Part shown: piece by piece, positions 1 to 63,863 of the stretch
Layout: every line of letters starts with the position of its first letter
How positions within the stretch are numbered: the stretch's first letter is position 1
Source: Ideonella aquatica
GTDB taxonomy: Bacteria; Pseudomonadota; Gammaproteobacteria; Burkholderiales; Burkholderiaceae_C
Direction: 5' to 3'
Assembly: GCF_018069755.1 (NCBI RefSeq)
Contig: NZ_JAGQDE010000022.1
Location: 1-63,863 of the forward strand
Length of the DNA: 63,863 nucleotides
Notes under the pieces: generated by a model
Databases searched by the model: none
The model's input: the letters and a program-made list of their open reading frames with translations, nothing else
Told to the model about the DNA's origin: nothing
Program-made: the position numbers and the translations under genes

Positions 1-99
1 CGACTGATCGGCGACTGGATCCACTTCTATAACCACCGGCGCCCTCATCAGGCGCTGAACATGAGGACCCCCGCTGAAGCTTATGCAATAGCGGCTTGA
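1..99 (+). mobile_element. IS3-family transposase, C-terminal fragment (cut by window edge)
   Basis: The reading frame is open from base 1 to a TGA at 97-99 and gives the last 32 residues of a DDE integrase-core transposase. The string FYNHRRPHQAL followed by TPAEAY is the standard C-terminal signature of the IS3 (orfB/IS2/IS150) group. The start of the gene lies outside the window, so it cannot be said whether the element is intact. No clear terminal inverted repeat was identified downstream. It marks the left edge of an accessory region that also holds an IS66 remnant. Confidence 0.85.
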
Positions 100-362
100 A
101 CTGAGCAGATTCCGCTGGGTCGATACACAGCCGCCTTGTAGGCACGTTGCTGGGGCAAGCGCTTCTTGTCCCAGCCGCCATGCTCATTGCTCAGATCGCA
201 AGGCTCATGTAGGGCGGCGAGTGCAGCCTATCCCTTCAGCCCGAGCTGACTCGTACCGGCGTGGCCTGCGCCAGCCTGGGCTGCGGCGCTGGGGCTATGC
301 TGGCGGACCGGGCTGAAGCTGCCCGCTCCCGTGCTCCGGGGAGATCCAACACAAGGCCGCAC
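100..362. other. Intergenic stretch after the IS3 tail
   Basis: About 260 bases between the transposase stop and the GNAT-DUF924 gene. It should contain the right end of the insertion sequence, but I could not define the inverted repeat or a target duplication. An in-frame ATG at 261 would extend the downstream gene by 34 residues of low-complexity Ala/Arg sequence with no family resemblance, so I treat it as non-coding. Confidence 0.4.
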
Positions 363-1463
363 ATGACTGACGTCACAGCGCAAGTCACACTCCGAGAGAT
401 CAGCGCCGCCACGGTGCGCACGATCACCAGGCTGGCGGTCGGGCCTGATCAGCGGCGCTTTGTTGCCACGAATGCGGAATCGCTGGCCCAGGCGCTGTTC
501 GCCACCGAGGCGTGGTACCGGGCCATCTACCTGGGAGACGAGCCGGTGGGCTTTGTCATGCTCTCCGATGAGTCCCTTCGCGAGCCGTTGGTTGATGAGC
601 CTGAGGTGTGGATCTGGCGTTTCATGGTGGACGCGCAGCACCAGCGCAAGGGCATCGGTCGCGCGGCGCTTGGCCTGGTCATCGAGCACGTTCGCGCCAA
701 GCCGCTCGTGCGCCGCCTGCTGTTGTCCTATGTGCCTGGGGAGGGGTGCCCTGAGCCCTTGTACAGGTCACTTGGCTTCGCGCCAACGGGGCAAGTGGAC
801 GACGGAGAGATCGTCATGGCCCTTGCGCTGCGCACGGGCGCGACCGCGACCGCGACCGGCGGCTCCGGGCACGCCGGCGGGGGCGGCTCGGCGTCAAGCC
901 CGAACCTCTGGCCCACGGCCCCCCAGACGCCCGAGCAGGTGCTTCACTTCTGGTTCGTCGAGATCACGCCCGCCCAGTGGTGGCGAGTCGACCCGGCCTT
1001 TGACGCCACGGTGGCCGAGCGCTTTGCTGATCTGCTGATGGCCGCGCGCAAGGGTGAGCTGTCCGGGTGGCGCACGAGTCCTCGCGGTCGCCTGGCAGAG
1101 ATCATCGTCCTGGATCAGTTCTCTCGCAACATCCACAGGGGGACGGCGCATGCCTTCGCAGGCGACGCCGCAGCGCTGGTGCTGGCCCAGGAGGCGGTCG
1201 CTGGCGGGCACGATGCTGCGCTGGCGCAGACCGAGCGTGTCTTCCTGTACATGCCCTACATGCACAGTGAGTCACGCCATGTCCACACCCAGGCAGAGCG
1301 GCTGTTTGCTGCGCTGGGCCTGCCCTCCAATCACGATTTCGAGCTCAGACACAAGGCGATCATCGATCGGTTTGGTCGCTATCCGCACCGCAACGAGGCC
1401 CTGGGTCGTCGGTCCACGCCGGAGGAGCTGCGCTTCCTATCCGGGCCAGGCTCACGCTTCTAG
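363..1463 (+). CDS. GNAT acetyltransferase fused to a DUF924 domain
   Basis: A 366-residue protein with two unrelated domains. Residues about 1-155 are a GNAT N-acetyltransferase of the diamine-acetyltransferase-like kind, with the acetyl-CoA loop QRKGIG at 94-99 and the C-terminal strand motif YRSLGF. Residues about 157-186 are a Gly/Ala/Thr linker. Residues about 187-366 match DUF924, with HFWF near the start, LDQFSRN in the middle and a helical YMPYMHSE segment. DUF924 proteins normally stand alone. The start at 363 is chosen because the GNAT fold begins right after it; an upstream in-frame ATG at 261 adds only low-complexity sequence. The substrate is unknown. It stands alone, with IS remnants on both sides. 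Confidence 0.8.
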   Translation: MTDVTAQVTLREISAATVRTITRLAVGPDQRRFVATNAESLAQALFATEAWYRAIYLGDEPVGFVMLSDESLREPLVDEPEVWIWRFMVDAQHQRKGIGRAALGLVIEHVRAKPLVRRLLLSYVPGEGCPEPLYRSLGFAPTGQVDDGEIVMALALRTGATATATGGSGHAGGGGSASSPNLWPTAPQTPEQVLHFWFVEITPAQWWRVDPAFDATVAERFADLLMAARKGELSGWRTSPRGRLAEIIVLDQFSRNIHRGTAHAFAGDAAALVLAQEAVAGGHDAALAQTERVFLYMPYMHSESRHVHTQAERLFAALGLPSNHDFELRHKAIIDRFGRYPHRNEALGRRSTPEELRFLSGPGSRF

Positions 1464-1599
1464 ACCTGACGTGCCGTGCGCCCGAGCTTGCGACGCCGCT
1501 CAGGCCTGATGTCTTGCGACAGTGGGCATGCGCCGCTCTGCCCGCCGGCCCGGGTGGGACCTGTTGCTCGACAGCAAGTGCGACTCCGACAGCCTGGCG

Positions 1600-1752
1600 G
1601 CCGGAGCACTGCGCCGCATCGGTGCGCTCCTTGACATCGAAGACGACCTGCGCGGCCAGCCACCCCAGGTGCGCCGGGCTCAGCGGCAAGCGCACGCCCA
1701 GCCGCTGGGCAAGGCATCGCGCCACTGGCCGAAGGCGTTGCTGCCCTGGAAT
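1600..1752 (+). pseudogene. IS66-family transposase (tnpC) remnant with internal deletion
   Basis: In one frame the sequence reads AAGALRRIGALLDIE, then DDLRGQPPQVRRAQR, then HWPKALLPWN. The first part matches the IS66 transposase region before the catalytic core (typically ALRRI..LY.IE..IRG.P...R...R), and the last part matches the extreme C-terminus, which normally ends LLPWN. The roughly 150 residues that should lie between them, including the catalytic core, are missing. The piece is a decayed fragment, not a functional gene. An ATG at 1522 opens a 93-codon frame through it, but that frame has no independent support. Confidence 0.65.
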
Positions 1753-1799
1753 ATCGGCTTGCAGCCGATCGCATGCGGCGAGTACGGCAAGATAGCGGC

Positions 1800-2315
1800 A
1801 TGAACGATCGTGGCATCGACCCCCGGCTGCTGGAGGTATTGCAGCACGCCAGCAACCTGCAGCTGTTCCAGCTGAACTCGGTGATCGAGAGGATGTTGGC
1901 CGACCCCAAACGCATCGTGCAGGTGCGCAAGGACCTGCACCTGGGCCAGACGGTGCGTTTCATGGACTGGCGCGATGGTCAGATGCGACTGGGCAAGATC
2001 GTCGCGATGAAGGACACGCAGCTGACCGTTCAAGAAGACGGTACGCGCAGCGCCTGGACGCTGCCCTACACCGCCGTGGAGCCCCCGGCGCCCGGTGCAG
2101 CCAGACCCGCACCCACCGCCGAGCCACCGGCCCCGCCACGCGCCAGCCGCAACGACTTCCGCTGCGGCGAGAAGGTGGCCTTCGAGGACAAGCACCTCAA
2201 CACCGTGGTCGGGGTCATCGTGCGCATCAACCAGCGCACCGCCACGATCGACCCGGGGGACGGCATGACCTGGCGCGTGGGCTTCGGCCTGCTGCGGCAT
2301 GTGGTCGACATCTGA
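1800..2315 (+). CDS. Hypothetical protein with two related beta-type modules
   Basis: A 171-residue cytosolic protein of unknown function. After a helical start (about 1-40) there are two similar-looking modules joined by a Pro/Ala-rich linker at about 97-118. Module one contains LGQTVRFMDWRDGQMRLGKIV and ends LPYTAVE; module two contains CGEKVAFEDKHLNTVVGVIVRI and ends GLLRHVVDI. Both read as small SH3/KOW-like barrels with a basic residue-rich surface, which would suit nucleic-acid binding, but this is a guess. The start at 1800 follows the IS66 remnant; a frame extension to 1773 adds nine residues of remnant sequence. There is no signal peptide. Confidence 0.7.
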   Translation: MNDRGIDPRLLEVLQHASNLQLFQLNSVIERMLADPKRIVQVRKDLHLGQTVRFMDWRDGQMRLGKIVAMKDTQLTVQEDGTRSAWTLPYTAVEPPAPGAARPAPTAEPPAPPRASRNDFRCGEKVAFEDKHLNTVVGVIVRINQRTATIDPGDGMTWRVGFGLLRHVVDI

Positions 2316-2381
2316 CCAAACGCCAAGCAAGTCAAGAGGGGCCTTGGGGCCACGCTGACCGTTGGTCATCAAGGAGTGAAC

Positions 2382-3050
2382 ATGAGGATCGATGAGAGAA
2401 CTGCGGTGACTGAGCAACTTGTGCCGGGGTCGAGCAAGTTGTTCTTTTTCTTTGGGGGAATCGCAGGCGCGATTGGAATTCCTCCCTTTGAGTTCTATCG
2501 CGCTGCGGGAATTCTCGACCACAGCAAGGTCTTCATGCGCGACCTTGAGCAGGCCTGGTATCAGCGCGGGCTGAGCGGGGTGGGTGACGATGCGTTGTCT
2601 GTGGGCGAGTATCTCCAGCGGAAGATCCGTGAAACGGGGGCGTCGGACATCTGCTTCATCGGCAACTCCATGGGCGGGTTCGCGGCGCTTCTGTTTTGCG
2701 CCATGCTGCGCACGGGTCATGCGATTGCCTTTGCGCCGCAGACCTTCGTGAGTGCGGAGAAGCGCAGCCTGCACAGGGACCAACGATGGGCCCCCCAGAT
2801 CAGCAGGCTTCAGTCGAGCAAGCGTGAGTCGGACATCCTCGACCTTGAGCCCTGGATCGCCCGCATGCACCCCGAGATGAAAGCCAGGGTCCTGGTGTCC
2901 CAGACCGATAGGCTGGATGAGTTGCATGCCGATGAGTTGGCCCAGTTCCCCCACATTGACATCCAACGCCACCCTCATGGCGGCCATGCTCTGGTGAAGA
3001 CGCTGCGTGACGAGGGTCTGCTTGAAGAACTGCTCAGGAGCGCGGGCTGA
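2382..3050 (+). CDS. Alpha/beta hydrolase
   Basis: A 222-residue protein with the nucleophile elbow GNSMGG (a G-x-S-x-G type motif) at about residues 100-105, and a late HGGHALVK segment that supplies the likely catalytic histidine. The acid is probably an aspartate in VSQTDRLDEL. The start at 2382 is supported by AAGGAG at 2371-2376. An in-frame GTG at 2376 overlaps that ribosome site and is unlikely. The first part of the gene is visibly richer in A and T than its neighbours, which fits acquisition by transfer. The substrate cannot be predicted. Confidence 0.75.
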   Translation: MRIDERTAVTEQLVPGSSKLFFFFGGIAGAIGIPPFEFYRAAGILDHSKVFMRDLEQAWYQRGLSGVGDDALSVGEYLQRKIRETGASDICFIGNSMGGFAALLFCAMLRTGHAIAFAPQTFVSAEKRSLHRDQRWAPQISRLQSSKRESDILDLEPWIARMHPEMKARVLVSQTDRLDELHADELAQFPHIDIQRHPHGGHALVKTLRDEGLLEELLRSAG

Positions 3051-3146
3051 GGCCCCATTCACCATGGCCGGGGCCCACGCGAGTGTCTGGCGTGTGGCCT
3101 CGGGTTCATCGGCGGGCTCTCATCGCCCATCTCACAAGAGGTCGTC

Positions 3147-3677
3147 ATGAGGTATGGCATCGCAGTGATCGCACCGATCTTGGGGTTCTTGGCCCTGGCC
3201 CTGACGGGTTGTGCGGTCGACCGGGGGCCCTTGACTTTCCCGGACCCCATGGCGCTGGTGTCGCCCAGCCCGGGAATGGCGGTGGTCTACCTCCTTCGCG
3301 TGCCGGGTGAGCCGGTCGAGGTCCAGGTGCTGGTCAATGGCGAGCGGGTCGCCAAGCTGGCGAGAGGAACCTTCACTGCGATCGCGCTGGCCCCGGGTCG
3401 CTACGAGCTTCTGGCGCTTGAGCCGGATGTGTCGATGCCGTCCACGGCGAGTGCGCTCACGCTGGTGGCTGGCGACCGGCGTTTTCTGTACACGGCTGTC
3501 CCGACGCGCGGGACTGAAGGCTTTGGGCTCGCTCCCTTGGCGGGGGCTGTCGTACCGGTCCTGAAGGCCGGGCAGGTGGCCATCGGCGCACGGCGCTGGA
3601 CGGCGCTGAGTGAGTTCGACGCACAGGGTCTGTTCTCGGTGCTCAAGCCGGTTGGGGCCGAGTTGTATGCGCCATAG
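3147..3677 (+). CDS. Predicted lipoprotein
   Basis: A 176-residue protein with a lipoprotein signal peptide: MRYGIAVIAPILGFLALALTGC ends in the lipobox LTGC, with lipid attachment at Cys22. The rest is beta-rich and resembles the DUF2846-type fold, in which a short surface protein carries a VYLLR-type strand and an LAPGRYEL turn. There is no enzymatic motif. GAGG lies just before the start. The stop overlaps the start of the following acetyltransferase gene by 11 bases, so the two are probably translationally coupled. Confidence 0.75.
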   Translation: MRYGIAVIAPILGFLALALTGCAVDRGPLTFPDPMALVSPSPGMAVVYLLRVPGEPVEVQVLVNGERVAKLARGTFTAIALAPGRYELLALEPDVSMPSTASALTLVAGDRRFLYTAVPTRGTEGFGLAPLAGAVVPVLKAGQVAIGARRWTALSEFDAQGLFSVLKPVGAELYAP

Positions 3678-4230
3678 CGTCCGGTTGCGAGCCGGTCAAC
3701 CGGCGGATGCCGACCGACTGGCGGTCCTCGCGGTTCAGGTGTGGCTGCATACCTACTGCAGGGCGGGCATCAACGGCGAGGTGGCCCAGTATGTGCTGTC
3801 GGCGTTGACGCCTGAGCGGTTTGCTCTCCGTTTGGCCGAGGCTGACACCCGCATGGTCGTGGCCGAGCGCGACGAATGGCTGCTGGGCTTCGCCGTCTTG
3901 AAGCTGGCTGAGCCGTGCCCCTGGGCTGCGCGCTCGGTGGCGGAACTGCAGACGCTGTATGTGCAGGAGCACCTGGCGGGCCAGGGCATCGGCAGCCAGT
4001 TGCTCAAGGCCGCCAAGGCTCAGGCCGGTGAGGCGTCGGCTGGCCCGCTGTGGCTGACCGTGAATGCGCAGAACACCCGGGCGCTGCGCTTTTATGCACA
4101 CCATGGCTACACCCAGATCGGCACGACGCACTTCGTGCTGGGCCAGGGGCGTCATGAGAACCAGGTGCTGCTGGGCGCTGACACCTCGCGGCCTGACCCA
4201 CATCACCTGCCGGCGGCCGGTGCTCCCTGA
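3667..4230 (+). CDS. GNAT-family N-acetyltransferase
   Basis: A 187-residue GNAT enzyme. The acetyl-CoA binding loop is QGIGSQLL in the middle of the protein, preceded by the strand ELQTLYVQEHLAG and followed by the usual C-terminal NTRALRFYAHHGY. It acetylates an amine, but the acceptor is not predictable. An ATG at 3667 (MRHSVRLRAG) is preferred over the upstream ATG at 3610, because the GNAT fold begins directly after it and the longer form would be translated inside the lipoprotein gene. It overlaps that gene by 11 bases. Confidence 0.75.
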   Translation: MRHSVRLRAGQPADADRLAVLAVQVWLHTYCRAGINGEVAQYVLSALTPERFALRLAEADTRMVVAERDEWLLGFAVLKLAEPCPWAARSVAELQTLYVQEHLAGQGIGSQLLKAAKAQAGEASAGPLWLTVNAQNTRALRFYAHHGYTQIGTTHFVLGQGRHENQVLLGADTSRPDPHHLPAAGAP

Positions 4231-4344
4231 GGGGCCCGCACTGGATGGCCGGGCGCCCAGGCATCAGACCTTCCTAAGTTCCGACGCCCACAGTGCACGC
4301 ACAGTCAGCGTGGACTGGAACCAGGCATCGGAAAGGAAGGAACC

Positions 4345-4647
4345 ATGAAGCTTATCAACCCAGCCTTGGCGCAATGCCTTGTCGTGTTCATGGCCAGTGC
4401 GACGGCCATGGCAGGCGATCACCGCGCGCCGGCGCACGCGCCGCAGCCCCAGACCCAGCCCCAGCCCGACAGCGCCGGCTGGCTGGTCGTGCCGGTCGTC
4501 ACCTCGCCCGGCGATGCCGCCCACGGATGGCGCTATTTCTCGCAGGCGCGCGACCACCGGGCGGTGGTGATCAGCCCGACGGGCGAGTACTTCTACAGCC
4601 GTGGAGAGGGCCTGAGACGGGTGTTCAAGGCGGGCGCTGCTCTGTGA
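4345..4647 (+). CDS. Small secreted protein of unknown function
   Basis: A 100-residue protein with a signal peptide of about 22 residues (MKLINPALAQCLVVFMASATAMA), then a short Pro/Gln-rich spacer and a C-terminal domain. The C-terminal half contains SPTGEYFYSRGEG, which looks like a single beta-hairpin. GAAGGAA lies five bases before the start, a good ribosome site. I do not recognise a family. It stands alone between the acetyltransferase and the DUF2200 gene. Confidence 0.55.
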   Translation: MKLINPALAQCLVVFMASATAMAGDHRAPAHAPQPQTQPQPDSAGWLVVPVVTSPGDAAHGWRYFSQARDHRAVVISPTGEYFYSRGEGLRRVFKAGAAL

Positions 4648-4704
4648 CCCGGTTCAGGGCTACCATCGCCCGGACTGTCCGCAACCCCCGATCGTCCTCT
4701 GGCC

Positions 4705-5055
4705 ATGACCGAGCACCGCCTTTTCGCCATGCCGTTTGCTGCCGTGTACCCGGCCTATGTGAACAAGGTGGTGCGCAAGGGGCGAGCCCAAGCTGAGCTG
4801 GACCAGGTGATCTGCTGGCTGACCGGCTATGACCCGGTCGGGCTGCAGGCGCGGCTGCAGGACCGGTCGGACATCCGCAGCTTCTTCGCCGGGGCCCCGG
4901 CCCTGCATCCGAACCGCGCCCTGATCACGGGCACGGTGTGCGGCGTCCGGGTGGAGACCGTCCAGGATCCGCTGATGCAGCAGATCCGGCAGCTGGACAA
5001 GCTGGTGGACGAGCTGGCCAAGGGTCGGCCGATGGACAAGATCCTGCGCCGCTGA
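4705..5055 (+). CDS. DUF2200 family protein
   Basis: A 116-residue cytosolic protein that matches DUF2200 over its whole length. Diagnostic segments are MPFAAVYPAYVNKVVRKGR near the start, LDQVICWLTGY in the middle and DKLVDELAKGRPMDKILR at the end. The family is widespread in bacteria and has no assigned biochemical role. The downstream DUF3052 gene begins 38 bases later on the same strand, so the two may be co-transcribed. Confidence 0.8.
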   Translation: MTEHRLFAMPFAAVYPAYVNKVVRKGRAQAELDQVICWLTGYDPVGLQARLQDRSDIRSFFAGAPALHPNRALITGTVCGVRVETVQDPLMQQIRQLDKLVDELAKGRPMDKILRR

Positions 5056-5093
5056 CGCGGCGCGGGGACGACGCCCGTCACCCAGGAGATGCC

Positions 5094-5516
5094 ATGCCTG
5101 AAGGCTACTCAGGAACGCCGCTGCTGAAGAAGCTGGGCATCACCGCCAGCACGCGGCTGGCGGTGCTGCATGCGCCCGACGAGCTGCCGGCGCTGTACGG
5201 GCCCTTGCCCCCGGGCGCGCGGCAGCAGGCGGTCGTCACCGAGGCGACCACACTGGTCCATCTCTTCGTGACTGAGCGCGCGGCGCTGGCTCAGGCGCTG
5301 GCGGGGCTGCGGGCCACGCTGGGTCCCGAGGCGGCGGTCTGGGTGTCCTGGCCGAAGAAGGCCTCGAAGGTGCCCACCACGGTCACCGAAGACGTGATCC
5401 GAGAGCTGGCACGGCCTCTGGGTTGGGTGGACATCAAGGTGTGCGCAGTCAGCGAGGTGTGGTCCGGCTTGAAGCTGGTGGTTCGCAAGGCCTTGCGAGA
5501 CCCTGGCGCGCGCTGA
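5094..5516 (+). CDS. DUF3052 family protein
   Basis: A 140-residue protein resembling DUF3052. It begins MPEGYSGTPLLKKLGI, has a central FVTERAALAQAL helix and a VWVSWPKKASKVPT strand-loop that is typical of the family, and ends in LKLVVRKALR. It has no known activity and no catalytic motif. The start at 5094 is fixed by CAGGAGA about six bases upstream; the open frame runs far upstream, but only as a shadow of the DUF2200 gene. It ends the accessory strip and converges on the GH30 gene. Confidence 0.75.
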   Translation: MPEGYSGTPLLKKLGITASTRLAVLHAPDELPALYGPLPPGARQQAVVTEATTLVHLFVTERAALAQALAGLRATLGPEAAVWVSWPKKASKVPTTVTEDVIRELARPLGWVDIKVCAVSEVWSGLKLVVRKALRDPGAR

Positions 5517-5533
5517 GCAGCGGCGAGGGGCAC

Positions 5534-6934
5534 TCAGCGCCACACCACCGTGGCCACGCTTTCGCGCGGCAGGCGCAGGGTGGCGTCGCGGCCCCTCAGG
5601 CGCAGCGTCAACCAGCGCTCCTCGGGCGCCGAGTTGCACAGCGCCAGCACCACCGAGCCGTCATCGGCATGGTGGAAGGCCACGGTGTCGATGCCGTCGC
5701 TGCCGCTTGAGCTGCCGATGCGCACCGCGCCCGGCCGCACCCAGCGGCTGACATGGCCCAGTGCGTAGTACTCCAGATTGCGTGTCACAGCGCCGCTGGC
5801 GGGGTCGATGCTGACCACCCCGCGGCAGTCGGGGCAGCCGCCCAGGTGCGGCCCGCCGTCGTTGTCCAGTGCCAGGTTCCACATCAGCACGCCGCGCGCC
5901 CAGTGGCGGATGCTGCCGATCACGACGTTGCGCATCATCCAGGGCAGGGTCTCAGGCCAGTGCGGTTTCCAGCGGCCGCCCGAGCATTCAGTGAACCAGA
6001 CATCCTTGTCGGGGTGGGCGTCGCGCACCACCGATTGGGCACCTGCATCGCCCGCGTAGCAGTGCCAGCCCACGCCGCTGACATGGCGCCGGGCCTGGGG
6101 GTCGGACAGCATCTCCAGCGGCGCCCGTGGCTGGTCCCAGTTGTGGTCCCACTCGATGATCTGCACCGGCGGCTGGCGCCCGGCCAGCAGCGGGCCCAGG
6201 TGCTGGCCCACCAGGGCGGCACGGTCCTTGGGCTCGATGCGCATGCCGGGGTAGTCGCCGGGCTCGAAGTGGGGCTCGTTCTGCACCGTCAGCGCGAAGA
6301 TGGGCACGCCCTCGCGGGCCATCTCGTCGACATAGCGCAGCAGGTAGCGGGCGAAGACCGCGTGCCGGTCGCGCCGCAGTGCGCCCTGGATCAGCGCGTC
6401 ATTGGTCTTCATCCAGCCCGGAGCGCTCCACGGCGAGGCCATCACCTGCAACTGGGGGTTGATGGCCAGGGCCTGACGCACCACCGGGATCACGTCGGCG
6501 CGCTGCGGCGCCAGCGAGAAGTGGGTCAGCGCCTCATCGGTCTGGCCCGGCGGCCGGTCGTTGAAGCTGTAGTGGCGGGTGGAGAAGTCCGAGGCGCCGA
6601 TCGTCAGCCGGGTCAGCGAAAAACCCAGCGCCGCGCCCTGGCGCCCGAACAGCTCGCGCAGCAGCGCGTCGCGGCGCGCCGGGGGCAAGCGCATCAGCAA
6701 CTGGGCCGAGGCGTCGGTGAGGCTGGCACCCAGGCCGCTCATGGTCTGAAAGCGCTGGGCGGGGTCGATCTCGATCAGCTGTGCGCGGGCTGAAGGCGCG
6801 GCGCGCAGGGCTGGCTGCGGCTGCATCAGCTGCAGGCCGTCACCGCTGGTCACCCAGGCCTGCGGGGCCGCCTGGGCCGGCGAACCCAGCGCCAGCGCGG
6901 TGCCCAGCAGCGCCAGCATGCTCAGTCGCTTCAT
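5534..6934 (-). CDS. Glycoside hydrolase family 30 (beta-1,6-glucanase/glucosylceramidase-like)
   Basis: A 466-residue exported enzyme with a signal peptide of about 22 residues ending AQA. It has the GH30 (beta/alpha)8 barrel followed by the side beta-domain. The acid/base glutamate is in LTVQNEP, and the nucleophile glutamate is in WFTECSGG. SRLTIGASDFS and SPWSAPGWMKTN are typical of GH30 subfamilies that act on beta-1,6- or beta-1,3-linked glucose. Beside GH1 and GH16 genes it would trim the beta-1,6 branches of laminarin. Its start overlaps the halogenase-like stop by four bases (ATGA), and it is the last gene of a long minus-strand operon. Confidence 0.88.
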   Translation of the reverse strand: MKRLSMLALLGTALALGSPAQAAPQAWVTSGDGLQLMQPQPALRAAPSARAQLIEIDPAQRFQTMSGLGASLTDASAQLLMRLPPARRDALLRELFGRQGAALGFSLTRLTIGASDFSTRHYSFNDRPPGQTDEALTHFSLAPQRADVIPVVRQALAINPQLQVMASPWSAPGWMKTNDALIQGALRRDRHAVFARYLLRYVDEMAREGVPIFALTVQNEPHFEPGDYPGMRIEPKDRAALVGQHLGPLLAGRQPPVQIIEWDHNWDQPRAPLEMLSDPQARRHVSGVGWHCYAGDAGAQSVVRDAHPDKDVWFTECSGGRWKPHWPETLPWMMRNVVIGSIRHWARGVLMWNLALDNDGGPHLGGCPDCRGVVSIDPASGAVTRNLEYYALGHVSRWVRPGAVRIGSSSGSDGIDTVAFHHADDGSVVLALCNSAPEERWLTLRLRGRDATLRLPRESVATVVWR

Positions 6935-8463
6935 GCCATGGCCTTCGGGATGGGGGCAGCGCAGTGAGCGGCGATGAACCCGGCGTGGTCGGGCATCACG
7001 TCAACGCAGCGACCGATCACCTGCTCGACACCGTCGATGAATTCCTGCACCTCGGCCAGCGGCCGTTGCGCCACCAGCGGGTGATATGCCCGCGGGCGCA
7101 TGCGCTGGCCGTACATCACCTGGAACCAGCTGGCCTCGGCGAACAGCTCGTTGCCTTCGCGCACCACGCGGCCGTTGCTGAGGAACAGGGCCATGCGGTG
7201 ACGCAGCGACTCGGGCACCTCCATCGTGCGGCAGTGGTTCCAGAATGGCGAGTCCGTGCGGTCGGTGGCGTGGTAGTGCAGGATCAGGAAGTCGCGGATG
7301 CGCTCGTACTCGTAGCGGGTCTGCTTGTTGTACTCGGCGATGTCTGCGGCGTCGAAGCCGGTGTGCGGAAAGCACTGGATGATGCGGCTGATGGCGGTCT
7401 GGATCAGGTGGATGCTGGTGGACTCCAGCGGCTCCAGGAAGCCGCTGGACAGGCCCACGGCCACGCAGTTGCGGTCCCAGAACTTCAGGCGCCGGCCGGT
7501 CACGTAGCGGATGGTGCGCGGCTCGGCCATCGGCTCGCCATCCAGGTGCTTCATCAGGATGGACTGGGCCTCGTCCTCGCTCATGAAGCGGCTGCAGAAC
7601 ACATGGCCGTTGCCGATGCGGTGCTGCAGCGGAATGCGCCACTGCCAGCCCGCGCTGTGGGCGGTGGAGCGGGTGATGGGCAGCAAGGGCTGGACGCTGG
7701 TGCAGGGCACGGCGATCGCGCGGTCGCAGGGCAGCCAGTGGCGCCAGTCTTCGTAGCCCACCATCAGCGTCTGCTCCATCAGCAGCGCGCGGATGCCCGA
7801 GCAGTCGATGAAGAAGTCGCCGTCAATGCGTTGACCGTCGGCCAGCTCGACGCCGGTGATGAAGCCGTCGCCTTCACGCTGGTGGACGCGGGTGATGCGG
7901 CCCTCGTGCCGGCGCACGCCGCGCTGCTCGGCAAAGCCGCGCAGGAAACGCGCATACAGGCTGGCGTCGAAGTGGAAGGCGTAGGCGATGTCGGCCAGCG
8001 GCGAGCCGGCCATGTCGGCGCGGGGGCGCATGAAGCGCGCCTGCATCGGCGCGGCGGTGTTGATCGACACCGCGGCCAGGTCACCCCCGCAGCCCTCGGC
8101 CTGTCGGCGCAGCCACCAGTGGTGGAAGGGTGTGCCGTGGTAGTCGTGGCCGATGGTGCCGAAGCCGTGGATGTAGCGGTCGCCCAGCTGGCCCCAGTGG
8201 ACGAACTCGATGCCCAGCTTGAAGGTGCCCTGGGTGGCGCGGATGAACTCGTCCTCGGCAATGCCCAAGGCCTGGTTGAAGACGCGGATGTGCGGGATGG
8301 TGGCCTCGCCCACGCCGATGGTGCCGATCTCGTCGGACTCCACCAGGTGGATCTCGTGCAGCGGGCCCAGCACGGTGGACAGGGCCGCGGCGCTCATCCA
8401 GCCGGCGGTGCCCCCACCGACGATGACCACGCGGCGCACCGGTTGCAGTCGCATCTCGTTCAT
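6931..8463 (-). CDS. Tryptophan-halogenase-like flavoprotein
   Basis: A 510-residue FAD protein. The N-terminal dinucleotide motif GGGTAGW is at about residues 16-22. GVGEATIPHI follows, and then TFKLGIEF, whose lysine matches the catalytic lysine of flavin-dependent halogenases. The WxWxIP motif is present as WQWRIP in the middle. Cys-Ser-Gly (DCSGIRALL) and GLSSGFLEPLESTSIHL are typical of the family. Members near TonB-dependent receptors and glycosidases are common in Xanthomonas and Caulobacter relatives, and their real substrates are mostly unknown. The start ATG at 8461-8463 has GAGAGA upstream. It lies inside the sugar ABC operon and is coupled to GH30. Confidence 0.85.
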   Translation of the reverse strand: MNEMRLQPVRRVVIVGGGTAGWMSAAALSTVLGPLHEIHLVESDEIGTIGVGEATIPHIRVFNQALGIAEDEFIRATQGTFKLGIEFVHWGQLGDRYIHGFGTIGHDYHGTPFHHWWLRRQAEGCGGDLAAVSINTAAPMQARFMRPRADMAGSPLADIAYAFHFDASLYARFLRGFAEQRGVRRHEGRITRVHQREGDGFITGVELADGQRIDGDFFIDCSGIRALLMEQTLMVGYEDWRHWLPCDRAIAVPCTSVQPLLPITRSTAHSAGWQWRIPLQHRIGNGHVFCSRFMSEDEAQSILMKHLDGEPMAEPRTIRYVTGRRLKFWDRNCVAVGLSSGFLEPLESTSIHLIQTAISRIIQCFPHTGFDAADIAEYNKQTRYEYERIRDFLILHYHATDRTDSPFWNHCRTMEVPESLRHRMALFLSNGRVVREGNELFAEASWFQVMYGQRMRPRAYHPLVAQRPLAEVQEFIDGVEQVIGRCVDVMPDHAGFIAAHCAAPIPKAMA

Positions 8464-8473
8464 GCAGCGTCTC

Positions 8474-9546
<1,073 letters not shown>

Positions 9547-9550
<4 letters not shown>

Positions 9551-10401
9551 TTGACCGCTCCGGCGGCAATGCCGCGCACGAACCAACGGCCCGAGCCGAA
9601 GTACACCAGCAGCGGCACCAGCGAGGTCAGCAGCGTGGCGGCCATGTTGAGGTCGTAGCGACGTTCGCCGGTGCTGGTGTTGACGATGTTGTTGAGCTGC
9701 ACGGTCATCGGCTGCCAATCGGGGCCGGCGAAGACCAGGCCCAGCAGGTAGTCGTTCCACACGCCGGTGACCTGGATGATGCCGGCCACCACCATGATGG
9801 GCAGCGACATCGGCAGCATCAGCTGCACGAAGACGCGCCAGAAGCCGGCGCCGTCCACCCGCGCGGCCAGGAACAGCTCGCGCGGCAGCGACAGGAAGTG
9901 GTTGCGAAACAGCAGCGTCATCACCGGCATGCTGAACACCAGGTGCACCAGCACGATGGCCGGCAGGGTGCCGAACAGGCCGGCCGCCGCCAGCGTCTTG
10001 ACCAGCGGATAGATCATCACCTGCACCGGCAGGAAACCGCCCAGCAGCAGCGCGCCGAAGAGCCAGCCGGCGCCGCGCGGCTGCCAGTACGACAGCGCAT
10101 AGCCGTTGAGCGCGCCCACCCCGATGGGCAGCAGCGTGGAGGGCAGGGCGATCGCCACCGAGTTCCAGAAGCCGCTGCGCACGCCGCCACATTCCACGCC
10201 GGCACAGGCTTCGCTCCAGGCCGCCTGCCAGGCCTGCAGCGTGGGCGCATCGGGCCAGGCCAGCGGGCTGCTGCTGCGGATCTGGTCCATGTCCTTCAGC
10301 GAAGTGACCACCATGGCCCACAGCGGCAGCGCAAAGAACAGCGCCGACAGCAGCAGGAAGGCCCACAGGCCCCAGCGGCCGGGGTCGATACGGCGCCTCA
10401 T
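9547..10401 (-). CDS. Sugar ABC transporter permease (MalG type)
   Basis: A 284-residue inner-membrane protein with about six transmembrane helices. It carries the EAA loop ELFLAARVDGAGFWRVF followed by PMSLP, which docks the ATPase, and ends in RGIAAGAVK, the characteristic MalG C-terminus. The start MRRRIDPG at 10401 overlaps the stop of the preceding permease (ATGA). The protein has an extra periplasmic stretch with several cysteines (EACAGVECGGV) between helices one and two, which is unusual for MalG. Confidence 0.9.
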
Positions 10402-11276
10402 GCGGCCTCCCGGCGCGTGGCGCGCCAGTACAGCAGCGGCGCCACCAGCAGCAGCACGCTCAGCAGCATCAGCACCGCGCCGGCCGAGGCCAGGCCGATG
10501 TTGGCGCGGCCGAACAGGTGGTCCATGATGAAGCGCGCCGGCACGTCGCTGGCGTTGCCGGGGCCGCCCTGGGTCATGGCCACCACCGCGTCGAAGAGCT
10601 TGACCACGCCGGTGAACAGCAGCACCGTGGCGGTGGCCAGCGACGGGCCCAGCGTGGGCAGCACAATCTGCAGCAGCACGCGCCAGCGCGGGATGCCATC
10701 CAGCCGCGCGGCCTGCCACAGCTGCGGGTCGACGCCACGCAGCCCGGCCAGCATGATGGCCATCACCAGCCCGGCGGCCTGCCAGGTGGTGGCGATGACC
10801 AGGGTGTAGAGCACCCGCTCGGGGTCGATCAGCCAGTCAAAGCCGTCGCCGCCCAGGGCGCGCACGCCGGCCGCCACCGCGCCATCGGGTTGCAGCAGCC
10901 ATTGCCAGACCAGGCCGGTGGCCACGAAGGACAGCGCGTAGGGGTAGAGGAAGACGCTGCGCAGCAGATCTTCGGCGCGCACCCGCTGGTCGATCGCCAC
11001 CGCCAGCAGGATGCCCAGGCCCAGGCACACCGCCATGAACAGACCGCCATACAGCGCCAGGTGCTGCAGCGACTCCAGCCAGCGGCTGTTGTTCAGCAAG
11101 CGTTCGTACTGGGCCAGGCCGACAAAGTCATCCACCGGCAGCGTGCGCGAGCTGCTGAGGGACACGCGCAGCGTCCACAGCACCGAGCCTCCGTAGACCA
11201 GTAGCACCGTCAGCAGCAGCGGGCCTAGTGCGGCCCACGAAACGATGTTGCGCCGCAAGCGCCCGAATCGGGACAC
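10398..11276 (-). CDS. Sugar ABC transporter permease (MalF type)
   Basis: A 292-residue permease with about six membrane helices. The EAA loop is QLWQAARLDGIPRWRVLLQIVLPTL, and GGPGNAS near the C-terminus is typical of CUT1 permeases. It begins with GTG at 11274-11276; no better start exists downstream before the first helix. A stem-loop begins on that same GTG and covers the gap to the solute-binding-protein gene upstream, which may lower translation of this gene relative to the binding protein. Confidence 0.88.
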   Translation of the reverse strand: MSRFGRLRRNIVSWAALGPLLLTVLLVYGGSVLWTLRVSLSSSRTLPVDDFVGLAQYERLLNNSRWLESLQHLALYGGLFMAVCLGLGILLAVAIDQRVRAEDLLRSVFLYPYALSFVATGLVWQWLLQPDGAVAAGVRALGGDGFDWLIDPERVLYTLVIATTWQAAGLVMAIMLAGLRGVDPQLWQAARLDGIPRWRVLLQIVLPTLGPSLATATVLLFTGVVKLFDAVVAMTQGGPGNASDVPARFIMDHLFGRANIGLASAGAVLMLLSVLLLVAPLLYWRATRREAA

Positions 11277-11356
11277 GTCAGCCCCGCCCGGTCGCCCGAA
11301 GGGGCTGACGCGCCCCCTTGGGGGGCAGCGAACGCAGTGAGCGTGGGGGCTTCATG
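11276..11356. repeat. Intra-operon palindromic elements between binding-protein and permease genes
   Basis: Two units. At 11276-11310 there is a perfect inverted repeat with 10-base arms (CGTCAGCCCC and GGGGCTGACG) around a 15-base loop, starting on the permease GTG codon. At 11313-11356 there is a CCCCCTTGGGGGG-headed element ending GCGTGGGGGC. A relative of the second unit lies at 44371-44412, again just behind a minus-strand gene, so this is a dispersed extragenic repeat. By analogy with the palindromic unit between malE and malF of E. coli, it may stabilise the upstream message. Confidence 0.6.
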
Positions 11357-12625
11357 TCAGCTGCGCAGTGCCGCGAGGATGTCGCGCTGCACCTTCTCGA
11401 CCGGGATGTTGCGGTTCCAGTAGGTGGTCAGGATGTCCTGCAGCGCGCCGTTCTGGTCGGGTGTGAGGTAGAGCTCGCCATTGCCCAGCTGACGCGCCTT
11501 GTCTTTCATGGCCGCCACGCCTTGCTGGGCGCAAATGTCGAGCTTGCTGACGTCGACATCGGTGCGGATCGGGATCGAGCCCTTGCGCAGGCTGAACTCG
11601 ACCTGCGTGGTGGGCTGCGTCACCACATGCGCCAGCAACTGTTGGGCGGGCTGCGGGCCTGGGGTCTTCTGGCGCGGGAAGACGAACACGTCGCCCTGGA
11701 TGATGTAGGGCGCCTGCGGGCCGAAGCCGGGGATGCAGCCGTAGTCGCGGCCGGCCACCTGCCGGGCCTGGGCGAACTCGCCCTTGGCCCAGTCGCCCAT
11801 GAACTGCACACCGGCCTTGCCACTGATCAGCATGGCGGTGGCGTCGTTCCAGTTGCGCCCGGGCGAGCCCTTGTCGACATAGCCCTGCAGCCGTTTGAAG
11901 GTCAGCAGCACCTGGCGGAAGGCCTCGGAGTTGATGGCCGCGGGGTCGCGGTCGCGCAGCACCTTCAGGTACAACTCGCGCCCGCCCACGTTGGTCAGCA
12001 CGGCGGTGAAGACGGTGTTGTCCTGCCAGGCCTGTCCACCATGCGCCAGCGGCACCAGGCCGGCGGCCTTGAGCTTGTCCAGCGCGGCGAACAGCTCCTC
12101 CATGCTGCGCGGCTCGCCGGCAATGCCGGCCTGCCTGAACGCCGCCTTGGAGTACCAGATCCAGGTGGGCATGTGGATGTTCACCGGCACCGCGTAGTAG
12201 TGGCCCTTGATGCGGATGGCGCTCAGCACGATCTCGGGCAGGAAGCGGTCCCAGCCGTCTTTCTGCGCCACCTCGTCCATCGGCAGCACCAGGCCCTGCT
12301 CGACGATGTCGTGGAACTGCTTGGTGGTGTTGAACTGTGCGGCGGTGGGCGGGTTGCCGCCGATGATGCGGTTGACCGCCACCGCACGCGCCTGCTCGCC
12401 CAGCGCCACCGCCATGTCCACCCAGGTGCCGCCGCCAGCGCGGTAGGCGTCGGCCAGGGTCTTGACGGCGGCCGATTCGCCGCCCGAGGTCCACCAGTGG
12501 ATGACCTCGGCGCGCGGGCCGGAGGCGGGCGCGGCGGGCGGCGTGGGGCCGGCGGCCTGGGCGCAGGCCAGACCCAGGGCCAGGGCGGCGGTCAGCAAAG
12601 GGCGGAGCGGTCGGCGCATCGGCAT
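11357..12625 (-). CDS. Sugar ABC transporter substrate-binding protein
   Basis: A 422-residue periplasmic binding protein of the CUT1 kind. The signal peptide is about 24 residues (MPMRRPLRPLLTAALALGLA...QAA). Family signs are VIHWWTSGGESAAVK after the leader, YYAVPVNIH, a long lobe 2 with MGDWAKGEFAQA, and the late SIPIRTDVDVSKLD. WTSGGE is typical of glucose- or gluco-oligosaccharide-binding proteins. The ATG at 12623-12625 is favoured; another in-frame ATG lies two codons further in. It follows the GH1 gene by eight bases in the same operon. Confidence 0.88.
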   Translation of the reverse strand: MPMRRPLRPLLTAALALGLACAQAAGPTPPAAPASGPRAEVIHWWTSGGESAAVKTLADAYRAGGGTWVDMAVALGEQARAVAVNRIIGGNPPTAAQFNTTKQFHDIVEQGLVLPMDEVAQKDGWDRFLPEIVLSAIRIKGHYYAVPVNIHMPTWIWYSKAAFRQAGIAGEPRSMEELFAALDKLKAAGLVPLAHGGQAWQDNTVFTAVLTNVGGRELYLKVLRDRDPAAINSEAFRQVLLTFKRLQGYVDKGSPGRNWNDATAMLISGKAGVQFMGDWAKGEFAQARQVAGRDYGCIPGFGPQAPYIIQGDVFVFPRQKTPGPQPAQQLLAHVVTQPTTQVEFSLRKGSIPIRTDVDVSKLDICAQQGVAAMKDKARQLGNGELYLTPDQNGALQDILTTYWNRNIPVEKVQRDILAALRS

Positions 12626-12633
12626 GCAGTGTC

Positions 12634-13989
12634 TCAGGCGTGGAGGAAGCGGGCGTACCATTGGCCGCTGTCCTTCAGGAGGCGCCGCTGCGTCGGGTAG
12701 TCGACATAGGTCAGTCCGAAGCGGCGGGTGTAGCCCTCGGCCCACTCGAAATTGTCGAGCAGGCTCCAGGCGAAATATCCCTTCAGCAGCACGCCCTGGC
12801 GCATGGCCTCGCGCGCGGCGGCCAGGTGGCGCGCCAGGTAGTCCAGGCGTTGGGTGTCATGCACCTGGCCATCGGGGCCCAGCGTGTCGTCCCAGGTGGA
12901 GCCGTTCTCGGTCAGGTAGATCGGGCCGGGCGTGTAGTCGCGCTGCACGCGGGCCAGCAGCGTCACCATGCCCTCGGGCGAGACCTCCCAGCCAAAGGCG
13001 GTGCGCTCCACGCCCTCGCGTTCAACCACGCGGGTGCGCAGCACGCCCTGGCCCGGTGCATCAGCCACCTCCTCGGGGAAGTAGTAGTTGATGCCCAGGA
13101 AGTCGGTGCGCGTGGCGATGGCGGCCAGGTCCCCCGGCGCCACCTGCGGTGCCAGCTTGCCCAGCAGCGCCAGGGTGTCGGCCGGGTAGCCGTGGCCGTG
13201 GAGCGGATCCAGGAACCAGCGGTTGCGCAAGCCGTCGTGGCGCTGCACCGCGGCCTGGTCGGCGGGAGAGTCGCTGGCCGCATGGATGGGGTGCAGGCTC
13301 AGCGTGATGCCCACCTGCGCCCCAGGGCAGGCCTGGCGGATCACCGGCACCGCCAGACCATGCGACAGCAGCAGGTGGTGGCAGACCTGGATGGCCGCGC
13401 CGAAGTCCTTCAGGCCGGGGGCGTGGCAGCCCTCGGCATGGCCCAGAAAGGCGGTACACCAGGGCTCGTTGTGGGTGATCCAGTGGCGCACCCGGTCGCC
13501 CAGTCGGCGCACCACCAGGCCGGCGTAGTCGACAAAGGCATCCACCGTGCGGCGCTCGGCCCAGCCTCCCTGGTCCTGCAGCGCCTGCGGCAGGTCCCAG
13601 TGGTAGAGCGTGGCCCAGGGCTGCAGGCCGCGCTCCAGCATGCCGTCAATCAGGCGCTCGTAGAAGTCCAGACCGGCCTCCAGCGCCGGGCCGCGGCCGC
13701 TGGGCTGGATGCGCGGCCAGGCGATGGAAAAGCGGTAGGCGTTGACGCCCAGCGAGCGCGCCAGGTCCAGGTCCTCAGGCCAGCGGTGGTAGTGGTCGCA
13801 GGCCACCGCGCCGCTGCTGCCGTCGCGGATGTGGCCGGGCTGGGCGCAGAAGCGGTCCCAGATCGACTCGCCGCGGCCGTCTTCACCGACGGCACCCTCA
13901 ATCTGGTACGAGGAAGTGGAGCAGCCCCAGCGGAAGTCGGGCGGGAAGTCGGTGCGGCGCAGCTGGCGCGCCGTCGCGGCGTCGAACAT
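12634..13989 (-). CDS. Beta-glucosidase, glycoside hydrolase family 1
   Basis: A 451-residue cytosolic GH1 enzyme without a signal peptide. The acid/base glutamate is in THNEPW, and the nucleophile glutamate is in YLTENGS. Substrate-binding signatures STSSYQIEGA and GYFAWSLLDNFEWAEGY are intact. It would cleave imported gluco-oligosaccharides, releasing glucose. It is first in the minus-strand operon GH1, binding protein, two permeases, ATPase, halogenase-like, GH30. A second, clearly related GH1 gene at 22229 heads away in the facing operon, so the locus has two GH1 enzymes with possibly different linkage preference. Confidence 0.92.
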   Translation of the reverse strand: MFDAATARQLRRTDFPPDFRWGCSTSSYQIEGAVGEDGRGESIWDRFCAQPGHIRDGSSGAVACDHYHRWPEDLDLARSLGVNAYRFSIAWPRIQPSGRGPALEAGLDFYERLIDGMLERGLQPWATLYHWDLPQALQDQGGWAERRTVDAFVDYAGLVVRRLGDRVRHWITHNEPWCTAFLGHAEGCHAPGLKDFGAAIQVCHHLLLSHGLAVPVIRQACPGAQVGITLSLHPIHAASDSPADQAAVQRHDGLRNRWFLDPLHGHGYPADTLALLGKLAPQVAPGDLAAIATRTDFLGINYYFPEEVADAPGQGVLRTRVVEREGVERTAFGWEVSPEGMVTLLARVQRDYTPGPIYLTENGSTWDDTLGPDGQVHDTQRLDYLARHLAAAREAMRQGVLLKGYFAWSLLDNFEWAEGYTRRFGLTYVDYPTQRRLLKDSGQWYARFLHA

Positions 13990-14017
13990 CGTGGAATCGT
14001 GGTCGTGTCAGAGGGAC

Positions 14018-14064
14018 GACCGGGGCGGGCCTTGTCGCGGATGAGCGCAAGGACCGCCCCGGTC
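14018..14064 (-). terminator. Strong stem-loop between the TonB receptor and GH1 genes
   Basis: A perfect 11-base stem (GACCGGGGCGG with CCGCCCCGGTC) continues, after one mismatch, into five further pairs (CCTTG with CAAGG). It sits in the 87-base gap behind the receptor stop and before the GH1 start, both read on the minus strand. There is no long T run, so it may be a Rho-assisted terminator or a processing site. It would make the receptor a separate or much more strongly expressed unit. Confidence 0.55.
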
Positions 14065-14076
14065 GAGGGGCCGGGA

Positions 14077-16851
14077 TCAGAGCTTGTAGCTCAGACCCAG
14101 CAGGTACTGCCTGCCGTACTTCTCGTAGATGGCGGGATAGAGCAGGTTGGCCACCTTGCCGCTGTTGGAGTCAACGCCCATCTTGGTGCGGTACGGCTCG
14201 TTGGTCAGGTTGTTGACCTGCAGCAGCACCGACAGTCCCTTGAGCCAGCCGCTGTCCCAGCCATAGCCCAGTTGCAGGTCGGTGATGCGCTCCGGCTCGA
14301 TGGTGGTGTACGAGGTATCGCCCCAGGCATTGCGCACGGCCGCCAGGTAGCGCGAACGGTAGCGTTGGCCGACCCGCGCCTGGAAGCCCGCCTTCTCGTA
14401 GTAGAAGACCATGCTGGTGGCGGTGCCCGACAGGCCTTCCAGCGGGTTGCTCAGGTTGTTGCCCTGGTGGATATTGCTCTGCGTGAACGAGGCCGACAGG
14501 ATGGTGCCGAAGCCATCGAGCATCGGTGCCAAGCGGCCGGCATCCAGCGCCAGGGTGAACTCGCTGCCTCGCACATAGCCGCCCTTGCCGTTGGCCGGTG
14601 CGTTGACCGTGCCCAGGTAGGTGTTGACCGGCGTGCAGGTCGTCGAGCCCGACGGCACGCAGGGGTCGGGGAAGCCGGTGAAGTCGTACGGGATGTCCTG
14701 GTTGTAGACGCTGGACTTGACGTCCTTGTAGAAGGCGGCGACGGCCGCGTAGCTGCGCTTGTCGAAGTACTTCTCGAAGGACAGGTCAACCGCGTCCGCG
14801 CGCCAGGGTTCGAGCTTGGGGTTGCCACCCTTGGCCGACCACAGGCCCGGACCGGTCTGGGCGCGGGCGACATCGCGGATGCCGGCGCGCATGTCCTCCA
14901 TGTTGGGGCGTGCCATCTGGCGCGCCAGACCGAAGCGGATCACATTGCCTTCACCCACGCTCGTCGACAGGTTCAGGCTGGGCAGCACGTCGGTGTAGCT
15001 GGTGCCGCCGCTGATCGGCGCGGCACTGTTGGTCGTGGCGTCCCAGCGCAGACCGGTGCCGGTCTGGTCCGCATGCACCACCTGCAGACCGGCATTGCCC
15101 CGCACCTCAAGACCGCCGACGGTGAAGTCCAGGTCGAACTTCGCATAGCCGGTGGTGATCTTCTCGGCGACGCCCCATTGGCGATTGGGCGCGCTGCTGA
15201 GGTCATCCGGACGCGAGCTGAACAGGCCGGTGGCGAGCAGTTGCTGCACGTCGAAGTTGGCCACGGCGGGGATCGAGCCGAAGCCCAGCGTGGCCGGCGA
15301 CATCAGGATGCCTGCCGGGAAGTCGGCGATCGTGCTGCCGTTCTTCATGTCGTAGGCGACCTTGGTGGCCTTGTAGTCCTTGCTGCGCTCGGCGTAGTTG
15401 AGGCCGCCTTCGAAGCGGGTCACGGGGCCCCAGGCCACATCACGTCGGCCGCCCAGCTTGATCGCCTTGGCTTCGTCGTTGACATCGAAGAAGCGGGTGG
15501 CGCCCATCTGGCCCCAGAACTGCTGCATCTTGATGATCGCCGGATCCGACCAGTCCACCGACGGTGTGAACTGCGAGAAGCCGTTGCGGTTGATGCTGAA
15601 GCTGCTGAAGCCGTTGTTCAGGCTGCCGATACCGGCGTACATCTCCGAGGTGCTTTCCTCGCGCTTGGCCTTCGAGTAGCTCAGGTCGGCCACCGTGGTC
15701 CAGCCGGCGATCTTGTACTCGTTGTTCAGCCCGATCGCGGCGATCGTGTCATTGCGCTGGTTGCTGCGCGACAGCAGCTTGGCCGAGACGTTCTTGATGC
15801 CGCCACTGGTGACGACCTTTTCGCCGTCCCAGTTGGAGTAGCCGGGGTTGACGTACTCGGCGCCGCCCCAGGTGGTCATCTCGGCCTGGAACTCGCGGCC
15901 CACGTACTTCTTGTCGTAGGTCGAGTAGTACAGGTCGGCGACGGTGTGCAGGTCCTTGTTGGGCTTGAACTCCAGCACCGCCATCACGCCGTCGCGCACC
16001 TGGTTGGTCGAGAACGCGGTGGCTTCAAAGCCCTGCAGTGCCACGGCGTCCTTGGCCAGGCCCTTGATGCTGCAGTCACCACCGCACCAGTCGGGCGGGT
16101 AGGAGCTGGTGTTGGCGGTGTTGGCCCACCACCAGTTGGCGTAGTGCTGCTGCTGCTCGGGGCTGTCAAGGTGGGCATAGCCCAGTGCCAGGCCGATCGT
16201 GCGGTCGGCGAACTGGTCAACGTAGGACGCGCTCAGGCGGTTGCCCGTCGCCGACAGGCCCGGGATCTGCTCGCCGTTGGAGTTCTTTTCGCCGCGCAGA
16301 TTGATCGTGATCTGTCGGTTGGCCAGGTCCAGCGGACGGACGGTCTGCATGTTGATCGTGCCGGCCAGCCCCTGCATCGACAGGGTGGCGTCCGGGGTCT
16401 TGTAGACCACGGCGCCATTGATCAGTTCGGCCGGGAACTGGTCGAGCTCGACCTCGCGGCTCTCGCCGCCGTTGACCACCTCGCGGCCATTGAGCAGCGT
16501 GACGGTGTACTTGTCGGGCATGCCGCGCACCGAGATCTTCTGCGTCGAGCCGTTCACGCGCTGCGCTGTCACGCCCGGCAGACGGGCCAGCGACTCGGCG
16601 ATGCTGACATCGGGCAGCTTGCCCAGGTCCTCGGCGGTGATCGCCTCGACGATGGAGTCCGAGTTGCGCTTGATGGCAATCGAGGTCTCGATCGCATGGC
16701 GGATGCCGGTCACGACCACCGACTGCGTGGATTCCTGGGCCTGCGCAGCGCCCATGCCGCCCAGCGCCAGGGTGCTGGCGACGGCCAAGGGGGTGAGCTG
16801 CCAATGGCGGCGCTGTCGGGATGGATGGCTGCGTTCAGTCGGTCTCGTCAT
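14077..16851 (-). CDS. TonB-dependent receptor (Xanthomonas/Caulobacter carbohydrate type)
   Basis: A 924-residue outer-membrane receptor. A leader of about 39 residues ends AQA, then the plug begins with the TonB-box-like SVVVTG and contains LPDVSIAESLARLPG, ISVRGMP and the ELINGAVVYKTPDA strand. The C-terminus ends LLGLSYKL, with an aromatic near the end of the last strand. This class (TonB-Xanth-Caul) imports oligosaccharides. The ATG at 16849-16851 has AGGAG nine bases upstream; the longer frame would begin at a TTG overlapping that ribosome site. It is divergent from the response regulator, with which it shares a promoter region holding direct TTAA repeats. Confidence 0.9.
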   Translation of the reverse strand: MTRPTERSHPSRQRRHWQLTPLAVASTLALGGMGAAQAQESTQSVVVTGIRHAIETSIAIKRNSDSIVEAITAEDLGKLPDVSIAESLARLPGVTAQRVNGSTQKISVRGMPDKYTVTLLNGREVVNGGESREVELDQFPAELINGAVVYKTPDATLSMQGLAGTINMQTVRPLDLANRQITINLRGEKNSNGEQIPGLSATGNRLSASYVDQFADRTIGLALGYAHLDSPEQQQHYANWWWANTANTSSYPPDWCGGDCSIKGLAKDAVALQGFEATAFSTNQVRDGVMAVLEFKPNKDLHTVADLYYSTYDKKYVGREFQAEMTTWGGAEYVNPGYSNWDGEKVVTSGGIKNVSAKLLSRSNQRNDTIAAIGLNNEYKIAGWTTVADLSYSKAKREESTSEMYAGIGSLNNGFSSFSINRNGFSQFTPSVDWSDPAIIKMQQFWGQMGATRFFDVNDEAKAIKLGGRRDVAWGPVTRFEGGLNYAERSKDYKATKVAYDMKNGSTIADFPAGILMSPATLGFGSIPAVANFDVQQLLATGLFSSRPDDLSSAPNRQWGVAEKITTGYAKFDLDFTVGGLEVRGNAGLQVVHADQTGTGLRWDATTNSAAPISGGTSYTDVLPSLNLSTSVGEGNVIRFGLARQMARPNMEDMRAGIRDVARAQTGPGLWSAKGGNPKLEPWRADAVDLSFEKYFDKRSYAAVAAFYKDVKSSVYNQDIPYDFTGFPDPCVPSGSTTCTPVNTYLGTVNAPANGKGGYVRGSEFTLALDAGRLAPMLDGFGTILSASFTQSNIHQGNNLSNPLEGLSGTATSMVFYYEKAGFQARVGQRYRSRYLAAVRNAWGDTSYTTIEPERITDLQLGYGWDSGWLKGLSVLLQVNNLTNEPYRTKMGVDSNSGKVANLLYPAIYEKYGRQYLLGLSYKL

Positions 16852-16912
16852 CTCAGATGTCTCCTGCAACGGTCAGTGGGAAGGCACTTGCTGGGGGCCT
16901 TTGCTCTGATTC

Positions 16913-16948
16913 TTAACGAGATGGAAATGTTGTTAATTGAACGTTAAC
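16913..16948. promoter_or_regulatory. Divergent operator candidate with TTAAT-N6-TTAAC direct repeats
   Basis: In the 146-base gap between the receptor and the response regulator lie TTAAC (16913), TTAAT (16933) and TTAAC (16944). The last two are 11 bases apart and the first is about two helical turns away. Such 11-base direct repeats are the usual binding pattern of OmpR/TctD-type regulators. The same arrangement recurs at 19171-19186, right before the second operon. The gene for an OmpR-type regulator starts 50 bases away. Binding is inferred. Confidence 0.6.
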
Positions 16949-16997
16949 CCTAGGTTGTCCACTTCCCGCCACGCTGCGCGCTACAGTCCGGGCCACC

Positions 16998-17687
16998 ATG
17001 CCCACCACCACGACCCTGCTGCTGGCCGAGGACGACGCCATCCTGGCCGATGCGCTGTCGGCGCAACTGCAGCAGGCCGGCTTCCAGGTGGAGCACGCGC
17101 CCAACGGCGCGGTGGCCGAGTACCTGCTGCTGCGCCAGCCCTGGGATGTGGCCGTGCTGGACCTGGGCCTGCCGATGGTGGACGGCCTGACCGTGCTGCG
17201 CCGCGTGCGCGAGGCGCGCAAGCCGGTGCCGGTGCTGGTGCTGACCGCGCTGGACAGCCTGGCCGACCGCGTGGCCGGCCTGAACGCCGGGGCCGACGAC
17301 TACCTGACCAAGCCCTTTGACTTCCCCGAGCTGGAGGCCCGGCTGCACGCGCTGCTGCGCCGCAGCCGGCCGGCTGCCGGCGACATCGGTCTGGGCCGGC
17401 TGGTCTTCGATCGCCAGGCGCGCCGCGCCACGGTGGATGGCCAGCCGCTGGAGCTCAGCCCGCGCGAGTGGCTGCTGCTGGAGCTGCTGCTGAACCGCCG
17501 CGAGCAGGTGGTCACCAAGGACGAGATCGTGCAGGCCTGGGCGGCGGATGGCGCCGACCCGGGCGCGGCCGGCTCGATCGAGGTCTTCATCCACCGCCTG
17601 CGTCGCAAGCTGGAAGACTCCGGCCTGTCGATCCGCACGGTGCGCGGGCTGGGCTACCTGCTCGAACCCGACAGCGCCCGCGCCTGA
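16998..17687 (+). CDS. OmpR-family response regulator (TctD/QseB-like)
   Basis: A 229-residue protein. The receiver domain covers about residues 1-120, with acidic residues EDD at 11-13, the phospho-acceptor aspartate in VLDLGLP near 54, and the conserved lysine in LTKPFD. Residues about 130-229 are a winged-helix DNA-binding domain, with LSPREWLLLELL, the recognition region SIEVFIHRLRRKLE and the wing VRGLGYLL. It probably controls the glucan genes on both sides. The kinase gene follows after three bases. Confidence 0.92.
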   Translation: MPTTTTLLLAEDDAILADALSAQLQQAGFQVEHAPNGAVAEYLLLRQPWDVAVLDLGLPMVDGLTVLRRVREARKPVPVLVLTALDSLADRVAGLNAGADDYLTKPFDFPELEARLHALLRRSRPAAGDIGLGRLVFDRQARRATVDGQPLELSPREWLLLELLLNRREQVVTKDEIVQAWAADGADPGAAGSIEVFIHRLRRKLEDSGLSIRTVRGLGYLLEPDSARA

Positions 17688-17690
17688 GGC

Positions 17691-19169
17691 ATGAACGGCC
17701 TGCGCCACCTGGCCCGCCTGCCCGGTGCGCGCTCGCTGCACCGCCAGTTGCTGCTGTGGCTGCTGCTGCCCCAGGTGGTGCTGTGGCTGGCCGCGGCGGG
17801 CTTCACCTACAAGCTGGCCGGCCACTATGTGCAGGAGGCGATCGACGCCAGCCTGGTGCAGGCCTCGCGCGCGCTGGCGCGGCAGATCAAGCCCACCGCC
17901 ACCGGCCTGTACATCGACTTTCCGCGCTCGGCGCAGGAGATCCTCGAGGCCGACCCGTCCGACCGTGTGCTCTACGCCGTCAGCTCGCCGCCGGGCCAGT
18001 TCCTGATCGGCACGCCCAACCTGCCGGTGCCCGACATCCCCGAGCCGCGCCTGGGCGAGCCCTACCACTACGACAGCCTGCTGCCCGACCCGGCGCGCAC
18101 AGAGGCGGCGCCCGAGCCGGTGCGCATGGTGGCGCTGTACCTGCCCTTTGCGGCCGAGGGCGCCTCGGGCGGCATGATGCTGGTGCAGGTGGGCCGCTCG
18201 CGTGCCAACCGCGAGGAGCTGGCGCGGCGCATCCTGATGGACACGGCGCTGCCGCTGTCGGCGCTGGTGGTGCTGATGACGCTGATCGTCTGGGCCGGCA
18301 TCCGCGCCGGCCTGCAGCCGCTGGACCAGCTGCAGCAGCAGGTGCAGGGCCAGACCGCCAACGACCTGGCGCCGATCGAGATCGAGGCCGCGCCGCCCGA
18401 GGTGCGCTCGCTGGCACGCGCGATCAACACCCTGCTGGGCGAAGTGCAGCACAGCGTGGCGGCGCAGCGGCGCTTTATCTCGGACGCCGCGCACCAGTTG
18501 CGCACGCCGCTGGCCGGCCTGAAGAGCCAGACCGAGCTGGCGCTGCGCGAGGCCACCGAGCCCGCGCTGCGCGCCCGGCTTGAGCGGGTGCACGAGAGCG
18601 CGGCGCGCAGCGCCCACCTGGTCAATCAGTTGCTGACGCTGGCGCGCGCCGAGCCCGAGTCGGCCTCGCGCCAGGACCGCGCGGTGCTGGACCTGGCCCG
18701 CCTGGCGCGCGAGCTCACCGCCGAGTGGGTGCCGCGCGCGCTGGCCGCCGGCGTGGACCTGGGTTATGACGAGCCCGAGCCGGCGCCGCCGCCCGAGGAC
18801 ACCCAGGTCGAAGGCATCGCGCTGCTGTTGCGCGAGGCGCTGCACAACCTGATCGACAACGCGGTGCGCTATGCCGGCGCCGGTCGCGTGGTGACGGTGC
18901 GGGTGCGGCGCTGCGCTGCGCAGGTCTGCATGGAGGTCGAGGACGACGGCCCCGGCCTGTCCGAGGCCGACCGCGAGCGCATGTTCGAGCGCTTCGCCCG
19001 CGCCCGCCACGACGGCAGCGGCTGCGGCCTGGGCCTGGCCATCGTGCGCGAGATCGTCGAACGCCATGCGGGCCAGGTGCGCCTGCTGCCGGCCACGCCG
19101 CGCGGCTTGCTGGCGCGCGCCTGCCTGCCGCATGTGGCCCCCGCCAGGGTAAGCCCCGAGCGTTCATAG
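17691..19169 (+). CDS. Sensor histidine kinase (TctE-like)
   Basis: A 492-residue membrane kinase. A transmembrane helix near residues 20-44 and a second near 182-206 enclose a periplasmic sensor region of the 2CSK_N type. A HAMP-like linker follows. The phospho-acceptor histidine is in DAAHQLRTPL, and the ATPase domain has the N box LREALHNLIDNAVRYA, DDGPG and GCGLGLAI. It is paired with the regulator upstream. The stop TAG at 19167-19169 lies two bases before the second TTAAT-N6-TTAAC motif. Its ligand is unknown; the context suggests a beta-glucan oligosaccharide. Confidence 0.92.
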   Translation: MNGLRHLARLPGARSLHRQLLLWLLLPQVVLWLAAAGFTYKLAGHYVQEAIDASLVQASRALARQIKPTATGLYIDFPRSAQEILEADPSDRVLYAVSSPPGQFLIGTPNLPVPDIPEPRLGEPYHYDSLLPDPARTEAAPEPVRMVALYLPFAAEGASGGMMLVQVGRSRANREELARRILMDTALPLSALVVLMTLIVWAGIRAGLQPLDQLQQQVQGQTANDLAPIEIEAAPPEVRSLARAINTLLGEVQHSVAAQRRFISDAAHQLRTPLAGLKSQTELALREATEPALRARLERVHESAARSAHLVNQLLTLARAEPESASRQDRAVLDLARLARELTAEWVPRALAAGVDLGYDEPEPAPPPEDTQVEGIALLLREALHNLIDNAVRYAGAGRVVTVRVRRCAAQVCMEVEDDGPGLSEADRERMFERFARARHDGSGCGLGLAIVREIVERHAGQVRLLPATPRGLLARACLPHVAPARVSPERS

Positions 19170-19170
19170 T

Positions 19171-19186
19171 TTAATGAAACATTAAC
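19171..19186 (+). promoter_or_regulatory. Second TTAAT-N6-TTAAC operator candidate
   Basis: The sequence TTAATGAAACATTAAC contains TTAAT and TTAAC 11 bases apart, as at 16933-16948; 12 of the 16 core bases are identical. It is also a perfect palindrome over TTAATG-AAA-CATTAA. It lies between the kinase stop and the GTG of the second operon's binding-protein gene. It is therefore a good candidate for the same regulator acting on the operon 19217-25286. Confidence 0.6.
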
Positions 19187-19216
19187 ATCGCGGGCGTTGT
19201 CTGACATCCCGCCCGC

Positions 19217-20506
19217 GTGTCCAGTCCTTCGTTTGCCCCACCGCTCACCCGCCGCCGCGTCCTCGGCGCGGCGGGCGCCTGGTGCGTGGGTGCGGCCGCC
19301 GACCGCGCGCTGGCGCAGGCGCCGCGTCAGCTCAGCGTGGCGGCCTTTCCGCTGCTGGACAAGCTGATCGAGGGCATGGCGCCGCGCTGGCAGCAACGCC
19401 ACCCGGGCGTGGCGCTGGAGGTCATCAGCCGCCAGTGGATGGACCACCACACGGCGATGACCACTGCGCTGTCCACCGCCTCGCACCTGCCCGACGTGAT
19501 GGCGCTGGAGATCGGCTTCGTCGGCCGCTTTGGCCAGGGCAGCGGCCTGGAGGATTTGCGCCAGCCGCCGTACCACATCGAGGCCGAGGCTGGCCGCTGG
19601 ATCCGCGGCGCTTACGAGCAGGGTCGCAACCGCCGCGGTGAAGTGGTGGCGGCGCCGGCCGATGTGGGCCCGGGCACGATGTTCTACCGCGCCGATGTGC
19701 TGGACAAGGCGGGGGTCGACCCGGCGCGGCTCAGCAGCACCTGGGACAGCTACATCGACGCCGGCCGCCAGATCCAGGCCCGCACCGGCGCTCGGCTGGT
19801 GGGCCATGCGCTGGAGCTCAAGGACATCGTCGCGCGCACCGGCATCGCGCCGGGCGACGGCCTGTACTACGGCGCCGACAACCGGCCGCAGGTCAGCTCG
19901 GCGCGCTTCGTGCGCGGCTTCACGCTGGCGCGCCAGGTGCGGCAGGAGCGGCTGGACGGCCGCTACATGATCTGGACCAACGAGTGGGTCGAGGCACTGC
20001 GCCGCGGCCGCGTGGCCACCGCGCTCACGGGCGCCTGGATGGCCGGCCAGCTCAGCGGCTGGCTGGCGCCCGAGACCGCCGGCCTGTGGCGCGCCGCGCC
20101 ACTGCCCGAGGGCGCCCTGATCGGCTACGGCGGCTCCAGCTACGCCATCCCGCGCCGCTCCGACCCCGCCACCAAGGCGCTGGCCTGGGACTTCATCCGC
20201 ATGATGACGCTGGACCCGGTGGTGCAGTTGCACGCCTTCAAGCAGTTCGACGCTTTTCCCACGCTGCAGGCCAGCTTGGACGATCCGTTCTTCGACGAGC
20301 CGCTGCCCTTCCTGGGCGGCCAGCGCGCGCGGCGCCAGTGGCGCGACACCGCGCGCCGGCTGCCGGCGGTACCGGTGCACAAGCAGAACGCCTTTGCCGA
20401 GGAAGTGGTGGGCGGTGAGCTCGACAAGGTGATGGACCACGGCAAGGACATTGCGCAAGCGCTGCAGGACGCGGCGCGGCTGCTGGCGCGGCGGGCCAAC
20501 CGATGA
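19217..20506 (+). CDS. ABC transporter substrate-binding protein (second importer)
   Basis: A 429-residue extracytoplasmic binding protein. The leader contains TRRRVLGAAGAW, an arginine-rich start that could be a Tat signal, and ends near ALAQA. The mature part begins QLSVAAFPLLDKL and carries GPGTMFYRADVLDKAGV and an ALTGAWMAGQLSGW segment, as in CUT1 sugar-binding proteins. It starts with GTG at 19217 and has no clear ribosome site. It is a different type from the binding protein at 11357. It is first in an operon with two permeases, GH1, GH16 and an EEP hydrolase. Confidence 0.85.
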   Translation: MSSPSFAPPLTRRRVLGAAGAWCVGAAADRALAQAPRQLSVAAFPLLDKLIEGMAPRWQQRHPGVALEVISRQWMDHHTAMTTALSTASHLPDVMALEIGFVGRFGQGSGLEDLRQPPYHIEAEAGRWIRGAYEQGRNRRGEVVAAPADVGPGTMFYRADVLDKAGVDPARLSSTWDSYIDAGRQIQARTGARLVGHALELKDIVARTGIAPGDGLYYGADNRPQVSSARFVRGFTLARQVRQERLDGRYMIWTNEWVEALRRGRVATALTGAWMAGQLSGWLAPETAGLWRAAPLPEGALIGYGGSSYAIPRRSDPATKALAWDFIRMMTLDPVVQLHAFKQFDAFPTLQASLDDPFFDEPLPFLGGQRARRQWRDTARRLPAVPVHKQNAFAEEVVGGELDKVMDHGKDIAQALQDAARLLARRANR

Positions 20507-21402
20507 GCGCACCGCGCCGCGCCTGGATCCCGCCTGCCTGGGCGCCCTACCTGTTCGTGGCGCCCTTCTTTGCGCTGTTCGCGGTGTTCGGCCTGTTCCC
20601 GCTGCTGTTCTCGCTGTGGCTGGCCTTCCAGTCCTGGGAGCCCACCGGCGGCCTGGGCGCGATGCACTGGGTGGGCCTGGACAACTTTGCCTTCGCGATC
20701 GGCGACGAGTGGTTCTGGAAGGGGCTGTGGAACACGCTGTGGCTGTCGGTGATGTCAGGCCTGCCGCAGCACCTGGTGGCGCTGCCGCTGGCGGCCTTCA
20801 TCGACCGGCGCGTGCGCCGCGGCCGCGACTGGGTGGTGGGGGCGTACTTCCTGCCCTACATCACCAGCACGGTGGCGGTGGCCATCCTGTTCGCCTCGTT
20901 CTTCTCCACCGACTACGGCCTGGTGAATGTCACGCTGCAGCGGTTGGCCGGCATCAGTGGCATCGACTGGCTCAACCGGCCCGAGTTCATCAAGCCGGCG
21001 ATCGCGATGGTGGTGTTCTGGCGCTTCCTGGGTTTCAACCTGGTGCTGTACCTGGCAGCCATCCAGACCATTCCGCGCGACCTGTACGAGGCCGCCGCGC
21101 TGGACGGCGCCACGCCCTGGCGGCAGTTCCTGCACATCACGCTGCCCTCGCTCAAGCCGATGATCTTCTTCGGCGTCACGCTCAGCGTGATCGGCGGGTT
21201 GCAGCTGTTCGAGGAGCCCTTCGTGCTGACCAATGGCCGCGGTGGCTCGGACCAGGCCGGCATGACGGCGGCCATGTACCTCTACCGCATGGCCTTCGAC
21301 TTCAATGACTTCGGTGGCGCCAGCGCGATGTCCTGGCTGCTGTTTCTGGTGGTGCTGGGCCTGACCTGGCTGACGCACCGTCTGCTCAAGCCCAGCGAAT
21401 GA
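20503..21402 (+). CDS. Sugar ABC transporter permease (MalF type, second importer)
   Basis: A 299-residue membrane protein with about six helices. The EAA loop is DLYEAAALDGATPWRQFLHITLPSLK, and TNGRGGSDQAG with a preceding FEEPFVL strand is typical of CUT1 permeases. The gene overlaps the stop of the binding-protein gene by four bases (ATGA) and overlaps the next permease in the same way. No ATPase gene is present in this operon. Confidence 0.9.
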   Translation: MSAPRRAWIPPAWAPYLFVAPFFALFAVFGLFPLLFSLWLAFQSWEPTGGLGAMHWVGLDNFAFAIGDEWFWKGLWNTLWLSVMSGLPQHLVALPLAAFIDRRVRRGRDWVVGAYFLPYITSTVAVAILFASFFSTDYGLVNVTLQRLAGISGIDWLNRPEFIKPAIAMVVFWRFLGFNLVLYLAAIQTIPRDLYEAAALDGATPWRQFLHITLPSLKPMIFFGVTLSVIGGLQLFEEPFVLTNGRGGSDQAGMTAAMYLYRMAFDFNDFGGASAMSWLLFLVVLGLTWLTHRLLKPSE

Positions 21403-22232
21403 AGCATCACGCCACGTCCTCGCTGGCCACCGGTGCCGCCTACGCCGTGGTGGGGGCCGGCGCGCTGCTGATGCTGGCGCCGTTCTGGTTCATGTTCGTC
21501 TTCGGCACCCACCCGCGCGGCGAGATCTTCCGCCTGCCGCCGCCGGCCTTCTTCGGCAGCGCGCTGCTGGAGAACCTGGGCATCCTGACCGCCAAGCTGC
21601 CGTTCTGGCACAACGTGGGCTGGAGCCTGTACGTGGCGCTGATGTCCACCGGCCTGACGCTGCTGTTCTGCTCGATGGGCGGCTATGCCTTCGCACGGCT
21701 GGAGTTCCGCGGCAAGAACGCGCTGTTCGGCTTCGTGATGGGCACGATGCTGCTGCCCACCTTCATGAACATGATCCCCACCTTCATGGTGATGGATGCG
21801 CTGGGCTGGATCGACCAGCACCGCGCGCTGTACATCCCCGGCGCCGCCAGCGCCTTCGGCATCTTCCTGGTGCGCCAGTACGCCGGCAGCGCCATCCCGA
21901 AGGAGCTGGTCGAGGCCGCCCGCATGGACGGCTGCAGCGAGTGGGGCATCTACTGGCGCATCGCGCTGCCGCTGCTGCGCCCGGCGCTGGGCACGCTGGG
22001 CCTGGTCACCTTCATCGGCTCGTGGAACAACTTCATGGCGCCGCTGGTGGTGATGCGCAGCACCGCCCACTACACGCTGCCGCTGGCGCTGCGCACGCTG
22101 CAAGCCCCCAGCAGCACCGAGTGGGGTGCGCTGATGGCCGGCTCGGCGATTGCCACGCTGCCGCTGATCGTGCTGTTCGCGATCAGCTCGCGCCAGCTCA
22201 TCGCCGGTCTCACCGCCGGCGCCGTCAAATGA
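21399..22232 (+). CDS. Sugar ABC transporter permease (MalG type, second importer)
   Basis: A 277-residue membrane protein with about six helices. The EAA loop is ELVEAARMDGCSEWGIYWRIALPLL, and it ends RQLIAGLTAGAVK as MalG-type proteins do. It overlaps the genes on both sides by four bases. Together with the upstream permease and binding protein it forms an importer without its own ATPase; the nearest candidate is the one at 8474-9550 on the other strand. Confidence 0.9.
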   Translation: MKHHATSSLATGAAYAVVGAGALLMLAPFWFMFVFGTHPRGEIFRLPPPAFFGSALLENLGILTAKLPFWHNVGWSLYVALMSTGLTLLFCSMGGYAFARLEFRGKNALFGFVMGTMLLPTFMNMIPTFMVMDALGWIDQHRALYIPGAASAFGIFLVRQYAGSAIPKELVEAARMDGCSEWGIYWRIALPLLRPALGTLGLVTFIGSWNNFMAPLVVMRSTAHYTLPLALRTLQAPSSTEWGALMAGSAIATLPLIVLFAISSRQLIAGLTAGAVK

Positions 22233-23581
22233 CCATGACTCTGCACATCGATCCCACCCACCTGCTGCGTCCCGACTTCATCTGGGGCGTGGCCACCAGC
22301 GCCTTCCAGATCGAGGGCGCCGCCGACGAAGACGGCAAGGGCGAATCCATCTGGGATGTCTTTTGCCGCCAGCCCGGTGCAATCGCCGACGGCAGCGATG
22401 GCCGCATCGCCTGCGACCACGTGCACCGGCTGGATGAGGACCTGGACCTGATCGCCAGCCTGGGCGTGGACGCGTACCGCTTCTCGATCAGCTGGCCGCG
22501 CGTGCAGCCGCAGGGCTGGGGGCCGTGGAGCGAAGAGGGTCTGGGCTTTTATGAGCGCCTGGTCGACGGCCTGCTGGCGCGTGGCATCCGCCCATTCGCC
22601 ACGCTCAACCACTGGGACCTGCCGCAGGTGCTGCAAACCCAGGGCGGTTGGATGGCGCGCGACACCGCACACCGCTTTGTGGACTACGCGCGCGGCATCC
22701 AGCGCTGCCTGGGTGACCGCTTGGCCAGCATCGCCACCCACAACGAGCCCTGGGTGATCGCCATCCTGGGCCACGAGAAGGGCATTTTCGCGCCCGGCCT
22801 GACCAGCCGCGCCGCGGCGGCCCAGGTCAACCACCACCTGCTGCTGAGCCACGGTCTGGCACTGCAGGCGCTGCGCGCCGATGGGGCCAGCGCGCCGCTG
22901 GGCATCGTACTGAACATGTCGCCGCAGGAGCCCGCCACTGACAGCCCGGCCGACCGCGCGCTGGCGCGCCTGCAGGACGGCCACGGCCTGCGCTGGTACC
23001 TGGATCCGCTGCTGCGCGGCCGCTACCCCGACGACGCGTGGACCGACCTGGGCCGCGACGCGCCGCGCATGGAAGCCACTGATCTGGCCGCGATCGCCCA
23101 GCCGCTGGACTGGCTGGGCATCAACTACTACACCCGCAACGTGGTCAGCAGTGCGGGCCCCTGGGACCCGGTCGCGCACGGCCTGCCGGTGACCGACATG
23201 GGCTGGGAGATCTGCCCCGACAGCTTCCACGCGCTGCTCACGCGTCTGCACCGCGACTATGCGCTGCCCCCCACCTTCATCACCGAGAACGGCGGCGCCT
23301 TCCCCGACCCGGTACAGGCCGACGGTCTGGTGCACGACCAGGACCGCATCGACTACCTGCGCACCCACATCGCCGCCGTGGTGCGCGCCGCCCAGGAGGG
23401 CGTGCCGCTGGCCGGCTACTTCGTCTGGAGCCTGATGGACAACTTCGAATGGGCCAGCGGCTATGCCAAGCGCTTTGGCATCGTGCATGTCGACTACGCC
23501 ACCCTGGCGCGCACCCCCAAGGCCAGCGCCCGCGCCTACCGTGACGCGCTGACGCGCTGGCGCGTCGGAGCCCGCGCATGA
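22229..23581 (+). CDS. Beta-glucosidase, glycoside hydrolase family 1 (second copy)
   Basis: A 450-residue cytosolic GH1 enzyme. The acid/base glutamate is in ATHNEPW, and the nucleophile is in FITENGG. STSAFQIEGA-type and GYFVWSLMDNFEWASGY signatures are intact. It has no signal peptide, so it acts on imported sugars. It is related to, but clearly different from, the GH1 enzyme at 12634. The ATG at 22229 forms an ATGA overlap with the permease; the frame is open further upstream only as a shadow. Confidence 0.92.
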   Translation: MTMTLHIDPTHLLRPDFIWGVATSAFQIEGAADEDGKGESIWDVFCRQPGAIADGSDGRIACDHVHRLDEDLDLIASLGVDAYRFSISWPRVQPQGWGPWSEEGLGFYERLVDGLLARGIRPFATLNHWDLPQVLQTQGGWMARDTAHRFVDYARGIQRCLGDRLASIATHNEPWVIAILGHEKGIFAPGLTSRAAAAQVNHHLLLSHGLALQALRADGASAPLGIVLNMSPQEPATDSPADRALARLQDGHGLRWYLDPLLRGRYPDDAWTDLGRDAPRMEATDLAAIAQPLDWLGINYYTRNVVSSAGPWDPVAHGLPVTDMGWEICPDSFHALLTRLHRDYALPPTFITENGGAFPDPVQADGLVHDQDRIDYLRTHIAAVVRAAQEGVPLAGYFVWSLMDNFEWASGYAKRFGIVHVDYATLARTPKASARAYRDALTRWRVGARA

Positions 23582-24426
23582 AGGCGCTGGCCACCGGCCT
23601 GAGCGCCGCGCTGCTTGCACTGGCCGGCTGCAGCAGCCCGCCCCAGCGCGTTCAGCCGCTCACCGCACCGCTGCCCGAGCGCCTGGCCGTGCCCGTCGGC
23701 TACACCCTGGTGTGGTCCGACGAGTTCGATCGCGACGGCCTGCCCGACCCCGCCCGTTGGGTACACGACACCCACCGCAACAAGGCGGGTTGGTACAACC
23801 GGGAGGCGCAGTACTACAGCGACCGCCGCCCGGACAACGCCCAGGTGCAGGGCGGCCTGCTGCACATCACCGCACGCCGCGAATCGCTGCGCGATCAGCC
23901 CGACTGGGGCGGCCAGCCCTACAGCTCGGCCCGCCTGATTACCAAGGGCACCGGCGACTGGACCTATGGCTTCTTCCAGATCCGCGCCAAACTGCCCTGC
24001 GGCCAGGGCACCTGGCCGGCGATCTGGATGGTGGGCAGCGGCGGGCGCTGGCCGGCCGATGGCGAGCTCGACATCCTGGAGCAGATCGGCGAGCGGCCCG
24101 ACCGCGTCTTCAGCACCGTGCACACCCAGGCCGGCAGCGGCGCCTGGGGCAGCGGCGCCGAACGCACGCTGACCGACGTGTGCACCGCCTTCCACGACTA
24201 CCAGATGCACTGGACGCCCACGCACATCGACTTCGGCATCGACGGCGTGCCGCACTACCGCTACCTGAACCACGGCGGCGACGCCTGGCCGTTTGATCGA
24301 CCGCAGTTCCTGGTGCTGAACATCGCCATCGGCGGCGACCTGGGTGGGCGCGTGGACGACAGCATCTTCCCGGTGACGATGGCGGTGGACCATGTGCGGG
24401 TGTGGCAGGCCGGGAGTGCCCGATGA
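23578..24426 (+). CDS. Glycoside hydrolase family 16 lipoprotein (laminarinase-like)
   Basis: A 282-residue enzyme with a lipoprotein signal: MKALATGLSAALLALAGC ends in the lipobox LAGC with Cys18 as attachment site. The GH16 core begins TLVWSDEFD, and the catalytic motif ExDxxE is ELDILE, preceded by GTWPAIWM. The C-terminal strand PMTMAVDHVRVWQ type (here PVTMAVDHVRVW) completes the sandwich. Beta-1,3-glucan (laminarin) is the likely substrate. As a lipoprotein it should work at the outer membrane. It overlaps GH1 and the next gene by four bases each. Confidence 0.9.
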   Translation: MKALATGLSAALLALAGCSSPPQRVQPLTAPLPERLAVPVGYTLVWSDEFDRDGLPDPARWVHDTHRNKAGWYNREAQYYSDRRPDNAQVQGGLLHITARRESLRDQPDWGGQPYSSARLITKGTGDWTYGFFQIRAKLPCGQGTWPAIWMVGSGGRWPADGELDILEQIGERPDRVFSTVHTQAGSGAWGSGAERTLTDVCTAFHDYQMHWTPTHIDFGIDGVPHYRYLNHGGDAWPFDRPQFLVLNIAIGGDLGGRVDDSIFPVTMAVDHVRVWQAGSAR

Positions 24427-25286
24427 GGGCCTGGCTGCTGGCCCTGCTGCTGAGCATGGCCGGCGTGGCACAGGCTACACCGCCGCTGAAGGTGGCCAGC
24501 TACAACCTGCGCCTGAACGACGCCGGTGACGGCCCCAACGCCTGGCCGCACCGCCGCGAGCAGGTCCAGGCCCTGATCCGCTACCACCGTCTGGACCTGG
24601 TGGCCACGCAGGAGGGCCTGATCGACCAGATCCGCGACCTCGAAGCCATGCCCGGCTGGGCCCGCGTGGGCGTGGGCCGCGACGACGGTCGCGAGGGTGG
24701 CGAGCACTCCGCCATCTTCTTCCGCCGTGACCGCTTGGCACTGGAGGACCACGGCGACTTCTGGCTCAGCGCCACGCCCGACCAACCGTCGATGAGCTGG
24801 GACTCCAACTGCTGCCACCGCCTGGCCACCTGGGCCCGGCTGCGCGACCGCGCCAGCGGCCAGCGCTTCATCGCCTTCTCGGTCCACTTCGACCACGAGG
24901 CGGCGGTGTCGCGCCGTGAATCAGCGCGGCTGCTGGTGCAGCGCGTGCAGGCGCTGTCGAAGGGCCTGCCAGTGCTGTGCCTGGGCGACTTCAACGCCAC
25001 CCCCGACAGCGAGCCGGTGGCGATCATGCGGGCCGCGCTGCGCGATGCGCGCGAGCTCAGCGAATCACCGCCTTATGGGCCGGTGGGCACCTTCAATGCG
25101 TTTCGCTGGGATGCACCGGCGGACGAGCGCATCGACTACCTCTTCGTCAGCCCGGGGGTGCGGGTGCTGGACTACGCGGTGCTGACCGATTCATTGCGCG
25201 GGCGCTATACCAGTGACCACTTTCCGTTGGTGTTGACGGTTCAGTGGGGTGGGCAGGGCGACGCGGGCGCGAAGGGTGGGCGATGA
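24423..25286 (+). CDS. Exported endonuclease/exonuclease/phosphatase (EEP) family hydrolase
   Basis: A 287-residue protein with a signal peptide of about 18 residues ending QA. EEP metal-dependent core motifs are present: KVASYNLRLN, LDLVATQEG, GDFNATPDS (Asn/Asp metal site) and the final SDHFPLVL. The family includes DNases, phosphodiesterases and lipid phosphatases; secreted single-domain forms like this one are frequent in glycan-degradation operons, but their substrate is unclear. The start at 24423 (MRAWLLALLL) forms ATGA with the GH16 stop. It is the last gene of the operon. Confidence 0.82.
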   Translation: MRAWLLALLLSMAGVAQATPPLKVASYNLRLNDAGDGPNAWPHRREQVQALIRYHRLDLVATQEGLIDQIRDLEAMPGWARVGVGRDDGREGGEHSAIFFRRDRLALEDHGDFWLSATPDQPSMSWDSNCCHRLATWARLRDRASGQRFIAFSVHFDHEAAVSRRESARLLVQRVQALSKGLPVLCLGDFNATPDSEPVAIMRAALRDARELSESPPYGPVGTFNAFRWDAPADERIDYLFVSPGVRVLDYAVLTDSLRGRYTSDHFPLVLTVQWGGQGDAGAKGGR

Positions 25287-25398
25287 CGAGGCGGCCTGCC
25301 GAACGGCTGGCTGGTCCAGCGCCGGGGGGAGGTGAGGCCGCCCCCTCAAGAACGCGCCGTTCATAGACATGTCCTCGTCAGCCGTGGACCCAAGTGGC

Positions 25399-25433
25399 TT
25401 GGCGCATTGTAGCCATTTGGCTACAATGCGCCC
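25399..25433 (+). promoter_or_regulatory. Toxin-antitoxin promoter buried in a perfect palindrome
   Basis: At 25401-25432 there is a perfect inverted repeat with 14-base arms (GGCGCATTGTAGCC and its complement) around ATTT. A sigma-70 promoter overlaps it: TTGGCG at 25399-25404, a 17-base spacer and TACAAT at 25422-25427. The expected start of transcription falls at about 25434, which is the A of the toxin ATG. The palindrome is a good operator for autorepression by the antitoxin or the complex. No ribosome site precedes the toxin gene. Confidence 0.7.
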
Positions 25434-25736
25434 ATGTTCACCGTGCTCCAGACAGAGGAGTTCGTCGCCTGGCTCGACGCTCTGAAGGACAAGAGCGCAC
25501 AGGTTCGAATCGCCGCGCGGCTGCGGCAGGTTCAGGCCGGGAGCTTGGGCGACTGGCAACCGGTTGAAGGCGAGGTCTCTGAGATGCGCGTGCACTGCGG
25601 CCCCGGCTACCGCCTGTACTTCGTACGAAGGGGCCGCGTCATCGTGGTCATGCTCGACGCAGGTGACAAGTCGACCCAAAAGCAAGACATTCGCCGTGCG
25701 TTGAAGCTGGCGTCGGAACTTGGAGACGATGTATGA
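25434..25736 (+). CDS. higB: RelE/HigB-type toxin (probable addiction-module killer protein)
   Basis: A 100-residue protein of the RelE/ParE superfamily, matching the family of short probable addiction-module killers. Signs are FVAWLDALKDKSAQVRIAARL near the start, GEVSEMRVHCGPGYRLYF in the middle and KSTQKQDIRRALKLA at the end. These toxins usually cleave mRNA at the ribosome. The gene lies before its antitoxin, the HigBA order, and overlaps it by four bases (ATGA). The ATG coincides with the predicted transcription start, so the message may be leaderless. Confidence 0.85.
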   Translation: MFTVLQTEEFVAWLDALKDKSAQVRIAARLRQVQAGSLGDWQPVEGEVSEMRVHCGPGYRLYFVRRGRVIVVMLDAGDKSTQKQDIRRALKLASELGDDV

Positions 25737-26056
25737 CCAAGACCAAGACCAAGACCAAGACCAAGACCAAGAACCCCCTGAAGCTGGTCGCGTTCGACGC
25801 AGCCCGGTACCTGGGGGACGATGAGGCGATCGCCGAGTACATGACGGCAGTGCTCGAAGCCGACGATCCGGGTCTGCTGCTGCTGGCGTTGGGCGATGTC
25901 GCCCGGGCCAAGGGCATGGCACAGGTGGCCAAGGACGCGGGTTTGAGCCGCGAAAGCCTCTACAAGGCATTGGCGGAAGGCGCCAAACCTCGTTTCGAGA
26001 CGGTCATGAAGGTGGCGCGGGCCCTGGGTGTCAGGTTCACTGTCCAGGCTGTCTGA
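25733..26056 (+). CDS. higA: HigA-like antitoxin with an N-terminal Thr-Lys repeat
   Basis: A 107-residue helix-turn-helix antitoxin of the probable addiction-module antidote family. The family start motif KLVAFDAARYLGDDEAIAEYM is at about residues 17-37. The HTH covers about 68-100, with VAKDAGLSRESLYKAL and PRFETVMKVARALG. It should neutralise the upstream toxin and repress the palindromic promoter. An unusual feature is a run of six Thr-Lys pairs just after the start Met, encoded by a perfect six-unit hexanucleotide repeat. Confidence 0.87.
   Translation: MTKTKTKTKTKTKNPLKLVAFDAARYLGDDEAIAEYMTAVLEADDPGLLLLALGDVARAKGMAQVAKDAGLSRESLYKALAEGAKPRFETVMKVARALGVRFTVQAV
25736..25771 (+). repeat. 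Six tandem ACCAAG hexamers at the antitoxin start
   Basis: Six perfect copies of ACCAAG follow the antitoxin ATG and encode (Thr-Lys)6. A change in copy number would not shift the frame, so it cannot act as an on/off switch. It can lengthen or shorten the basic N-terminal tail, and it lies within the presumed translation-initiation region of the antitoxin. Confidence 0.9.
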
Positions 26057-26085
26057 CCGGTGCGCGACGAGGGCGCCCCACGGCC

Positions 26086-27105
26086 TCACACCGTCTTCGT
26101 CACCTTGCTGAGGTGCCTCGGCTGGTCCGGGTCCAATCCCCGCGCCTCGGCCAGTTGCGCCGCCATCCCGTAGAACGCCTGGATCGCACACGCTGGATCC
26201 AACTCCGGCAAGGTGGCGGTGGGCAGCGTCAGATCCCTCTCCGGAACATCCGCAGGCGCCACCAGCAGCACAGCGGCACCCCGCTGGCGCATGTCGGCCG
26301 CCAGCGCGCGCAGTCCCGGTTGCGTGGGCCCACGCAGCGCAAAGATCAGCAGCGGGTAGCCGGGCTCGACCAGGGCCATCGGGCCGTGGCGGATTTCGGC
26401 GCTGCTGAAGGCTTCGGCCTGCAGGGCCGAGGTTTCCTTGAACTTCAGCGCGGCCTCCTGCGCCACCGACAGGCCCAGGCCGCGGCCCACCACCATCAGC
26501 TGGCGGGCGCCTTGCAGCACGGGCAGGGCGGCGGACCAGTCGGTCTGGGCGGCGCGGGTCAGGTCGTGCGGCAGTTCGGCCAGTGCGGCGTGCAGCGCGG
26601 CCGAGTCATGCCAGTGGGCGACCAGGCGGGCGGCGGCGGCCAGGCTGGCGATGAAGCTCTTGGTGGCGGCCACGCTGCGCTCGGGGCCGGCGTGCAGGCC
26701 GAGGGTCCACTCGGTGGCCTGGGCCAGCGGGGACGTGGTGTCGTTGACCAGGGCCACGGTGCAGGCGCCGCTGGCGCGCAGCGCGCGCATCGGCTCGACC
26801 ACGTCGGGGCTCTGGCCGGATTGCGACACGGCCACGGCCAGCGCGCCGGCGGTGCGCAGCGGCGCCTGGCCCAGCGTCAGCAGCGACAGCGGCAGCGAGG
26901 CCACCACGCAGCCCAGGCGCGCCATCACCAGGTAGGCCAGGTAGCTGGCGGCGTGGTCGCTGCTGCCGCGGGCCAGCGTCAGCGTCACCGCAGGCGACAA
27001 CGCGGCCAGATGGCGGCCCAGGGCGGCCAGGCGGGCGTCCTCGGCCAGGCCCTGGCGCTCGACCGCTGCAGCGGCCTCCAGCGCCTCATCGCGCATGCGG
27101 CTCAT
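26086..27105 (-). CDS. SIS-domain glucosamine-6-phosphate deaminase (NagB-II type)
   Basis: A 339-residue protein made of two SIS domains (about 30-170 and 190-330). ARGSSDHAASYLAYL and VAVSQSGQSPDVVEPM are sugar-phosphate-binding SIS motifs; ERSVAATKSF and LKFKETSALQAEAFSSAEIRHGP are typical of the isomerase half of glucosamine-6-phosphate synthase and of AgaS/NagB-II deaminases. It lacks the glutaminase domain. Next to NagA and a GlcNAc kinase, the likely reaction is glucosamine-6-phosphate to fructose-6-phosphate and ammonia. The ATG overlaps the NagA stop by four bases. Confidence 0.85.
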   Translation of the reverse strand: MSRMRDEALEAAAAVERQGLAEDARLAALGRHLAALSPAVTLTLARGSSDHAASYLAYLVMARLGCVVASLPLSLLTLGQAPLRTAGALAVAVSQSGQSPDVVEPMRALRASGACTVALVNDTTSPLAQATEWTLGLHAGPERSVAATKSFIASLAAAARLVAHWHDSAALHAALAELPHDLTRAAQTDWSAALPVLQGARQLMVVGRGLGLSVAQEAALKFKETSALQAEAFSSAEIRHGPMALVEPGYPLLIFALRGPTQPGLRALAADMRQRGAAVLLVAPADVPERDLTLPTATLPELDPACAIQAFYGMAAQLAEARGLDPDQPRHLSKVTKTV

Positions 27106-28208
27106 CGCGGCAGCTCCCGACCGGCGACGAACACCGATTGCAGCTGCAGATGGTGGTCCAGCAGCACCAGGTCGGCGTCGGCGCCGGGGCTGAGGCGCCC
27201 GCGGGTGGTTTCACCCAGGTAGTCGGCCGGGAAGCGCGAGACGCGATCGCTGGCGTCGGCCAGCGACAGGCCCAGGCCCACCAGGTGGCGCAGCGCGCGG
27301 TCCATGGTCAGCGCGCTGCCGGCCAGCGTGCCGTCGGCCAGACGCACGCCACCGGCGCAGTGGTGCACGGTCTGGCGGCCTAGGCGGAATGCGCCGTCGG
27401 GCATGCCGGCGGCGGCGGTGGCGTCGGTCACCGCATGCACGCGCGGGATGGCGCGCAGCGCGGCCAGCAGTGCGCCGGGGTGCACGTGCAGGCCGTCGGG
27501 GATCAGCTCGGCATGCTGCGCATGCGCCAGCGCCGCGCCCACCAGGCCGGGCGCGCGGTGGTGTAGGCCGGACATGGCGTTGAAGAGGTGGGTGAAGCCG
27601 CTGGCGCCGGCGGCCAGCGCGGCCACGCCCTGCTCGTAGCTGGCCTCGCTGTGGCCGATCTGCACGCGCAGGCCGCGCGCCACCAACTGCGGGATCAAGG
27701 CCAGGTGGCCACGCTCCTCGGGCGCCAGCGTGACCACGCGCAGCGGGGCGCGGGCGCAGAAGTCGTCCAGCTCGGCCAGCGTGGCGGCGTGGGTGTCGGG
27801 GGGCTGCGCGCCCAGGCGCTGCGGGCTGAGCCAGGGGCCCTCCAGGTGCACGCCCAGCACGCGCGCGCCGTCGCCCGGGCCATCGGCCATGGCGGCGGCG
27901 ACGCCGTCCAGCGCCTGCTGCACCTCGGCGGTGGGTGCGGTCATCGTGGTGGCCAGCAGCGCGGTGGTGCCGTGGCGCGCATGCAGGCGGGCCAGGGTGC
28001 GCACGGCGTTGGCGCCCTCCATGGCGTCGGCGCCGCCGCCGCCGTGCACATGCAGGTCGATGAAGCCGGGCAGGGCGATCGGCAGCGCGGGGTCGGGCTG
28101 CTCGATCGGGTCGCCGTCCAGGGCCTGGATCTGCGCATCGAAGCGCAGCAGGCCGCGGCGCCAGCCGTCGGGCGTCAGCAGGTTGGCGTGCAGGGTGGTC
28201 AGGGTCAT
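27102..28208 (-). CDS. nagA: N-acetylglucosamine-6-phosphate deacetylase
   Basis: A 368-residue amidohydrolase. Metal and substrate motifs are in order: DLHVHGGGG (about residues 52-60), GVHLEGPW, IGHSEA, HLFNAMSG and VTDATAAAG, whose aspartate is the catalytic base. The length is that of NagA. The protein removes acetate from GlcNAc-6-phosphate, giving glucosamine-6-phosphate for the SIS deaminase downstream. It is coupled to the kinase gene upstream and the deaminase gene downstream by four-base overlaps. Confidence 0.93.
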   Translation of the reverse strand: MTLTTLHANLLTPDGWRRGLLRFDAQIQALDGDPIEQPDPALPIALPGFIDLHVHGGGGADAMEGANAVRTLARLHARHGTTALLATTMTAPTAEVQQALDGVAAAMADGPGDGARVLGVHLEGPWLSPQRLGAQPPDTHAATLAELDDFCARAPLRVVTLAPEERGHLALIPQLVARGLRVQIGHSEASYEQGVAALAAGASGFTHLFNAMSGLHHRAPGLVGAALAHAQHAELIPDGLHVHPGALLAALRAIPRVHAVTDATAAAGMPDGAFRLGRQTVHHCAGGVRLADGTLAGSALTMDRALRHLVGLGLSLADASDRVSRFPADYLGETTRGRLSPGADADLVLLDHHLQLQSVFVAGRELPR

Positions 28209-29089
28209 GACTCAGTGTGCGAAAGATGTTGGCGCAGCAGGATCAGGGCGCCGTCGGCGGCGTCGCCGCGCGGCGGCTGCAGGCGCTTGCGAAAGTCTTC
28301 AGGCAGCCAGGGCATCAGCGGCGCGGCCAGACCGCCGCACAGCGACAGCGGCAGATCGCCCTGGGGCACCAGCGCGTCGGCCAGACGCACCACCTCCACC
28401 GCGGCCTGGGTCACCCAGGACCTGGCCAGGGCGTCGGTGGCAGCGTGGGCCAGCACCAGCGGCGCCAGGCTGGCGAACTGGCCCTGGCTGGCCTGGCCCA
28501 GCCAGGTGCGCAGGCTGTCGGGGACGGCGCCGCAGCGCTGGGCCACGGCGTGGGACAGCGCGTCGGCACGGGCGCGGCCGTCCAGCACCTGCTGCAGATG
28601 GGCGGCCGCGCGCAGGCCCAACCAGGCGCCGCTGCCTTCGTCACCGGCCGGGAAGCCCCAGCCGCCCACCTCGCGCCGCCGGCCATGGGCGTCCAGGCTC
28701 AGACCCACGCTGCCGGTGCCCATGGCCACCACCGCACCGGGCTGGCCGCCGTGGGCGCCCAACAGCGTGGTCAGCGCGTCGCTGGCCAGGCACAGCGCGG
28801 CGCAGCCGGGATCAGCCTCCACAAAGGCCGCCGCCCAGGGCGGGTTGTTGGCACCGGCCAGGCCCAGGCCCAGCGCGATGTGCTGCCAGGGCGGCAGGGC
28901 CAGGCCCTGCTGGGCGAAGGCGTCGGTCAGTGCGTCACGCACCGCCTGCCAAGCGCGGTCGCTGCCATGCATCAGGGCCGACGCACCGGCGCGGCCGTGG
29001 CCGATGGGGGTGCCGGCGGCGTCGGTCACCCGCACGCGCGTGCCGGTGCCGCCGCCATCGACGCCGGCCAGGTAGCGGGGCTTCGTCAT
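28205..29089 (-). CDS. N-acetylglucosamine kinase (BadF/BadG/BcrA/BcrD family)
   Basis: A 294-residue sugar kinase of the ASKHA fold. The phosphate-1 motif is GVDGGGTGTR at about residues 9-18; VAMGTGSVGL is the adenosine-side motif; GGWGFPAGDEGSGAWLG is the family signature of GlcNAc/glucosamine kinases. In this operon it would make GlcNAc-6-phosphate for NagA. The ATG at 29087-29089 overlaps the stop of the membrane-protein gene (ATGA); the longer open frame upstream is a shadow. Confidence 0.88.
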   Translation of the reverse strand: MTKPRYLAGVDGGGTGTRVRVTDAAGTPIGHGRAGASALMHGSDRAWQAVRDALTDAFAQQGLALPPWQHIALGLGLAGANNPPWAAAFVEADPGCAALCLASDALTTLLGAHGGQPGAVVAMGTGSVGLSLDAHGRRREVGGWGFPAGDEGSGAWLGLRAAAHLQQVLDGRARADALSHAVAQRCGAVPDSLRTWLGQASQGQFASLAPLVLAHAATDALARSWVTQAAVEVVRLADALVPQGDLPLSLCGGLAAPLMPWLPEDFRKRLQPPRGDAADGALILLRQHLSHTES

Positions 29090-30210
29090 AGCCGCACCAC
29101 AATGCCACGCCGCCACAGCCACCAGCCCGGCAGCCAGCAGGCGCCGGTGTAGGCCAGCGCGTAGAGCAGCGAACCCGGCTTGTCGCCGGCCCAGGACTGG
29201 AAGCCACGCTGGTACAGCCACTCCATCAGCGAGCTGCCATGCACCGGCGTCAGCCACAGGACCGCATTGCCCACCTCGCTGAGCAGGTAGATGGCCAGCG
29301 GGTTCATGCCAAAGACCTGCCACACCCACAGGCCGCGGCGCCAGCCGCGGCGGTCGATCAGCGTGGTCAGCGCGGCCAGGATCAGCCCGTCCAGGCCGAT
29401 GGTCAGCAGCCCATAGCTGGGGGTCCAGAGCTTCTTGTTGATCGGCAGCAGCGCGTTCCAGGCCAGCGCCAGCCCCACGGCGGTGGCGCCCACCACCACC
29501 AGCGGTGCCAGCGACCGCGTTGGTGCGGCGCGCAGCCAGCGCGTGGCGCCGTAGCCGGCCAGTACATGCACGGTGGCGGCGAAGGTGCCCAGCAGGCCTT
29601 CAGGGTCGTAGGGCAGGCCTTCGCCCTGGTAGATGTGGCCGGCGCCGAACAGCCACAGGTCCAGGCGGCGCGCGGCGTTGCCTGCCAGCGTGAGGTCGCC
29701 ACCGATCAGCAGCACCGCCCAGGTCCCCAGCAGCGCGATCACGCTGTAGGCGATGGCGCCGCGCCGGCCGCCCCACAGCAGCACCGCCGCGGCCAGCGCC
29801 TGGCACAGCGCAATGCGCTGCAGCACGCCGGGAATGCGGGCGGTGGCCAGTGGGCGCAGCATCCAGCCGCCGTCGGGCGCGGCCTGCACGAACGGAAAGT
29901 AGTACAGCAGCAGGCCGCAGCCGAACAACAGGGCCGAGCGGCGCAGCACGCGGGCGAAGGCCACGCCTCGGCCGGCCTGTGCGCTGCGCTCCAGCGAGAA
30001 GGCCATCGCCGCGCCGACGATGAACAGGAAGCTGGGAAAGACCAGATCGGTCAGCGTGAAGCCATGCCAGCGCGCGTGCAGGAGTTGCCCATAGGACAGC
30101 TGCTCGCTGAGCGACATGTTGACCACGATCATCAGCGCGACCGTCAGGCCGCGCATCACGTCCAGGGCGAGCGAGCGTGAGGTGTCGGGGGACGGGGGGA
30201 CGGCGGACAT
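29086..30210 (-). CDS. nagX: NagX-like membrane protein (DUF5009/HGSNAT family)
   Basis: A 374-residue protein with about ten membrane helices. It begins with SLALDVMRGLTVALMIVVN and contains DLVFPSFLFIVGAAMAFS, RIPGVLQRIALCQ and VFGMNPLAIYLLSE, the hallmarks of the heparan-alpha-glucosaminide acetyltransferase relatives. In GlcNAc operons this protein is called NagX and is thought to help GlcNAc cross or be modified at the inner membrane; no activity is proved. The start at 30210 (MSAVPPSPDTSRS) is preferred over 30291. It is first in the operon nagX, kinase, nagA, deaminase. Confidence 0.82.
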   Translation of the reverse strand: MSAVPPSPDTSRSLALDVMRGLTVALMIVVNMSLSEQLSYGQLLHARWHGFTLTDLVFPSFLFIVGAAMAFSLERSAQAGRGVAFARVLRRSALLFGCGLLLYYFPFVQAAPDGGWMLRPLATARIPGVLQRIALCQALAAAVLLWGGRRGAIAYSVIALLGTWAVLLIGGDLTLAGNAARRLDLWLFGAGHIYQGEGLPYDPEGLLGTFAATVHVLAGYGATRWLRAAPTRSLAPLVVVGATAVGLALAWNALLPINKKLWTPSYGLLTIGLDGLILAALTTLIDRRGWRRGLWVWQVFGMNPLAIYLLSEVGNAVLWLTPVHGSSLMEWLYQRGFQSWAGDKPGSLLYALAYTGACWLPGWWLWRRGIVVRL

Positions 30211-30408
30211 CGGTACCCAAGTTAGCATCCCCGGCGCGCCAAGGCCAGCCGCGCTGATGGGCCAGGGGGCCCGCGCAAGTGCCTGATTCATCAGGGCCAG
30301 CGTCGGGCGGCCTTACGCATCATTACCCCGCCGGGCGAATTCCAGATCTGCGGGGCGCGCGCAGGTTCACCGAAGATTACAAAAACTTGCCCGGCGGCGG
30401 ACCGGTGA
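30211..30408. promoter_or_regulatory. Promoter region of the nag operon
   Basis: The 198-base gap between nagX and the kinase gene. On the minus strand it holds GGCAAGTTTTTGTAAT (30376-30391), which resembles the E. coli OmpR site (ACTTTTTGTTACA) and is matched in 13 of 16 positions upstream of the operon at 41242. A second box, CTTACGCATCATTACCC on the plus strand (30312-30328), matches the same distant region in 13 of 17. There is also a perfect CCTGAT-TC-ATCAGG palindrome at 30282-30295. The OmpR-type regulator at 31841 is the natural candidate for binding. Confidence 0.5.
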
Positions 30409-31878
30409 TCAGGCCGGCAGTCGGATCCGCGCCACGAATCCGCCCTCGGGGTGGTTGGCCAGCAGCAGCTCGCCGCCCTGGGCCTGCACCAGGTTGCGCG
30501 CAATGCCCAGGCCCAGGCCCATGCCGCTGGCATTGTGTTCGCGGCCCTGCGACAGGCGCAGGTGCGGGTCGAACAGGCGCGGCAAGGCCTCGTCGGGCAC
30601 GCCGGGGCCGTGGTCACGCACGGCGATCTCGATCTCGGTGCCCTCGCGGTGCACCGACACCTCGGGGCGCTCGCCGTAGAACAAGGCGTTGTCCAGCAGA
30701 TTGCCCAGCGCGCGCTTGAGCGCCAGCGGCTTGGCGCGCACCGTCAGGCCCGCCGGCGTGAAGGCCACCGCGTGGCCGGACAGCTGCGCGCCGCGCACCA
30801 GGCGGCTGATCAGGGCATCCAGGCGCACGTCCACCACATCCTCGTGGATGTCGCTGTCGCTGACGTTCTGCAGCGCGCCCTTGACCATCATGTCGAGCTC
30901 GTCGAGGTCTTCCTCGAACTCGCTGCGCAGCGTGTCGTCGTCCAGCAGCTCCGAGCGCAGCTTGAGCCGCGTGATGGGGGTGCGCAGGTCGTGCGAGATG
31001 GCGACGAACAGGCGCTCGCGGTCTTCCAGGTAGTTGTGGATGCGCTGCTGCATGGCGCGAAAGGCGCGGGCGGTGTTGATGAACTCGCGGCTGCCGGTGT
31101 CGGGCAGCACCGGCATCGGTTCACCCCGGCCGATCGCGGTGGCGGCGTCGGACAGCTGAGCCAGCGGGCGGATGATGCCGCGCAGCACGAACAGCATCAG
31201 CAGCAGCAGCGCCACCGCCAGCGAGATGCCGGGCAGCAGCAGGCGCTCGGCGCTGAAGGCGTCGCTGCCGTCCAGGAAGTAGGGGTTGGGCATCAGCGTG
31301 GCCAGCAGCAGCCAGTGGCCGGGCTCCAGCTCGGTCTGCACCAGCAGCACTGGCGCCGGCTGCGGCAGCAGCAGCTGCTGGGCCCACAGCTCGGGCAGCT
31401 CCACCAGGCGCGCCCCGGCGGGGCTGACCTGCACCTCACCGGGCCACGAAAAGGCCAGCTGCAGGCCCGGCAGGCTGGCCAGGTCGGCGTGCAGCGTGCG
31501 CGCCAGCGAGCCCAGCGCCTGCTCGGCCAGCGCGGCCGGGGCGATCGGCCGCACCGGCACCGGCGCGTCGTTCAACCACAGCAGGAAGCGCGCGCCACCC
31601 ATGTCGCGCTGCTGCTGCACCACCAGCGGCCGGTAGCTGGCCGGCACGCTGCGCAGCGAGCGGATGGTGTGGGCCGCGCCGTGGCCCAGCACCTGGGCGG
31701 CGGCCTCGGCCTCGGCGCGGCGGTCGGCGCGCAACTGGGCGTTCCACAGCGCGCCCAGCGCCAGCTGCACCACCAGCACGCCGCCAACCAGCAGCAGCGA
31801 CAGCCGACCCATCATCGAGGTCGGCCAGCCGCCGCGCACCTCAGACGGCACCGGAGACGACCTCGGCGGCAAAGACAT
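30409..31878 (-). CDS. Sensor histidine kinase (EnvZ-like)
   Basis: A 489-residue membrane kinase. Helix one is near residues 22-45 and helix two near 208-232, with a periplasmic region of about 160 residues between them. A HAMP linker follows (RPLAQLSDAATAIGRGE). The phospho-acceptor histidine is in FVAISHDLRTPITRLKLRSELL, which is the EnvZ type. The ATPase domain has RALGNLLDNALFYG, RDHGPGV and GMGLGLGIAR. The gene starts 38 bases inside the end of the regulator gene. An in-frame start nearer the first helix is possible (MMGRLSLLLV). Confidence 0.92.
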   Translation of the reverse strand: MSLPPRSSPVPSEVRGGWPTSMMGRLSLLLVGGVLVVQLALGALWNAQLRADRRAEAEAAAQVLGHGAAHTIRSLRSVPASYRPLVVQQQRDMGGARFLLWLNDAPVPVRPIAPAALAEQALGSLARTLHADLASLPGLQLAFSWPGEVQVSPAGARLVELPELWAQQLLLPQPAPVLLVQTELEPGHWLLLATLMPNPYFLDGSDAFSAERLLLPGISLAVALLLLMLFVLRGIIRPLAQLSDAATAIGRGEPMPVLPDTGSREFINTARAFRAMQQRIHNYLEDRERLFVAISHDLRTPITRLKLRSELLDDDTLRSEFEEDLDELDMMVKGALQNVSDSDIHEDVVDVRLDALISRLVRGAQLSGHAVAFTPAGLTVRAKPLALKRALGNLLDNALFYGERPEVSVHREGTEIEIAVRDHGPGVPDEALPRLFDPHLRLSQGREHNASGMGLGLGIARNLVQAQGGELLLANHPEGGFVARIRLPA

Positions 31879-32557
31879 AGCCGGCGCCGCGCACCGTCTT
31901 GATCAGGTGTGGCTGCTTGCCGTCGTCGCCCAGGCGCAGGCGCAGGCGGCTGATCTGCACGTCGAGCGAGCGGTCCAGCGGGCCCGATTCGCGGCCGCGG
32001 GTCTGCTCGCAGAGCTGGTCGCGGTCGAGGATCACGCCGGGGTGTTCGACGAAGCAGCGCAGCAGCTGGAAATCCAGGCCGGTGAGCACCACCGGCTGGC
32101 CCTGGGCATCGACCACGGTGCGCTCGACCAGGTCCAGCGTGAAGCCCGCGAAGCGGTGAAAGCGCAGCGCGGGCGACAGCTCGGCGCCGCTGCGGCGCAG
32201 GATGGCCTTGATGCGCGCCAGCAGCTCGCGCGGGCTGTAGGGCTTGGCCATGTAGTCGTCGGCGCCGATCTCCAGGCCGACCACCCGGTCGGTCTCGTCG
32301 GCACTGGCGGTGAGCATGATGATGGCCACCTTGGGCGCGCGGGCGCGCACCTCGCGGCACAGCGCGAAGCCGTCGGTGTCGGGCAGCATCACGTCCAGGA
32401 TGACCAGCGCCAGCTCATCGGCATGGCGCAGGAACTCGGCCATGAAGCTGGCGCCGTCGTGGGCCACCAGCACCTCGAACTGGTTCTTCTCAAGGTAGGT
32501 CTTGAGCAACTGGCGGGTTTTCTGGTCGTCGTCGACGACAAGGATCTGGCGTCCCAT
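31841..32557 (-). CDS. OmpR-family response regulator
   Basis: A 238-residue regulator. The receiver (about 1-120) has VVDDD near the start, the phospho-acceptor in VILDVMLPDTDG and the lysine in MAKPYSPREL. The DNA-binding domain (about 140-230) has LTGLDFQLLRCF, RSLDVQISRLRLRLG and VRGAGYVF. It resembles OmpR and the GltR/GtrS-type sugar regulators. It lies between a solute-binding-protein gene (12 bases upstream) and its kinase. Possible target boxes lie before both GlcNAc operons. Confidence 0.92.
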   Translation of the reverse strand: MGRQILVVDDDQKTRQLLKTYLEKNQFEVLVAHDGASFMAEFLRHADELALVILDVMLPDTDGFALCREVRARAPKVAIIMLTASADETDRVVGLEIGADDYMAKPYSPRELLARIKAILRRSGAELSPALRFHRFAGFTLDLVERTVVDAQGQPVVLTGLDFQLLRCFVEHPGVILDRDQLCEQTRGRESGPLDRSLDVQISRLRLRLGDDGKQPHLIKTVRGAGYVFAAEVVSGAV

Positions 32558-32569
32558 GGGTGTGTCGGT

Positions 32570-33814
32570 TCAGTCGTCAGTGGCGCGTTGGGGCAGGGTG
32601 CGCAGCACGGCGGCCAGGCGCTGCTGCAGGGAGGCGGGCGTGGCCTGCTCATCCAGGAAGAAACGGCGCAGCTCGTCGACCAGGGCCTCCTTGCTGGCCT
32701 CGTCGGTGGCCATGCGGTGGACCATGCTGGGCGCGCGCTGGGCGGCGCCCTGGGCAAAGCTCAGCCAGGAGTCGCGGGCACAGGTATCCAGGCGGGCCGG
32801 GTCGGTGTCGCGGCGCACCGGCACCGAGCCCTTGACGGCGTTGTAGTCGGCCTGCACCGCGGGCGACACCAGCAGCCGCGCCAGGCGCTCCTGGGCCGGG
32901 CTGCGGGCGTAGTCGTTGGTGAACATGCCCAGCGAGTCGATGCTGTAGAGGTGCTGGCGCTGGGTGCCGGGCCAGGTGCTGCAGACCACGTCCTGGTCCA
33001 GCCGGGCGCCCAGCGCCAGCAGCTCGCCCTTGGCCCAGTCGCCCATCAGCAGCATCGCCGCCTCGCCGCGCTGCAGGCGGCGGACCTCATCGGTCCAGGG
33101 GCGGTCAACGGCGGCACCGCCGATCCAGCCGCGCAACTGGCGCAGGCGGCGCAGCGCGGTGGCCAGGCGCGGGTCGGCGGCGGCGGCGGGGTCGTGGCGC
33201 ACGAACAGCGCGCGGTGCAGAGCCACACCGCCCTCGGCCAGGATCATCGCCTCGGCCAGACCGGCCACCTGCCAGGGCTCGCTGCTCTGCGCCAGCGGCA
33301 CCACGCCAGCGGCCTTCAGCGCGGCCACGGTGCGTTCCAGCTCGGCCCAGTTGGTGGGGGCTTTCAGGCCCAGGCGGTCGAAGGTGGGCTTGTGCAGGTA
33401 CAGCGCGTTGGCGCGGTGGATGCCCAGCGGCGCCGCCACCGTGTGGCCGCGGTGGCGCAGCAGCGCGGCCACCGGGGGCAGCAGCTGCTGGGGCCAGGTG
33501 CCGGCGACGTTGTCGAGCTCGAGCAGCACGCCCACCTCGGCCCAGTCGGCGATCGAGCGGCCGATGATCTGCGTGGCATCGGGCGCATCGCCGGCCAGCA
33601 CGCGGCTGCGCAGCACCTTGCCGGCGCCCTGGCCGGCACCGCCGGGCACGGCCGCGTCGCGCCAGGCGATGTCCTCGGCGGCCGCATGCGCGGCCAGCAC
33701 CTCCACCGCGCGGCGCTCGCTGGCCGAGGTCCACCAGTGCAGCACCTGCAGCGGCGTGGCCGCGGCGGCGGCCAGCGGCAGCATCAGCACAAGGGTGGAC
33801 AGGGCAGGGCGCAC
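32570..33814 (-). CDS. Sugar-binding protein linked to a two-component system
   Basis: A 414-residue periplasmic binding protein with a signal peptide of about 18 residues (MRPALSTLVLMLPLAAAAA). The mature start LQVLHWWTSASERRAVEVL, the IIGRSIADWAEVGVL segment, LLMGDWAKGELLALG and PVRRDTDPARLDTCARDSW place it with gluco-type CUT1 binding proteins, although it is divergent. It has no permease or ATPase beside it. It is followed directly by the regulator and kinase genes, so a sensor role, presenting sugar to the kinase, is plausible. Confidence 0.8.
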   Translation of the reverse strand: MRPALSTLVLMLPLAAAAATPLQVLHWWTSASERRAVEVLAAHAAAEDIAWRDAAVPGGAGQGAGKVLRSRVLAGDAPDATQIIGRSIADWAEVGVLLELDNVAGTWPQQLLPPVAALLRHRGHTVAAPLGIHRANALYLHKPTFDRLGLKAPTNWAELERTVAALKAAGVVPLAQSSEPWQVAGLAEAMILAEGGVALHRALFVRHDPAAAADPRLATALRRLRQLRGWIGGAAVDRPWTDEVRRLQRGEAAMLLMGDWAKGELLALGARLDQDVVCSTWPGTQRQHLYSIDSLGMFTNDYARSPAQERLARLLVSPAVQADYNAVKGSVPVRRDTDPARLDTCARDSWLSFAQGAAQRAPSMVHRMATDEASKEALVDELRRFFLDEQATPASLQQRLAAVLRTLPQRATDD

Positions 33815-33842
33815 GGCGGCATTGTCTGCCCAGACCGGCGCG

Positions 33843-34535
33843 TCAGCGGGCCAGGGCGCGCTGCACCGCGTCGCGCGCGGCGGCGCTCATCACGCGGTAG
33901 CCGGCGGCGGTGGGGTGCACGCCGTCCTCGGCCAGGGCCTGGGCGATGCCGCCGTCGGCATCGGCCAGCGGCGTGTGTAGCTCCAGCAGCACCAGGCCTT
34001 GCTGCTGGGCGTAGCGGCGCAGCAGGTGGTTCAGTTCAATGATGGGCGCGCGCGGGTCGATCGCGGGTGCCCACCAGTAGCGGCTGGCCGGCGGCACGGT
34101 GCCGATCACCACGCGGATGCCATGCGCGCGTGCCAGCTCGGCCATCGAGGCGATGTTCCCGGCGATGGCCTCCACGGTGGCAGGGCCGGTGTTGCCGGCG
34201 ATGTCGTTGGTGCCGGCGATGATCACCAGCACCCGCGGCGCCAGCGCGATCACGTCCTGGCGCAGGCGCAGCAGCATCTGCGGCGTGGTCTGGCCGCTGA
34301 TGCCGCGGTTGATCCAGCCGCCGGGCGCAAAGGGATCGGGCGCGTCGTGGCTCCAGTGCTCGGTGATCGAATCGCCCAGCACGACCACGCGGGCCTCACC
34401 CGCGCGCGGCGCGCCCAGCGCGACATTGGCCTCGCGGTAGCGGCCCAGCTGGGCCCAGTCCTCGGGCGGGGGGGCGGCGGTGCTCATCAGGGGCAGGGTC
34501 AGCAGCAGGGACAGGAGCAGGCGGTGGATCATCAT
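33843..34535 (-). CDS. Exported SGNH/GDSL hydrolase
   Basis: A 230-residue protein with a signal peptide of about 20 residues. The blocks of SGNH esterases are present: VVVLGDSITEHW (catalytic Ser), NRGISGQTT (Gly), IIAGTNDIAG (Asn) and DGVHPTAAGY (Asp and His). Substrates in the family are acyl or acetyl esters. Next to GH20 it may remove acetyl or other esters from chitin-derived or mixed polysaccharide fragments. It begins with overlapping ATG codons; the first, at 34535, gives an ATGA overlap with GH20. Confidence 0.85.
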   Translation of the reverse strand: MMIHRLLLSLLLTLPLMSTAAPPPEDWAQLGRYREANVALGAPRAGEARVVVLGDSITEHWSHDAPDPFAPGGWINRGISGQTTPQMLLRLRQDVIALAPRVLVIIAGTNDIAGNTGPATVEAIAGNIASMAELARAHGIRVVIGTVPPASRYWWAPAIDPRAPIIELNHLLRRYAQQQGLVLLELHTPLADADGGIAQALAEDGVHPTAAGYRVMSAAARDAVQRALAR

Positions 34536-37026
34536 GGCAGGGCGATGGTGCGGCTGCGCTGGCCGCCCGGGCCGAAGGCGGCGGCGCGCACGCCGGTGGT
34601 GGCGGGAATGCCGTCGGGGCCGGCCAGCGGGCTGCCAGGGCCGGGATCGCTGCCGTCGGTGGTGTAGCGCACCTGCAGGTCGGGCCAGGCGGTGGCGGTG
34701 AGGGTGCGCGTGCCGTCAACCTGCAGGCCCGGGGGCGGCACATGGTAGGCCAGGCCCGGCTGCTCGGCCAGCAGGCGCGGCAGCACCTGCGTGCCCACTT
34801 GCCGCGTGAAGCGGGCCCAGTCCTGCGCATGGCCGGCGGCGGCGTCCGCCGGCACGCGGCTGCGCGCCCAGGCGGGATCGGCCGACCAGGCCCGCTCGGC
34901 CAGGGCCAGCAGGCGCGGCAGCAGCAGGCGCTGCATCGTGGCGGGCTCGCGCACGACTTCCGAGAACAGCGTGGCCTCCAGGCCCAGCACATGCCGGCGG
35001 CCGCTGGTGCTCAGCGTGGCACGGCCGGGCAGGGGCCTGGGGTCGGTGGGCTGCGCGCGCAGATCGTCCAGCGGGATGAAGGACCAGGTCTGCTGCAGGT
35101 CGGTCAGCGCGGCCCAGTTGACGCCCACCTCGTTGGGCTCGGCGTCATGCGCCATGTCGAAGTACAGGCGCGTGGCCGGGGCCAGCACCACGTCGTGGCC
35201 GGCATTGGCCAGGCGGTAGGCCAGGTCGTCGGAGTCGTCCAGGTTGTTCCAGACGAACAGCCGCATGCCGCGGCCCAGGAACACCGGGTTGGGTTCCAGC
35301 CGGCTGCCTGCGCCGTTGCTGTTCACGTGCGGGCGGCGCACCGCGCCCAGCTCCTCCCAGCCATCGACGCGTGCGCCATGGCGGCGGGCGATGCCGTCGA
35401 CGCGCTGGTAGAAGTGGTTCCACAGGCCATCGCGGTCGCGCAGGCCCAGGCGGCGGATGGTCTCGAGGCTGGCGGGCGAGGCGCTCCAGGCTTTGCCGGG
35501 CAGCTCGTCGGCGCCCAGGTGAATGCGCCGCAGCGGCACGCCGGCCTCGCGGTGCATCGCGGCGATCTCGGCCACCACCTTGTCGATGAAGGCGTAGGTG
35601 CCGGGCAGGCCGGGGTCCATCACATGGTCGGTGTGCAGCTGGGCCGAGCGGTAGACCGACGGATCGGACGGGTCGCGCAGCCGGTACTGCGCGGCATCGG
35701 GCCGGCCCTGCGCGGCCAGTGCGTGCTCGCGCGCGGCCATGGCCCACACGGCGGCGCGGGCGTGGCCGGGCATTTCGATTTCTGGCAGCACGGTGATCTG
35801 CAGCGCGGCGGCCTCGCGCAGCAGCGCGATGTAGTCGGCGCGGCTGAGGTGACCGCTGCCGTGCGCATCATGGACGTCGCCGCCGGAGCCGTGGGCCGGC
35901 GGCAGGTGGCGCCAGGGGTCGGCGCTGTGGCCGCGGCGGGCGCCGTAGTCGGTGAGCTCGGGCAGGCCGGGGATGGCCAGGCGCCAGCCCTCGTCATCCG
36001 TCAGGTGCAGGTGCAGCGTGTTGAGCTTCAGCCGAGCCATCAGCGCCAGCGTGTGGCGCAGGGTGTCGGGCGACTGGAAGTTGCGCGCGATGTCGACCAG
36101 CAGGCCGCGCACGGCAAAGCGCGGTGCATCGGTGAGGTCCAGCGCCGGCCAGGCGGCGCCCGGGGCCGGCCACAGGTCGCGCAACGATTGCAGGCCGCGC
36201 GCCACGCCGGCGGGGCTGCGGCCGGTGAGCGTGATGCCGCGCTGCGGGTGGATCTGCAGCCGGTAGGCCTCGGGCGAGGTGCTGCCGGCCACCGCGCCCA
36301 GGCGCAGGCGCAGCGGGGGCTGGCGGGCATCGGCGGGCCCAGGCCAGCGCTCGTCCAGCCAGCGCGCCAGTTGGGTGGCCTCGGCGCGCAGCGCAGGCGC
36401 GGCCTGCAGCGCGGGGCGGGTGGACCAGCGCAACCCGCCCGGGCCGGCCTGCCAGCGCAGCGGTGGCGGAAACACCGGCGGCAGGGGCCCCACTGCCGCC
36501 GTGGCCGCGGGCTGGTAGCGCGCATACAGCTCGGCCGGCGTGGGCGGCTGCGGGTCGCCCGGGCCGGGCACCAGGGGGCGTGCCGTGGTGGTCAGCGGCC
36601 AGGCGCGGTCGGGCTCGGCAGCCAGCACCAGGTAGGCGCCACGCGGGCCCTTGTCAACGCGCTGCATCGGCTCGCCCGCCAGCAGGCGCAGCGTCAGCGT
36701 TTGGCCGGCGGCCAGCGGCGTCGGCTGGGTCGGCCGCACGCGGTAGTGGGTGCCCTTGACTTGCTCCACCACCAGGCCGCCGTCGGTCGGCCCGGTGCGC
36801 AGGCCTGAGACGGTGCTGAGGTACAGCGACCAGCCGGTGTCCGGCAGTGCCAGCCCAGGGGGCAGGCTCAGCTGCAACTCCAGCAGGCCCAACGGGTCGG
36901 GGTGGCCGGCCACCGGGCCGTTGCGCAGCACCGACCACTGCAACTGGCCGGTCTGGGCGGTCTGGGCGGTCTGAGCGGGCGCACTGGCAGACATCAGCAG
37001 CAGCGCCGCCAGAGCCAGGGCGCGCC

Positions 37027-37030
<4 letters not shown>
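34532..37030 (-). CDS. Beta-N-acetylhexosaminidase, glycoside hydrolase family 20
   Basis: An 832-residue exported enzyme with a signal peptide of about 19 residues. The N-terminal part (to about 170) resembles the chitobiase carbohydrate-binding domain. Next comes the GH20 N-terminal domain and the (beta/alpha)8 core, with LHLHLTDDEGWRL, VLPEIEMPGHARAA and the catalytic pair in HLGADELPG (Asp then Glu). The C-terminal domain ends with a chitobiase-type Ig fold (VRYTTDGSDPGPGS). It splits GlcNAc from chitobiose and longer chains in the periplasm. It overlaps the ABC ATPase and SGNH genes by four bases. Confidence 0.92.
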
Positions 37031-38169
<1,139 letters not shown>

Positions 38170-38177
38170 GGGGGACT

Positions 38178-39065
38178 TTATTTGACGGCGCCTGAGGTCA
38201 GGCCGCGGATGAGCTGGCGCGAGAACAGCGCGTACAGCACGAGGATGGGCAGCACCGCCAGCGACAGCGAGGCCAGCACGGCGTTCCAGTCGGTGACGTA
38301 CTGGCCGATGAACTGCTGCACGCCCAGCGTGACGGTGCGGGTGGAATCGGACGGCGCCAAGATCAGCGGGAACCACAGGTCGTTCCAGGCCGGGATCATC
38401 GTGAACACCGCCACCGTGGCCACCGCGGGGCGTATCAGTGGCAGCACCACCTGGAAGAAGATGCGCAGCTCGCCCACGCCGTCGCAGCGCGCGGCGTCCT
38501 TCAGCTCGCTGGGCACCTGCTGGATGAACTCGGAGAGGATCATCACCGCCAGCGGCAGGCCCTGGGCGGTGTAGACCAGCACCAGCACCGTCAGCGTGTT
38601 GACCAGGTCCAGTTGCACCGCCAGCTCCAGGATGGACACCGTGCCCAGCCGGATCGGGATCATGATGCCAAAGGCCATGAACAGCGCCAGCAGGCGCCGG
38701 CCGCGGAAGTCGTACTCGGTCAGCGCCCAGGCGGCCATGGCGCCGAACAGCAGGATCAGCACCAGCGAGCCCAGCGTCACCACCAGGCTGTTGCCGAAGT
38801 AGTGGGTGAAATCCGTGGCCGCCAGCACCTTGTGCCAGCCCACCAGCGAAAAACTCTCGGCCGTGGGCAGGGCCAGTGGATCATCGAAGATCGCAGCGCG
38901 CGACTTGACCGCGTTGATCATCACCAGCGCGATCGGGAACAGCGCGATCAGCGTGTAGCCCAGCAGCAGCGCGTGCACGCCGGCGCGGCCCAGGCCGGGC
39001 CCCGCGCCCATCGGCTGAGGTCGGCTCAGCAAGGGCGGCTTGCGCGAGGCTGGACTAGAGGGCAT
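38178..39065 (-). CDS. Sugar ABC transporter permease (MalG type, GlcNAc locus)
   Basis: A 295-residue protein with about six membrane helices. The EAA loop is ELKDAARCDGVGELRIFFQVVLPLI, and the C-terminus LIRGLTSGAVK is typical of MalG-type permeases. It starts at 39065 (MPSSPASRKPP), overlapping the previous permease gene by 11 bases. The longer frame starting at 39095 is less likely. Confidence 0.9.
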   Translation of the reverse strand: MPSSPASRKPPLLSRPQPMGAGPGLGRAGVHALLLGYTLIALFPIALVMINAVKSRAAIFDDPLALPTAESFSLVGWHKVLAATDFTHYFGNSLVVTLGSLVLILLFGAMAAWALTEYDFRGRRLLALFMAFGIMIPIRLGTVSILELAVQLDLVNTLTVLVLVYTAQGLPLAVMILSEFIQQVPSELKDAARCDGVGELRIFFQVVLPLIRPAVATVAVFTMIPAWNDLWFPLILAPSDSTRTVTLGVQQFIGQYVTDWNAVLASLSLAVLPILVLYALFSRQLIRGLTSGAVK

Positions 39066-39987
39066 GGCGCACCAGTCGGCGCTGCACCAGCGCAAAGTAC
39101 AAACCCACGCCGCCCAGGATCACCAGGAACATCAGCGTAGCCACTGCCGCGCCCATCTGCGGGCTGCCGATCTGCGCCTGGTAGCCGAAGAAGCTGCGGT
39201 AGAACAGTGTGCCCAGCAGGTCGGTGGAGAAGTTCGGTCCGGCCAGCGCGCCCTTGACCGAGTAGATCAGGTCGAAGGCGTTGAAGTTGCCCACGAAGGT
39301 GAGGATGGTGACCAGGCCCAGCGTGGGGTAGATCAGCGGCAGGCGGATCGCCCAGAAGATGCGCCAGGCGCTGGCGCCTTCGACATGCGCGGCTTCGATG
39401 ATGTCCTCGGGCACCGCGATCAGCGCGGCATAGATCAGCATCATCGGCATGCCCACGTACTGCCACACCGAGATCAGCGCGAGGGTGGTGAGCGCCGTCT
39501 CCTCCTGGCCCAGCCAGGGCTGGAAGTGCTCGGCCAGGCCCACCCAGCCCAGCATGCGCTCGCCCAGGCCCCACAGCGGCGACAGCATCAGCTGCCAGAC
39601 GAAGCCGATGATCACCACCGACAGCAGCGTGGGCAGGAAGATCAGCGTGCGGTAGACGGCGGCGCCGCGCAGGCCGCGCAGGCTCAGCAGCGCGGCCAGG
39701 CCCAGCGCGATCGGGTTCTGCACCAGCATGTGGATCACGAAAAAGCGCAGGTTGTTGCCCATCGCGTTCCAGAACGCCGTCGACCAGTCGGGGTCGGTCA
39801 GCAGCGTGTGGAAGTTGGCCAGGCCGGCGAAATGGGCGGCGCCGCTGTCATCGGCGACGAACAGACCCAGGCGCAGGGTGTCGAGCAGCGGCAGCGCGCT
39901 GAAGATGGCGTAGATCGCGACCGCCGGCAGCAGGAACACGGCCAGCACCCAGCCGGGCACTGGCGGTGAGGGGCGCATAGGGCTCAT
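39055..39987 (-). CDS. Sugar ABC transporter permease (MalF type, GlcNAc locus)
   Basis: A 310-residue membrane protein with about six helices; the first runs from about residue 12. The EAA loop is DIIEAAHVEGASAWRIFWAIRLPLI, and IYSVKGALAGPN and ATLMFLVILGGVGLYF follow. It lies 16 bases after the binding-protein gene. Two start codons are three residues apart (39987 and 39978). It forms the channel with the MalG-type protein encoded next. Confidence 0.9.
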   Translation of the reverse strand: MSPMRPSPPVPGWVLAVFLLPAVAIYAIFSALPLLDTLRLGLFVADDSGAAHFAGLANFHTLLTDPDWSTAFWNAMGNNLRFFVIHMLVQNPIALGLAALLSLRGLRGAAVYRTLIFLPTLLSVVIIGFVWQLMLSPLWGLGERMLGWVGLAEHFQPWLGQEETALTTLALISVWQYVGMPMMLIYAALIAVPEDIIEAAHVEGASAWRIFWAIRLPLIYPTLGLVTILTFVGNFNAFDLIYSVKGALAGPNFSTDLLGTLFYRSFFGYQAQIGSPQMGAAVATLMFLVILGGVGLYFALVQRRLVRHAL

Positions 39988-40003
39988 GCGTTGCAGGACC
40001 GCG

Positions 40004-41242
40004 TCACTGCGCCGGCTTGTGCCACTTGGCCAGCCCGGTCTGGATGCGGGTGGCGGCGTCCTTGGGTGCGAGCTTGCCGTTCAGCACCTGCGCGCCGACG
40101 TTCCAGAGTTCGTTCTCCATCGGCGGCGTGCCGCGGTTGAGCACCTGGCTGTTCAGGCGGATGGTGGAGCCGCACTGGGTGCGCCAGTCCATCATCTGCT
40201 TGGCCACCGGGTCGCGCACCGCGATCAGGTGGTTGGACAGCGAGAAGAAGCCGGTGACCTTGTTGGTGTACAGATCGGCAAACTCCTGCGAACCCAGCCA
40301 GGTGATGAACTTCTGCGCGTCCTCCTTGTTCTTCGACTTGCGGTTGATGCCCATGCCGATGTCGGTATGGTCGGAGATGAAGCACTTGTCGCCGGCCTTG
40401 CGCACCGGCGGCGGGAAGGCGCCGAACTCCACACCCTGCTGGTTGAAGTAGGCGATGTCCCAGGAGCCCGCCGGGTAGACCGCGGCGCGGCCCAGCGCGA
40501 ACAGGTTCTGGCTGTCGCCATAGGTCTGCGCGCTGGCGCCCTTGGGCAGGTAGGCGCCCAGACGCGACATCAGCTCGAACACGCCTTCAAACGCCGGGTC
40601 GGTGAACTTGGCCTGGCCGGCGATCAGCGCCTTGCGGCCGGCCTCGCCCTGCCAGTAGTTCGGGCCCAGGTTGGTGAAGACGATCTGGTTGGCCTCCCAC
40701 TGGTCGGCCGTGCCCAGTGCCAGCGGGGCGATGCCGCCGGCCTTCTTGACCGCCTCCAGCAGCGCGAACAGCTCGGCCTCGGTCTTGGGCGGCTGCAGCG
40801 CGAGCTTGCGGAAGATGGCCTTGTTGTAGAAGAAGCCGTGGATCACCGAAGCCATCGGCATGCAGTAGCTGTCCTTGCCGTCATCGGTCTGCCAGGCCAC
40901 CTTGGCGCTGGCGGGGAAGTGCTCCATGCCGGGGCGGCCGTCGAGCTTCTCGAGGTGGCCCTTTTTGTACAGCGCCAGCGACACGTCAAACGGCCGGCAG
41001 GCGATCAGGTCGCCGGCGGTGCCGCCGGTCAGGCGGGCCGACAGGCTGGAGTCGTACTCGGTGGGTGCGGTGGGGGCGAACTTCACTTCCACGCCCGGGT
41101 GCTTGCGCTGGAAGGCGGGGATCAGCGTGCTCTCCCACAGCGCCTTGTCGTCGACGCGCCAGCTCTCGATCGTCAGCGTGCCGGCCTGGGCCGGGGCGAG
41201 CAGGGTGGCCGCCAGCAAGGTGGCCAGAAAGGGCGTGCGCAT
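40004..41242 (-). CDS. Sugar ABC transporter substrate-binding protein (GlcNAc/chitobiose locus)
   Basis: A 412-residue periplasmic protein with a leader of about 20 residues (MRTPFLATLLAATLLAPAQA). It starts TLTIESWRVDDKALWE and carries AFQRKHPGVEVKFAP, GGTAGDLIACRPFD and AVYPAGSWDIAYF, as in CUT1 binding proteins. GGAGA eight bases before the ATG at 41242 decides the start; the frame runs to 41275 with no ribosome site. It is first in an operon of ten or so genes that runs through the permeases, ATPase, GH20, SGNH hydrolase, sensor-type binding protein, regulator and kinase. Confidence 0.88.
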   Translation of the reverse strand: MRTPFLATLLAATLLAPAQAGTLTIESWRVDDKALWESTLIPAFQRKHPGVEVKFAPTAPTEYDSSLSARLTGGTAGDLIACRPFDVSLALYKKGHLEKLDGRPGMEHFPASAKVAWQTDDGKDSYCMPMASVIHGFFYNKAIFRKLALQPPKTEAELFALLEAVKKAGGIAPLALGTADQWEANQIVFTNLGPNYWQGEAGRKALIAGQAKFTDPAFEGVFELMSRLGAYLPKGASAQTYGDSQNLFALGRAAVYPAGSWDIAYFNQQGVEFGAFPPPVRKAGDKCFISDHTDIGMGINRKSKNKEDAQKFITWLGSQEFADLYTNKVTGFFSLSNHLIAVRDPVAKQMMDWRTQCGSTIRLNSQVLNRGTPPMENELWNVGAQVLNGKLAPKDAATRIQTGLAKWHKPAQ

Positions 41243-41557
41243 CAACAGGGTCTCCATCGGTCGGACGCGTGGCAACCGCGTCTTCGGTGGCGCAGGCTAG
41301 CATCGCCTGGCCGCACCGGCATGGGCAGCCACCCGGGGCCGCGGCGGGGTTGGTGGGCTGGCGCTTACGCTTCTTAACGCAGGCCCGGGTCTGACCCGGG
41401 CCTGGCTGGGCGGCGGGCCTCGGCCCGCGCCCCAGGGCTTACAAAAAATAGCCATCGGCGCGGCGCCTGCGCGTTGCGCCGGCCCGACAGGGCGCTGCGC
41501 CGTCGATCGGCGCCGGCCTGCTTCGTCGTGCACCATGGACCCCGGAGGCAGACCGTG
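41243..41557. promoter_or_regulatory. Divergent promoter region of the chitobiose operon
   Basis: This 315-base gap holds no gene. At 41380-41404 a perfect inverted repeat with 11-base arms (CAGGCCCGGGT and complement) flanks CTG. At 41364-41380 is CTTACGCTTCTTAACGC, and at 41438-41453, on the minus strand, GGCTATTTTTTGTAAG. These two boxes match the two upstream of nagX (13 of 17 and 13 of 16). They are 74 bases apart here and 64 there, a difference close to one helical turn. They are candidate OmpR-type regulator sites. Confidence 0.5.
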
Positions 41558-41908
41558 ATGGACGAAGGCGCAGCGGCCGTGCAGGCCTGGATCGAGGACT
41601 GGCCCGATGCGGCCGTGCGCCAGCGCCTGCGCGACATCCGTGCGCTGCTGCAGCGCTGCGTGCCCGATGGCCAGGAGCGGCTGAGCTACCGCATGCCCAC
41701 CATGTTTCGCGGCGGCGTGGTGCTGCACTACGCCGCCTTCCAGCAGCACATCGGCCTGTACCCGCCGGTGCGGGACGCGGCGCTGCGCGCGCGGCTGGCG
41801 CCCTGGGCGGGCCCGAAGGGCAACCTGCAGTTGCGCCATGACCAGCCGCTGCCGATGGACCTGATCGAGGCGGTGGTGCGGGCGCGGCTGGCTGAACAGC
41901 GACGTTAG
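41558..41908 (+). CDS. DUF1801 domain protein
   Basis: A 116-residue cytosolic protein of the DUF1801 (YdhG-like) family. The family signatures are CVPDGQERLSYRMPTMF, FQQHIGLYPP and a C-terminal PLPMDLIEAVVRARL. The fold is a small alpha/beta unit of unknown function, sometimes linked to iron-chaperone relatives. The ATG at 41558 has GGAGG nine bases upstream, which decides the start. It precedes a LysE-type gene by nine bases, so the two may form a unit. Confidence 0.8.
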   Translation: MDEGAAAVQAWIEDWPDAAVRQRLRDIRALLQRCVPDGQERLSYRMPTMFRGGVVLHYAAFQQHIGLYPPVRDAALRARLAPWAGPKGNLQLRHDQPLPMDLIEAVVRARLAEQRR

Positions 41909-41917
41909 CATGCGCTC

Positions 41918-42538
41918 ATGCTGACCTCACTCGCCACCATCGCCGTGCTGCACTGGGCCGTGCTGCTGGTGCCCGGCTTCAACTTCGTGCTGATCGGCCA
42001 ACTGGCCGCCGGCGGCAGCCGCGACCGCGCGCTGGCCGCCGTGGGGGGCATGACGCTGGGCACGCTGTGCTGGGCGCTGCTGGCGGTGCTGGGGGTGGGC
42101 GTGGTGTTCGCCGCGCACCCGGCGCTGCGCCTGGGGGTGCAGGTGGCGGGCGGCCTGTACCTGCTGCAACTGGCCTGGAAGCTGTGGCGCGCCGGGGCGC
42201 CACAGGCGGCGGCTGATGCCAGCGGGCTGTCGCGCGTGGCGGCCTTTCGGGTGGGCTTTACCACCTCGATGCTGAACCCGAAGATCGCGCTGTTCTACGG
42301 CAGCGTGTTCGCCACCGCGATGCCGCTGAATCCGTCGGTGCTGCTGTCTGCGGCGGCGGTGGCGCTGGTCTTCGGCAACTCGGTGCTGTGGCACGGCGGC
42401 CTGGCCTGGGCGCTGTCGCAGCGCGCGGTGCAGAAGGCCTGGCTGCGCCATGCGCGGGCGTTCAACCGCGGCTCGGGGCTGGTGGTGGGCACCTATGGCG
42501 CGCGCCTGCTGTGGCAGGGGTGGCGCGACGGCGCCTGA
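41918..42538 (+). CDS. LysE/RhtB-family exporter
   Basis: A 206-residue inner-membrane protein with about six helices, typical of LysE/RhtB amino-acid exporters. The family hallmark PGPNF is present as PGFNF near residues 18-22. GFTTSMLNPKIALFYGS is a strong match to the conserved central loop. The substrate is not predictable. Its stop (TGA 42536-42538) directly abuts the stop of the convergent CoxG gene (42539-42541), leaving no intergenic space. Confidence 0.85.
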   Translation: MLTSLATIAVLHWAVLLVPGFNFVLIGQLAAGGSRDRALAAVGGMTLGTLCWALLAVLGVGVVFAAHPALRLGVQVAGGLYLLQLAWKLWRAGAPQAAADASGLSRVAAFRVGFTTSMLNPKIALFYGSVFATAMPLNPSVLLSAAAVALVFGNSVLWHGGLAWALSQRAVQKAWLRHARAFNRGSGLVVGTYGARLLWQGWRDGA

Positions 42539-43093
42539 TCAGCCGCCGAACAGGCGCTTCAGCCAGGCCAGCAGGCCGCCGAACAGGCCGCCGCCGCTGG
42601 CGGGGGCCTGGGCGGGGGCGGCGACCTCCGTGGTGGCGGGCGGCGGATACTTGGCTTCCAGTGCGGCGTTGAAATTGGCGAAGAAGTCCGCCGCCATCTT
42701 CTGCGCCGCCATGTCCACCAGGCGCGAGCCCAGCTGCGCGATCTTGCCGCCCACGGTGGCGTGGGCGGTGTAGTGCAGCATTGTCTGGTGGGCGCCGGTG
42801 GGCTCGAGCGTCACCGTGGCGTGGCCCTTGCCATGGCCGGCGGCACCGCCCTGGCCCTCGAAGTGGATGCCGTAGCCGCTGGGCGCCTGCTTGTCCTCGA
42901 TGCGCAGCTTGCCCTTGAACTTGGCCTTGACCGGGCCGATGGCGGCGGTGATGGCCACGTCGTAGTGATCGGGCTCGGTGGGCGTGATGCTTTCGCAGCC
43001 GGGGATGGCGGCCTGCAGCATGGCGATGTCGTTCAGTGCCTCCCAGGCGATGGCCTGCGATACGGGCAGGGCTTGCTGGCTGGTCATGTCCAT
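42539..43093 (-). CDS. coxG: CoxG-like SRPBCC protein
   Basis: A 184-residue protein. Residues about 1-145 are the CoxG/SRPBCC domain, with ALNDIAMLQAAIPGCES, YDVAITAAIGPVKAKFKGKL and VGGKIAQLGSRLVDMAAQKMA. The C-terminal part is Pro/Ala-rich and ends in GGGLFGGLLAWLKRLFGG, an amphipathic tail. In carboxydotrophs CoxG is thought to anchor the dehydrogenase to the membrane. The start at 43093 has AAGGA eight bases upstream. It is last in the cox operon. Confidence 0.87.
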   Translation of the reverse strand: MDMTSQQALPVSQAIAWEALNDIAMLQAAIPGCESITPTEPDHYDVAITAAIGPVKAKFKGKLRIEDKQAPSGYGIHFEGQGGAAGHGKGHATVTLEPTGAHQTMLHYTAHATVGGKIAQLGSRLVDMAAQKMAADFFANFNAALEAKYPPPATTEVAAPAQAPASGGGLFGGLLAWLKRLFGG

Positions 43094-43118
43094 CGGGTGG
43101 GTCCTTTCGTTCTGGTGT

Positions 43119-44324
43119 TCAAAGGGCGGGTACGGGGCCGGCACGGCCGGCGAGCACCTCGGCCAGCGCCTGCAGGCTGGCCAGGTTGTGGACGGGCAGG
43201 AAGCGGTGCACATGCGGCCGCATCGCCTGGATGCCGGCGGCGCGGGCCTCGAAGGCGTCATAGCGCAGCAGCGGGTTCAGCCAGACGAGCTGGCGGCAGC
43301 TCTTGGCCAGGCGCTCGGTCTCGAAGCCGAGTGCGGCGGTGTCGCCGTGCTCCAGGCCGTCGGTGATCAGCAGCACCGTGGAGCGACTCGACAGCACGCG
43401 CCGCGCCCAGTGGCGGTTGAAGCTGTGCAGGCTGGCCGAGAGCCGCGTGCCGCCCGACCAGTCCACCACCTGGCGCGCCACGCTGCCCACGGCGATGTCG
43501 GGGTCGCGCTGGCGCAGCGCGCGGGTGATGGGGGTGAGCCGGGTGCCGAAGACGAAGCTGTGTACGCGCAGGTCGGCGTGGCTCAGCGCATGGGTGAAGT
43601 GCAACAGCATGCGCGAGTAGTTGCTCATCGAGCCCGAGATGTCCGCCAGCACCACCAGCGGCGCGGGCCGGCGGCGCGGCTGGCGGTGGCGCATGACCCA
43701 GGTGTCGCCGCCCAGGCGGGCCATCGCGGCCAGGCTGGCGCGCCAGTCAGGCGTGCCGCGTGCGGCAGGCTGCTGGCGCCGCGTGGGCAGTGGCTCGAAG
43801 AAAGTGGCCAGGCGCTGCAGCAGTTGGCGGGCCTGCTGCCACTCGTCCTTGGTCATGGTGTCGAAGTCCTTCTGCCGCAGCACCTCGCGCTCGGAGAAGG
43901 TCAGGGTGGCCTGGACATCGATGCGCTCGCGTGGCGGTTCGGTCGAGGGCCGCTCGGGCATGTTCGGGAACAGCGCGCCGGCCAGGCGCCGGTTCTCGGG
44001 CGGCGCGTCGGCGGCCCTCTCGTGGGTCTGGACCTTGGGCAGCAGCAGCGCGCGCATGCGGCCTTCCAGGTCGGGGTCCTTCCAGAAGATGTGGAAAGCC
44101 TGGTCGAACAGCGTGCGGTGCTCGGCGCGGTCGATGAAGCAGGCGGCCAGCGCGGCGTGGAAGTCGCGCTTGCTTTCCAGTCCGCCGTGGCGCAGCGCCG
44201 TCAGCGCCAGCTGCACCCGGTCAGTGCCCACCGGCAGGCCGGCGTGGCGCAGCACGCGCGCGAAGTGCAGCACGTTCTCGGCCAGGTGGCCGGGCAGTGA
44301 TTCAACCCGGGGCGCCAGCAGCAT
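43119..44324 (-). CDS. coxE: CoxE-like VWA-domain protein
   Basis: A 401-residue protein. The N-terminal half (about 10-180) is helical and matches CoxE proteins (LLAPRVESLPGHLAENVLHFARVLRHAG). The C-terminal VWA domain has the metal-ion motif DISGSMSNYSR, LLITDGLEHGD and VVWLNPLL. CoxE is the partner of the MoxR ATPase CoxD, which in Oligotropha remodels the active site of CO dehydrogenase. The start at 44324 is the first ATG after the extragenic repeat; the frame is open upstream into that repeat, where a weak alternative start could exist. Confidence 0.87.
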   Translation of the reverse strand: MLLAPRVESLPGHLAENVLHFARVLRHAGLPVGTDRVQLALTALRHGGLESKRDFHAALAACFIDRAEHRTLFDQAFHIFWKDPDLEGRMRALLLPKVQTHERAADAPPENRRLAGALFPNMPERPSTEPPRERIDVQATLTFSEREVLRQKDFDTMTKDEWQQARQLLQRLATFFEPLPTRRQQPAARGTPDWRASLAAMARLGGDTWVMRHRQPRRRPAPLVVLADISGSMSNYSRMLLHFTHALSHADLRVHSFVFGTRLTPITRALRQRDPDIAVGSVARQVVDWSGGTRLSASLHSFNRHWARRVLSSRSTVLLITDGLEHGDTAALGFETERLAKSCRQLVWLNPLLRYDAFEARAAGIQAMRPHVHRFLPVHNLASLQALAEVLAGRAGPVPAL

Positions 44325-44351
44325 GGGTGTCAGGCGCCGCAGCCGGCGCAG

Positions 44352-44412
44352 AGCCGCCTCAAGGCGGCTGCCAGCCCCCTCGGGGGGCAGGAGCGAAGCG
44401 ACGTGGGGGCTG
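44352..44412. repeat. Palindromic extragenic element between coxE and coxD
   Basis: Two units as at 11276-11356. At 44352-44369 AGCCGCCT-CA-AGGCGGCT is a perfect 8-base stem. At 44371-44412 the CCCCCTCGGGGGG-headed element ends GACGTGGGGGC. Read on the minus strand it follows the coxD stop directly. The second unit is related to the one at 11313-11356. Confidence 0.6.
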
Positions 44413-45333
44413 TCATGACACGGCGCCGCGCATGGCGTCACGGACCTCATTGAGGAGGCGCGCCGCTTCGGAGCCCGCCACTTTGGCGATGTCATCCTGG
44501 TACTTCAGCAGCACGCCCAGCGTGTGGCTGATCAGCTCGGGGTCCAGCACCATCGCGTCCAGCGCCAGCAGCGCGCGGGTCCACTCGATGGTCTCGGCCA
44601 CGCCGGGCAGCTTGTACAGGTCGAGCTGGCGCAGGCGGTGGATGAAGGCGACGATCTCCTGCGCCAGCGCACGGCCGGCGCCGGGCACGCGGCGCTCCAG
44701 GATGGCCAGCTCGCGCGGCAGATCGGGGAAATCCACCCAGTGGTACAGGCAGCGGCGCTTGACGGCGTCGTGCACCTCGCGCGTGCGGTTGCTGGTGAGC
44801 ACGACAATGGGCGGCTCCGCCGCCTTGATCGTGCCCAGCTCGGGGATGGTGATCTGGAAGTCGGACAGCACCTCCAGCAGGAAGGCCTCGAAGGGTTCAT
44901 CCGCGCGGTCGAGCTCGTCGATCAGCAGCACCGGCGGCACCGGCTGCGTCGGGTCGATCGCCTGCAGCAGCGCACGTCCGATCAGGAATCGCTGGCTGAA
45001 GAGTTCGCTGGCCAACTGCTGGCGGTCGGCAGTGCTGCCCTCCTGCAAGCGGATCTCCAGCATCTGGCGGGCGTAGTTCCACTCGTAGGCGGCGCCGGCC
45101 AGGTCCAGCCCCTCGTAGCACTGCAGCCGGATCAGCGGGCGGCCCAGCATCGCGGCCAGCGTGCGGGCGATCTCGGTCTTGCCGGTGCCGGGCTCGCCCT
45201 CCAGGAACAGCGGGCGCTGCAGCTTCAGCGCCAGGTAGACGGTGGTGGCCAGTTCGCGGCTGGGCACGTAGTCAAGTGCAGTGAGGCGGGCGACGGTGTC
45301 GTCGATGCTGGTGGGCAGGTCGGTCGAGGCCAT
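44413..45333 (-). CDS. coxD: CoxD-like MoxR AAA+ ATPase
   Basis: A 306-residue ATPase of the CoxD branch of the MoxR family. Walker A is GEPGTGKTE, Walker B is VLLIDELDRAD, sensor 1 is VVLTSNRTREV, and the arginine finger region is KRRCLYHWVDFP. CoxD unfolds or remodels apo-CoxL for assembly of the copper-sulfur-molybdenum site in CO dehydrogenase; here the large subunit is form II, so the exact task may differ. It is preceded by a strong stem-loop behind coxM and followed by the repeat and coxE. Confidence 0.9.
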   Translation of the reverse strand: MASTDLPTSIDDTVARLTALDYVPSRELATTVYLALKLQRPLFLEGEPGTGKTEIARTLAAMLGRPLIRLQCYEGLDLAGAAYEWNYARQMLEIRLQEGSTADRQQLASELFSQRFLIGRALLQAIDPTQPVPPVLLIDELDRADEPFEAFLLEVLSDFQITIPELGTIKAAEPPIVVLTSNRTREVHDAVKRRCLYHWVDFPDLPRELAILERRVPGAGRALAQEIVAFIHRLRQLDLYKLPGVAETIEWTRALLALDAMVLDPELISHTLGVLLKYQDDIAKVAGSEAARLLNEVRDAMRGAVS

Positions 45334-45355
45334 GGGATGCGCTGCGGATGGAAGA

Positions 45356-45382
45356 GAAACGCCGCACGGCGTGCGGCGTTTC
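45356..45382 (-). terminator. Stem-loop between coxM and coxD
   Basis: A perfect 12-base stem (GAAACGCCGCAC and complement) around a three-base loop, followed on the minus strand by TCTTCC. It lies behind the coxM stop (45404) and before the coxD start (45333). It probably lowers expression of coxD, coxE and coxG relative to the structural subunits coxS, coxL and coxM. Confidence 0.65.
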
Positions 45383-45403
45383 GGTGGGGCGATGCGCCGA
45401 CGC

Positions 45404-46189
45404 TTAGCTGGCGGCTACCGCGCGGCCGGCCAGCACCGGGATCAGTGCGGCGCGGTACTCGGCCGAGCCATGCAGGTCGCTGGACAGGCCGTCGGCGCTG
45501 ACCTTCACGCCCTGCGCGGCGGCGGCACTCCAACTGCCGCTCAGGGCCTGCTCGATGCCGCTGGCGCGGAAGACGCCGGCACCGGCGCCGGTCACCGCCA
45601 CGCGCACGCCTTGCGGGCCCTGGCTGACGAAAACGCCAACGATCGAGAAGCGCGAGGCCGGCTGCTTGAACTTCTGCCAGCCGGCCTTGGCCGGCACCGG
45701 GAAGCTGACCGAGACGATCATCTCGTTCTCTTCCAGCGCCGTGGTGTACAGGCCCTGGAAGAAGTCGTCGGCGGCGATGCTGCGGCGATCGGTCTTGATG
45801 GTGGCGCCCAGGCCCAGCACGGCGGCCGGGTAGCAGGCGGCCGGGTCGTTGTTGGCCAGGCTGCCGCCGATCGTGCCGCGGTTGCGCACCTGGCGGTCAC
45901 CGATGTTGCCGGCCAGGTCGGCCAGCGCCGGGATGGCCTGGCGCACGGCGGCGGATGCGGCGACCTCGGCATGGGTGGTCATCGCGCCGATGGTGACGGT
46001 GCCACCGCTGACGGTGATGCCCTTGAGCTCGGCGATAGCGCCCAGGTCGACCAGGCCCGAGGGCGCGGCCAGGCCTTGCTTCATCGCGGCCAGCAGCGAC
46101 TGGCCACCGGCCAGGAACTTGGCGTCGCCGCCGGCGGCGCCGACGGCGGCGGCCACCGAGGCCGGGTTCTGGTAGGCGAATGCTTGCAT
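45404..46189 (-). CDS. coxM: CoxM-like FAD subunit of molybdenum hydroxylase
   Basis: A 261-residue medium subunit. The two FAD-binding signatures are AGGQSLLAAMK at about residues 31-41 and TIGGSLANNDPAACYPA at about 107-123. The C-terminal domain is the CO-dehydrogenase flavoprotein C-terminal type. It passes electrons from the iron-sulfur subunit to an acceptor. It lies 24 bases downstream of coxL. The gene order is S-L-M, not the M-S-L order of classical CO dehydrogenase operons. Confidence 0.9.
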   Translation of the reverse strand: MQAFAYQNPASVAAAVGAAGGDAKFLAGGQSLLAAMKQGLAAPSGLVDLGAIAELKGITVSGGTVTIGAMTTHAEVAASAAVRQAIPALADLAGNIGDRQVRNRGTIGGSLANNDPAACYPAAVLGLGATIKTDRRSIAADDFFQGLYTTALEENEMIVSVSFPVPAKAGWQKFKQPASRFSIVGVFVSQGPQGVRVAVTGAGAGVFRASGIEQALSGSWSAAAAQGVKVSADGLSSDLHGSAEYRAALIPVLAGRAVAAS

Positions 46190-46213
46190 GAGTGTCTCCT
46201 GTGCTCGGTGGGA

Positions 46214-48565
<2,352 letters not shown>

Positions 48566-48583
48566 GGGTCGTGCCTCCTGCGC

Positions 48584-49048
48584 TCAGCCCTGGGCGGCCG
48601 CGCTGCGCACGGCCTTGACGATGTTCTGGTAGCCGGTGCAGCGGCAGATGTTGCCTTCCAGGCCGGCGCGCACCGATTCGTCGGAGGCCGCCCCATGGTG
48701 CTTCACCAGGTCGACCGCGCTCATCACCATGCCGGGGGTGCAGAAGCCGCACTGCAGGCCATGGCACTGGTTGAACGCCACCTGCATCGGGTGCAGCGTG
48801 CCGTCGGCGGCGGCCAGGCCCTCGATGGTCATGACATCGGCGCCGTGGGCCTGTACGGCCAGCATGTTGCAGCTCTTTACCGCGCGGCCGTTGAGGTGCA
48901 CGGTGCAGGCGCCGCACTGGGCGGTGTCGCAACCGACGTGGGTGCCGGTCAGGCGCAGTGTCTCGCGGATGAATTCGACGAGCAGGGTCTGCGGCTCGAC
49001 GTCCTTCGTGACGCTCTGGCCGTTGACCTTCAACGTGATCGTGGTCAT
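48584..49048 (-). CDS. coxS: CoxS-like [2Fe-2S] subunit
   Basis: A 154-residue subunit with two [2Fe-2S] clusters. Plant-type cluster cysteines are in [17 protein letters not shown] (about 41-57), and the second cluster is in [12 protein letters not shown] and [13 protein letters not shown]. The N-terminal [11 protein letters not shown] strand and the length are normal for the family. It carries electrons from the molybdenum subunit to CoxM. It is first in the operon; the gap to xdhC holds the shared palindrome. Confidence 0.93.
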
Positions 49049-49156
49049 GCCTTGTCTCCTGGCGGTTGGATGGCGTGCGGGTTCAGCCCCGCGACCGCGA
49101 CGATGCTAGGCAGGGCGCCGGTCCTTGGCTTGTCCCGGAAACACTTATGAAATCGC

Positions 49157-49210
49157 GTGCATGGGTGACAGTGCATGGGTGGGTTTGCGCGCTATGCAGG
49201 GATCTGCATA
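49157..49210. promoter_or_regulatory. Divergent regulatory region of cox operon and xdhC-like gene
   Basis: The 251-base gap between coxS (minus) and the xdhC-like gene (plus). At 49193-49210 lies a perfect palindrome TATGCAG-GGAT-CTGCATA. With its flanks it matches the palindrome at 62955-62978 in 18 of 22 positions, including the core TATGCA-N6-TGCATA. Just beside it is a direct repeat of 11 bases, GTGCATGGGTG at 49157-49167 and 49171-49181 (14-base period). Both are likely regulator sites. Confidence 0.6.
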
Positions 49211-49299
49211 AGGGAAAGACGCGCGCCTGCCCGACCGTGCCCAGGGGCCTAATGCGGCCTGAGGCTGCAGGGGCAGCGGACCCGGATCAGAATCGAGCG

Positions 49300-50301
49300 A
49301 TGGACAACGTGGATCTGCAGGTGCTGCGCCAGGTCGTGACCTGGCGCGAGGCCGGCCATGCGGTGGTGATGGGCACGATCACCCGCACCTGGGGCTCGGC
49401 GCCGCGGCCGGTGGGCGCGGTGGTGGCGGTGCGTGATGACGGCCAGATCGCCGGCTCGGTGTCGGGCGGCTGCATCGAGGACGACCTGATCGCCCGCATG
49501 CGCGAGAAGGCGCTGGTGGCCGATGCGCCGCAGGTGGTGCGCTACGGTGTGTCGGGCGACGAGGCCGCGCGCTTCGGCCTGCCCTGCGGCGGCACGCTGG
49601 AGCTGGTGCTGGAGCCGCTGGCGGCGCACAGCCTGGTCGAGGACCTGCTGCAGCGCCTGGCCAGCGGCCAACGCGTGCGGCGCACGCTGGACATGCACAG
49701 CGGCGCGGTCACGCTGGCCCCGGCCGAGGGTGCCGATACCGTGTTGCTGGACGAGACCACGCTGGTCTCCACCCACGGCCCGCACTGGCGCCTGATGGTG
49801 ATCGGCGCCGGCCAGATGACGGTCTACCTGGCGCAGATGGCGCAGGCGCTGGACTACCAGGTCACGGTCTGCGATCCGCGCGAGGAGTACCTGCCCGAGC
49901 TGCCCGGCGTGCAGCGCACCCGCGAGATGCCCGACGACGCGGTGATCGCGATGAAGCCCGATGCCCACACCGCGGTGATCGCCCTGACCCACGACCCCAA
50001 GCTGGACGATTTGGCGCTGATGGAGGCGCTCAAGAGCCCCTGCTTCTACGTCGGTGCGATCGGCTCGCGCGTCAACCAGGCCAAGCGCAAGCAGCGCCTG
50101 GCCGAGCACTTCGGCATGACCGAGGCCGAGCTGGCGCGGCTGCACGGCCCGGTGGGCATCAAGAACGGCGCGCGCACGCCCCCCGAGATCGCGGTGTCCA
50201 TCCTGGCCGAGCTGACGGCCATCCGCTACGGCTGGGCGATTCCCGAGCCCCGCTTCGTGGGCGGCGCGGCGACCAGCGTCACGGCCGGCTGCGTGGTGTA
50301 G
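49300..50301 (+). CDS. XdhC/CoxI-family maturation protein
   Basis: A 333-residue protein. The N-terminal XdhC domain has GHAVVMGTITRTWGSAPRPVG and SVSGGCIEDDLIARM, with the conserved Cys. The C-terminal part is a Rossmann domain with VIGAGQMTVYLAQMAQAL and ends IAVSILAELTAIRYG. XdhC-like proteins protect the molybdenum cofactor and insert it, often after sulfuration, into hydroxylases. The start at 49300 is the ATG of MDNVDLQVL; the long open frame upstream lies in the regulatory region. It is divergent from the cox operon. Confidence 0.9.
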   Translation: MDNVDLQVLRQVVTWREAGHAVVMGTITRTWGSAPRPVGAVVAVRDDGQIAGSVSGGCIEDDLIARMREKALVADAPQVVRYGVSGDEAARFGLPCGGTLELVLEPLAAHSLVEDLLQRLASGQRVRRTLDMHSGAVTLAPAEGADTVLLDETTLVSTHGPHWRLMVIGAGQMTVYLAQMAQALDYQVTVCDPREEYLPELPGVQRTREMPDDAVIAMKPDAHTAVIALTHDPKLDDLALMEALKSPCFYVGAIGSRVNQAKRKQRLAEHFGMTEAELARLHGPVGIKNGARTPPEIAVSILAELTAIRYGWAIPEPRFVGGAATSVTAGCVV

Positions 50302-50470
50302 TTCCCACACCTGGGGCAAGCCCTGATCCGGGGCGGCGCCAGCGCGCGCGCTGGGCAGTGTCACGTCCTGGCGCAGCGCTCGGGGTTTTCGCGAGCTTTG
50401 CGGGCGCGCGCCGTCCGGGTCTGATGCGGATCAGATCGCGGCCGAGTCGGCTGCTGCTCAATCGCGCCCC
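50302..50470. other. Intergenic region upstream of the PqqU-like receptor
   Basis: A 169-base gap with a small perfect palindrome TCTGAT-GCGG-ATCAGA at 50420-50435, about 35 bases before the receptor ATG. This is the right place for an operator, but no family can be named. No other structure was seen. Confidence 0.35.
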
Positions 50471-52579
50471 ATGATTCGACACCACTGTTCCCTGCTCCGC
50501 CCTGTCGCGCTGGCCGCGCTGGCCGCTTGTCTTCCGTCCGTCCAGGCCCAGGACGCCGCCGCCACCCAGGTGGTGGTCAGCGGCAGCGCCGCGCCGCGCG
50601 CCGCCGACCTGGTGCCCTTCGCGATCGGCGTGGTCGACCGCGACACGATCAGCGCCGCCGGCCCGGGCATCAACCTCAGCGAGGCCATCGGCCGCGTGCC
50701 CGGCGTCGTCGTCAACAACCGCAGCAACTACGCCCAGGACCTGCAGATCAGCGCCCGCGGCTTTGGCGCGCGGGCCGGCTTCGGCGTGCGTGGCATCCGC
50801 CTGTACACCGACGGCATCCCGGCCAGCGGCCCCGACGGCCAGGGCCAGGTCTCGCAGTTCGACCTGGTCAATGCGCAGCGCATCGAGGTGCTGCGCGGGC
50901 CGTTCTCGGCGCTGTATGGCAACAGCTCGGGCGGCGTGATCTCGCTGTTCAGCGCGCCGGTCAAGGGCCCCGAGGCCGACTTCAGCGTCGACGGCGGCAG
51001 TGATGGCCTGCGTCAGGTGCGCGCCTCGGTGGGCGCCTTGACGACCGCAGGCATTGGCGTGCGCGCCTCGCTGACGCAGATGACGCTGGACGGCTTCCGG
51101 CCGCAAAGCGCCGCCAAGCGCACGCTGGGCACACTGCGCGGCGCCTGGGAAGAGGGCAACGACCGCGTCGTGCTGCAACTCAACCATCTGCGCCAGAACG
51201 CGCAGGACGCGCTGGGCCTGAACCGCGCCGACTTCGACGCCGATCCCTACCAGACCGCGCAGGTGGCGCTGGACTTCAACACCCGCAAGGAACTGGCCCA
51301 GACCCAGGTGGGCGGCAGCTGGACGCACCGCTTCGACGCCGGCGCGCTGCGCGAGGCCAGCCTGGCGGGCTACAGCGGCCAGCGCAGTGTGACGCAGTGG
51401 CAGGCCATCCCGGTGGCGGCGCAGGGCAGCCCGCGCCATGGCGGCGGCGTGGTCGACTTCGACCGCGGCTTCCATGGCGCCGAGGCCCGGCTGCGCTGGG
51501 GCTGGGACGCGCTGGACCTGGTGGTTGGTGCGGCGCTCGACAGCCAGCGCGATGACCGCCGCGGCTATGAGAACTTCATCGGCAGCACGCTGGGCGTGAC
51601 CGGTCGCCTGCGGCGCGACGAGGTCGACCGCGCCGACACCCGCGATGTGTTCGCCCAGGCCGACTGGCAGCTGAGCCCCACGCTGGCGCTGAGTGCCGGC
51701 CTGCGCCACGGCAAGGTCAGCCTGTCGGCGGATGATGCCTACCTGGCCAACGGCGACGACTCCGGCGAGGTCAGCTACACCTACACCAACCCGGTGCTGG
51801 GCCTGCGCTGGCAGGCCGCGCCAGGCTGGCAGTTGCATGCCAGCGTGGCCCGGGGTGTGGAGGCGCCCACGCTGGGCGAGCTGGCCTACCGGCCCGACGG
51901 CCAGGGCGGCTTCAACACCGCGCTGAAGGCCCAGACCAGCCGCCAGGCCGAGCTGGGTGCGCGCTGGCGCGCCCAGGCCTGGCAGCTCGATGCCACGCTG
52001 TTCCACACCCAGGTCGACGACGAACTGAGCACCGCCACCAACAGCGGCGGCCGCTCCAGCTTCCAGAACGTGGGCCGCACCCGCCGCCAGGGCGCCGAGC
52101 TGTCGGCCGCCTGGCGCCCGGCCAGCGGCTGGCGCGCGGCCACCGCGCTGACCTGGCTGGACGCCACCTACCTGGATGCCTTCAAGACCTGCGCTGGCAC
52201 GCCCTGTACCGCGCCCACCGCCGATGTGGCGGCTGGCAACCGCGTGGCCGGTGCGCCGCGCAGCACCGGCTTTGCCGAAGTGGCCTGGCGCGATGCGCGC
52301 TGGGGCGAATTCGGCCTGGAAGCGCGCGGCTCCGGCAGCGTGGCGGTGAACGACCGCAACACCGACTTTGCCGGCGGCTACGGCGTGCTGGCGCTGCGCT
52401 GGCGCAAGGCCTACACGCTGCCCGACGGCACCCGCGCCGAGTTGCTGGCGCGCGTTGACAACCTGGCTGATCGGGTCTACGCCGGCAGCGTGATCGTCAA
52501 CGACGGCAACGGCCGCTTCTTCGAGCCGGGCGCACCGCGCAGCGTGCTGCTGGGCCTGCGCCTGGGACTGGGGCGCTGA
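50471..52579 (+). CDS. pqqU: TonB-dependent receptor, PqqU (YncD)-like
   Basis: A 702-residue outer-membrane receptor with a leader of about 26 residues ending VQA. From memory of E. coli YncD/PqqU, the likeness is strong over the plug (NYAQDLQISARGFGAR, then GVRGIRLYTDGIP, VLRGPFSALYGNSSGG) and the last strands (RVDNLADRVYAGSVIVND and NGRFFEPG). PqqU is the established receptor for the cofactor pyrroloquinoline quinone. Its neighbours are two quinoprotein-relay proteins, which fits PQQ salvage. Identity was judged by eye, without alignment software. Confidence 0.75.
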   Translation: MIRHHCSLLRPVALAALAACLPSVQAQDAAATQVVVSGSAAPRAADLVPFAIGVVDRDTISAAGPGINLSEAIGRVPGVVVNNRSNYAQDLQISARGFGARAGFGVRGIRLYTDGIPASGPDGQGQVSQFDLVNAQRIEVLRGPFSALYGNSSGGVISLFSAPVKGPEADFSVDGGSDGLRQVRASVGALTTAGIGVRASLTQMTLDGFRPQSAAKRTLGTLRGAWEEGNDRVVLQLNHLRQNAQDALGLNRADFDADPYQTAQVALDFNTRKELAQTQVGGSWTHRFDAGALREASLAGYSGQRSVTQWQAIPVAAQGSPRHGGGVVDFDRGFHGAEARLRWGWDALDLVVGAALDSQRDDRRGYENFIGSTLGVTGRLRRDEVDRADTRDVFAQADWQLSPTLALSAGLRHGKVSLSADDAYLANGDDSGEVSYTYTNPVLGLRWQAAPGWQLHASVARGVEAPTLGELAYRPDGQGGFNTALKAQTSRQAELGARWRAQAWQLDATLFHTQVDDELSTATNSGGRSSFQNVGRTRRQGAELSAAWRPASGWRAATALTWLDATYLDAFKTCAGTPCTAPTADVAAGNRVAGAPRSTGFAEVAWRDARWGEFGLEARGSGSVAVNDRNTDFAGGYGVLALRWRKAYTLPDGTRAELLARVDNLADRVYAGSVIVNDGNGRFFEPGAPRSVLLGLRLGLGR

Positions 52580-52581
52580 CC

Positions 52582-53376
52582 ATGCTGCTGCGTCGCGACT
52601 GCCTGCGCTGGCTCGGGGCGGCCGCCGCGCTGGCCGGCGGCCTCGGCGCGCGCGCCGATGAGTTCGAGGGCGACCCCTACCGCTCGCACGTCTGGATCGA
52701 CATGCGCCGCGAGTACCTGGGCGGCGGGCGGGTGGTCTATGACCAGCGGGTGCAGGTGCAGGCCCCGGCCTTCGCCGAAGACCCGATGAACGTGCCGGTG
52801 AGCGTGCGTGTCGATCCGGCGCTGGGCCCGATCGAGCAGATTGTGGTGCTGGTCGACCGCAACCCGATCAAGCGGGTGGTGGCCTTCCAGCCGATGCTGG
52901 CGCTGCCCAGCCTGTCGCTGCGCTTCAAGCTGGAGCAGGCTTCGCCGATCCGCGCCGCCGCGCGCACCGCCGATGGCGTGTGGCACGTTGGCGGCACCGA
53001 GATCGACTCGGCCGGCGGTGGTTGCACGGTCAGCGGTGACAGCCGCAAGGACGGAAGCTGGTCGCGCACGTTGGGTGAGCTCAGCGGCCGCGTCTTTGCG
53101 CTGCAGAGCGAAGGCCCCTCCAGCCCGGCGGCGCGCTTGCGCCTGCGCGTGATGCACCCGATGGACACCGGCCTGGTGGGCGGTGTGCCGGCCTTCTTCG
53201 TCAACCGCCTGTCGGTGCAGGACGGGCAGGGGCGCGAGCTGGCCCGGCTGCAGGCCTTTGAGCCGGTCAGCGAGAACCCGGTGTTCAGCCTGGATTTCCG
53301 CAGCCCGCCCGCGGGTGGCGTACGCATCGTGGGCGCCGACAACAACGGCAACCGCATCGACGGACGGCTCGAATGA
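52582..53376 (+). CDS. Quinoprotein-dehydrogenase-associated SoxYZ-like carrier
   Basis: A 264-residue exported protein. The leader (MLLRRDCLRWLGAAAALAGG) ends near residue 25. The body is a SoxY-like plus SoxZ-like tandem: SVRVDPALGPIEQIVVLVDRNPIKRV and the late MHPMDTGL and VFSLDFRS. The carrier cysteine is in GGGCTVSG. This family is found beside PQQ-dependent alcohol dehydrogenase genes and is thought to belong to their periplasmic relay. It lies two bases after pqqU and overlaps the next gene by four bases. Confidence 0.85.
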   Translation: MLLRRDCLRWLGAAAALAGGLGARADEFEGDPYRSHVWIDMRREYLGGGRVVYDQRVQVQAPAFAEDPMNVPVSVRVDPALGPIEQIVVLVDRNPIKRVVAFQPMLALPSLSLRFKLEQASPIRAAARTADGVWHVGGTEIDSAGGGCTVSGDSRKDGSWSRTLGELSGRVFALQSEGPSSPAARLRLRVMHPMDTGLVGGVPAFFVNRLSVQDGQGRELARLQAFEPVSENPVFSLDFRSPPAGGVRIVGADNNGNRIDGRLE

Positions 53377-54368
53377 AGTGGCCCGGTCTCCAGACGCCCC
53401 TGGGCGCGCTGCTGTTGGCCTGTGCGCTGGTGGCGCTGGCAGCGCTGCCCTCGTGCGTGCAGGCCGCGCCCGACGTGGGCACGCAGGACTACCGACTGCA
53501 GGCGCGCGCGCTGGCGCCCGGCGTGTGGGTGGTCGAAGGCGCGAACGACGACTTCAGCGTGGCCAATGGCTGCAACATCATCAACACCGGCTTCATCGCC
53601 ACCGGTGCGGGGGTGGTGGTCATCAACACCGGCCCGAGCCGGCTGTATGGCCAGCAACTGCGCGCCCTGATCGCCCGCACCACGCCCGAGCCGGTGGTGC
53701 AGGTGCTGCAGCTCAACCTGCACCCCGACTACTTCCTGGGCGACCAGGCCTTTGCCGACGTGCCACGGCGCGCCACCGCCACCACGCGGGCCGGCGTGGC
53801 GCGCGAAGCGGCCGCCTACGAAACCAACCTCTACCGCCTGTGCGGCGACTGGATGAAGGGCACCGAGACCCTGGCGCCCGACACCGACCTGGTGGTGCCG
53901 CCCGAGGGCCTGCGCTGGCGCATCGGCTCGCGCGAGCTGGAGTTGCGCGAGTGGCGCGGCCACACCGATTCCGACCTGGTGCTGTTCGACCGCGCCAGCG
54001 GCGTGGCCTTCGTCGGCGGCCTGGTCTTTGCCGACCGCATTCCCACCACGCCGCACGCCCGCATCCCCGACTGGCTGGCCAGCCTGGACGCGCTGCAGAC
54101 CCAGGGCCTGCGCACCGTGGTCCCCAGCCATGGGCCGGTGCACGAGGGCACGCGCGGCCTGGCACAGACGCGGCGCTACCTGCAGTGGCTGGACGGCCAC
54201 TTTCGCCGCGCCGCGCAGCAGGGCTGGGAGATGAACGACCTGCTGCGCGCGCCCGTGCCCGACGAATTCCGCGCTTGGGCCGCGTTCCGCACCGAGTACG
54301 TGCGCAACGTGGCCCACCTGTATCCGCGCTACGAGCGCGAGGCGCTGGCCGCCGCGTCCCGGCGCTGA
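53373..54368 (+). CDS. Quinoprotein relay system metallo-beta-lactamase-fold protein
   Basis: A 331-residue exported MBL-fold protein with a leader of about 32 residues. The usual HxHxDH motif reads NLHPDY (LQLNLHPDYFLGD), so one histidine is replaced by Asn and the last by Tyr. WRGHTDSDLVLFD and VPSHGPVH, which carry the later metal ligands, are kept. The family is called quinoprotein relay system zinc metallohydrolase. The missing ligands suggest altered metal binding or a non-catalytic role. Its stop is six bases from the convergent regulator gene. Confidence 0.8.
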   Translation: MKWPGLQTPLGALLLACALVALAALPSCVQAAPDVGTQDYRLQARALAPGVWVVEGANDDFSVANGCNIINTGFIATGAGVVVINTGPSRLYGQQLRALIARTTPEPVVQVLQLNLHPDYFLGDQAFADVPRRATATTRAGVAREAAAYETNLYRLCGDWMKGTETLAPDTDLVVPPEGLRWRIGSRELELREWRGHTDSDLVLFDRASGVAFVGGLVFADRIPTTPHARIPDWLASLDALQTQGLRTVVPSHGPVHEGTRGLAQTRRYLQWLDGHFRRAAQQGWEMNDLLRAPVPDEFRAWAAFRTEYVRNVAHLYPRYEREALAAASRR

Positions 54369-54374
54369 CCGGGC

Positions 54375-55508
54375 CTACTCGGCAGCGTGGCGGGCCTCGT
54401 GCGCTTCCTTGCGGGTGCGGAAATGCCACCAGGGCAGGGCCCGGGTCAGCGACAGCACCTCGCCCGGCGTGTTCAGCGCATAGCCCGGCAGCGCCGAGAC
54501 GGCGTTGTGCATCGGCGTGCCTGCCAGGGCCTCGCACAACTGCTGCACCGCCGGATGTTCCAGCGCATCCTTCAGGCAGACCAGGAAGTAGTCTTCCTCG
54601 ACCAGGGGCACCAGGTCCAGGCCGAACTGCTCGGCCGCCGCGGCAATGCCCACGCCGACGTCGCCCAGGCCGCTGGCGATGGCCGCGGCCACGGCCAGGT
54701 GGCTGTCTTCCACCGCGTCGTGGTAGCGCGGCACGAAGCTGCTGGACAGGCCTTGCTGGGCCAGCAGGTGATCGGTCAGCAGCCGGGTGCCCGAGCCTTC
54801 CTGGCGGTTGATGAAGCGCACCGAGCCGCTGGCCAGGTCCGCCAGGCCGCGCAGGCGCAGCGGGTTGCCGCGCGCCACCATCAGGCCCTGGGTGCGCCGG
54901 GTGCAGCCGATCAGCTTGTGCACGCCGGGCTTGAGCAGCGGCTTGAGCGCCTCGGCGAACAGGTTGCGTGCGTCCTCCAGCGGCGGGACGTGGAAGCCCG
55001 CCACGGTGCAGCGGCCCTCGGACAGCGCGCGCAGCGCGTCCATGCTGCCGGCAAAGCGCAGGTCGATGTGCAGGCGGTGGTGCTCGGCGGCCACCTCGCG
55101 CAGCGCCGGCAGCGCCAGGTCATGGCTGGCGTAGATGGTGAGCACCTGGTGGCTGCCATCCAGCGCCTCGGCCAGCACGCGCTCCAGCTCGGAGCGCAGG
55201 GCCTCGATGTGCGGTGTCATGCGTGTGCGGGCGCGCGCCTCGGCCCACAGCAGGCGCTCGGCAAAGGGTGTCAGCCGGGCCGGCTGGCCCTTGGCCCACA
55301 GCACCAGCGGCTCGCCGATCACCTGCTCCCACTGCTTGAGCGCGCCCCAGACGTGGCGGTAAGAGGCGCCGGTGGCCGTGGCCGCGTGCTGGATCGAGCC
55401 GTGCTGACGCAGCGCCGAGAGCAGGTCGAACAGCGGGTTCTGGATGTCCGCGCCGCGCTGGCCGTCCGACTGGAAGCTGTATTGAAGGTGAACGCCGCGG
55501 GATTTCAT
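54375..55508 (-). CDS. ModE-like HTH regulator with PBP-type ligand domain
   Basis: A 377-residue regulator. Residues about 20-95 are a ModE/LysR-type winged helix: NPLFDLLSALRQHGSIQHAA, then SYRHVWGALKQWEQ and QPARLTPFAERLL. The rest, from about 120 to 350, is a periplasmic-binding-protein-like domain (PBP_like), with TIYASHDLALPAL, VAGFHVPP, FINRQEGSGTRLL and HLAVAAAIASGLGDVGVG. Such proteins are thought to sense an anion or cofactor-like ligand. The start is the ATG at 55508 (MKSRGVHLQYS). It is divergent from the RavA-like gene and is the only regulator in the AOR and cox region. Confidence 0.82.
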   Translation of the reverse strand: MKSRGVHLQYSFQSDGQRGADIQNPLFDLLSALRQHGSIQHAATATGASYRHVWGALKQWEQVIGEPLVLWAKGQPARLTPFAERLLWAEARARTRMTPHIEALRSELERVLAEALDGSHQVLTIYASHDLALPALREVAAEHHRLHIDLRFAGSMDALRALSEGRCTVAGFHVPPLEDARNLFAEALKPLLKPGVHKLIGCTRRTQGLMVARGNPLRLRGLADLASGSVRFINRQEGSGTRLLTDHLLAQQGLSSSFVPRYHDAVEDSHLAVAAAIASGLGDVGVGIAAAAEQFGLDLVPLVEEDYFLVCLKDALEHPAVQQLCEALAGTPMHNAVSALPGYALNTPGEVLSLTRALPWWHFRTRKEAHEARHAAE

Positions 55509-55587
55509 GAGGGCTCCAGCTTGAACGATAACCGATGCCCGCTGGCGGCGCCTTGCCGCACCCTTCAGCCCCACCGAGAATCACCCC

Positions 55588-56975
<1,388 letters not shown>

Positions 56976-56979
<4 letters not shown>

Positions 56980-58463
56980 CCAGCGCCGGGCCGATCGATC
57001 GGCCCTATGACGCGCTGGCCGGGCTGCCCCGCGGCCTGTGGTTGGGCAGCCTGGTCAATGCCACCGGTGAACGCACTGCCCGCCTGCGTGACGCCGGGCG
57101 CTGGCTGCAGGCACTGACCGCTGGCGATCTGCCGCCCGCCGATGCCGATTTCGGCGATGCCGCGGCGGCGGCCGCGCTGCGCCAGGTCGTGGGCGAGCTG
57201 AAGCTGCCGGCCATGGGCCGCGGCGTGCCCTCGCTGGCCGAGCAGGTGCTGCGCGCGGTGCTGTGGCACCTGGACCGCATCGCCGACCACCAACCGCGCC
57301 TGACGCGGGACGAGGCCATCGCCGAGGTGGCCGCCGAATTCAGCGCGGCCTGGCAGTTCGAGACGCAGGGCCTGGAGGAATCGCTGGCCCTGCTGCAGGG
57401 CCTGGGCGACCTGGCGCAGCTGCGCTGGGACGAGCTGCGCGGCCAGCTCAGCGGCCGGCCCTGGCAGGCCGCGCGGCGGGCCGCCGACTGGCTGCAGCAG
57501 CTGCCCGAGCTGGCCGCGCTGATCCGCCGCCTGGGCCGTGCCGAACGCAGCGCGCAGCCGCTGCTCCAGGCCGCGCCGCCCGAGCCCGGCGACCAGGCGC
57601 CGGTGCCGCTGCGTCCGGTCGAGACCCGCCTGCCCGATGCGCCGGGCGAACTTACTGGCATCCATTTCACCGGCCGTCCCGAGCGCATGCTGGCCAGCGA
57701 GGCGGTGATGCTGCGCCACCCGGTGCTGCGCCGTCTCTGGCGCGCCCGCCATGCCGAGTCGCGCCTGCTGGGCTGGGACAGCGAAGCGGTGCTGATGGAC
57801 TGGCGCCCCGACCCCGCCGGCCGCCCCCAGGCCAGCACGTCGCCGCGGCGCGACGAGGCGCTGGAGCGCGGGCCGATCGTGCTGTGCCTGGACACCTCGG
57901 GCTCGATGCGCGGTGCGCCCGAGAACGTCGCCAAGGCCGTGGTCATCGCGGCCTTGCGCGCCGCGCACGAGGCCGGGCGGGGCTGCTGCCTGATCGCCTT
58001 TGGCGGCCCGGGCGAGCTGGTGGAGCGCGAGCTGGGCACCGGTACGCAGGGCCTGCGCGCGGTGCTGGACCTGATGGGCCAGGGCTTCGATGGCGGTACC
58101 GATGTGCAGACGCCGATCGAGCGGGCCATCGAGCGGGTCCATGAGGCGCGCTGGCGCAGCGCCGATGTGCTGGTGGTCAGCGACGGCGAGTTCGGTTGCG
58201 TCCCGGCCACGCTGGCGCGCCTGGACCAGGCCCGCGCTGAGCTGGGCCTGCGGGTGCAGGGCGTGCTGGTGGGCGACCGCGAGACGCTGGGTCTGCTGGA
58301 GGTTTGCGACGACATCCACTGGGTGCGCGACTGGCGCCGCTACGCCGATGCCGCCGAGGGGGGCGATGGCCGCGGCTACTCGCCGGTGCACAGCAAGAGC
58401 CTGACGGCGCTGTACTTTCCGAACGCGCTGTCGGCGCGGGCCGCGAAGCACGCGCCGCGCTGA
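56976..58463 (+). CDS. ViaA-like VWA-domain protein
   Basis: A 495-residue protein. The N-terminal part (to about 310) is helical, with no named domain. The VWA domain (about 315-480) has the metal-ion motif LCLDTSGSMRGAPE, GFDGGTDVQTPIERA and LVVSDGEFG. It is the expected ViaA-like partner of the RavA-type ATPase. The GTG at 56976 forms a GTGA overlap with it. It converges on the small gene at the end of the AOR operon; its stop is part of a shared stem-loop. Confidence 0.85.
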
Positions 58464-58479
58464 GCCGCTCATCGGCTCA
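58461..58479. terminator. Shared stem-loop made from two convergent stop codons
   Basis: TGAGCCG and CGGCTCA form a perfect 7-base stem around CTCAT. The outermost bases are the TGA of the VWA gene and, on the other strand, the TGA of the small AOR-operon gene. It looks the same on both strands, so it could act as a compact bidirectional terminator, although it has no T run. Confidence 0.5.
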
Positions 58480-58782
58480 GCCGCCGCCCTTCTGCATGAA
58501 CAGGTCGAAGCGCTTCATGAAGCGCTGGCGGGCCTCGGCGCTGATCCCGTCGAAGCGGTAGCGCACGTGCATCTGCGGCAGCTGGATCAGCGCGATGCGC
58601 CGGGGCGGCAGCACCTGCCAGTCGATCTGCAGCGTGCCGCCATCGATCGGCACACGGGCCTGATGGACGCCGAGCTGCAACGCGTGGGGCTCGGCCGCGC
58701 CGGGCAGCTGGGCCAGCCATTCAGCCTCGGTGCAGCCGTGCTCGCGCTCGAAGTGTTCGGTGTAGGTGGCCGGATCGAACAC
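58477..58782 (-). CDS. Small protein of the AOR operon, unknown function, Gly-rich C-terminus
   Basis: A 101-residue protein starting, most likely, with GTG at 58780-58782 (FDPATYTEHFEREHG follows). It ends FMKRFDLFMQKGGG. The middle is beta-rich (GTLQIDWQVLPPRRIALIQLPQMHVRYRF). I do not recognise a named family. The gene follows the MoaD-like gene by seven bases, so it belongs to the AOR operon. It ends in three glycines, as the MoaD-like protein ends in two. A frame extension to 58881 only shadows the MoaD-like gene. Confidence 0.65.
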   Translation of the reverse strand: MFDPATYTEHFEREHGCTEAEWLAQLPGAAEPHALQLGVHQARVPIDGGTLQIDWQVLPPRRIALIQLPQMHVRYRFDGISAEARQRFMKRFDLFMQKGGG

Positions 58783-58789
58783 GGGTGCG

Positions 58790-59044
58790 TCACCCGCCGG
58801 CGATAGGCGGCCAGATCGCCAGCACATCGCCTTCAACCAGCGCCAGCGTGGCGCGGTCTTCGGGGGCCACGTAGCGGCCATTGACCAGCACCAGGTGCAC
58901 CAGCTTCATCGGCAGACCGAAAGGCTCGATGACCTGGGCGATGGTGGCGGCGTCCGCCACGTTCAGGCGCACCTCGTTGCCCGGCGGGCGGTCGAGCGGC
59001 AGGTACTGGGCCAGGCTGGCGTAGAGCTTGAAGGTGATCTGCAT
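58790..59044 (-). CDS. MoaD/ThiS-like sulfur carrier (AorD-like)
   Basis: An 84-residue ubiquitin-like protein. It begins QITFKLYASLAQYLP and ends EGDVLAIWPPIAGG, with the free C-terminal Gly-Gly that is activated and thiocarboxylated in MoaD and ThiS. The start at 59044 (MQITFK) fits the fold; the longer ORF begins inside a stem-loop. Its place in an aldehyde oxidoreductase operon suggests a dedicated sulfur carrier for the tungsto-pterin cofactor, as in the aor operon of Aromatoleum aromaticum. Confidence 0.82.
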   Translation of the reverse strand: MQITFKLYASLAQYLPLDRPPGNEVRLNVADAATIAQVIEPFGLPMKLVHLVLVNGRYVAPEDRATLALVEGDVLAIWPPIAGG

Positions 59045-59057
59045 GTCGGGCGACAGT

Positions 59058-59086
59058 GTCGTGCAAGGCGCAAGGCCTTGCACGAC
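59058..59086 (-). promoter_or_regulatory. Stem-loop between the FAD oxidoreductase and MoaD-like genes
   Basis: A perfect 12-base stem (GTCGTGCAAGGC and complement) closes a five-base loop. It fills most of the 55-base gap between the aorC-like stop and the MoaD-like start. There is no T run on the minus strand, so it is more likely an mRNA-processing or stabilising element than a terminator. Confidence 0.6.
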
Positions 59087-59099
59087 CGGGTCCTCTGCC

Positions 59100-60470
59100 T
59101 CAGGCCTTCACATGGGCCTGTTCGCCCTGCGCCTGGGCGCAGGCCAAGTAGGCTTCCATCAGCAGCGTGGGTTCCTTCAGCAGGCGTTCGCGCCAGTCAC
59201 CCAGCTTGACCTGGCCCTCGACCAGGCCGCGCATCACGCCGACGTGCTCGGTCCAGCCGATGGCGTTGCAGCCGATCAGCTTTTCGTCGTCGAACTGCAG
59301 GCTCAGGTGGCGGCCGGCGGCCTCGTCGGTCTGCTCGACATGCGCGCCACCGTCCACACCGTCCCACTTGCCGAAGCTGGCCGAGATCATGCCCAGCGTG
59401 TCGAGCACGTTGATCTGGGTGACGCCCTTGAGCTCGGTGGTGCGGCCGACCATGTTGAGCGCGGCCACGCGGGCCTGCTCGGCGGCGTTGGGCTGGATCG
59501 CGCTGACGATGGTGCGGCCGGTGACCTTGTCGAAGGCCTCGGCGCAGTCGCCGGCGGCGTAGATGCCCGGCACATTGGTCTGCAGATGCTCATCGGTCAG
59601 CACGCCCTGCAGGCAGGTGATGCCGCTGTCCTGCAGGAAACCGATGTTCGGGCGCACGCCGGTGGCGCTGATGACCAGGTCGGCCTCCAGCACTTGGCCG
59701 GTGGACAGCTTCACGCGCATCGGTGCGCCCGCCGCCGCTGCGGGGGCCGGCGCGGGCGCGCTGCCCAGGCCGAAGGCGTTGGCGATCTTCCCCAGCAGGC
59801 CGGGCTCGGCGGCCGGTGCGGCCGCCGCAGCGCCAGGGCGCTCGATCGCCTCGACCCGGGCGCCGGTGAAGACCTTCACGCCCTTGCGCTCGACCCATTC
59901 CTTGATCATGCGGCCGGCGGTGGGGCCCATCATGCGCGGCACCATGCGGTCGCCCATCTCCACCACGGTGAGCTGCACGCCGCGCGTGGCCAGCGCTTCC
60001 ATGATGATGCAGCCGATGAAGCCCGCACCCAGCTGCAGCACGCGCGCACCCGGCTTGGCGCTGGCCATGATGGCGCGCGCGTCGGCCAGGGTCCAGCAGC
60101 TGTGCACGCCGGGGCCGTCGATGCCCGGGATGGGCGCGGTGGCGGGCGAGGAGCCGGTGGCGATCAGCAGGCGGTCGAAGGACTCGCGGCTGCCGTCGGC
60201 CAGCACCACGGCCTTGCCGGCGACATCCACCTGGGCGGCCTGGCCACGCTTGAGCGTGATGCCCAGCTGCGCGAAGTGGCCGGTGGTGTGGCGCAGGTGC
60301 GTGCCTTCTTCGCCCACCTTGCCGATCAGCAGGTAGGGAATGGCCATGCGCGAGTAGGGCGCCTCGGGCTCGTCGCCGATGACGACGACGCTGTCCTGGG
60401 GGGCCTGCTTGCGCAGGGTCTCGGCGGCGATGATGCCGGCCGGGCCGGCGCCGAGGATGACGTGCTTCAT
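59100..60470 (-). CDS. FAD-dependent NAD(P)-disulfide oxidoreductase (AorC-like)
   Basis: A 456-residue flavoprotein. The FAD motif is ILGAGPAGIIAAETL at about residues 5-19, the NAD motif is VLQLGAGFIGCIIMEAL at about 143-159, and the second FAD motif is GIYAAGDCAEA. It should hand electrons between the ferredoxin-like subunit and NAD(H), as AorC does in Aromatoleum. An Ala/Pro-rich insert of about 40 residues (around GLLGKIANAFGLGSAPAP) interrupts the NAD domain. It is separated from the AOR gene by an intrinsic terminator. Confidence 0.85.
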   Translation of the reverse strand: MKHVILGAGPAGIIAAETLRKQAPQDSVVVIGDEPEAPYSRMAIPYLLIGKVGEEGTHLRHTTGHFAQLGITLKRGQAAQVDVAGKAVVLADGSRESFDRLLIATGSSPATAPIPGIDGPGVHSCWTLADARAIMASAKPGARVLQLGAGFIGCIIMEALATRGVQLTVVEMGDRMVPRMMGPTAGRMIKEWVERKGVKVFTGARVEAIERPGAAAAAPAAEPGLLGKIANAFGLGSAPAPAPAAAAGAPMRVKLSTGQVLEADLVISATGVRPNIGFLQDSGITCLQGVLTDEHLQTNVPGIYAAGDCAEAFDKVTGRTIVSAIQPNAAEQARVAALNMVGRTTELKGVTQINVLDTLGMISASFGKWDGVDGGAHVEQTDEAAGRHLSLQFDDEKLIGCNAIGWTEHVGVMRGLVEGQVKLGDWRERLLKEPTLLMEAYLACAQAQGEQAHVKA

Positions 60471-60490
60471 GGTGCGTGCGGTGCAGGAAT

Positions 60491-60516
60491 GAAAAGGGCG
60501 GTCACGAGAACCGCCC
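60491..60516 (-). terminator. Intrinsic terminator between AOR and FAD oxidoreductase genes
   Basis: On the minus strand GGGCGGT, a seven-base loop and ACCGCCC form a perfect stem followed directly by TTTTC. It lies 22 bases behind the AOR stop (60538) and before the aorC-like start (60470). It should make the two catalytic genes, ferredoxin and AOR, the major transcript, with read-through into aorC-like and later genes. Confidence 0.75.
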
Positions 60517-60537
60517 GGTGGATCGTGGACCGAGGAC

Positions 60538-62385
60538 TTACAGGCCCAGGCGCGAGCGCGTTTCGGGCTTCAGCTGGCCGTTGTTGTCCCAGCCACGCAG
60601 CTCGTAGTACTTGGGCAGCATCTCGGGCAGCTTGCTGACCAGGCCCTTGGCGGGACCGGTCTTGGCCGGCTCTTCGAGCAGGCGCTTGGGCAGCGTGTCG
60701 TCCTTGGCGGTGAAGCCGGCCTGGTTGTTGAAGTCGCGCTCCATGTTCCAGATCCGCTCGCCGATCTTGGCCATGTTCTCGAGGGTGAACTCGGGACCGC
60801 AGGCAGCAGCCACCTGCGGCGCGACATCGGCCAGACCCCAGGCGAAGCTGGTGAAGATGCAGATGCCGGCGGCGTCGAACGCGGCGGTGGCGTCCTGGAA
60901 GGCGATGACCAGCTCGGGCTTGCCGTCGGCCGTCAGCGGATCGGTCTTGACGGGGATGCCCAGCACCTCGGAGGCCACGGTGTAGCTGCGCAGGTGGCAG
61001 GCGCCGCGGTTGGAGGTGGCGTAGGTCAGGCCCATGCCCTGGATGCCGCGGCCGTCATAGGCCGGGAACTCTTGGCCCTTGACGCTCATGCTCAGCTCGG
61101 GGTGGCCGTACTTCTCGCACAGGCGCTTGGAGCCCTGGCCGATCTCCTTGCCGAAGCCTTCGCCCTTGGCGGTGATCTCGGCGAAGTAGGCCAGCGCCTG
61201 GGCCGAGCCGAACTTGGCGTCGATGCCCAGTTGCTCCTGGGTCAGCACGCCCATCTGGTAGAGCTCCATCACCGCGCCGACGGTGGCGCCGAAAGTGATC
61301 GGGTCCATGCCCTGCTCGTTGCACAGCACGTTGGCGTACTGCAGCGCTTCCAGGTCGTTGACGCCGTTGGCGGCGCCCAGGGCCCAGGCGGCTTCGTACT
61401 CCAGGCCGCCCGAGGCGCCCCAGTACTGCGGCTTGTTCTCGACGGTGAAGTGGCCCTTGTCGATCTTGCTGATGCGGCCGCAGGCGATGGTGCAGCCGAA
61501 GCAGGCCTGGTTGGTCACCAGGTGCGGCTTGCCGTCGCTGGCGCGCGGGGTGGCCATGGCTTCGGCGGAGATGTCCTTCGCGCCTTCGAACTGCACGTCC
61601 TGGAAGTTGCGGGTGGGCAGCGCGCCGACCTCGTTGATGACGTTCATCAGCACCTGGGTGCCGTAGGTCGGCAGGCCCTGGCCGGTGACGGCGTTGTCGT
61701 GCAGGATCTTCTTCTTCTCGGCGGTGACCTTGAAGAACTCCTTGGCGTCGGCCAGGTTGCCCACGCCCTTGGTGCCACGCACCACCACGGCCTTGAGGTT
61801 CTTGCTGCCCATCACGGCGCCGACGCCCGAGCGGCCGGCGGCACGGTGCAGGTCGTTCACCACGGCGGCGAACAGCACCTGGTTCTCGCCGGCCAGGCCG
61901 ATCGAGGAGACGCGCACCAGCGGGTCCTGGTGGGTCTTGTGGATCGTGGCCTCGGTCTCCCAGACCGACTTGCCCCACAGGTGCGAGGCGTCCTTCAGCT
62001 CGGCCACGTCGTCGACGATCGACAGGTACACCGGCTTGGGCGACTTGCCCTCAAAAATGACCATGTCCCAGCCGGCCATCTTCAGCTCGGCACCCCAGTA
62101 GCCGCCCGAGTTGGAGCAGGCGATGGCGCCGGTCAGCGGGCCCTTGGTGACGACGGTGTAGCGGCCGCCGGTGGAGGCCATGGTGCCGGTCAGCGGGCCG
62201 GTGGCCCAGATGATCTTGTTGTCAGCCGACAGCGGATCGACCTTCGGCGAGATCTCGCTGGTCAGGTACTTGGAGGCCAGGCCGCGCGAGCCCAGGTACT
62301 CCTTGGCCCAGTCCATGCGCAGCGGCTCGGAGGTGACGGCGCCGGTGGTCAGGTTGACGCGGAGGATTTTTCCAGCCCAGGACAT
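60538..62385 (-). CDS. aorB: Aldehyde:ferredoxin oxidoreductase (AorB-like, probably tungsten)
   Basis: A 615-residue catalytic subunit, full length for the family. It begins SWAGKILRVNLTTG and carries ATGPLTGTMASTGGRYTVVTKGPLTG, a pterin-binding region. The [4Fe-4S] cysteines are in CFGCTIACG at about residue 290 and in AAGICIF near residue 490. AGRSGVGAVMGSKNLKAV and NRGACHLRSY are family signatures. AORs oxidise aldehydes to acids and use a tungsten bis-pterin. AAGGAG eight bases before 62385 decides the start. It follows the ferredoxin gene by 25 bases. Confidence 0.93.
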   Translation of the reverse strand: MSWAGKILRVNLTTGAVTSEPLRMDWAKEYLGSRGLASKYLTSEISPKVDPLSADNKIIWATGPLTGTMASTGGRYTVVTKGPLTGAIACSNSGGYWGAELKMAGWDMVIFEGKSPKPVYLSIVDDVAELKDASHLWGKSVWETEATIHKTHQDPLVRVSSIGLAGENQVLFAAVVNDLHRAAGRSGVGAVMGSKNLKAVVVRGTKGVGNLADAKEFFKVTAEKKKILHDNAVTGQGLPTYGTQVLMNVINEVGALPTRNFQDVQFEGAKDISAEAMATPRASDGKPHLVTNQACFGCTIACGRISKIDKGHFTVENKPQYWGASGGLEYEAAWALGAANGVNDLEALQYANVLCNEQGMDPITFGATVGAVMELYQMGVLTQEQLGIDAKFGSAQALAYFAEITAKGEGFGKEIGQGSKRLCEKYGHPELSMSVKGQEFPAYDGRGIQGMGLTYATSNRGACHLRSYTVASEVLGIPVKTDPLTADGKPELVIAFQDATAAFDAAGICIFTSFAWGLADVAPQVAAACGPEFTLENMAKIGERIWNMERDFNNQAGFTAKDDTLPKRLLEEPAKTGPAKGLVSKLPEMLPKYYELRGWDNNGQLKPETRSRLGL

Positions 62386-62410
62386 GTGTGATGCTCCTTG
62401 TTGCCTGTGG

Positions 62411-62887
62411 TCAGGCCGCGGCCTGTTGGTTGCCCAGCTTGTTCGCCCAGGCCTGCATCTTGTCGATGCCGGTCCAGTTGGCGTCGACGTAGGTGATCGC
62501 GCCGGTGGGGCAGGCGTCGGCACAGGCCGGCTCGCCGCCGCACAGGTCGCACTTCTGCACCTTGCCGGTTTCCTGGACGTAGTTGACGGTGCCGAAGGGG
62601 CAGCTGATCGTGCAGACCTTGCAGCCCACGCAGGTGCTCTCGGCCACCACCTTGGCGCCGGTGGCCTTGTCCACCGTGATCGCCTCGACCGGGCAGGCGT
62701 GCAGGCACCAGGCCTCATCGCACTGGGTGCAGGTGTAGGGCACCTTGCGACCGGTCTCGTGGAAGTCGAACACGCGGATGCGCGAGCGGGCGGTGGCGAA
62801 CACGCCGTAGTTCTCGTAAGAGCAGGCCATTTCGCACTGCCGGCAACCCGTGCACTTGTCCGGGTTGATGTGAAGGCTCTTCTGCAT
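62411..62887 (-). CDS. aorA: Four-cluster ferredoxin subunit (AorA-like)
   Basis: A 158-residue protein with four [4Fe-4S] sites. Cysteine groups are in CTGCRQCEMAC, CTQCDEAWCLHACP, CVGCKVCTISCP and CDLCGGEPACADACP. It is the electron-transfer subunit that links the AOR to its flavoprotein, as AorA does in Aromatoleum aromaticum. The start at 62887 (MQKSLHINPDKC) has GGAGA upstream; the frame runs to 62932 without support. It is the first gene of the AOR operon. The shared palindrome is about 70 bases upstream. Confidence 0.9.
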   Translation of the reverse strand: MQKSLHINPDKCTGCRQCEMACSYENYGVFATARSRIRVFDFHETGRKVPYTCTQCDEAWCLHACPVEAITVDKATGAKVVAESTCVGCKVCTISCPFGTVNYVQETGKVQKCDLCGGEPACADACPTGAITYVDANWTGIDKMQAWANKLGNQQAAA

Positions 62888-62954
62888 GGAGGGTCTCCGC
62901 GTCGGTCCTTGTGAAGTTCGTGAGCCGGGCACAGGCGTTCGGCGCCTGACCTCG

Positions 62955-62978
62955 GGCTATGCAATGATCTGCATAGCC
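62955..62978. promoter_or_regulatory. Palindrome upstream of the AOR operon
   Basis: GGCTATGCA and TGCATAGCC form a perfect inverted repeat with 9-base arms and the spacer ATGATC. It lies in the 215-base gap between aorA and imuA, about 68 bases upstream of aorA. It nearly equals the palindrome at 49193-49210 upstream of the cox operon (18 of 22 positions). The pattern CTAT/ATAG around a six-base centre is faintly like the ModE consensus. A separate 12-base palindrome, TACCCCGGGGTA, is at 62991-63002. Confidence 0.65.
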
Positions 62979-63066
62979 TCTGTCAACGCCTACCCCGGGG
63001 TAACCCGAAATGCTGTGCGGGTATCTGAGGCAGGTGTGCCAGTCTGGTACGTCACGCGCCAATGCC

Positions 63067-63103
63067 TTGCCGGCGAGGGGGTGGATACTGTATAAATATC
63101 CAG
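63067..63103 (+). promoter_or_regulatory. SOS-type promoter of imuA with LexA box
   Basis: TTGCCG at 63067-63072, an 18-base spacer and TATAAA at 63091-63096 form a sigma-70 promoter. A LexA-type box, CTGT-N8-CCAG, lies over its -10 element at 63088-63103 and is one base off the CTGT-N8-ACAG consensus. The expected transcription start falls at about 63103, which is the first base of the imuA GTG, so the message may be leaderless. Confidence 0.7.
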
Positions 63104-63863
63104 TGGATGCGCTGGATGTTTCACCCCTGGCCGACCCGGCTGCGCTGCACCCGGCGCTCTGGCGTGCCCGCCCGGGCGGCGGCGCTGCTGCGGGCGACAC
63201 CACCCCCAGCGGGTTCGCGGCCCTGGATGCCGAACTGCCCGGCGGCGGCTGGCCGCACCGCGCGCTGACCGAGCTGCTGCTGGCCGGCCCCGGCCTGGGC
63301 GAGTGGCGACTGCTGGCACCGGCGCTGGCCCGCCAGGCGGCGGCCGGCCGCTGCCTGATGCTGGTCGACCCGCCGGCCGAGCTGTCGGCCCCCGCGCTGG
63401 CCGAGCTGGGTCTGCCGCCGGCGCAGTGCATCGTTGTGCGGCCGCGCCAGGCGGCGCGGCCGGCGGCGCGCAGCGCGGTGCGCCGCCACCAGGGCACGCC
63501 GGTCGAGGTCTGCTGGGCGATGGAGCAGGCGCTGCGCAGCGGCCAGCTGGGCGCCTTGCTGGCCTGGCCCGGCGCTGCCGCGCGGCCCGAGGTGCTGCGC
63601 CGCCTGCAACTGGCCGCCCAGGCCCACGCCGGGCCGGCCTTCCTGCTGCGCGAACCCGCCGCGGCCGAACGCCCCAGCCCGGCGCCGCTGCGCCTGCTGC
63701 TGAGCTGCAGCGGCCCGGATGAACTGTCGCTGCGCCTGCTCAAGCGCCGCGGCCCGCTGCGCGAGCAGCCGCTGCGGCTGGCGCTGCCGCCGGTGCTGTC
63801 GGCGCGGGCGCGCCAGCGCGCCGACCAGCCCTGGCCCGCCCCGGCCCGCCAGCCGCAGCCGGC
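63103..63863 (+). CDS. imuA: Translesion synthesis protein ImuA (5' part, cut by window edge)
   Basis: An open frame of about 253 codons from GTG at 63103 to the window end, with no stop. The N-terminal LHPALWRA, TPSGFAALDAELPGGGWPHRALTELLL and LLAPALARQAAAGRCLMLVDPP match ImuA, a RecA/SulA-like protein of the imuA-imuB-dnaE2 mutagenesis cassette. The usual length is about 230-300 residues, so most of the gene is here. LexA control fits the SOS role. The genes after it lie outside the window. Confidence 0.85.
   Translation, partial: MDALDVSPLADPAALHPALWRARPGGGAAAGDTTPSGFAALDAELPGGGWPHRALTELLLAGPGLGEWRLLAPALARQAAAGRCLMLVDPPAELSAPALAELGLPPAQCIVVRPRQAARPAARSAVRRHQGTPVEVCWAMEQALRSGQLGALLAWPGAAARPEVLRRLQLAAQAHAGPAFLLREPAAAERPSPAPLRLLLSCSGPDELSLRLLKRRGPLREQPLRLALPPVLSARARQRADQPWPAPARQPQP

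Follow-up and report, generated by a model that had tools for sequence, protein, structure and literature searches.

The W-box, a putative operator of a tungstate- or molybdate-sensing regulator at the aor and cox loci of Ideonella aquatica and in its relatives

Introduction

Tungsten enzymes are usually associated with anaerobes. The TaoR/TupR system is credited to Rajeev et al. in 2019 (Environ Microbiol 21:784). TaoR reportedly has an excisionase-like DNA-binding domain and, when tungsten is present, acts as an activator of aor and a repressor of tup. In PMC11980592, TaoR appears as a protein with HTH and PBP-like domains that regulates the tungsten aldehyde oxidoreductase, and tupR is named for tungstate uptake in PMC10102598. 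In Aromatoleum aromaticum EbN1, two small genes, aorD and aorE, come after the subunit genes aorABC (PMC6365974); the words "regulator" and "promoter" do not occur in the main text of that paper. In searches confined to open-licence papers, none was recognised as dealing with tungsten sensing in betaproteobacteria or with their separation of tungsten and molybdenum traffic.

The present analysis deals with a stretch of 63,863 nucleotides from Ideonella aquatica (assembly GCF_018069755.1, contig NZ_JAGQDE010000022.1, positions 1 to 63,863), called here the window. A palindrome of this stretch, for which the name W-box was coined in this analysis, is probably (at about 80%, judging from sequence comparison) the operator of a one-component regulator that senses tungstate or molybdate and combines a winged helix of the ModE/LysR type with a PBP-like oxyanion sensor. 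The annotation of tungsten metabolism across Burkholderiales can start from a defined box with a named candidate regulator, and metals may possibly decide which of several alternative aldehyde-oxidising enzymes is used.

Gene content of the aor and cox loci

The aor operon is located on the reverse strand and consists of aorA (62411..62887), coding for the ferredoxin-like 4Fe-4S subunit, aorB (60538..62385), for the large subunit of a tungsten-type aldehyde oxidoreductase with AFOR_N and AFOR_C domains, aorC (59100..60470), for the flavin subunit (Pyr_redox_2), aorD (58790..59083), which is ThiS/MoaD-like, and aorE (58477..58881), a second small gene that was named by its position and has no family match in Pfam or NCBIfam. 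The 4Fe-4S, AFOR and flavin subunits, accompanied by small maturation genes, are those of a three-subunit bacterial AOR operon, and the gene order is the same as that of AorABCDE from A. aromaticum EbN1 as given in PMC6365974.

The cox genes are also on the reverse strand: coxS (48584..49048; 2Fe-2S subunit), a coxL-like gene (46214..48565; molybdopterin subunit with the motif AYRGAGR) and coxM (45404..46189; FAD-binding subunit). Divergent from coxS, on the forward strand, there is an xdhC-like maturation gene (49300..50301). The name cox, proposed in a first-pass annotation of this DNA, needs a correction: the protein is CoxL-like, with an AYRGAGR motif of the form II type, but for each of the 13 NCBIfam families that it matched, CODH models among them, its score stays under the cut-off.

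The gene of the candidate regulator, here called REG, is on the reverse strand at 54375..55508 including the stop codon (54378-55508 without it), and its product carries HTH_1 (ModE/LysR type) together with a PBP_like sensor (PF12727). Between REG and aor (55588-58463) there are genes for a bpMoxR-type ATPase and a ViaA-like VWA protein, the latter below its cut-off. On the other side of REG, positions 50471-54368 contain PQQ-related genes, with a PqqU-like receptor under its cut-off and a metallohydrolase above that of TIGR04558, the quinoprotein relay metallohydrolase; a PQQ alcohol dehydrogenase (TIGR03075) is found near moeA (L001:6798-8534). The PQQ-related genes near REG and moeA are compatible with an aldehyde-producing pathway.

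The W-box and its copies in the genome

The sequence of the window at 62955-62978, upstream of aorA, is GGCTATGCAATGATCTGCATAGCC, an inverted repeat with 9-base arms and a 6-base spacer (GGCTATGCA-N6-TGCATAGCC, no strand assigned). Between its near edge and the start codon of aorA there are 67 bp, and it is the perfect palindrome reported in the first-pass annotation. On the cox side, 49190-49213 reads CGCTATGCAGGGATCTGCATAAGG and includes, at 49193..49210 in the gap between coxS and the xdhC-like gene, the exact core TATGCA-N6-TGCATA (no strand). Both the shared core and the agreement of the two copies in 18 of 22 positions (hand count) were confirmed on the sequence. The same gap holds a second, degenerate W-box with two mismatches (49146..49163, no strand), which, like the further copies in the genome, had escaped the first-pass annotation; its distance from coxS is similar to that of the corresponding box in relatives.

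Six perfect 9-6-9 inverted repeats are present in the window, which gives some weight to an explanation of the two copies by chance resemblance or by a mobile repeat; for this reason a hairpin alone is no proof, and it is the repeated core that counts as evidence. According to a first-order Markov model with the composition of the window, this core is expected 0.00027 times per window and 0.022 times per 5.17 Mb, whereas two exact cores were observed in the window and three in the genome. The reversed control pattern gave no sites at up to one mismatch in the genome. A chance palindrome was rejected on account of the Markov expectation and the reversed-pattern controls.

The three exact copies found in the genome scan are those of aor and cox/xdhC and a third one in the gap between moeA and tupBCA, the latter coding for a tungstate transporter, so that all of them stand at Mo/W loci and are not scattered at random. 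MoeA at the third copy is above its Pfam cut-offs; TupB scores 143 bits with the NCBIfam TupB model, below the cut-off of 320, while TupC owes its name to position and similarity, and TupA was recognised by eye in its reading frame. Three more copies have one mismatch. They are located before a formate dehydrogenase operon, between exaC (NF050026, 945 bits; cut-off 900) and a sigma-54-type activator gene labelled here acoR-like, and in a tRNA-like sequence (called by eye), the last one being taken as chance. When two mismatches are allowed, 19 forward sites are obtained versus 6 for the reversed control; two-mismatch sites alone are therefore mostly noise. A paralogue of the regulator (C56:193911-194918) is next to a second formate dehydrogenase gene pair (L007:10616-15165), whose beta and alpha subunits are 54% and 62% identical, respectively, to those of L096, and a site of this kind is the only one in its gap. 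The Mo/W regulon foreseen in the first-pass annotation is supported by comparison, and its target set has been corrected to a larger one that leans to tungsten (tup, moeA, aor and formate dehydrogenase).

Conservation of the W-box in relatives

The exact core appears 74 times in 64 of the 299 genomes of the same family. The spacer is ACYRGT or nearly so in 19 of these occurrences, which are treated as the box of another regulator; in L129 and L131, boxes with this spacer are flanked by a gene of the PadR type (assigned by Pfam on L129) and another that, by eye, is oxidoreductase-like. This different box, TATGCAACYRGTTGCATA, is often doubled and is seen at L129:9251-9308, L130:9624-9681 and L131:9400-9469. 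Among the other 55 exact sites, in classes of adjacency that were assigned by hand, 41 are at aor, tup, moeA, FDH (formate dehydrogenase), fds, cox, a modA-like gene or the regulator gene, and 14 were filed as "other"; the doubtful cases (G262, G024, G106 and G183) were rechecked and held. The site of G183 adjoins a modA-like gene (31% identity), and one of those filed as "other" (L111) is 69 bp upstream of an SBP_bac_11 gene.

A scan with AorA brought 80 loci, among them those of Hydrogenophaga pseudoflava, Leptothrix discophora, Ideonella livida and a Limnohabitans strain, and 79 had usable upstream regions (300 bp or less). In 43 of these regions the best site showed no more than one mismatch and in 58 no more than two, compared with 0.05% and 0.4%, respectively, of 3,950 shuffles; random windows from the aor loci gave 1.1% at up to two mismatches, some of them containing other real boxes. 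A count on promoters that had not been picked for the site was made with distinct 250-bp promoters, restricted to the loci brought by AorA and to sites with two mismatches at most. Under these terms boxes precede aorA in 57 of 78 promoters, tupB in 30 of 32, moeA in 6 of 6, coxS in 4 of 7, xdhC in 1 of 2 and REG in 10 of 23. The relatives compared are not independent of each other, and some species occur in both genome sets. The same threshold gave no box in 176 stretches that precede internal genes of these operons (tupC 0/33, aorB 0/57, aorC 0/70, coxL 0/7 and coxM 0/9), which are mostly coding and differ in composition from promoters. The counts of the full set (tupB 53/55, aorA 66/87, moeA 9/9, REG 20/64 and coxS 6/10) are inflated because its regions were picked around exact sites or regulators.

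The motif is thus conserved upstream of orthologous aor operons (57/78), one of the two points on which the first-pass annotation had made its proposal depend. So strong a footprint at orthologous promoters contradicts the reading of the two copies as chance or a mobile repeat, which is scarcely credible even though some exact copies in relatives are indeed other boxes or repeats (the 19 of the PadR-type class and the 14 filed as "other").

Many tupB promoters have ACATA as the right arm. In a set of 46 tupB promoters, the best -10-like hexamer comes 23-24 bp after the box in 20 and 37-38 bp after it in another 20 (40 in total), a geometry that was rejected as a guide to the sign of regulation. 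Formate dehydrogenase and exaC were compared in 28 genomes selected for REG or boxes. For the former, the frame check left 22 of 26 loci, and 13 of these 22 have the box in the 800 bp upstream (shuffles, 0.23%). For exaC, in a sample made of the 15 best loci, the best site has one mismatch in four and two mismatches in three, at 211 to 304 bp upstream, this 7/15 having been counted without shuffle control. exaC is a likely member of the regulon.

The candidate regulator and its link to the box

REG matches PF12727 with 189.3 bits (cut-off 27), HTH_1 with 29.9 bits (cut-off 26.6) and LysR_substrate, of similar fold, with 28 bits (cut-off 28). Its best full-length fold matches are LysR-type regulators, and the sensor domain has an oxyanion-binding fold. 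The score with the ModE winged-helix model TIGR00637 is 38.7 bits, under the cut-off of 98.5; since the ModE of this genome also stays below it, with 70.4 bits, this cut-off is strict for the group. Pfam gave no TOBE match for REG, and neither the Pfam nor the NCBIfam tables contain an excisionase-type HTH for it, the NCBIfam result being a weak ModE_repress match. Seven matches were obtained with phmmer against the PDB, all of them weak (E 0.26 or worse), and a profile alignment of REG with TupA found nothing; by eye, INRQEGSGT in REG resembles ISRGDKSGT in TupA.

REG shares with TaoR the PBP-like type of sensor (PF12727 in REG, 189.3 bits) and the aor and tup targets. However, its DNA-binding domain is of the HTH_1/ModE type, whereas that of TaoR is reportedly excisionase-like. 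REG has been filed as a variant of the TaoR kind and not as a member of it because sensor type and targets are shared but the DNA-binding domain is of the ModE/LysR type. The architecture of LysR-type regulators is recognisable in REG (HTH_1, long linker helix, type II PBP-like effector domain), but PF12727 fits it far better than LysR_substrate (189 versus 28 bits), and the 18-bp core of the W-box is an even-length dyad that does not agree with a centred T-N11-A box. By eye, the box fits neither a sigma-54 element nor T-N11-A.

With ModE, REG has in common a weak match to the DNA-binding model, and the W-box has the 24-bp operator span of the Mo-box. On the other hand, REG carries a PBP_like sensor in place of TOBE, the arm of the box is TATGCA, the targets lean to tungsten genes and the genome has a separate ModE. 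The first-pass annotation had called the site only faintly ModE-like, and this has to be amended, as the span equals that of the E. coli modA operator. It could be argued from this span, and from the right arm ACATA of many tupB promoters, also as in the E. coli operator, that the canonical ModE of this genome has here a usual Mo-box whose consensus has drifted, the PBP-type regulator being a bystander; besides, in G163 a ModE-like gene adjoins the box before fds. Several observations make this unlikely. No ModE orthologue was listed in 21 of the 35 genomes with metal-linked boxes (E-value cut of 1e-12 applied by hand, genomes with no listed match being counted as lacking ModE), and two of these 21, G058 and G002, are 100% complete. 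None of 30 ModE loci (ModE with 1.5 kb on each side) holds a box at up to two mismatches; a Mo-box-like sequence (up to three mismatches to the pattern used) was found in only 2 of the 30, so that the comparison with the Mo-box is weak. Exact boxes, in turn, adjoin REG or its paralogue. Finally, the ModE of I. aquatica, with two TOBE stretches, adjoins (by eye) a modA-like gene preceded by a different sequence, CGTGATGTCTTCGATAACATAACG, which is Mo-box-like and close to the E. coli modA operator. In G163 and G183, both with ModE, this protein may control the box.

The box is linked to REG in relatives. Of the 299 family genomes, 11 have an exact box no more than 75 bp away from the start of an orthologue (10) or a paralogue (1) of REG, and REG adjoins tup or aor in many loci of relatives. 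In the set with other families, 15 of 20 loci were counted as having a box, without shuffle control, and L303 has in addition a one-mismatch box that overlaps the predicted start. REG is present in 31 of the 35 genomes with metal-linked boxes, the exceptions being G024, G106, G163 (70% complete) and G183. As far as can be read from these sequences, the regulator gene of part of the relatives has the box in its own promoter; no box precedes REG in the I. aquatica genome, and autoregulation was rejected for this genome. The proposal of one shared regulator for a Mo/W, perhaps aldehyde, regulon gains support from the comparison (three exact copies at Mo/W loci and 57/78 for aorA), and the regulator at 54375-55508, already named in the first-pass annotation, is the best candidate to act on the box.

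An aldehyde-responsive regulator, with the metal link being secondary, might also be imagined for this site. Aldehydes are substrates of Aor, of ExaC and possibly of the CoxL-like enzyme; sites resembling the box precede exaC in 7 of the 15 relatives compared (up to two mismatches), exaC is a neighbour of REG in two other families (L304 and L305), and the acoR-like activator gene is next to the exaC site. Nevertheless, it is with the tungstate transporter that the box goes most tightly (tupB, 30/32), moeA and the formate dehydrogenases, which have no action on aldehydes, are targets as well, and the sensor of REG has an oxyanion-binding fold. We consider this explanation improbable.

Proposed mechanism

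With the W-box as the operator of a tungstate/molybdate sensor, REG, and possibly also its paralogue, is predicted to act through this site. A dimer would sit on the two TATGCA arms, as ModE does on its box, and tungstate, perhaps also molybdate, bound in the cytoplasmic PBP domain would set the activity of the regulator. Tungstate import, cofactor insertion and synthesis of the W/Mo enzymes could in this way be matched to the metal supply. By analogy with TaoR, the metal-loaded protein would switch aor on and tup off.

The cox and exaC genes do not code for tungsten enzymes and, if they are members, the regulon may pick aldehyde oxidisers according to metal supply. One tungstate sensor would then choose among Aor (W), the form II CoxL-type enzyme (Mo) and the NAD-dependent ExaC, a dehydrogenase that is not known to need a Mo/W cofactor. 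This suggestion is tentative and somewhat doubtful; it is made because the promoter regions of aor, cox and exaC all carry the box in this genome, and because of the exaC sites in relatives and the adjacency of exaC to the regulator gene in two other families. If true, such a metal switch would be for tungsten what the switches between equivalent proteins are for zinc and the lanthanides.

Other sequence elements

The gene divergent from aor is imuA (NF033429, 181.8 bits; cut-off 150). Upstream of it, 63088-63103 reads CTGTATAAATATCCAG, which is LexA-like. Control of imuA by the W-box across the gap is unlikely, as imuA has this sequence of its own and the box accompanies aorA in relatives. 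The latter also keep an element like AGGGTT...GC..AGGT upstream of the aor box; the corresponding stretch of the window (62990-63007) is CTACCCCGGGGTAACCCG, where a second regulator might bind.

Among the loci of relatives, ACTATGCA-N6-TGCATAGT is found beside a MerR-type gene at L121:9621-9638 (Pfam) and L126:9724-9741 (by eye). Palindromes such as TCGCTATGCAaAGCTTTGCATAGCGA are present at L127:2218-2235 and L120:9913-9930, twice each in G271 and G084 and once in G116, and are possibly a repeat element.
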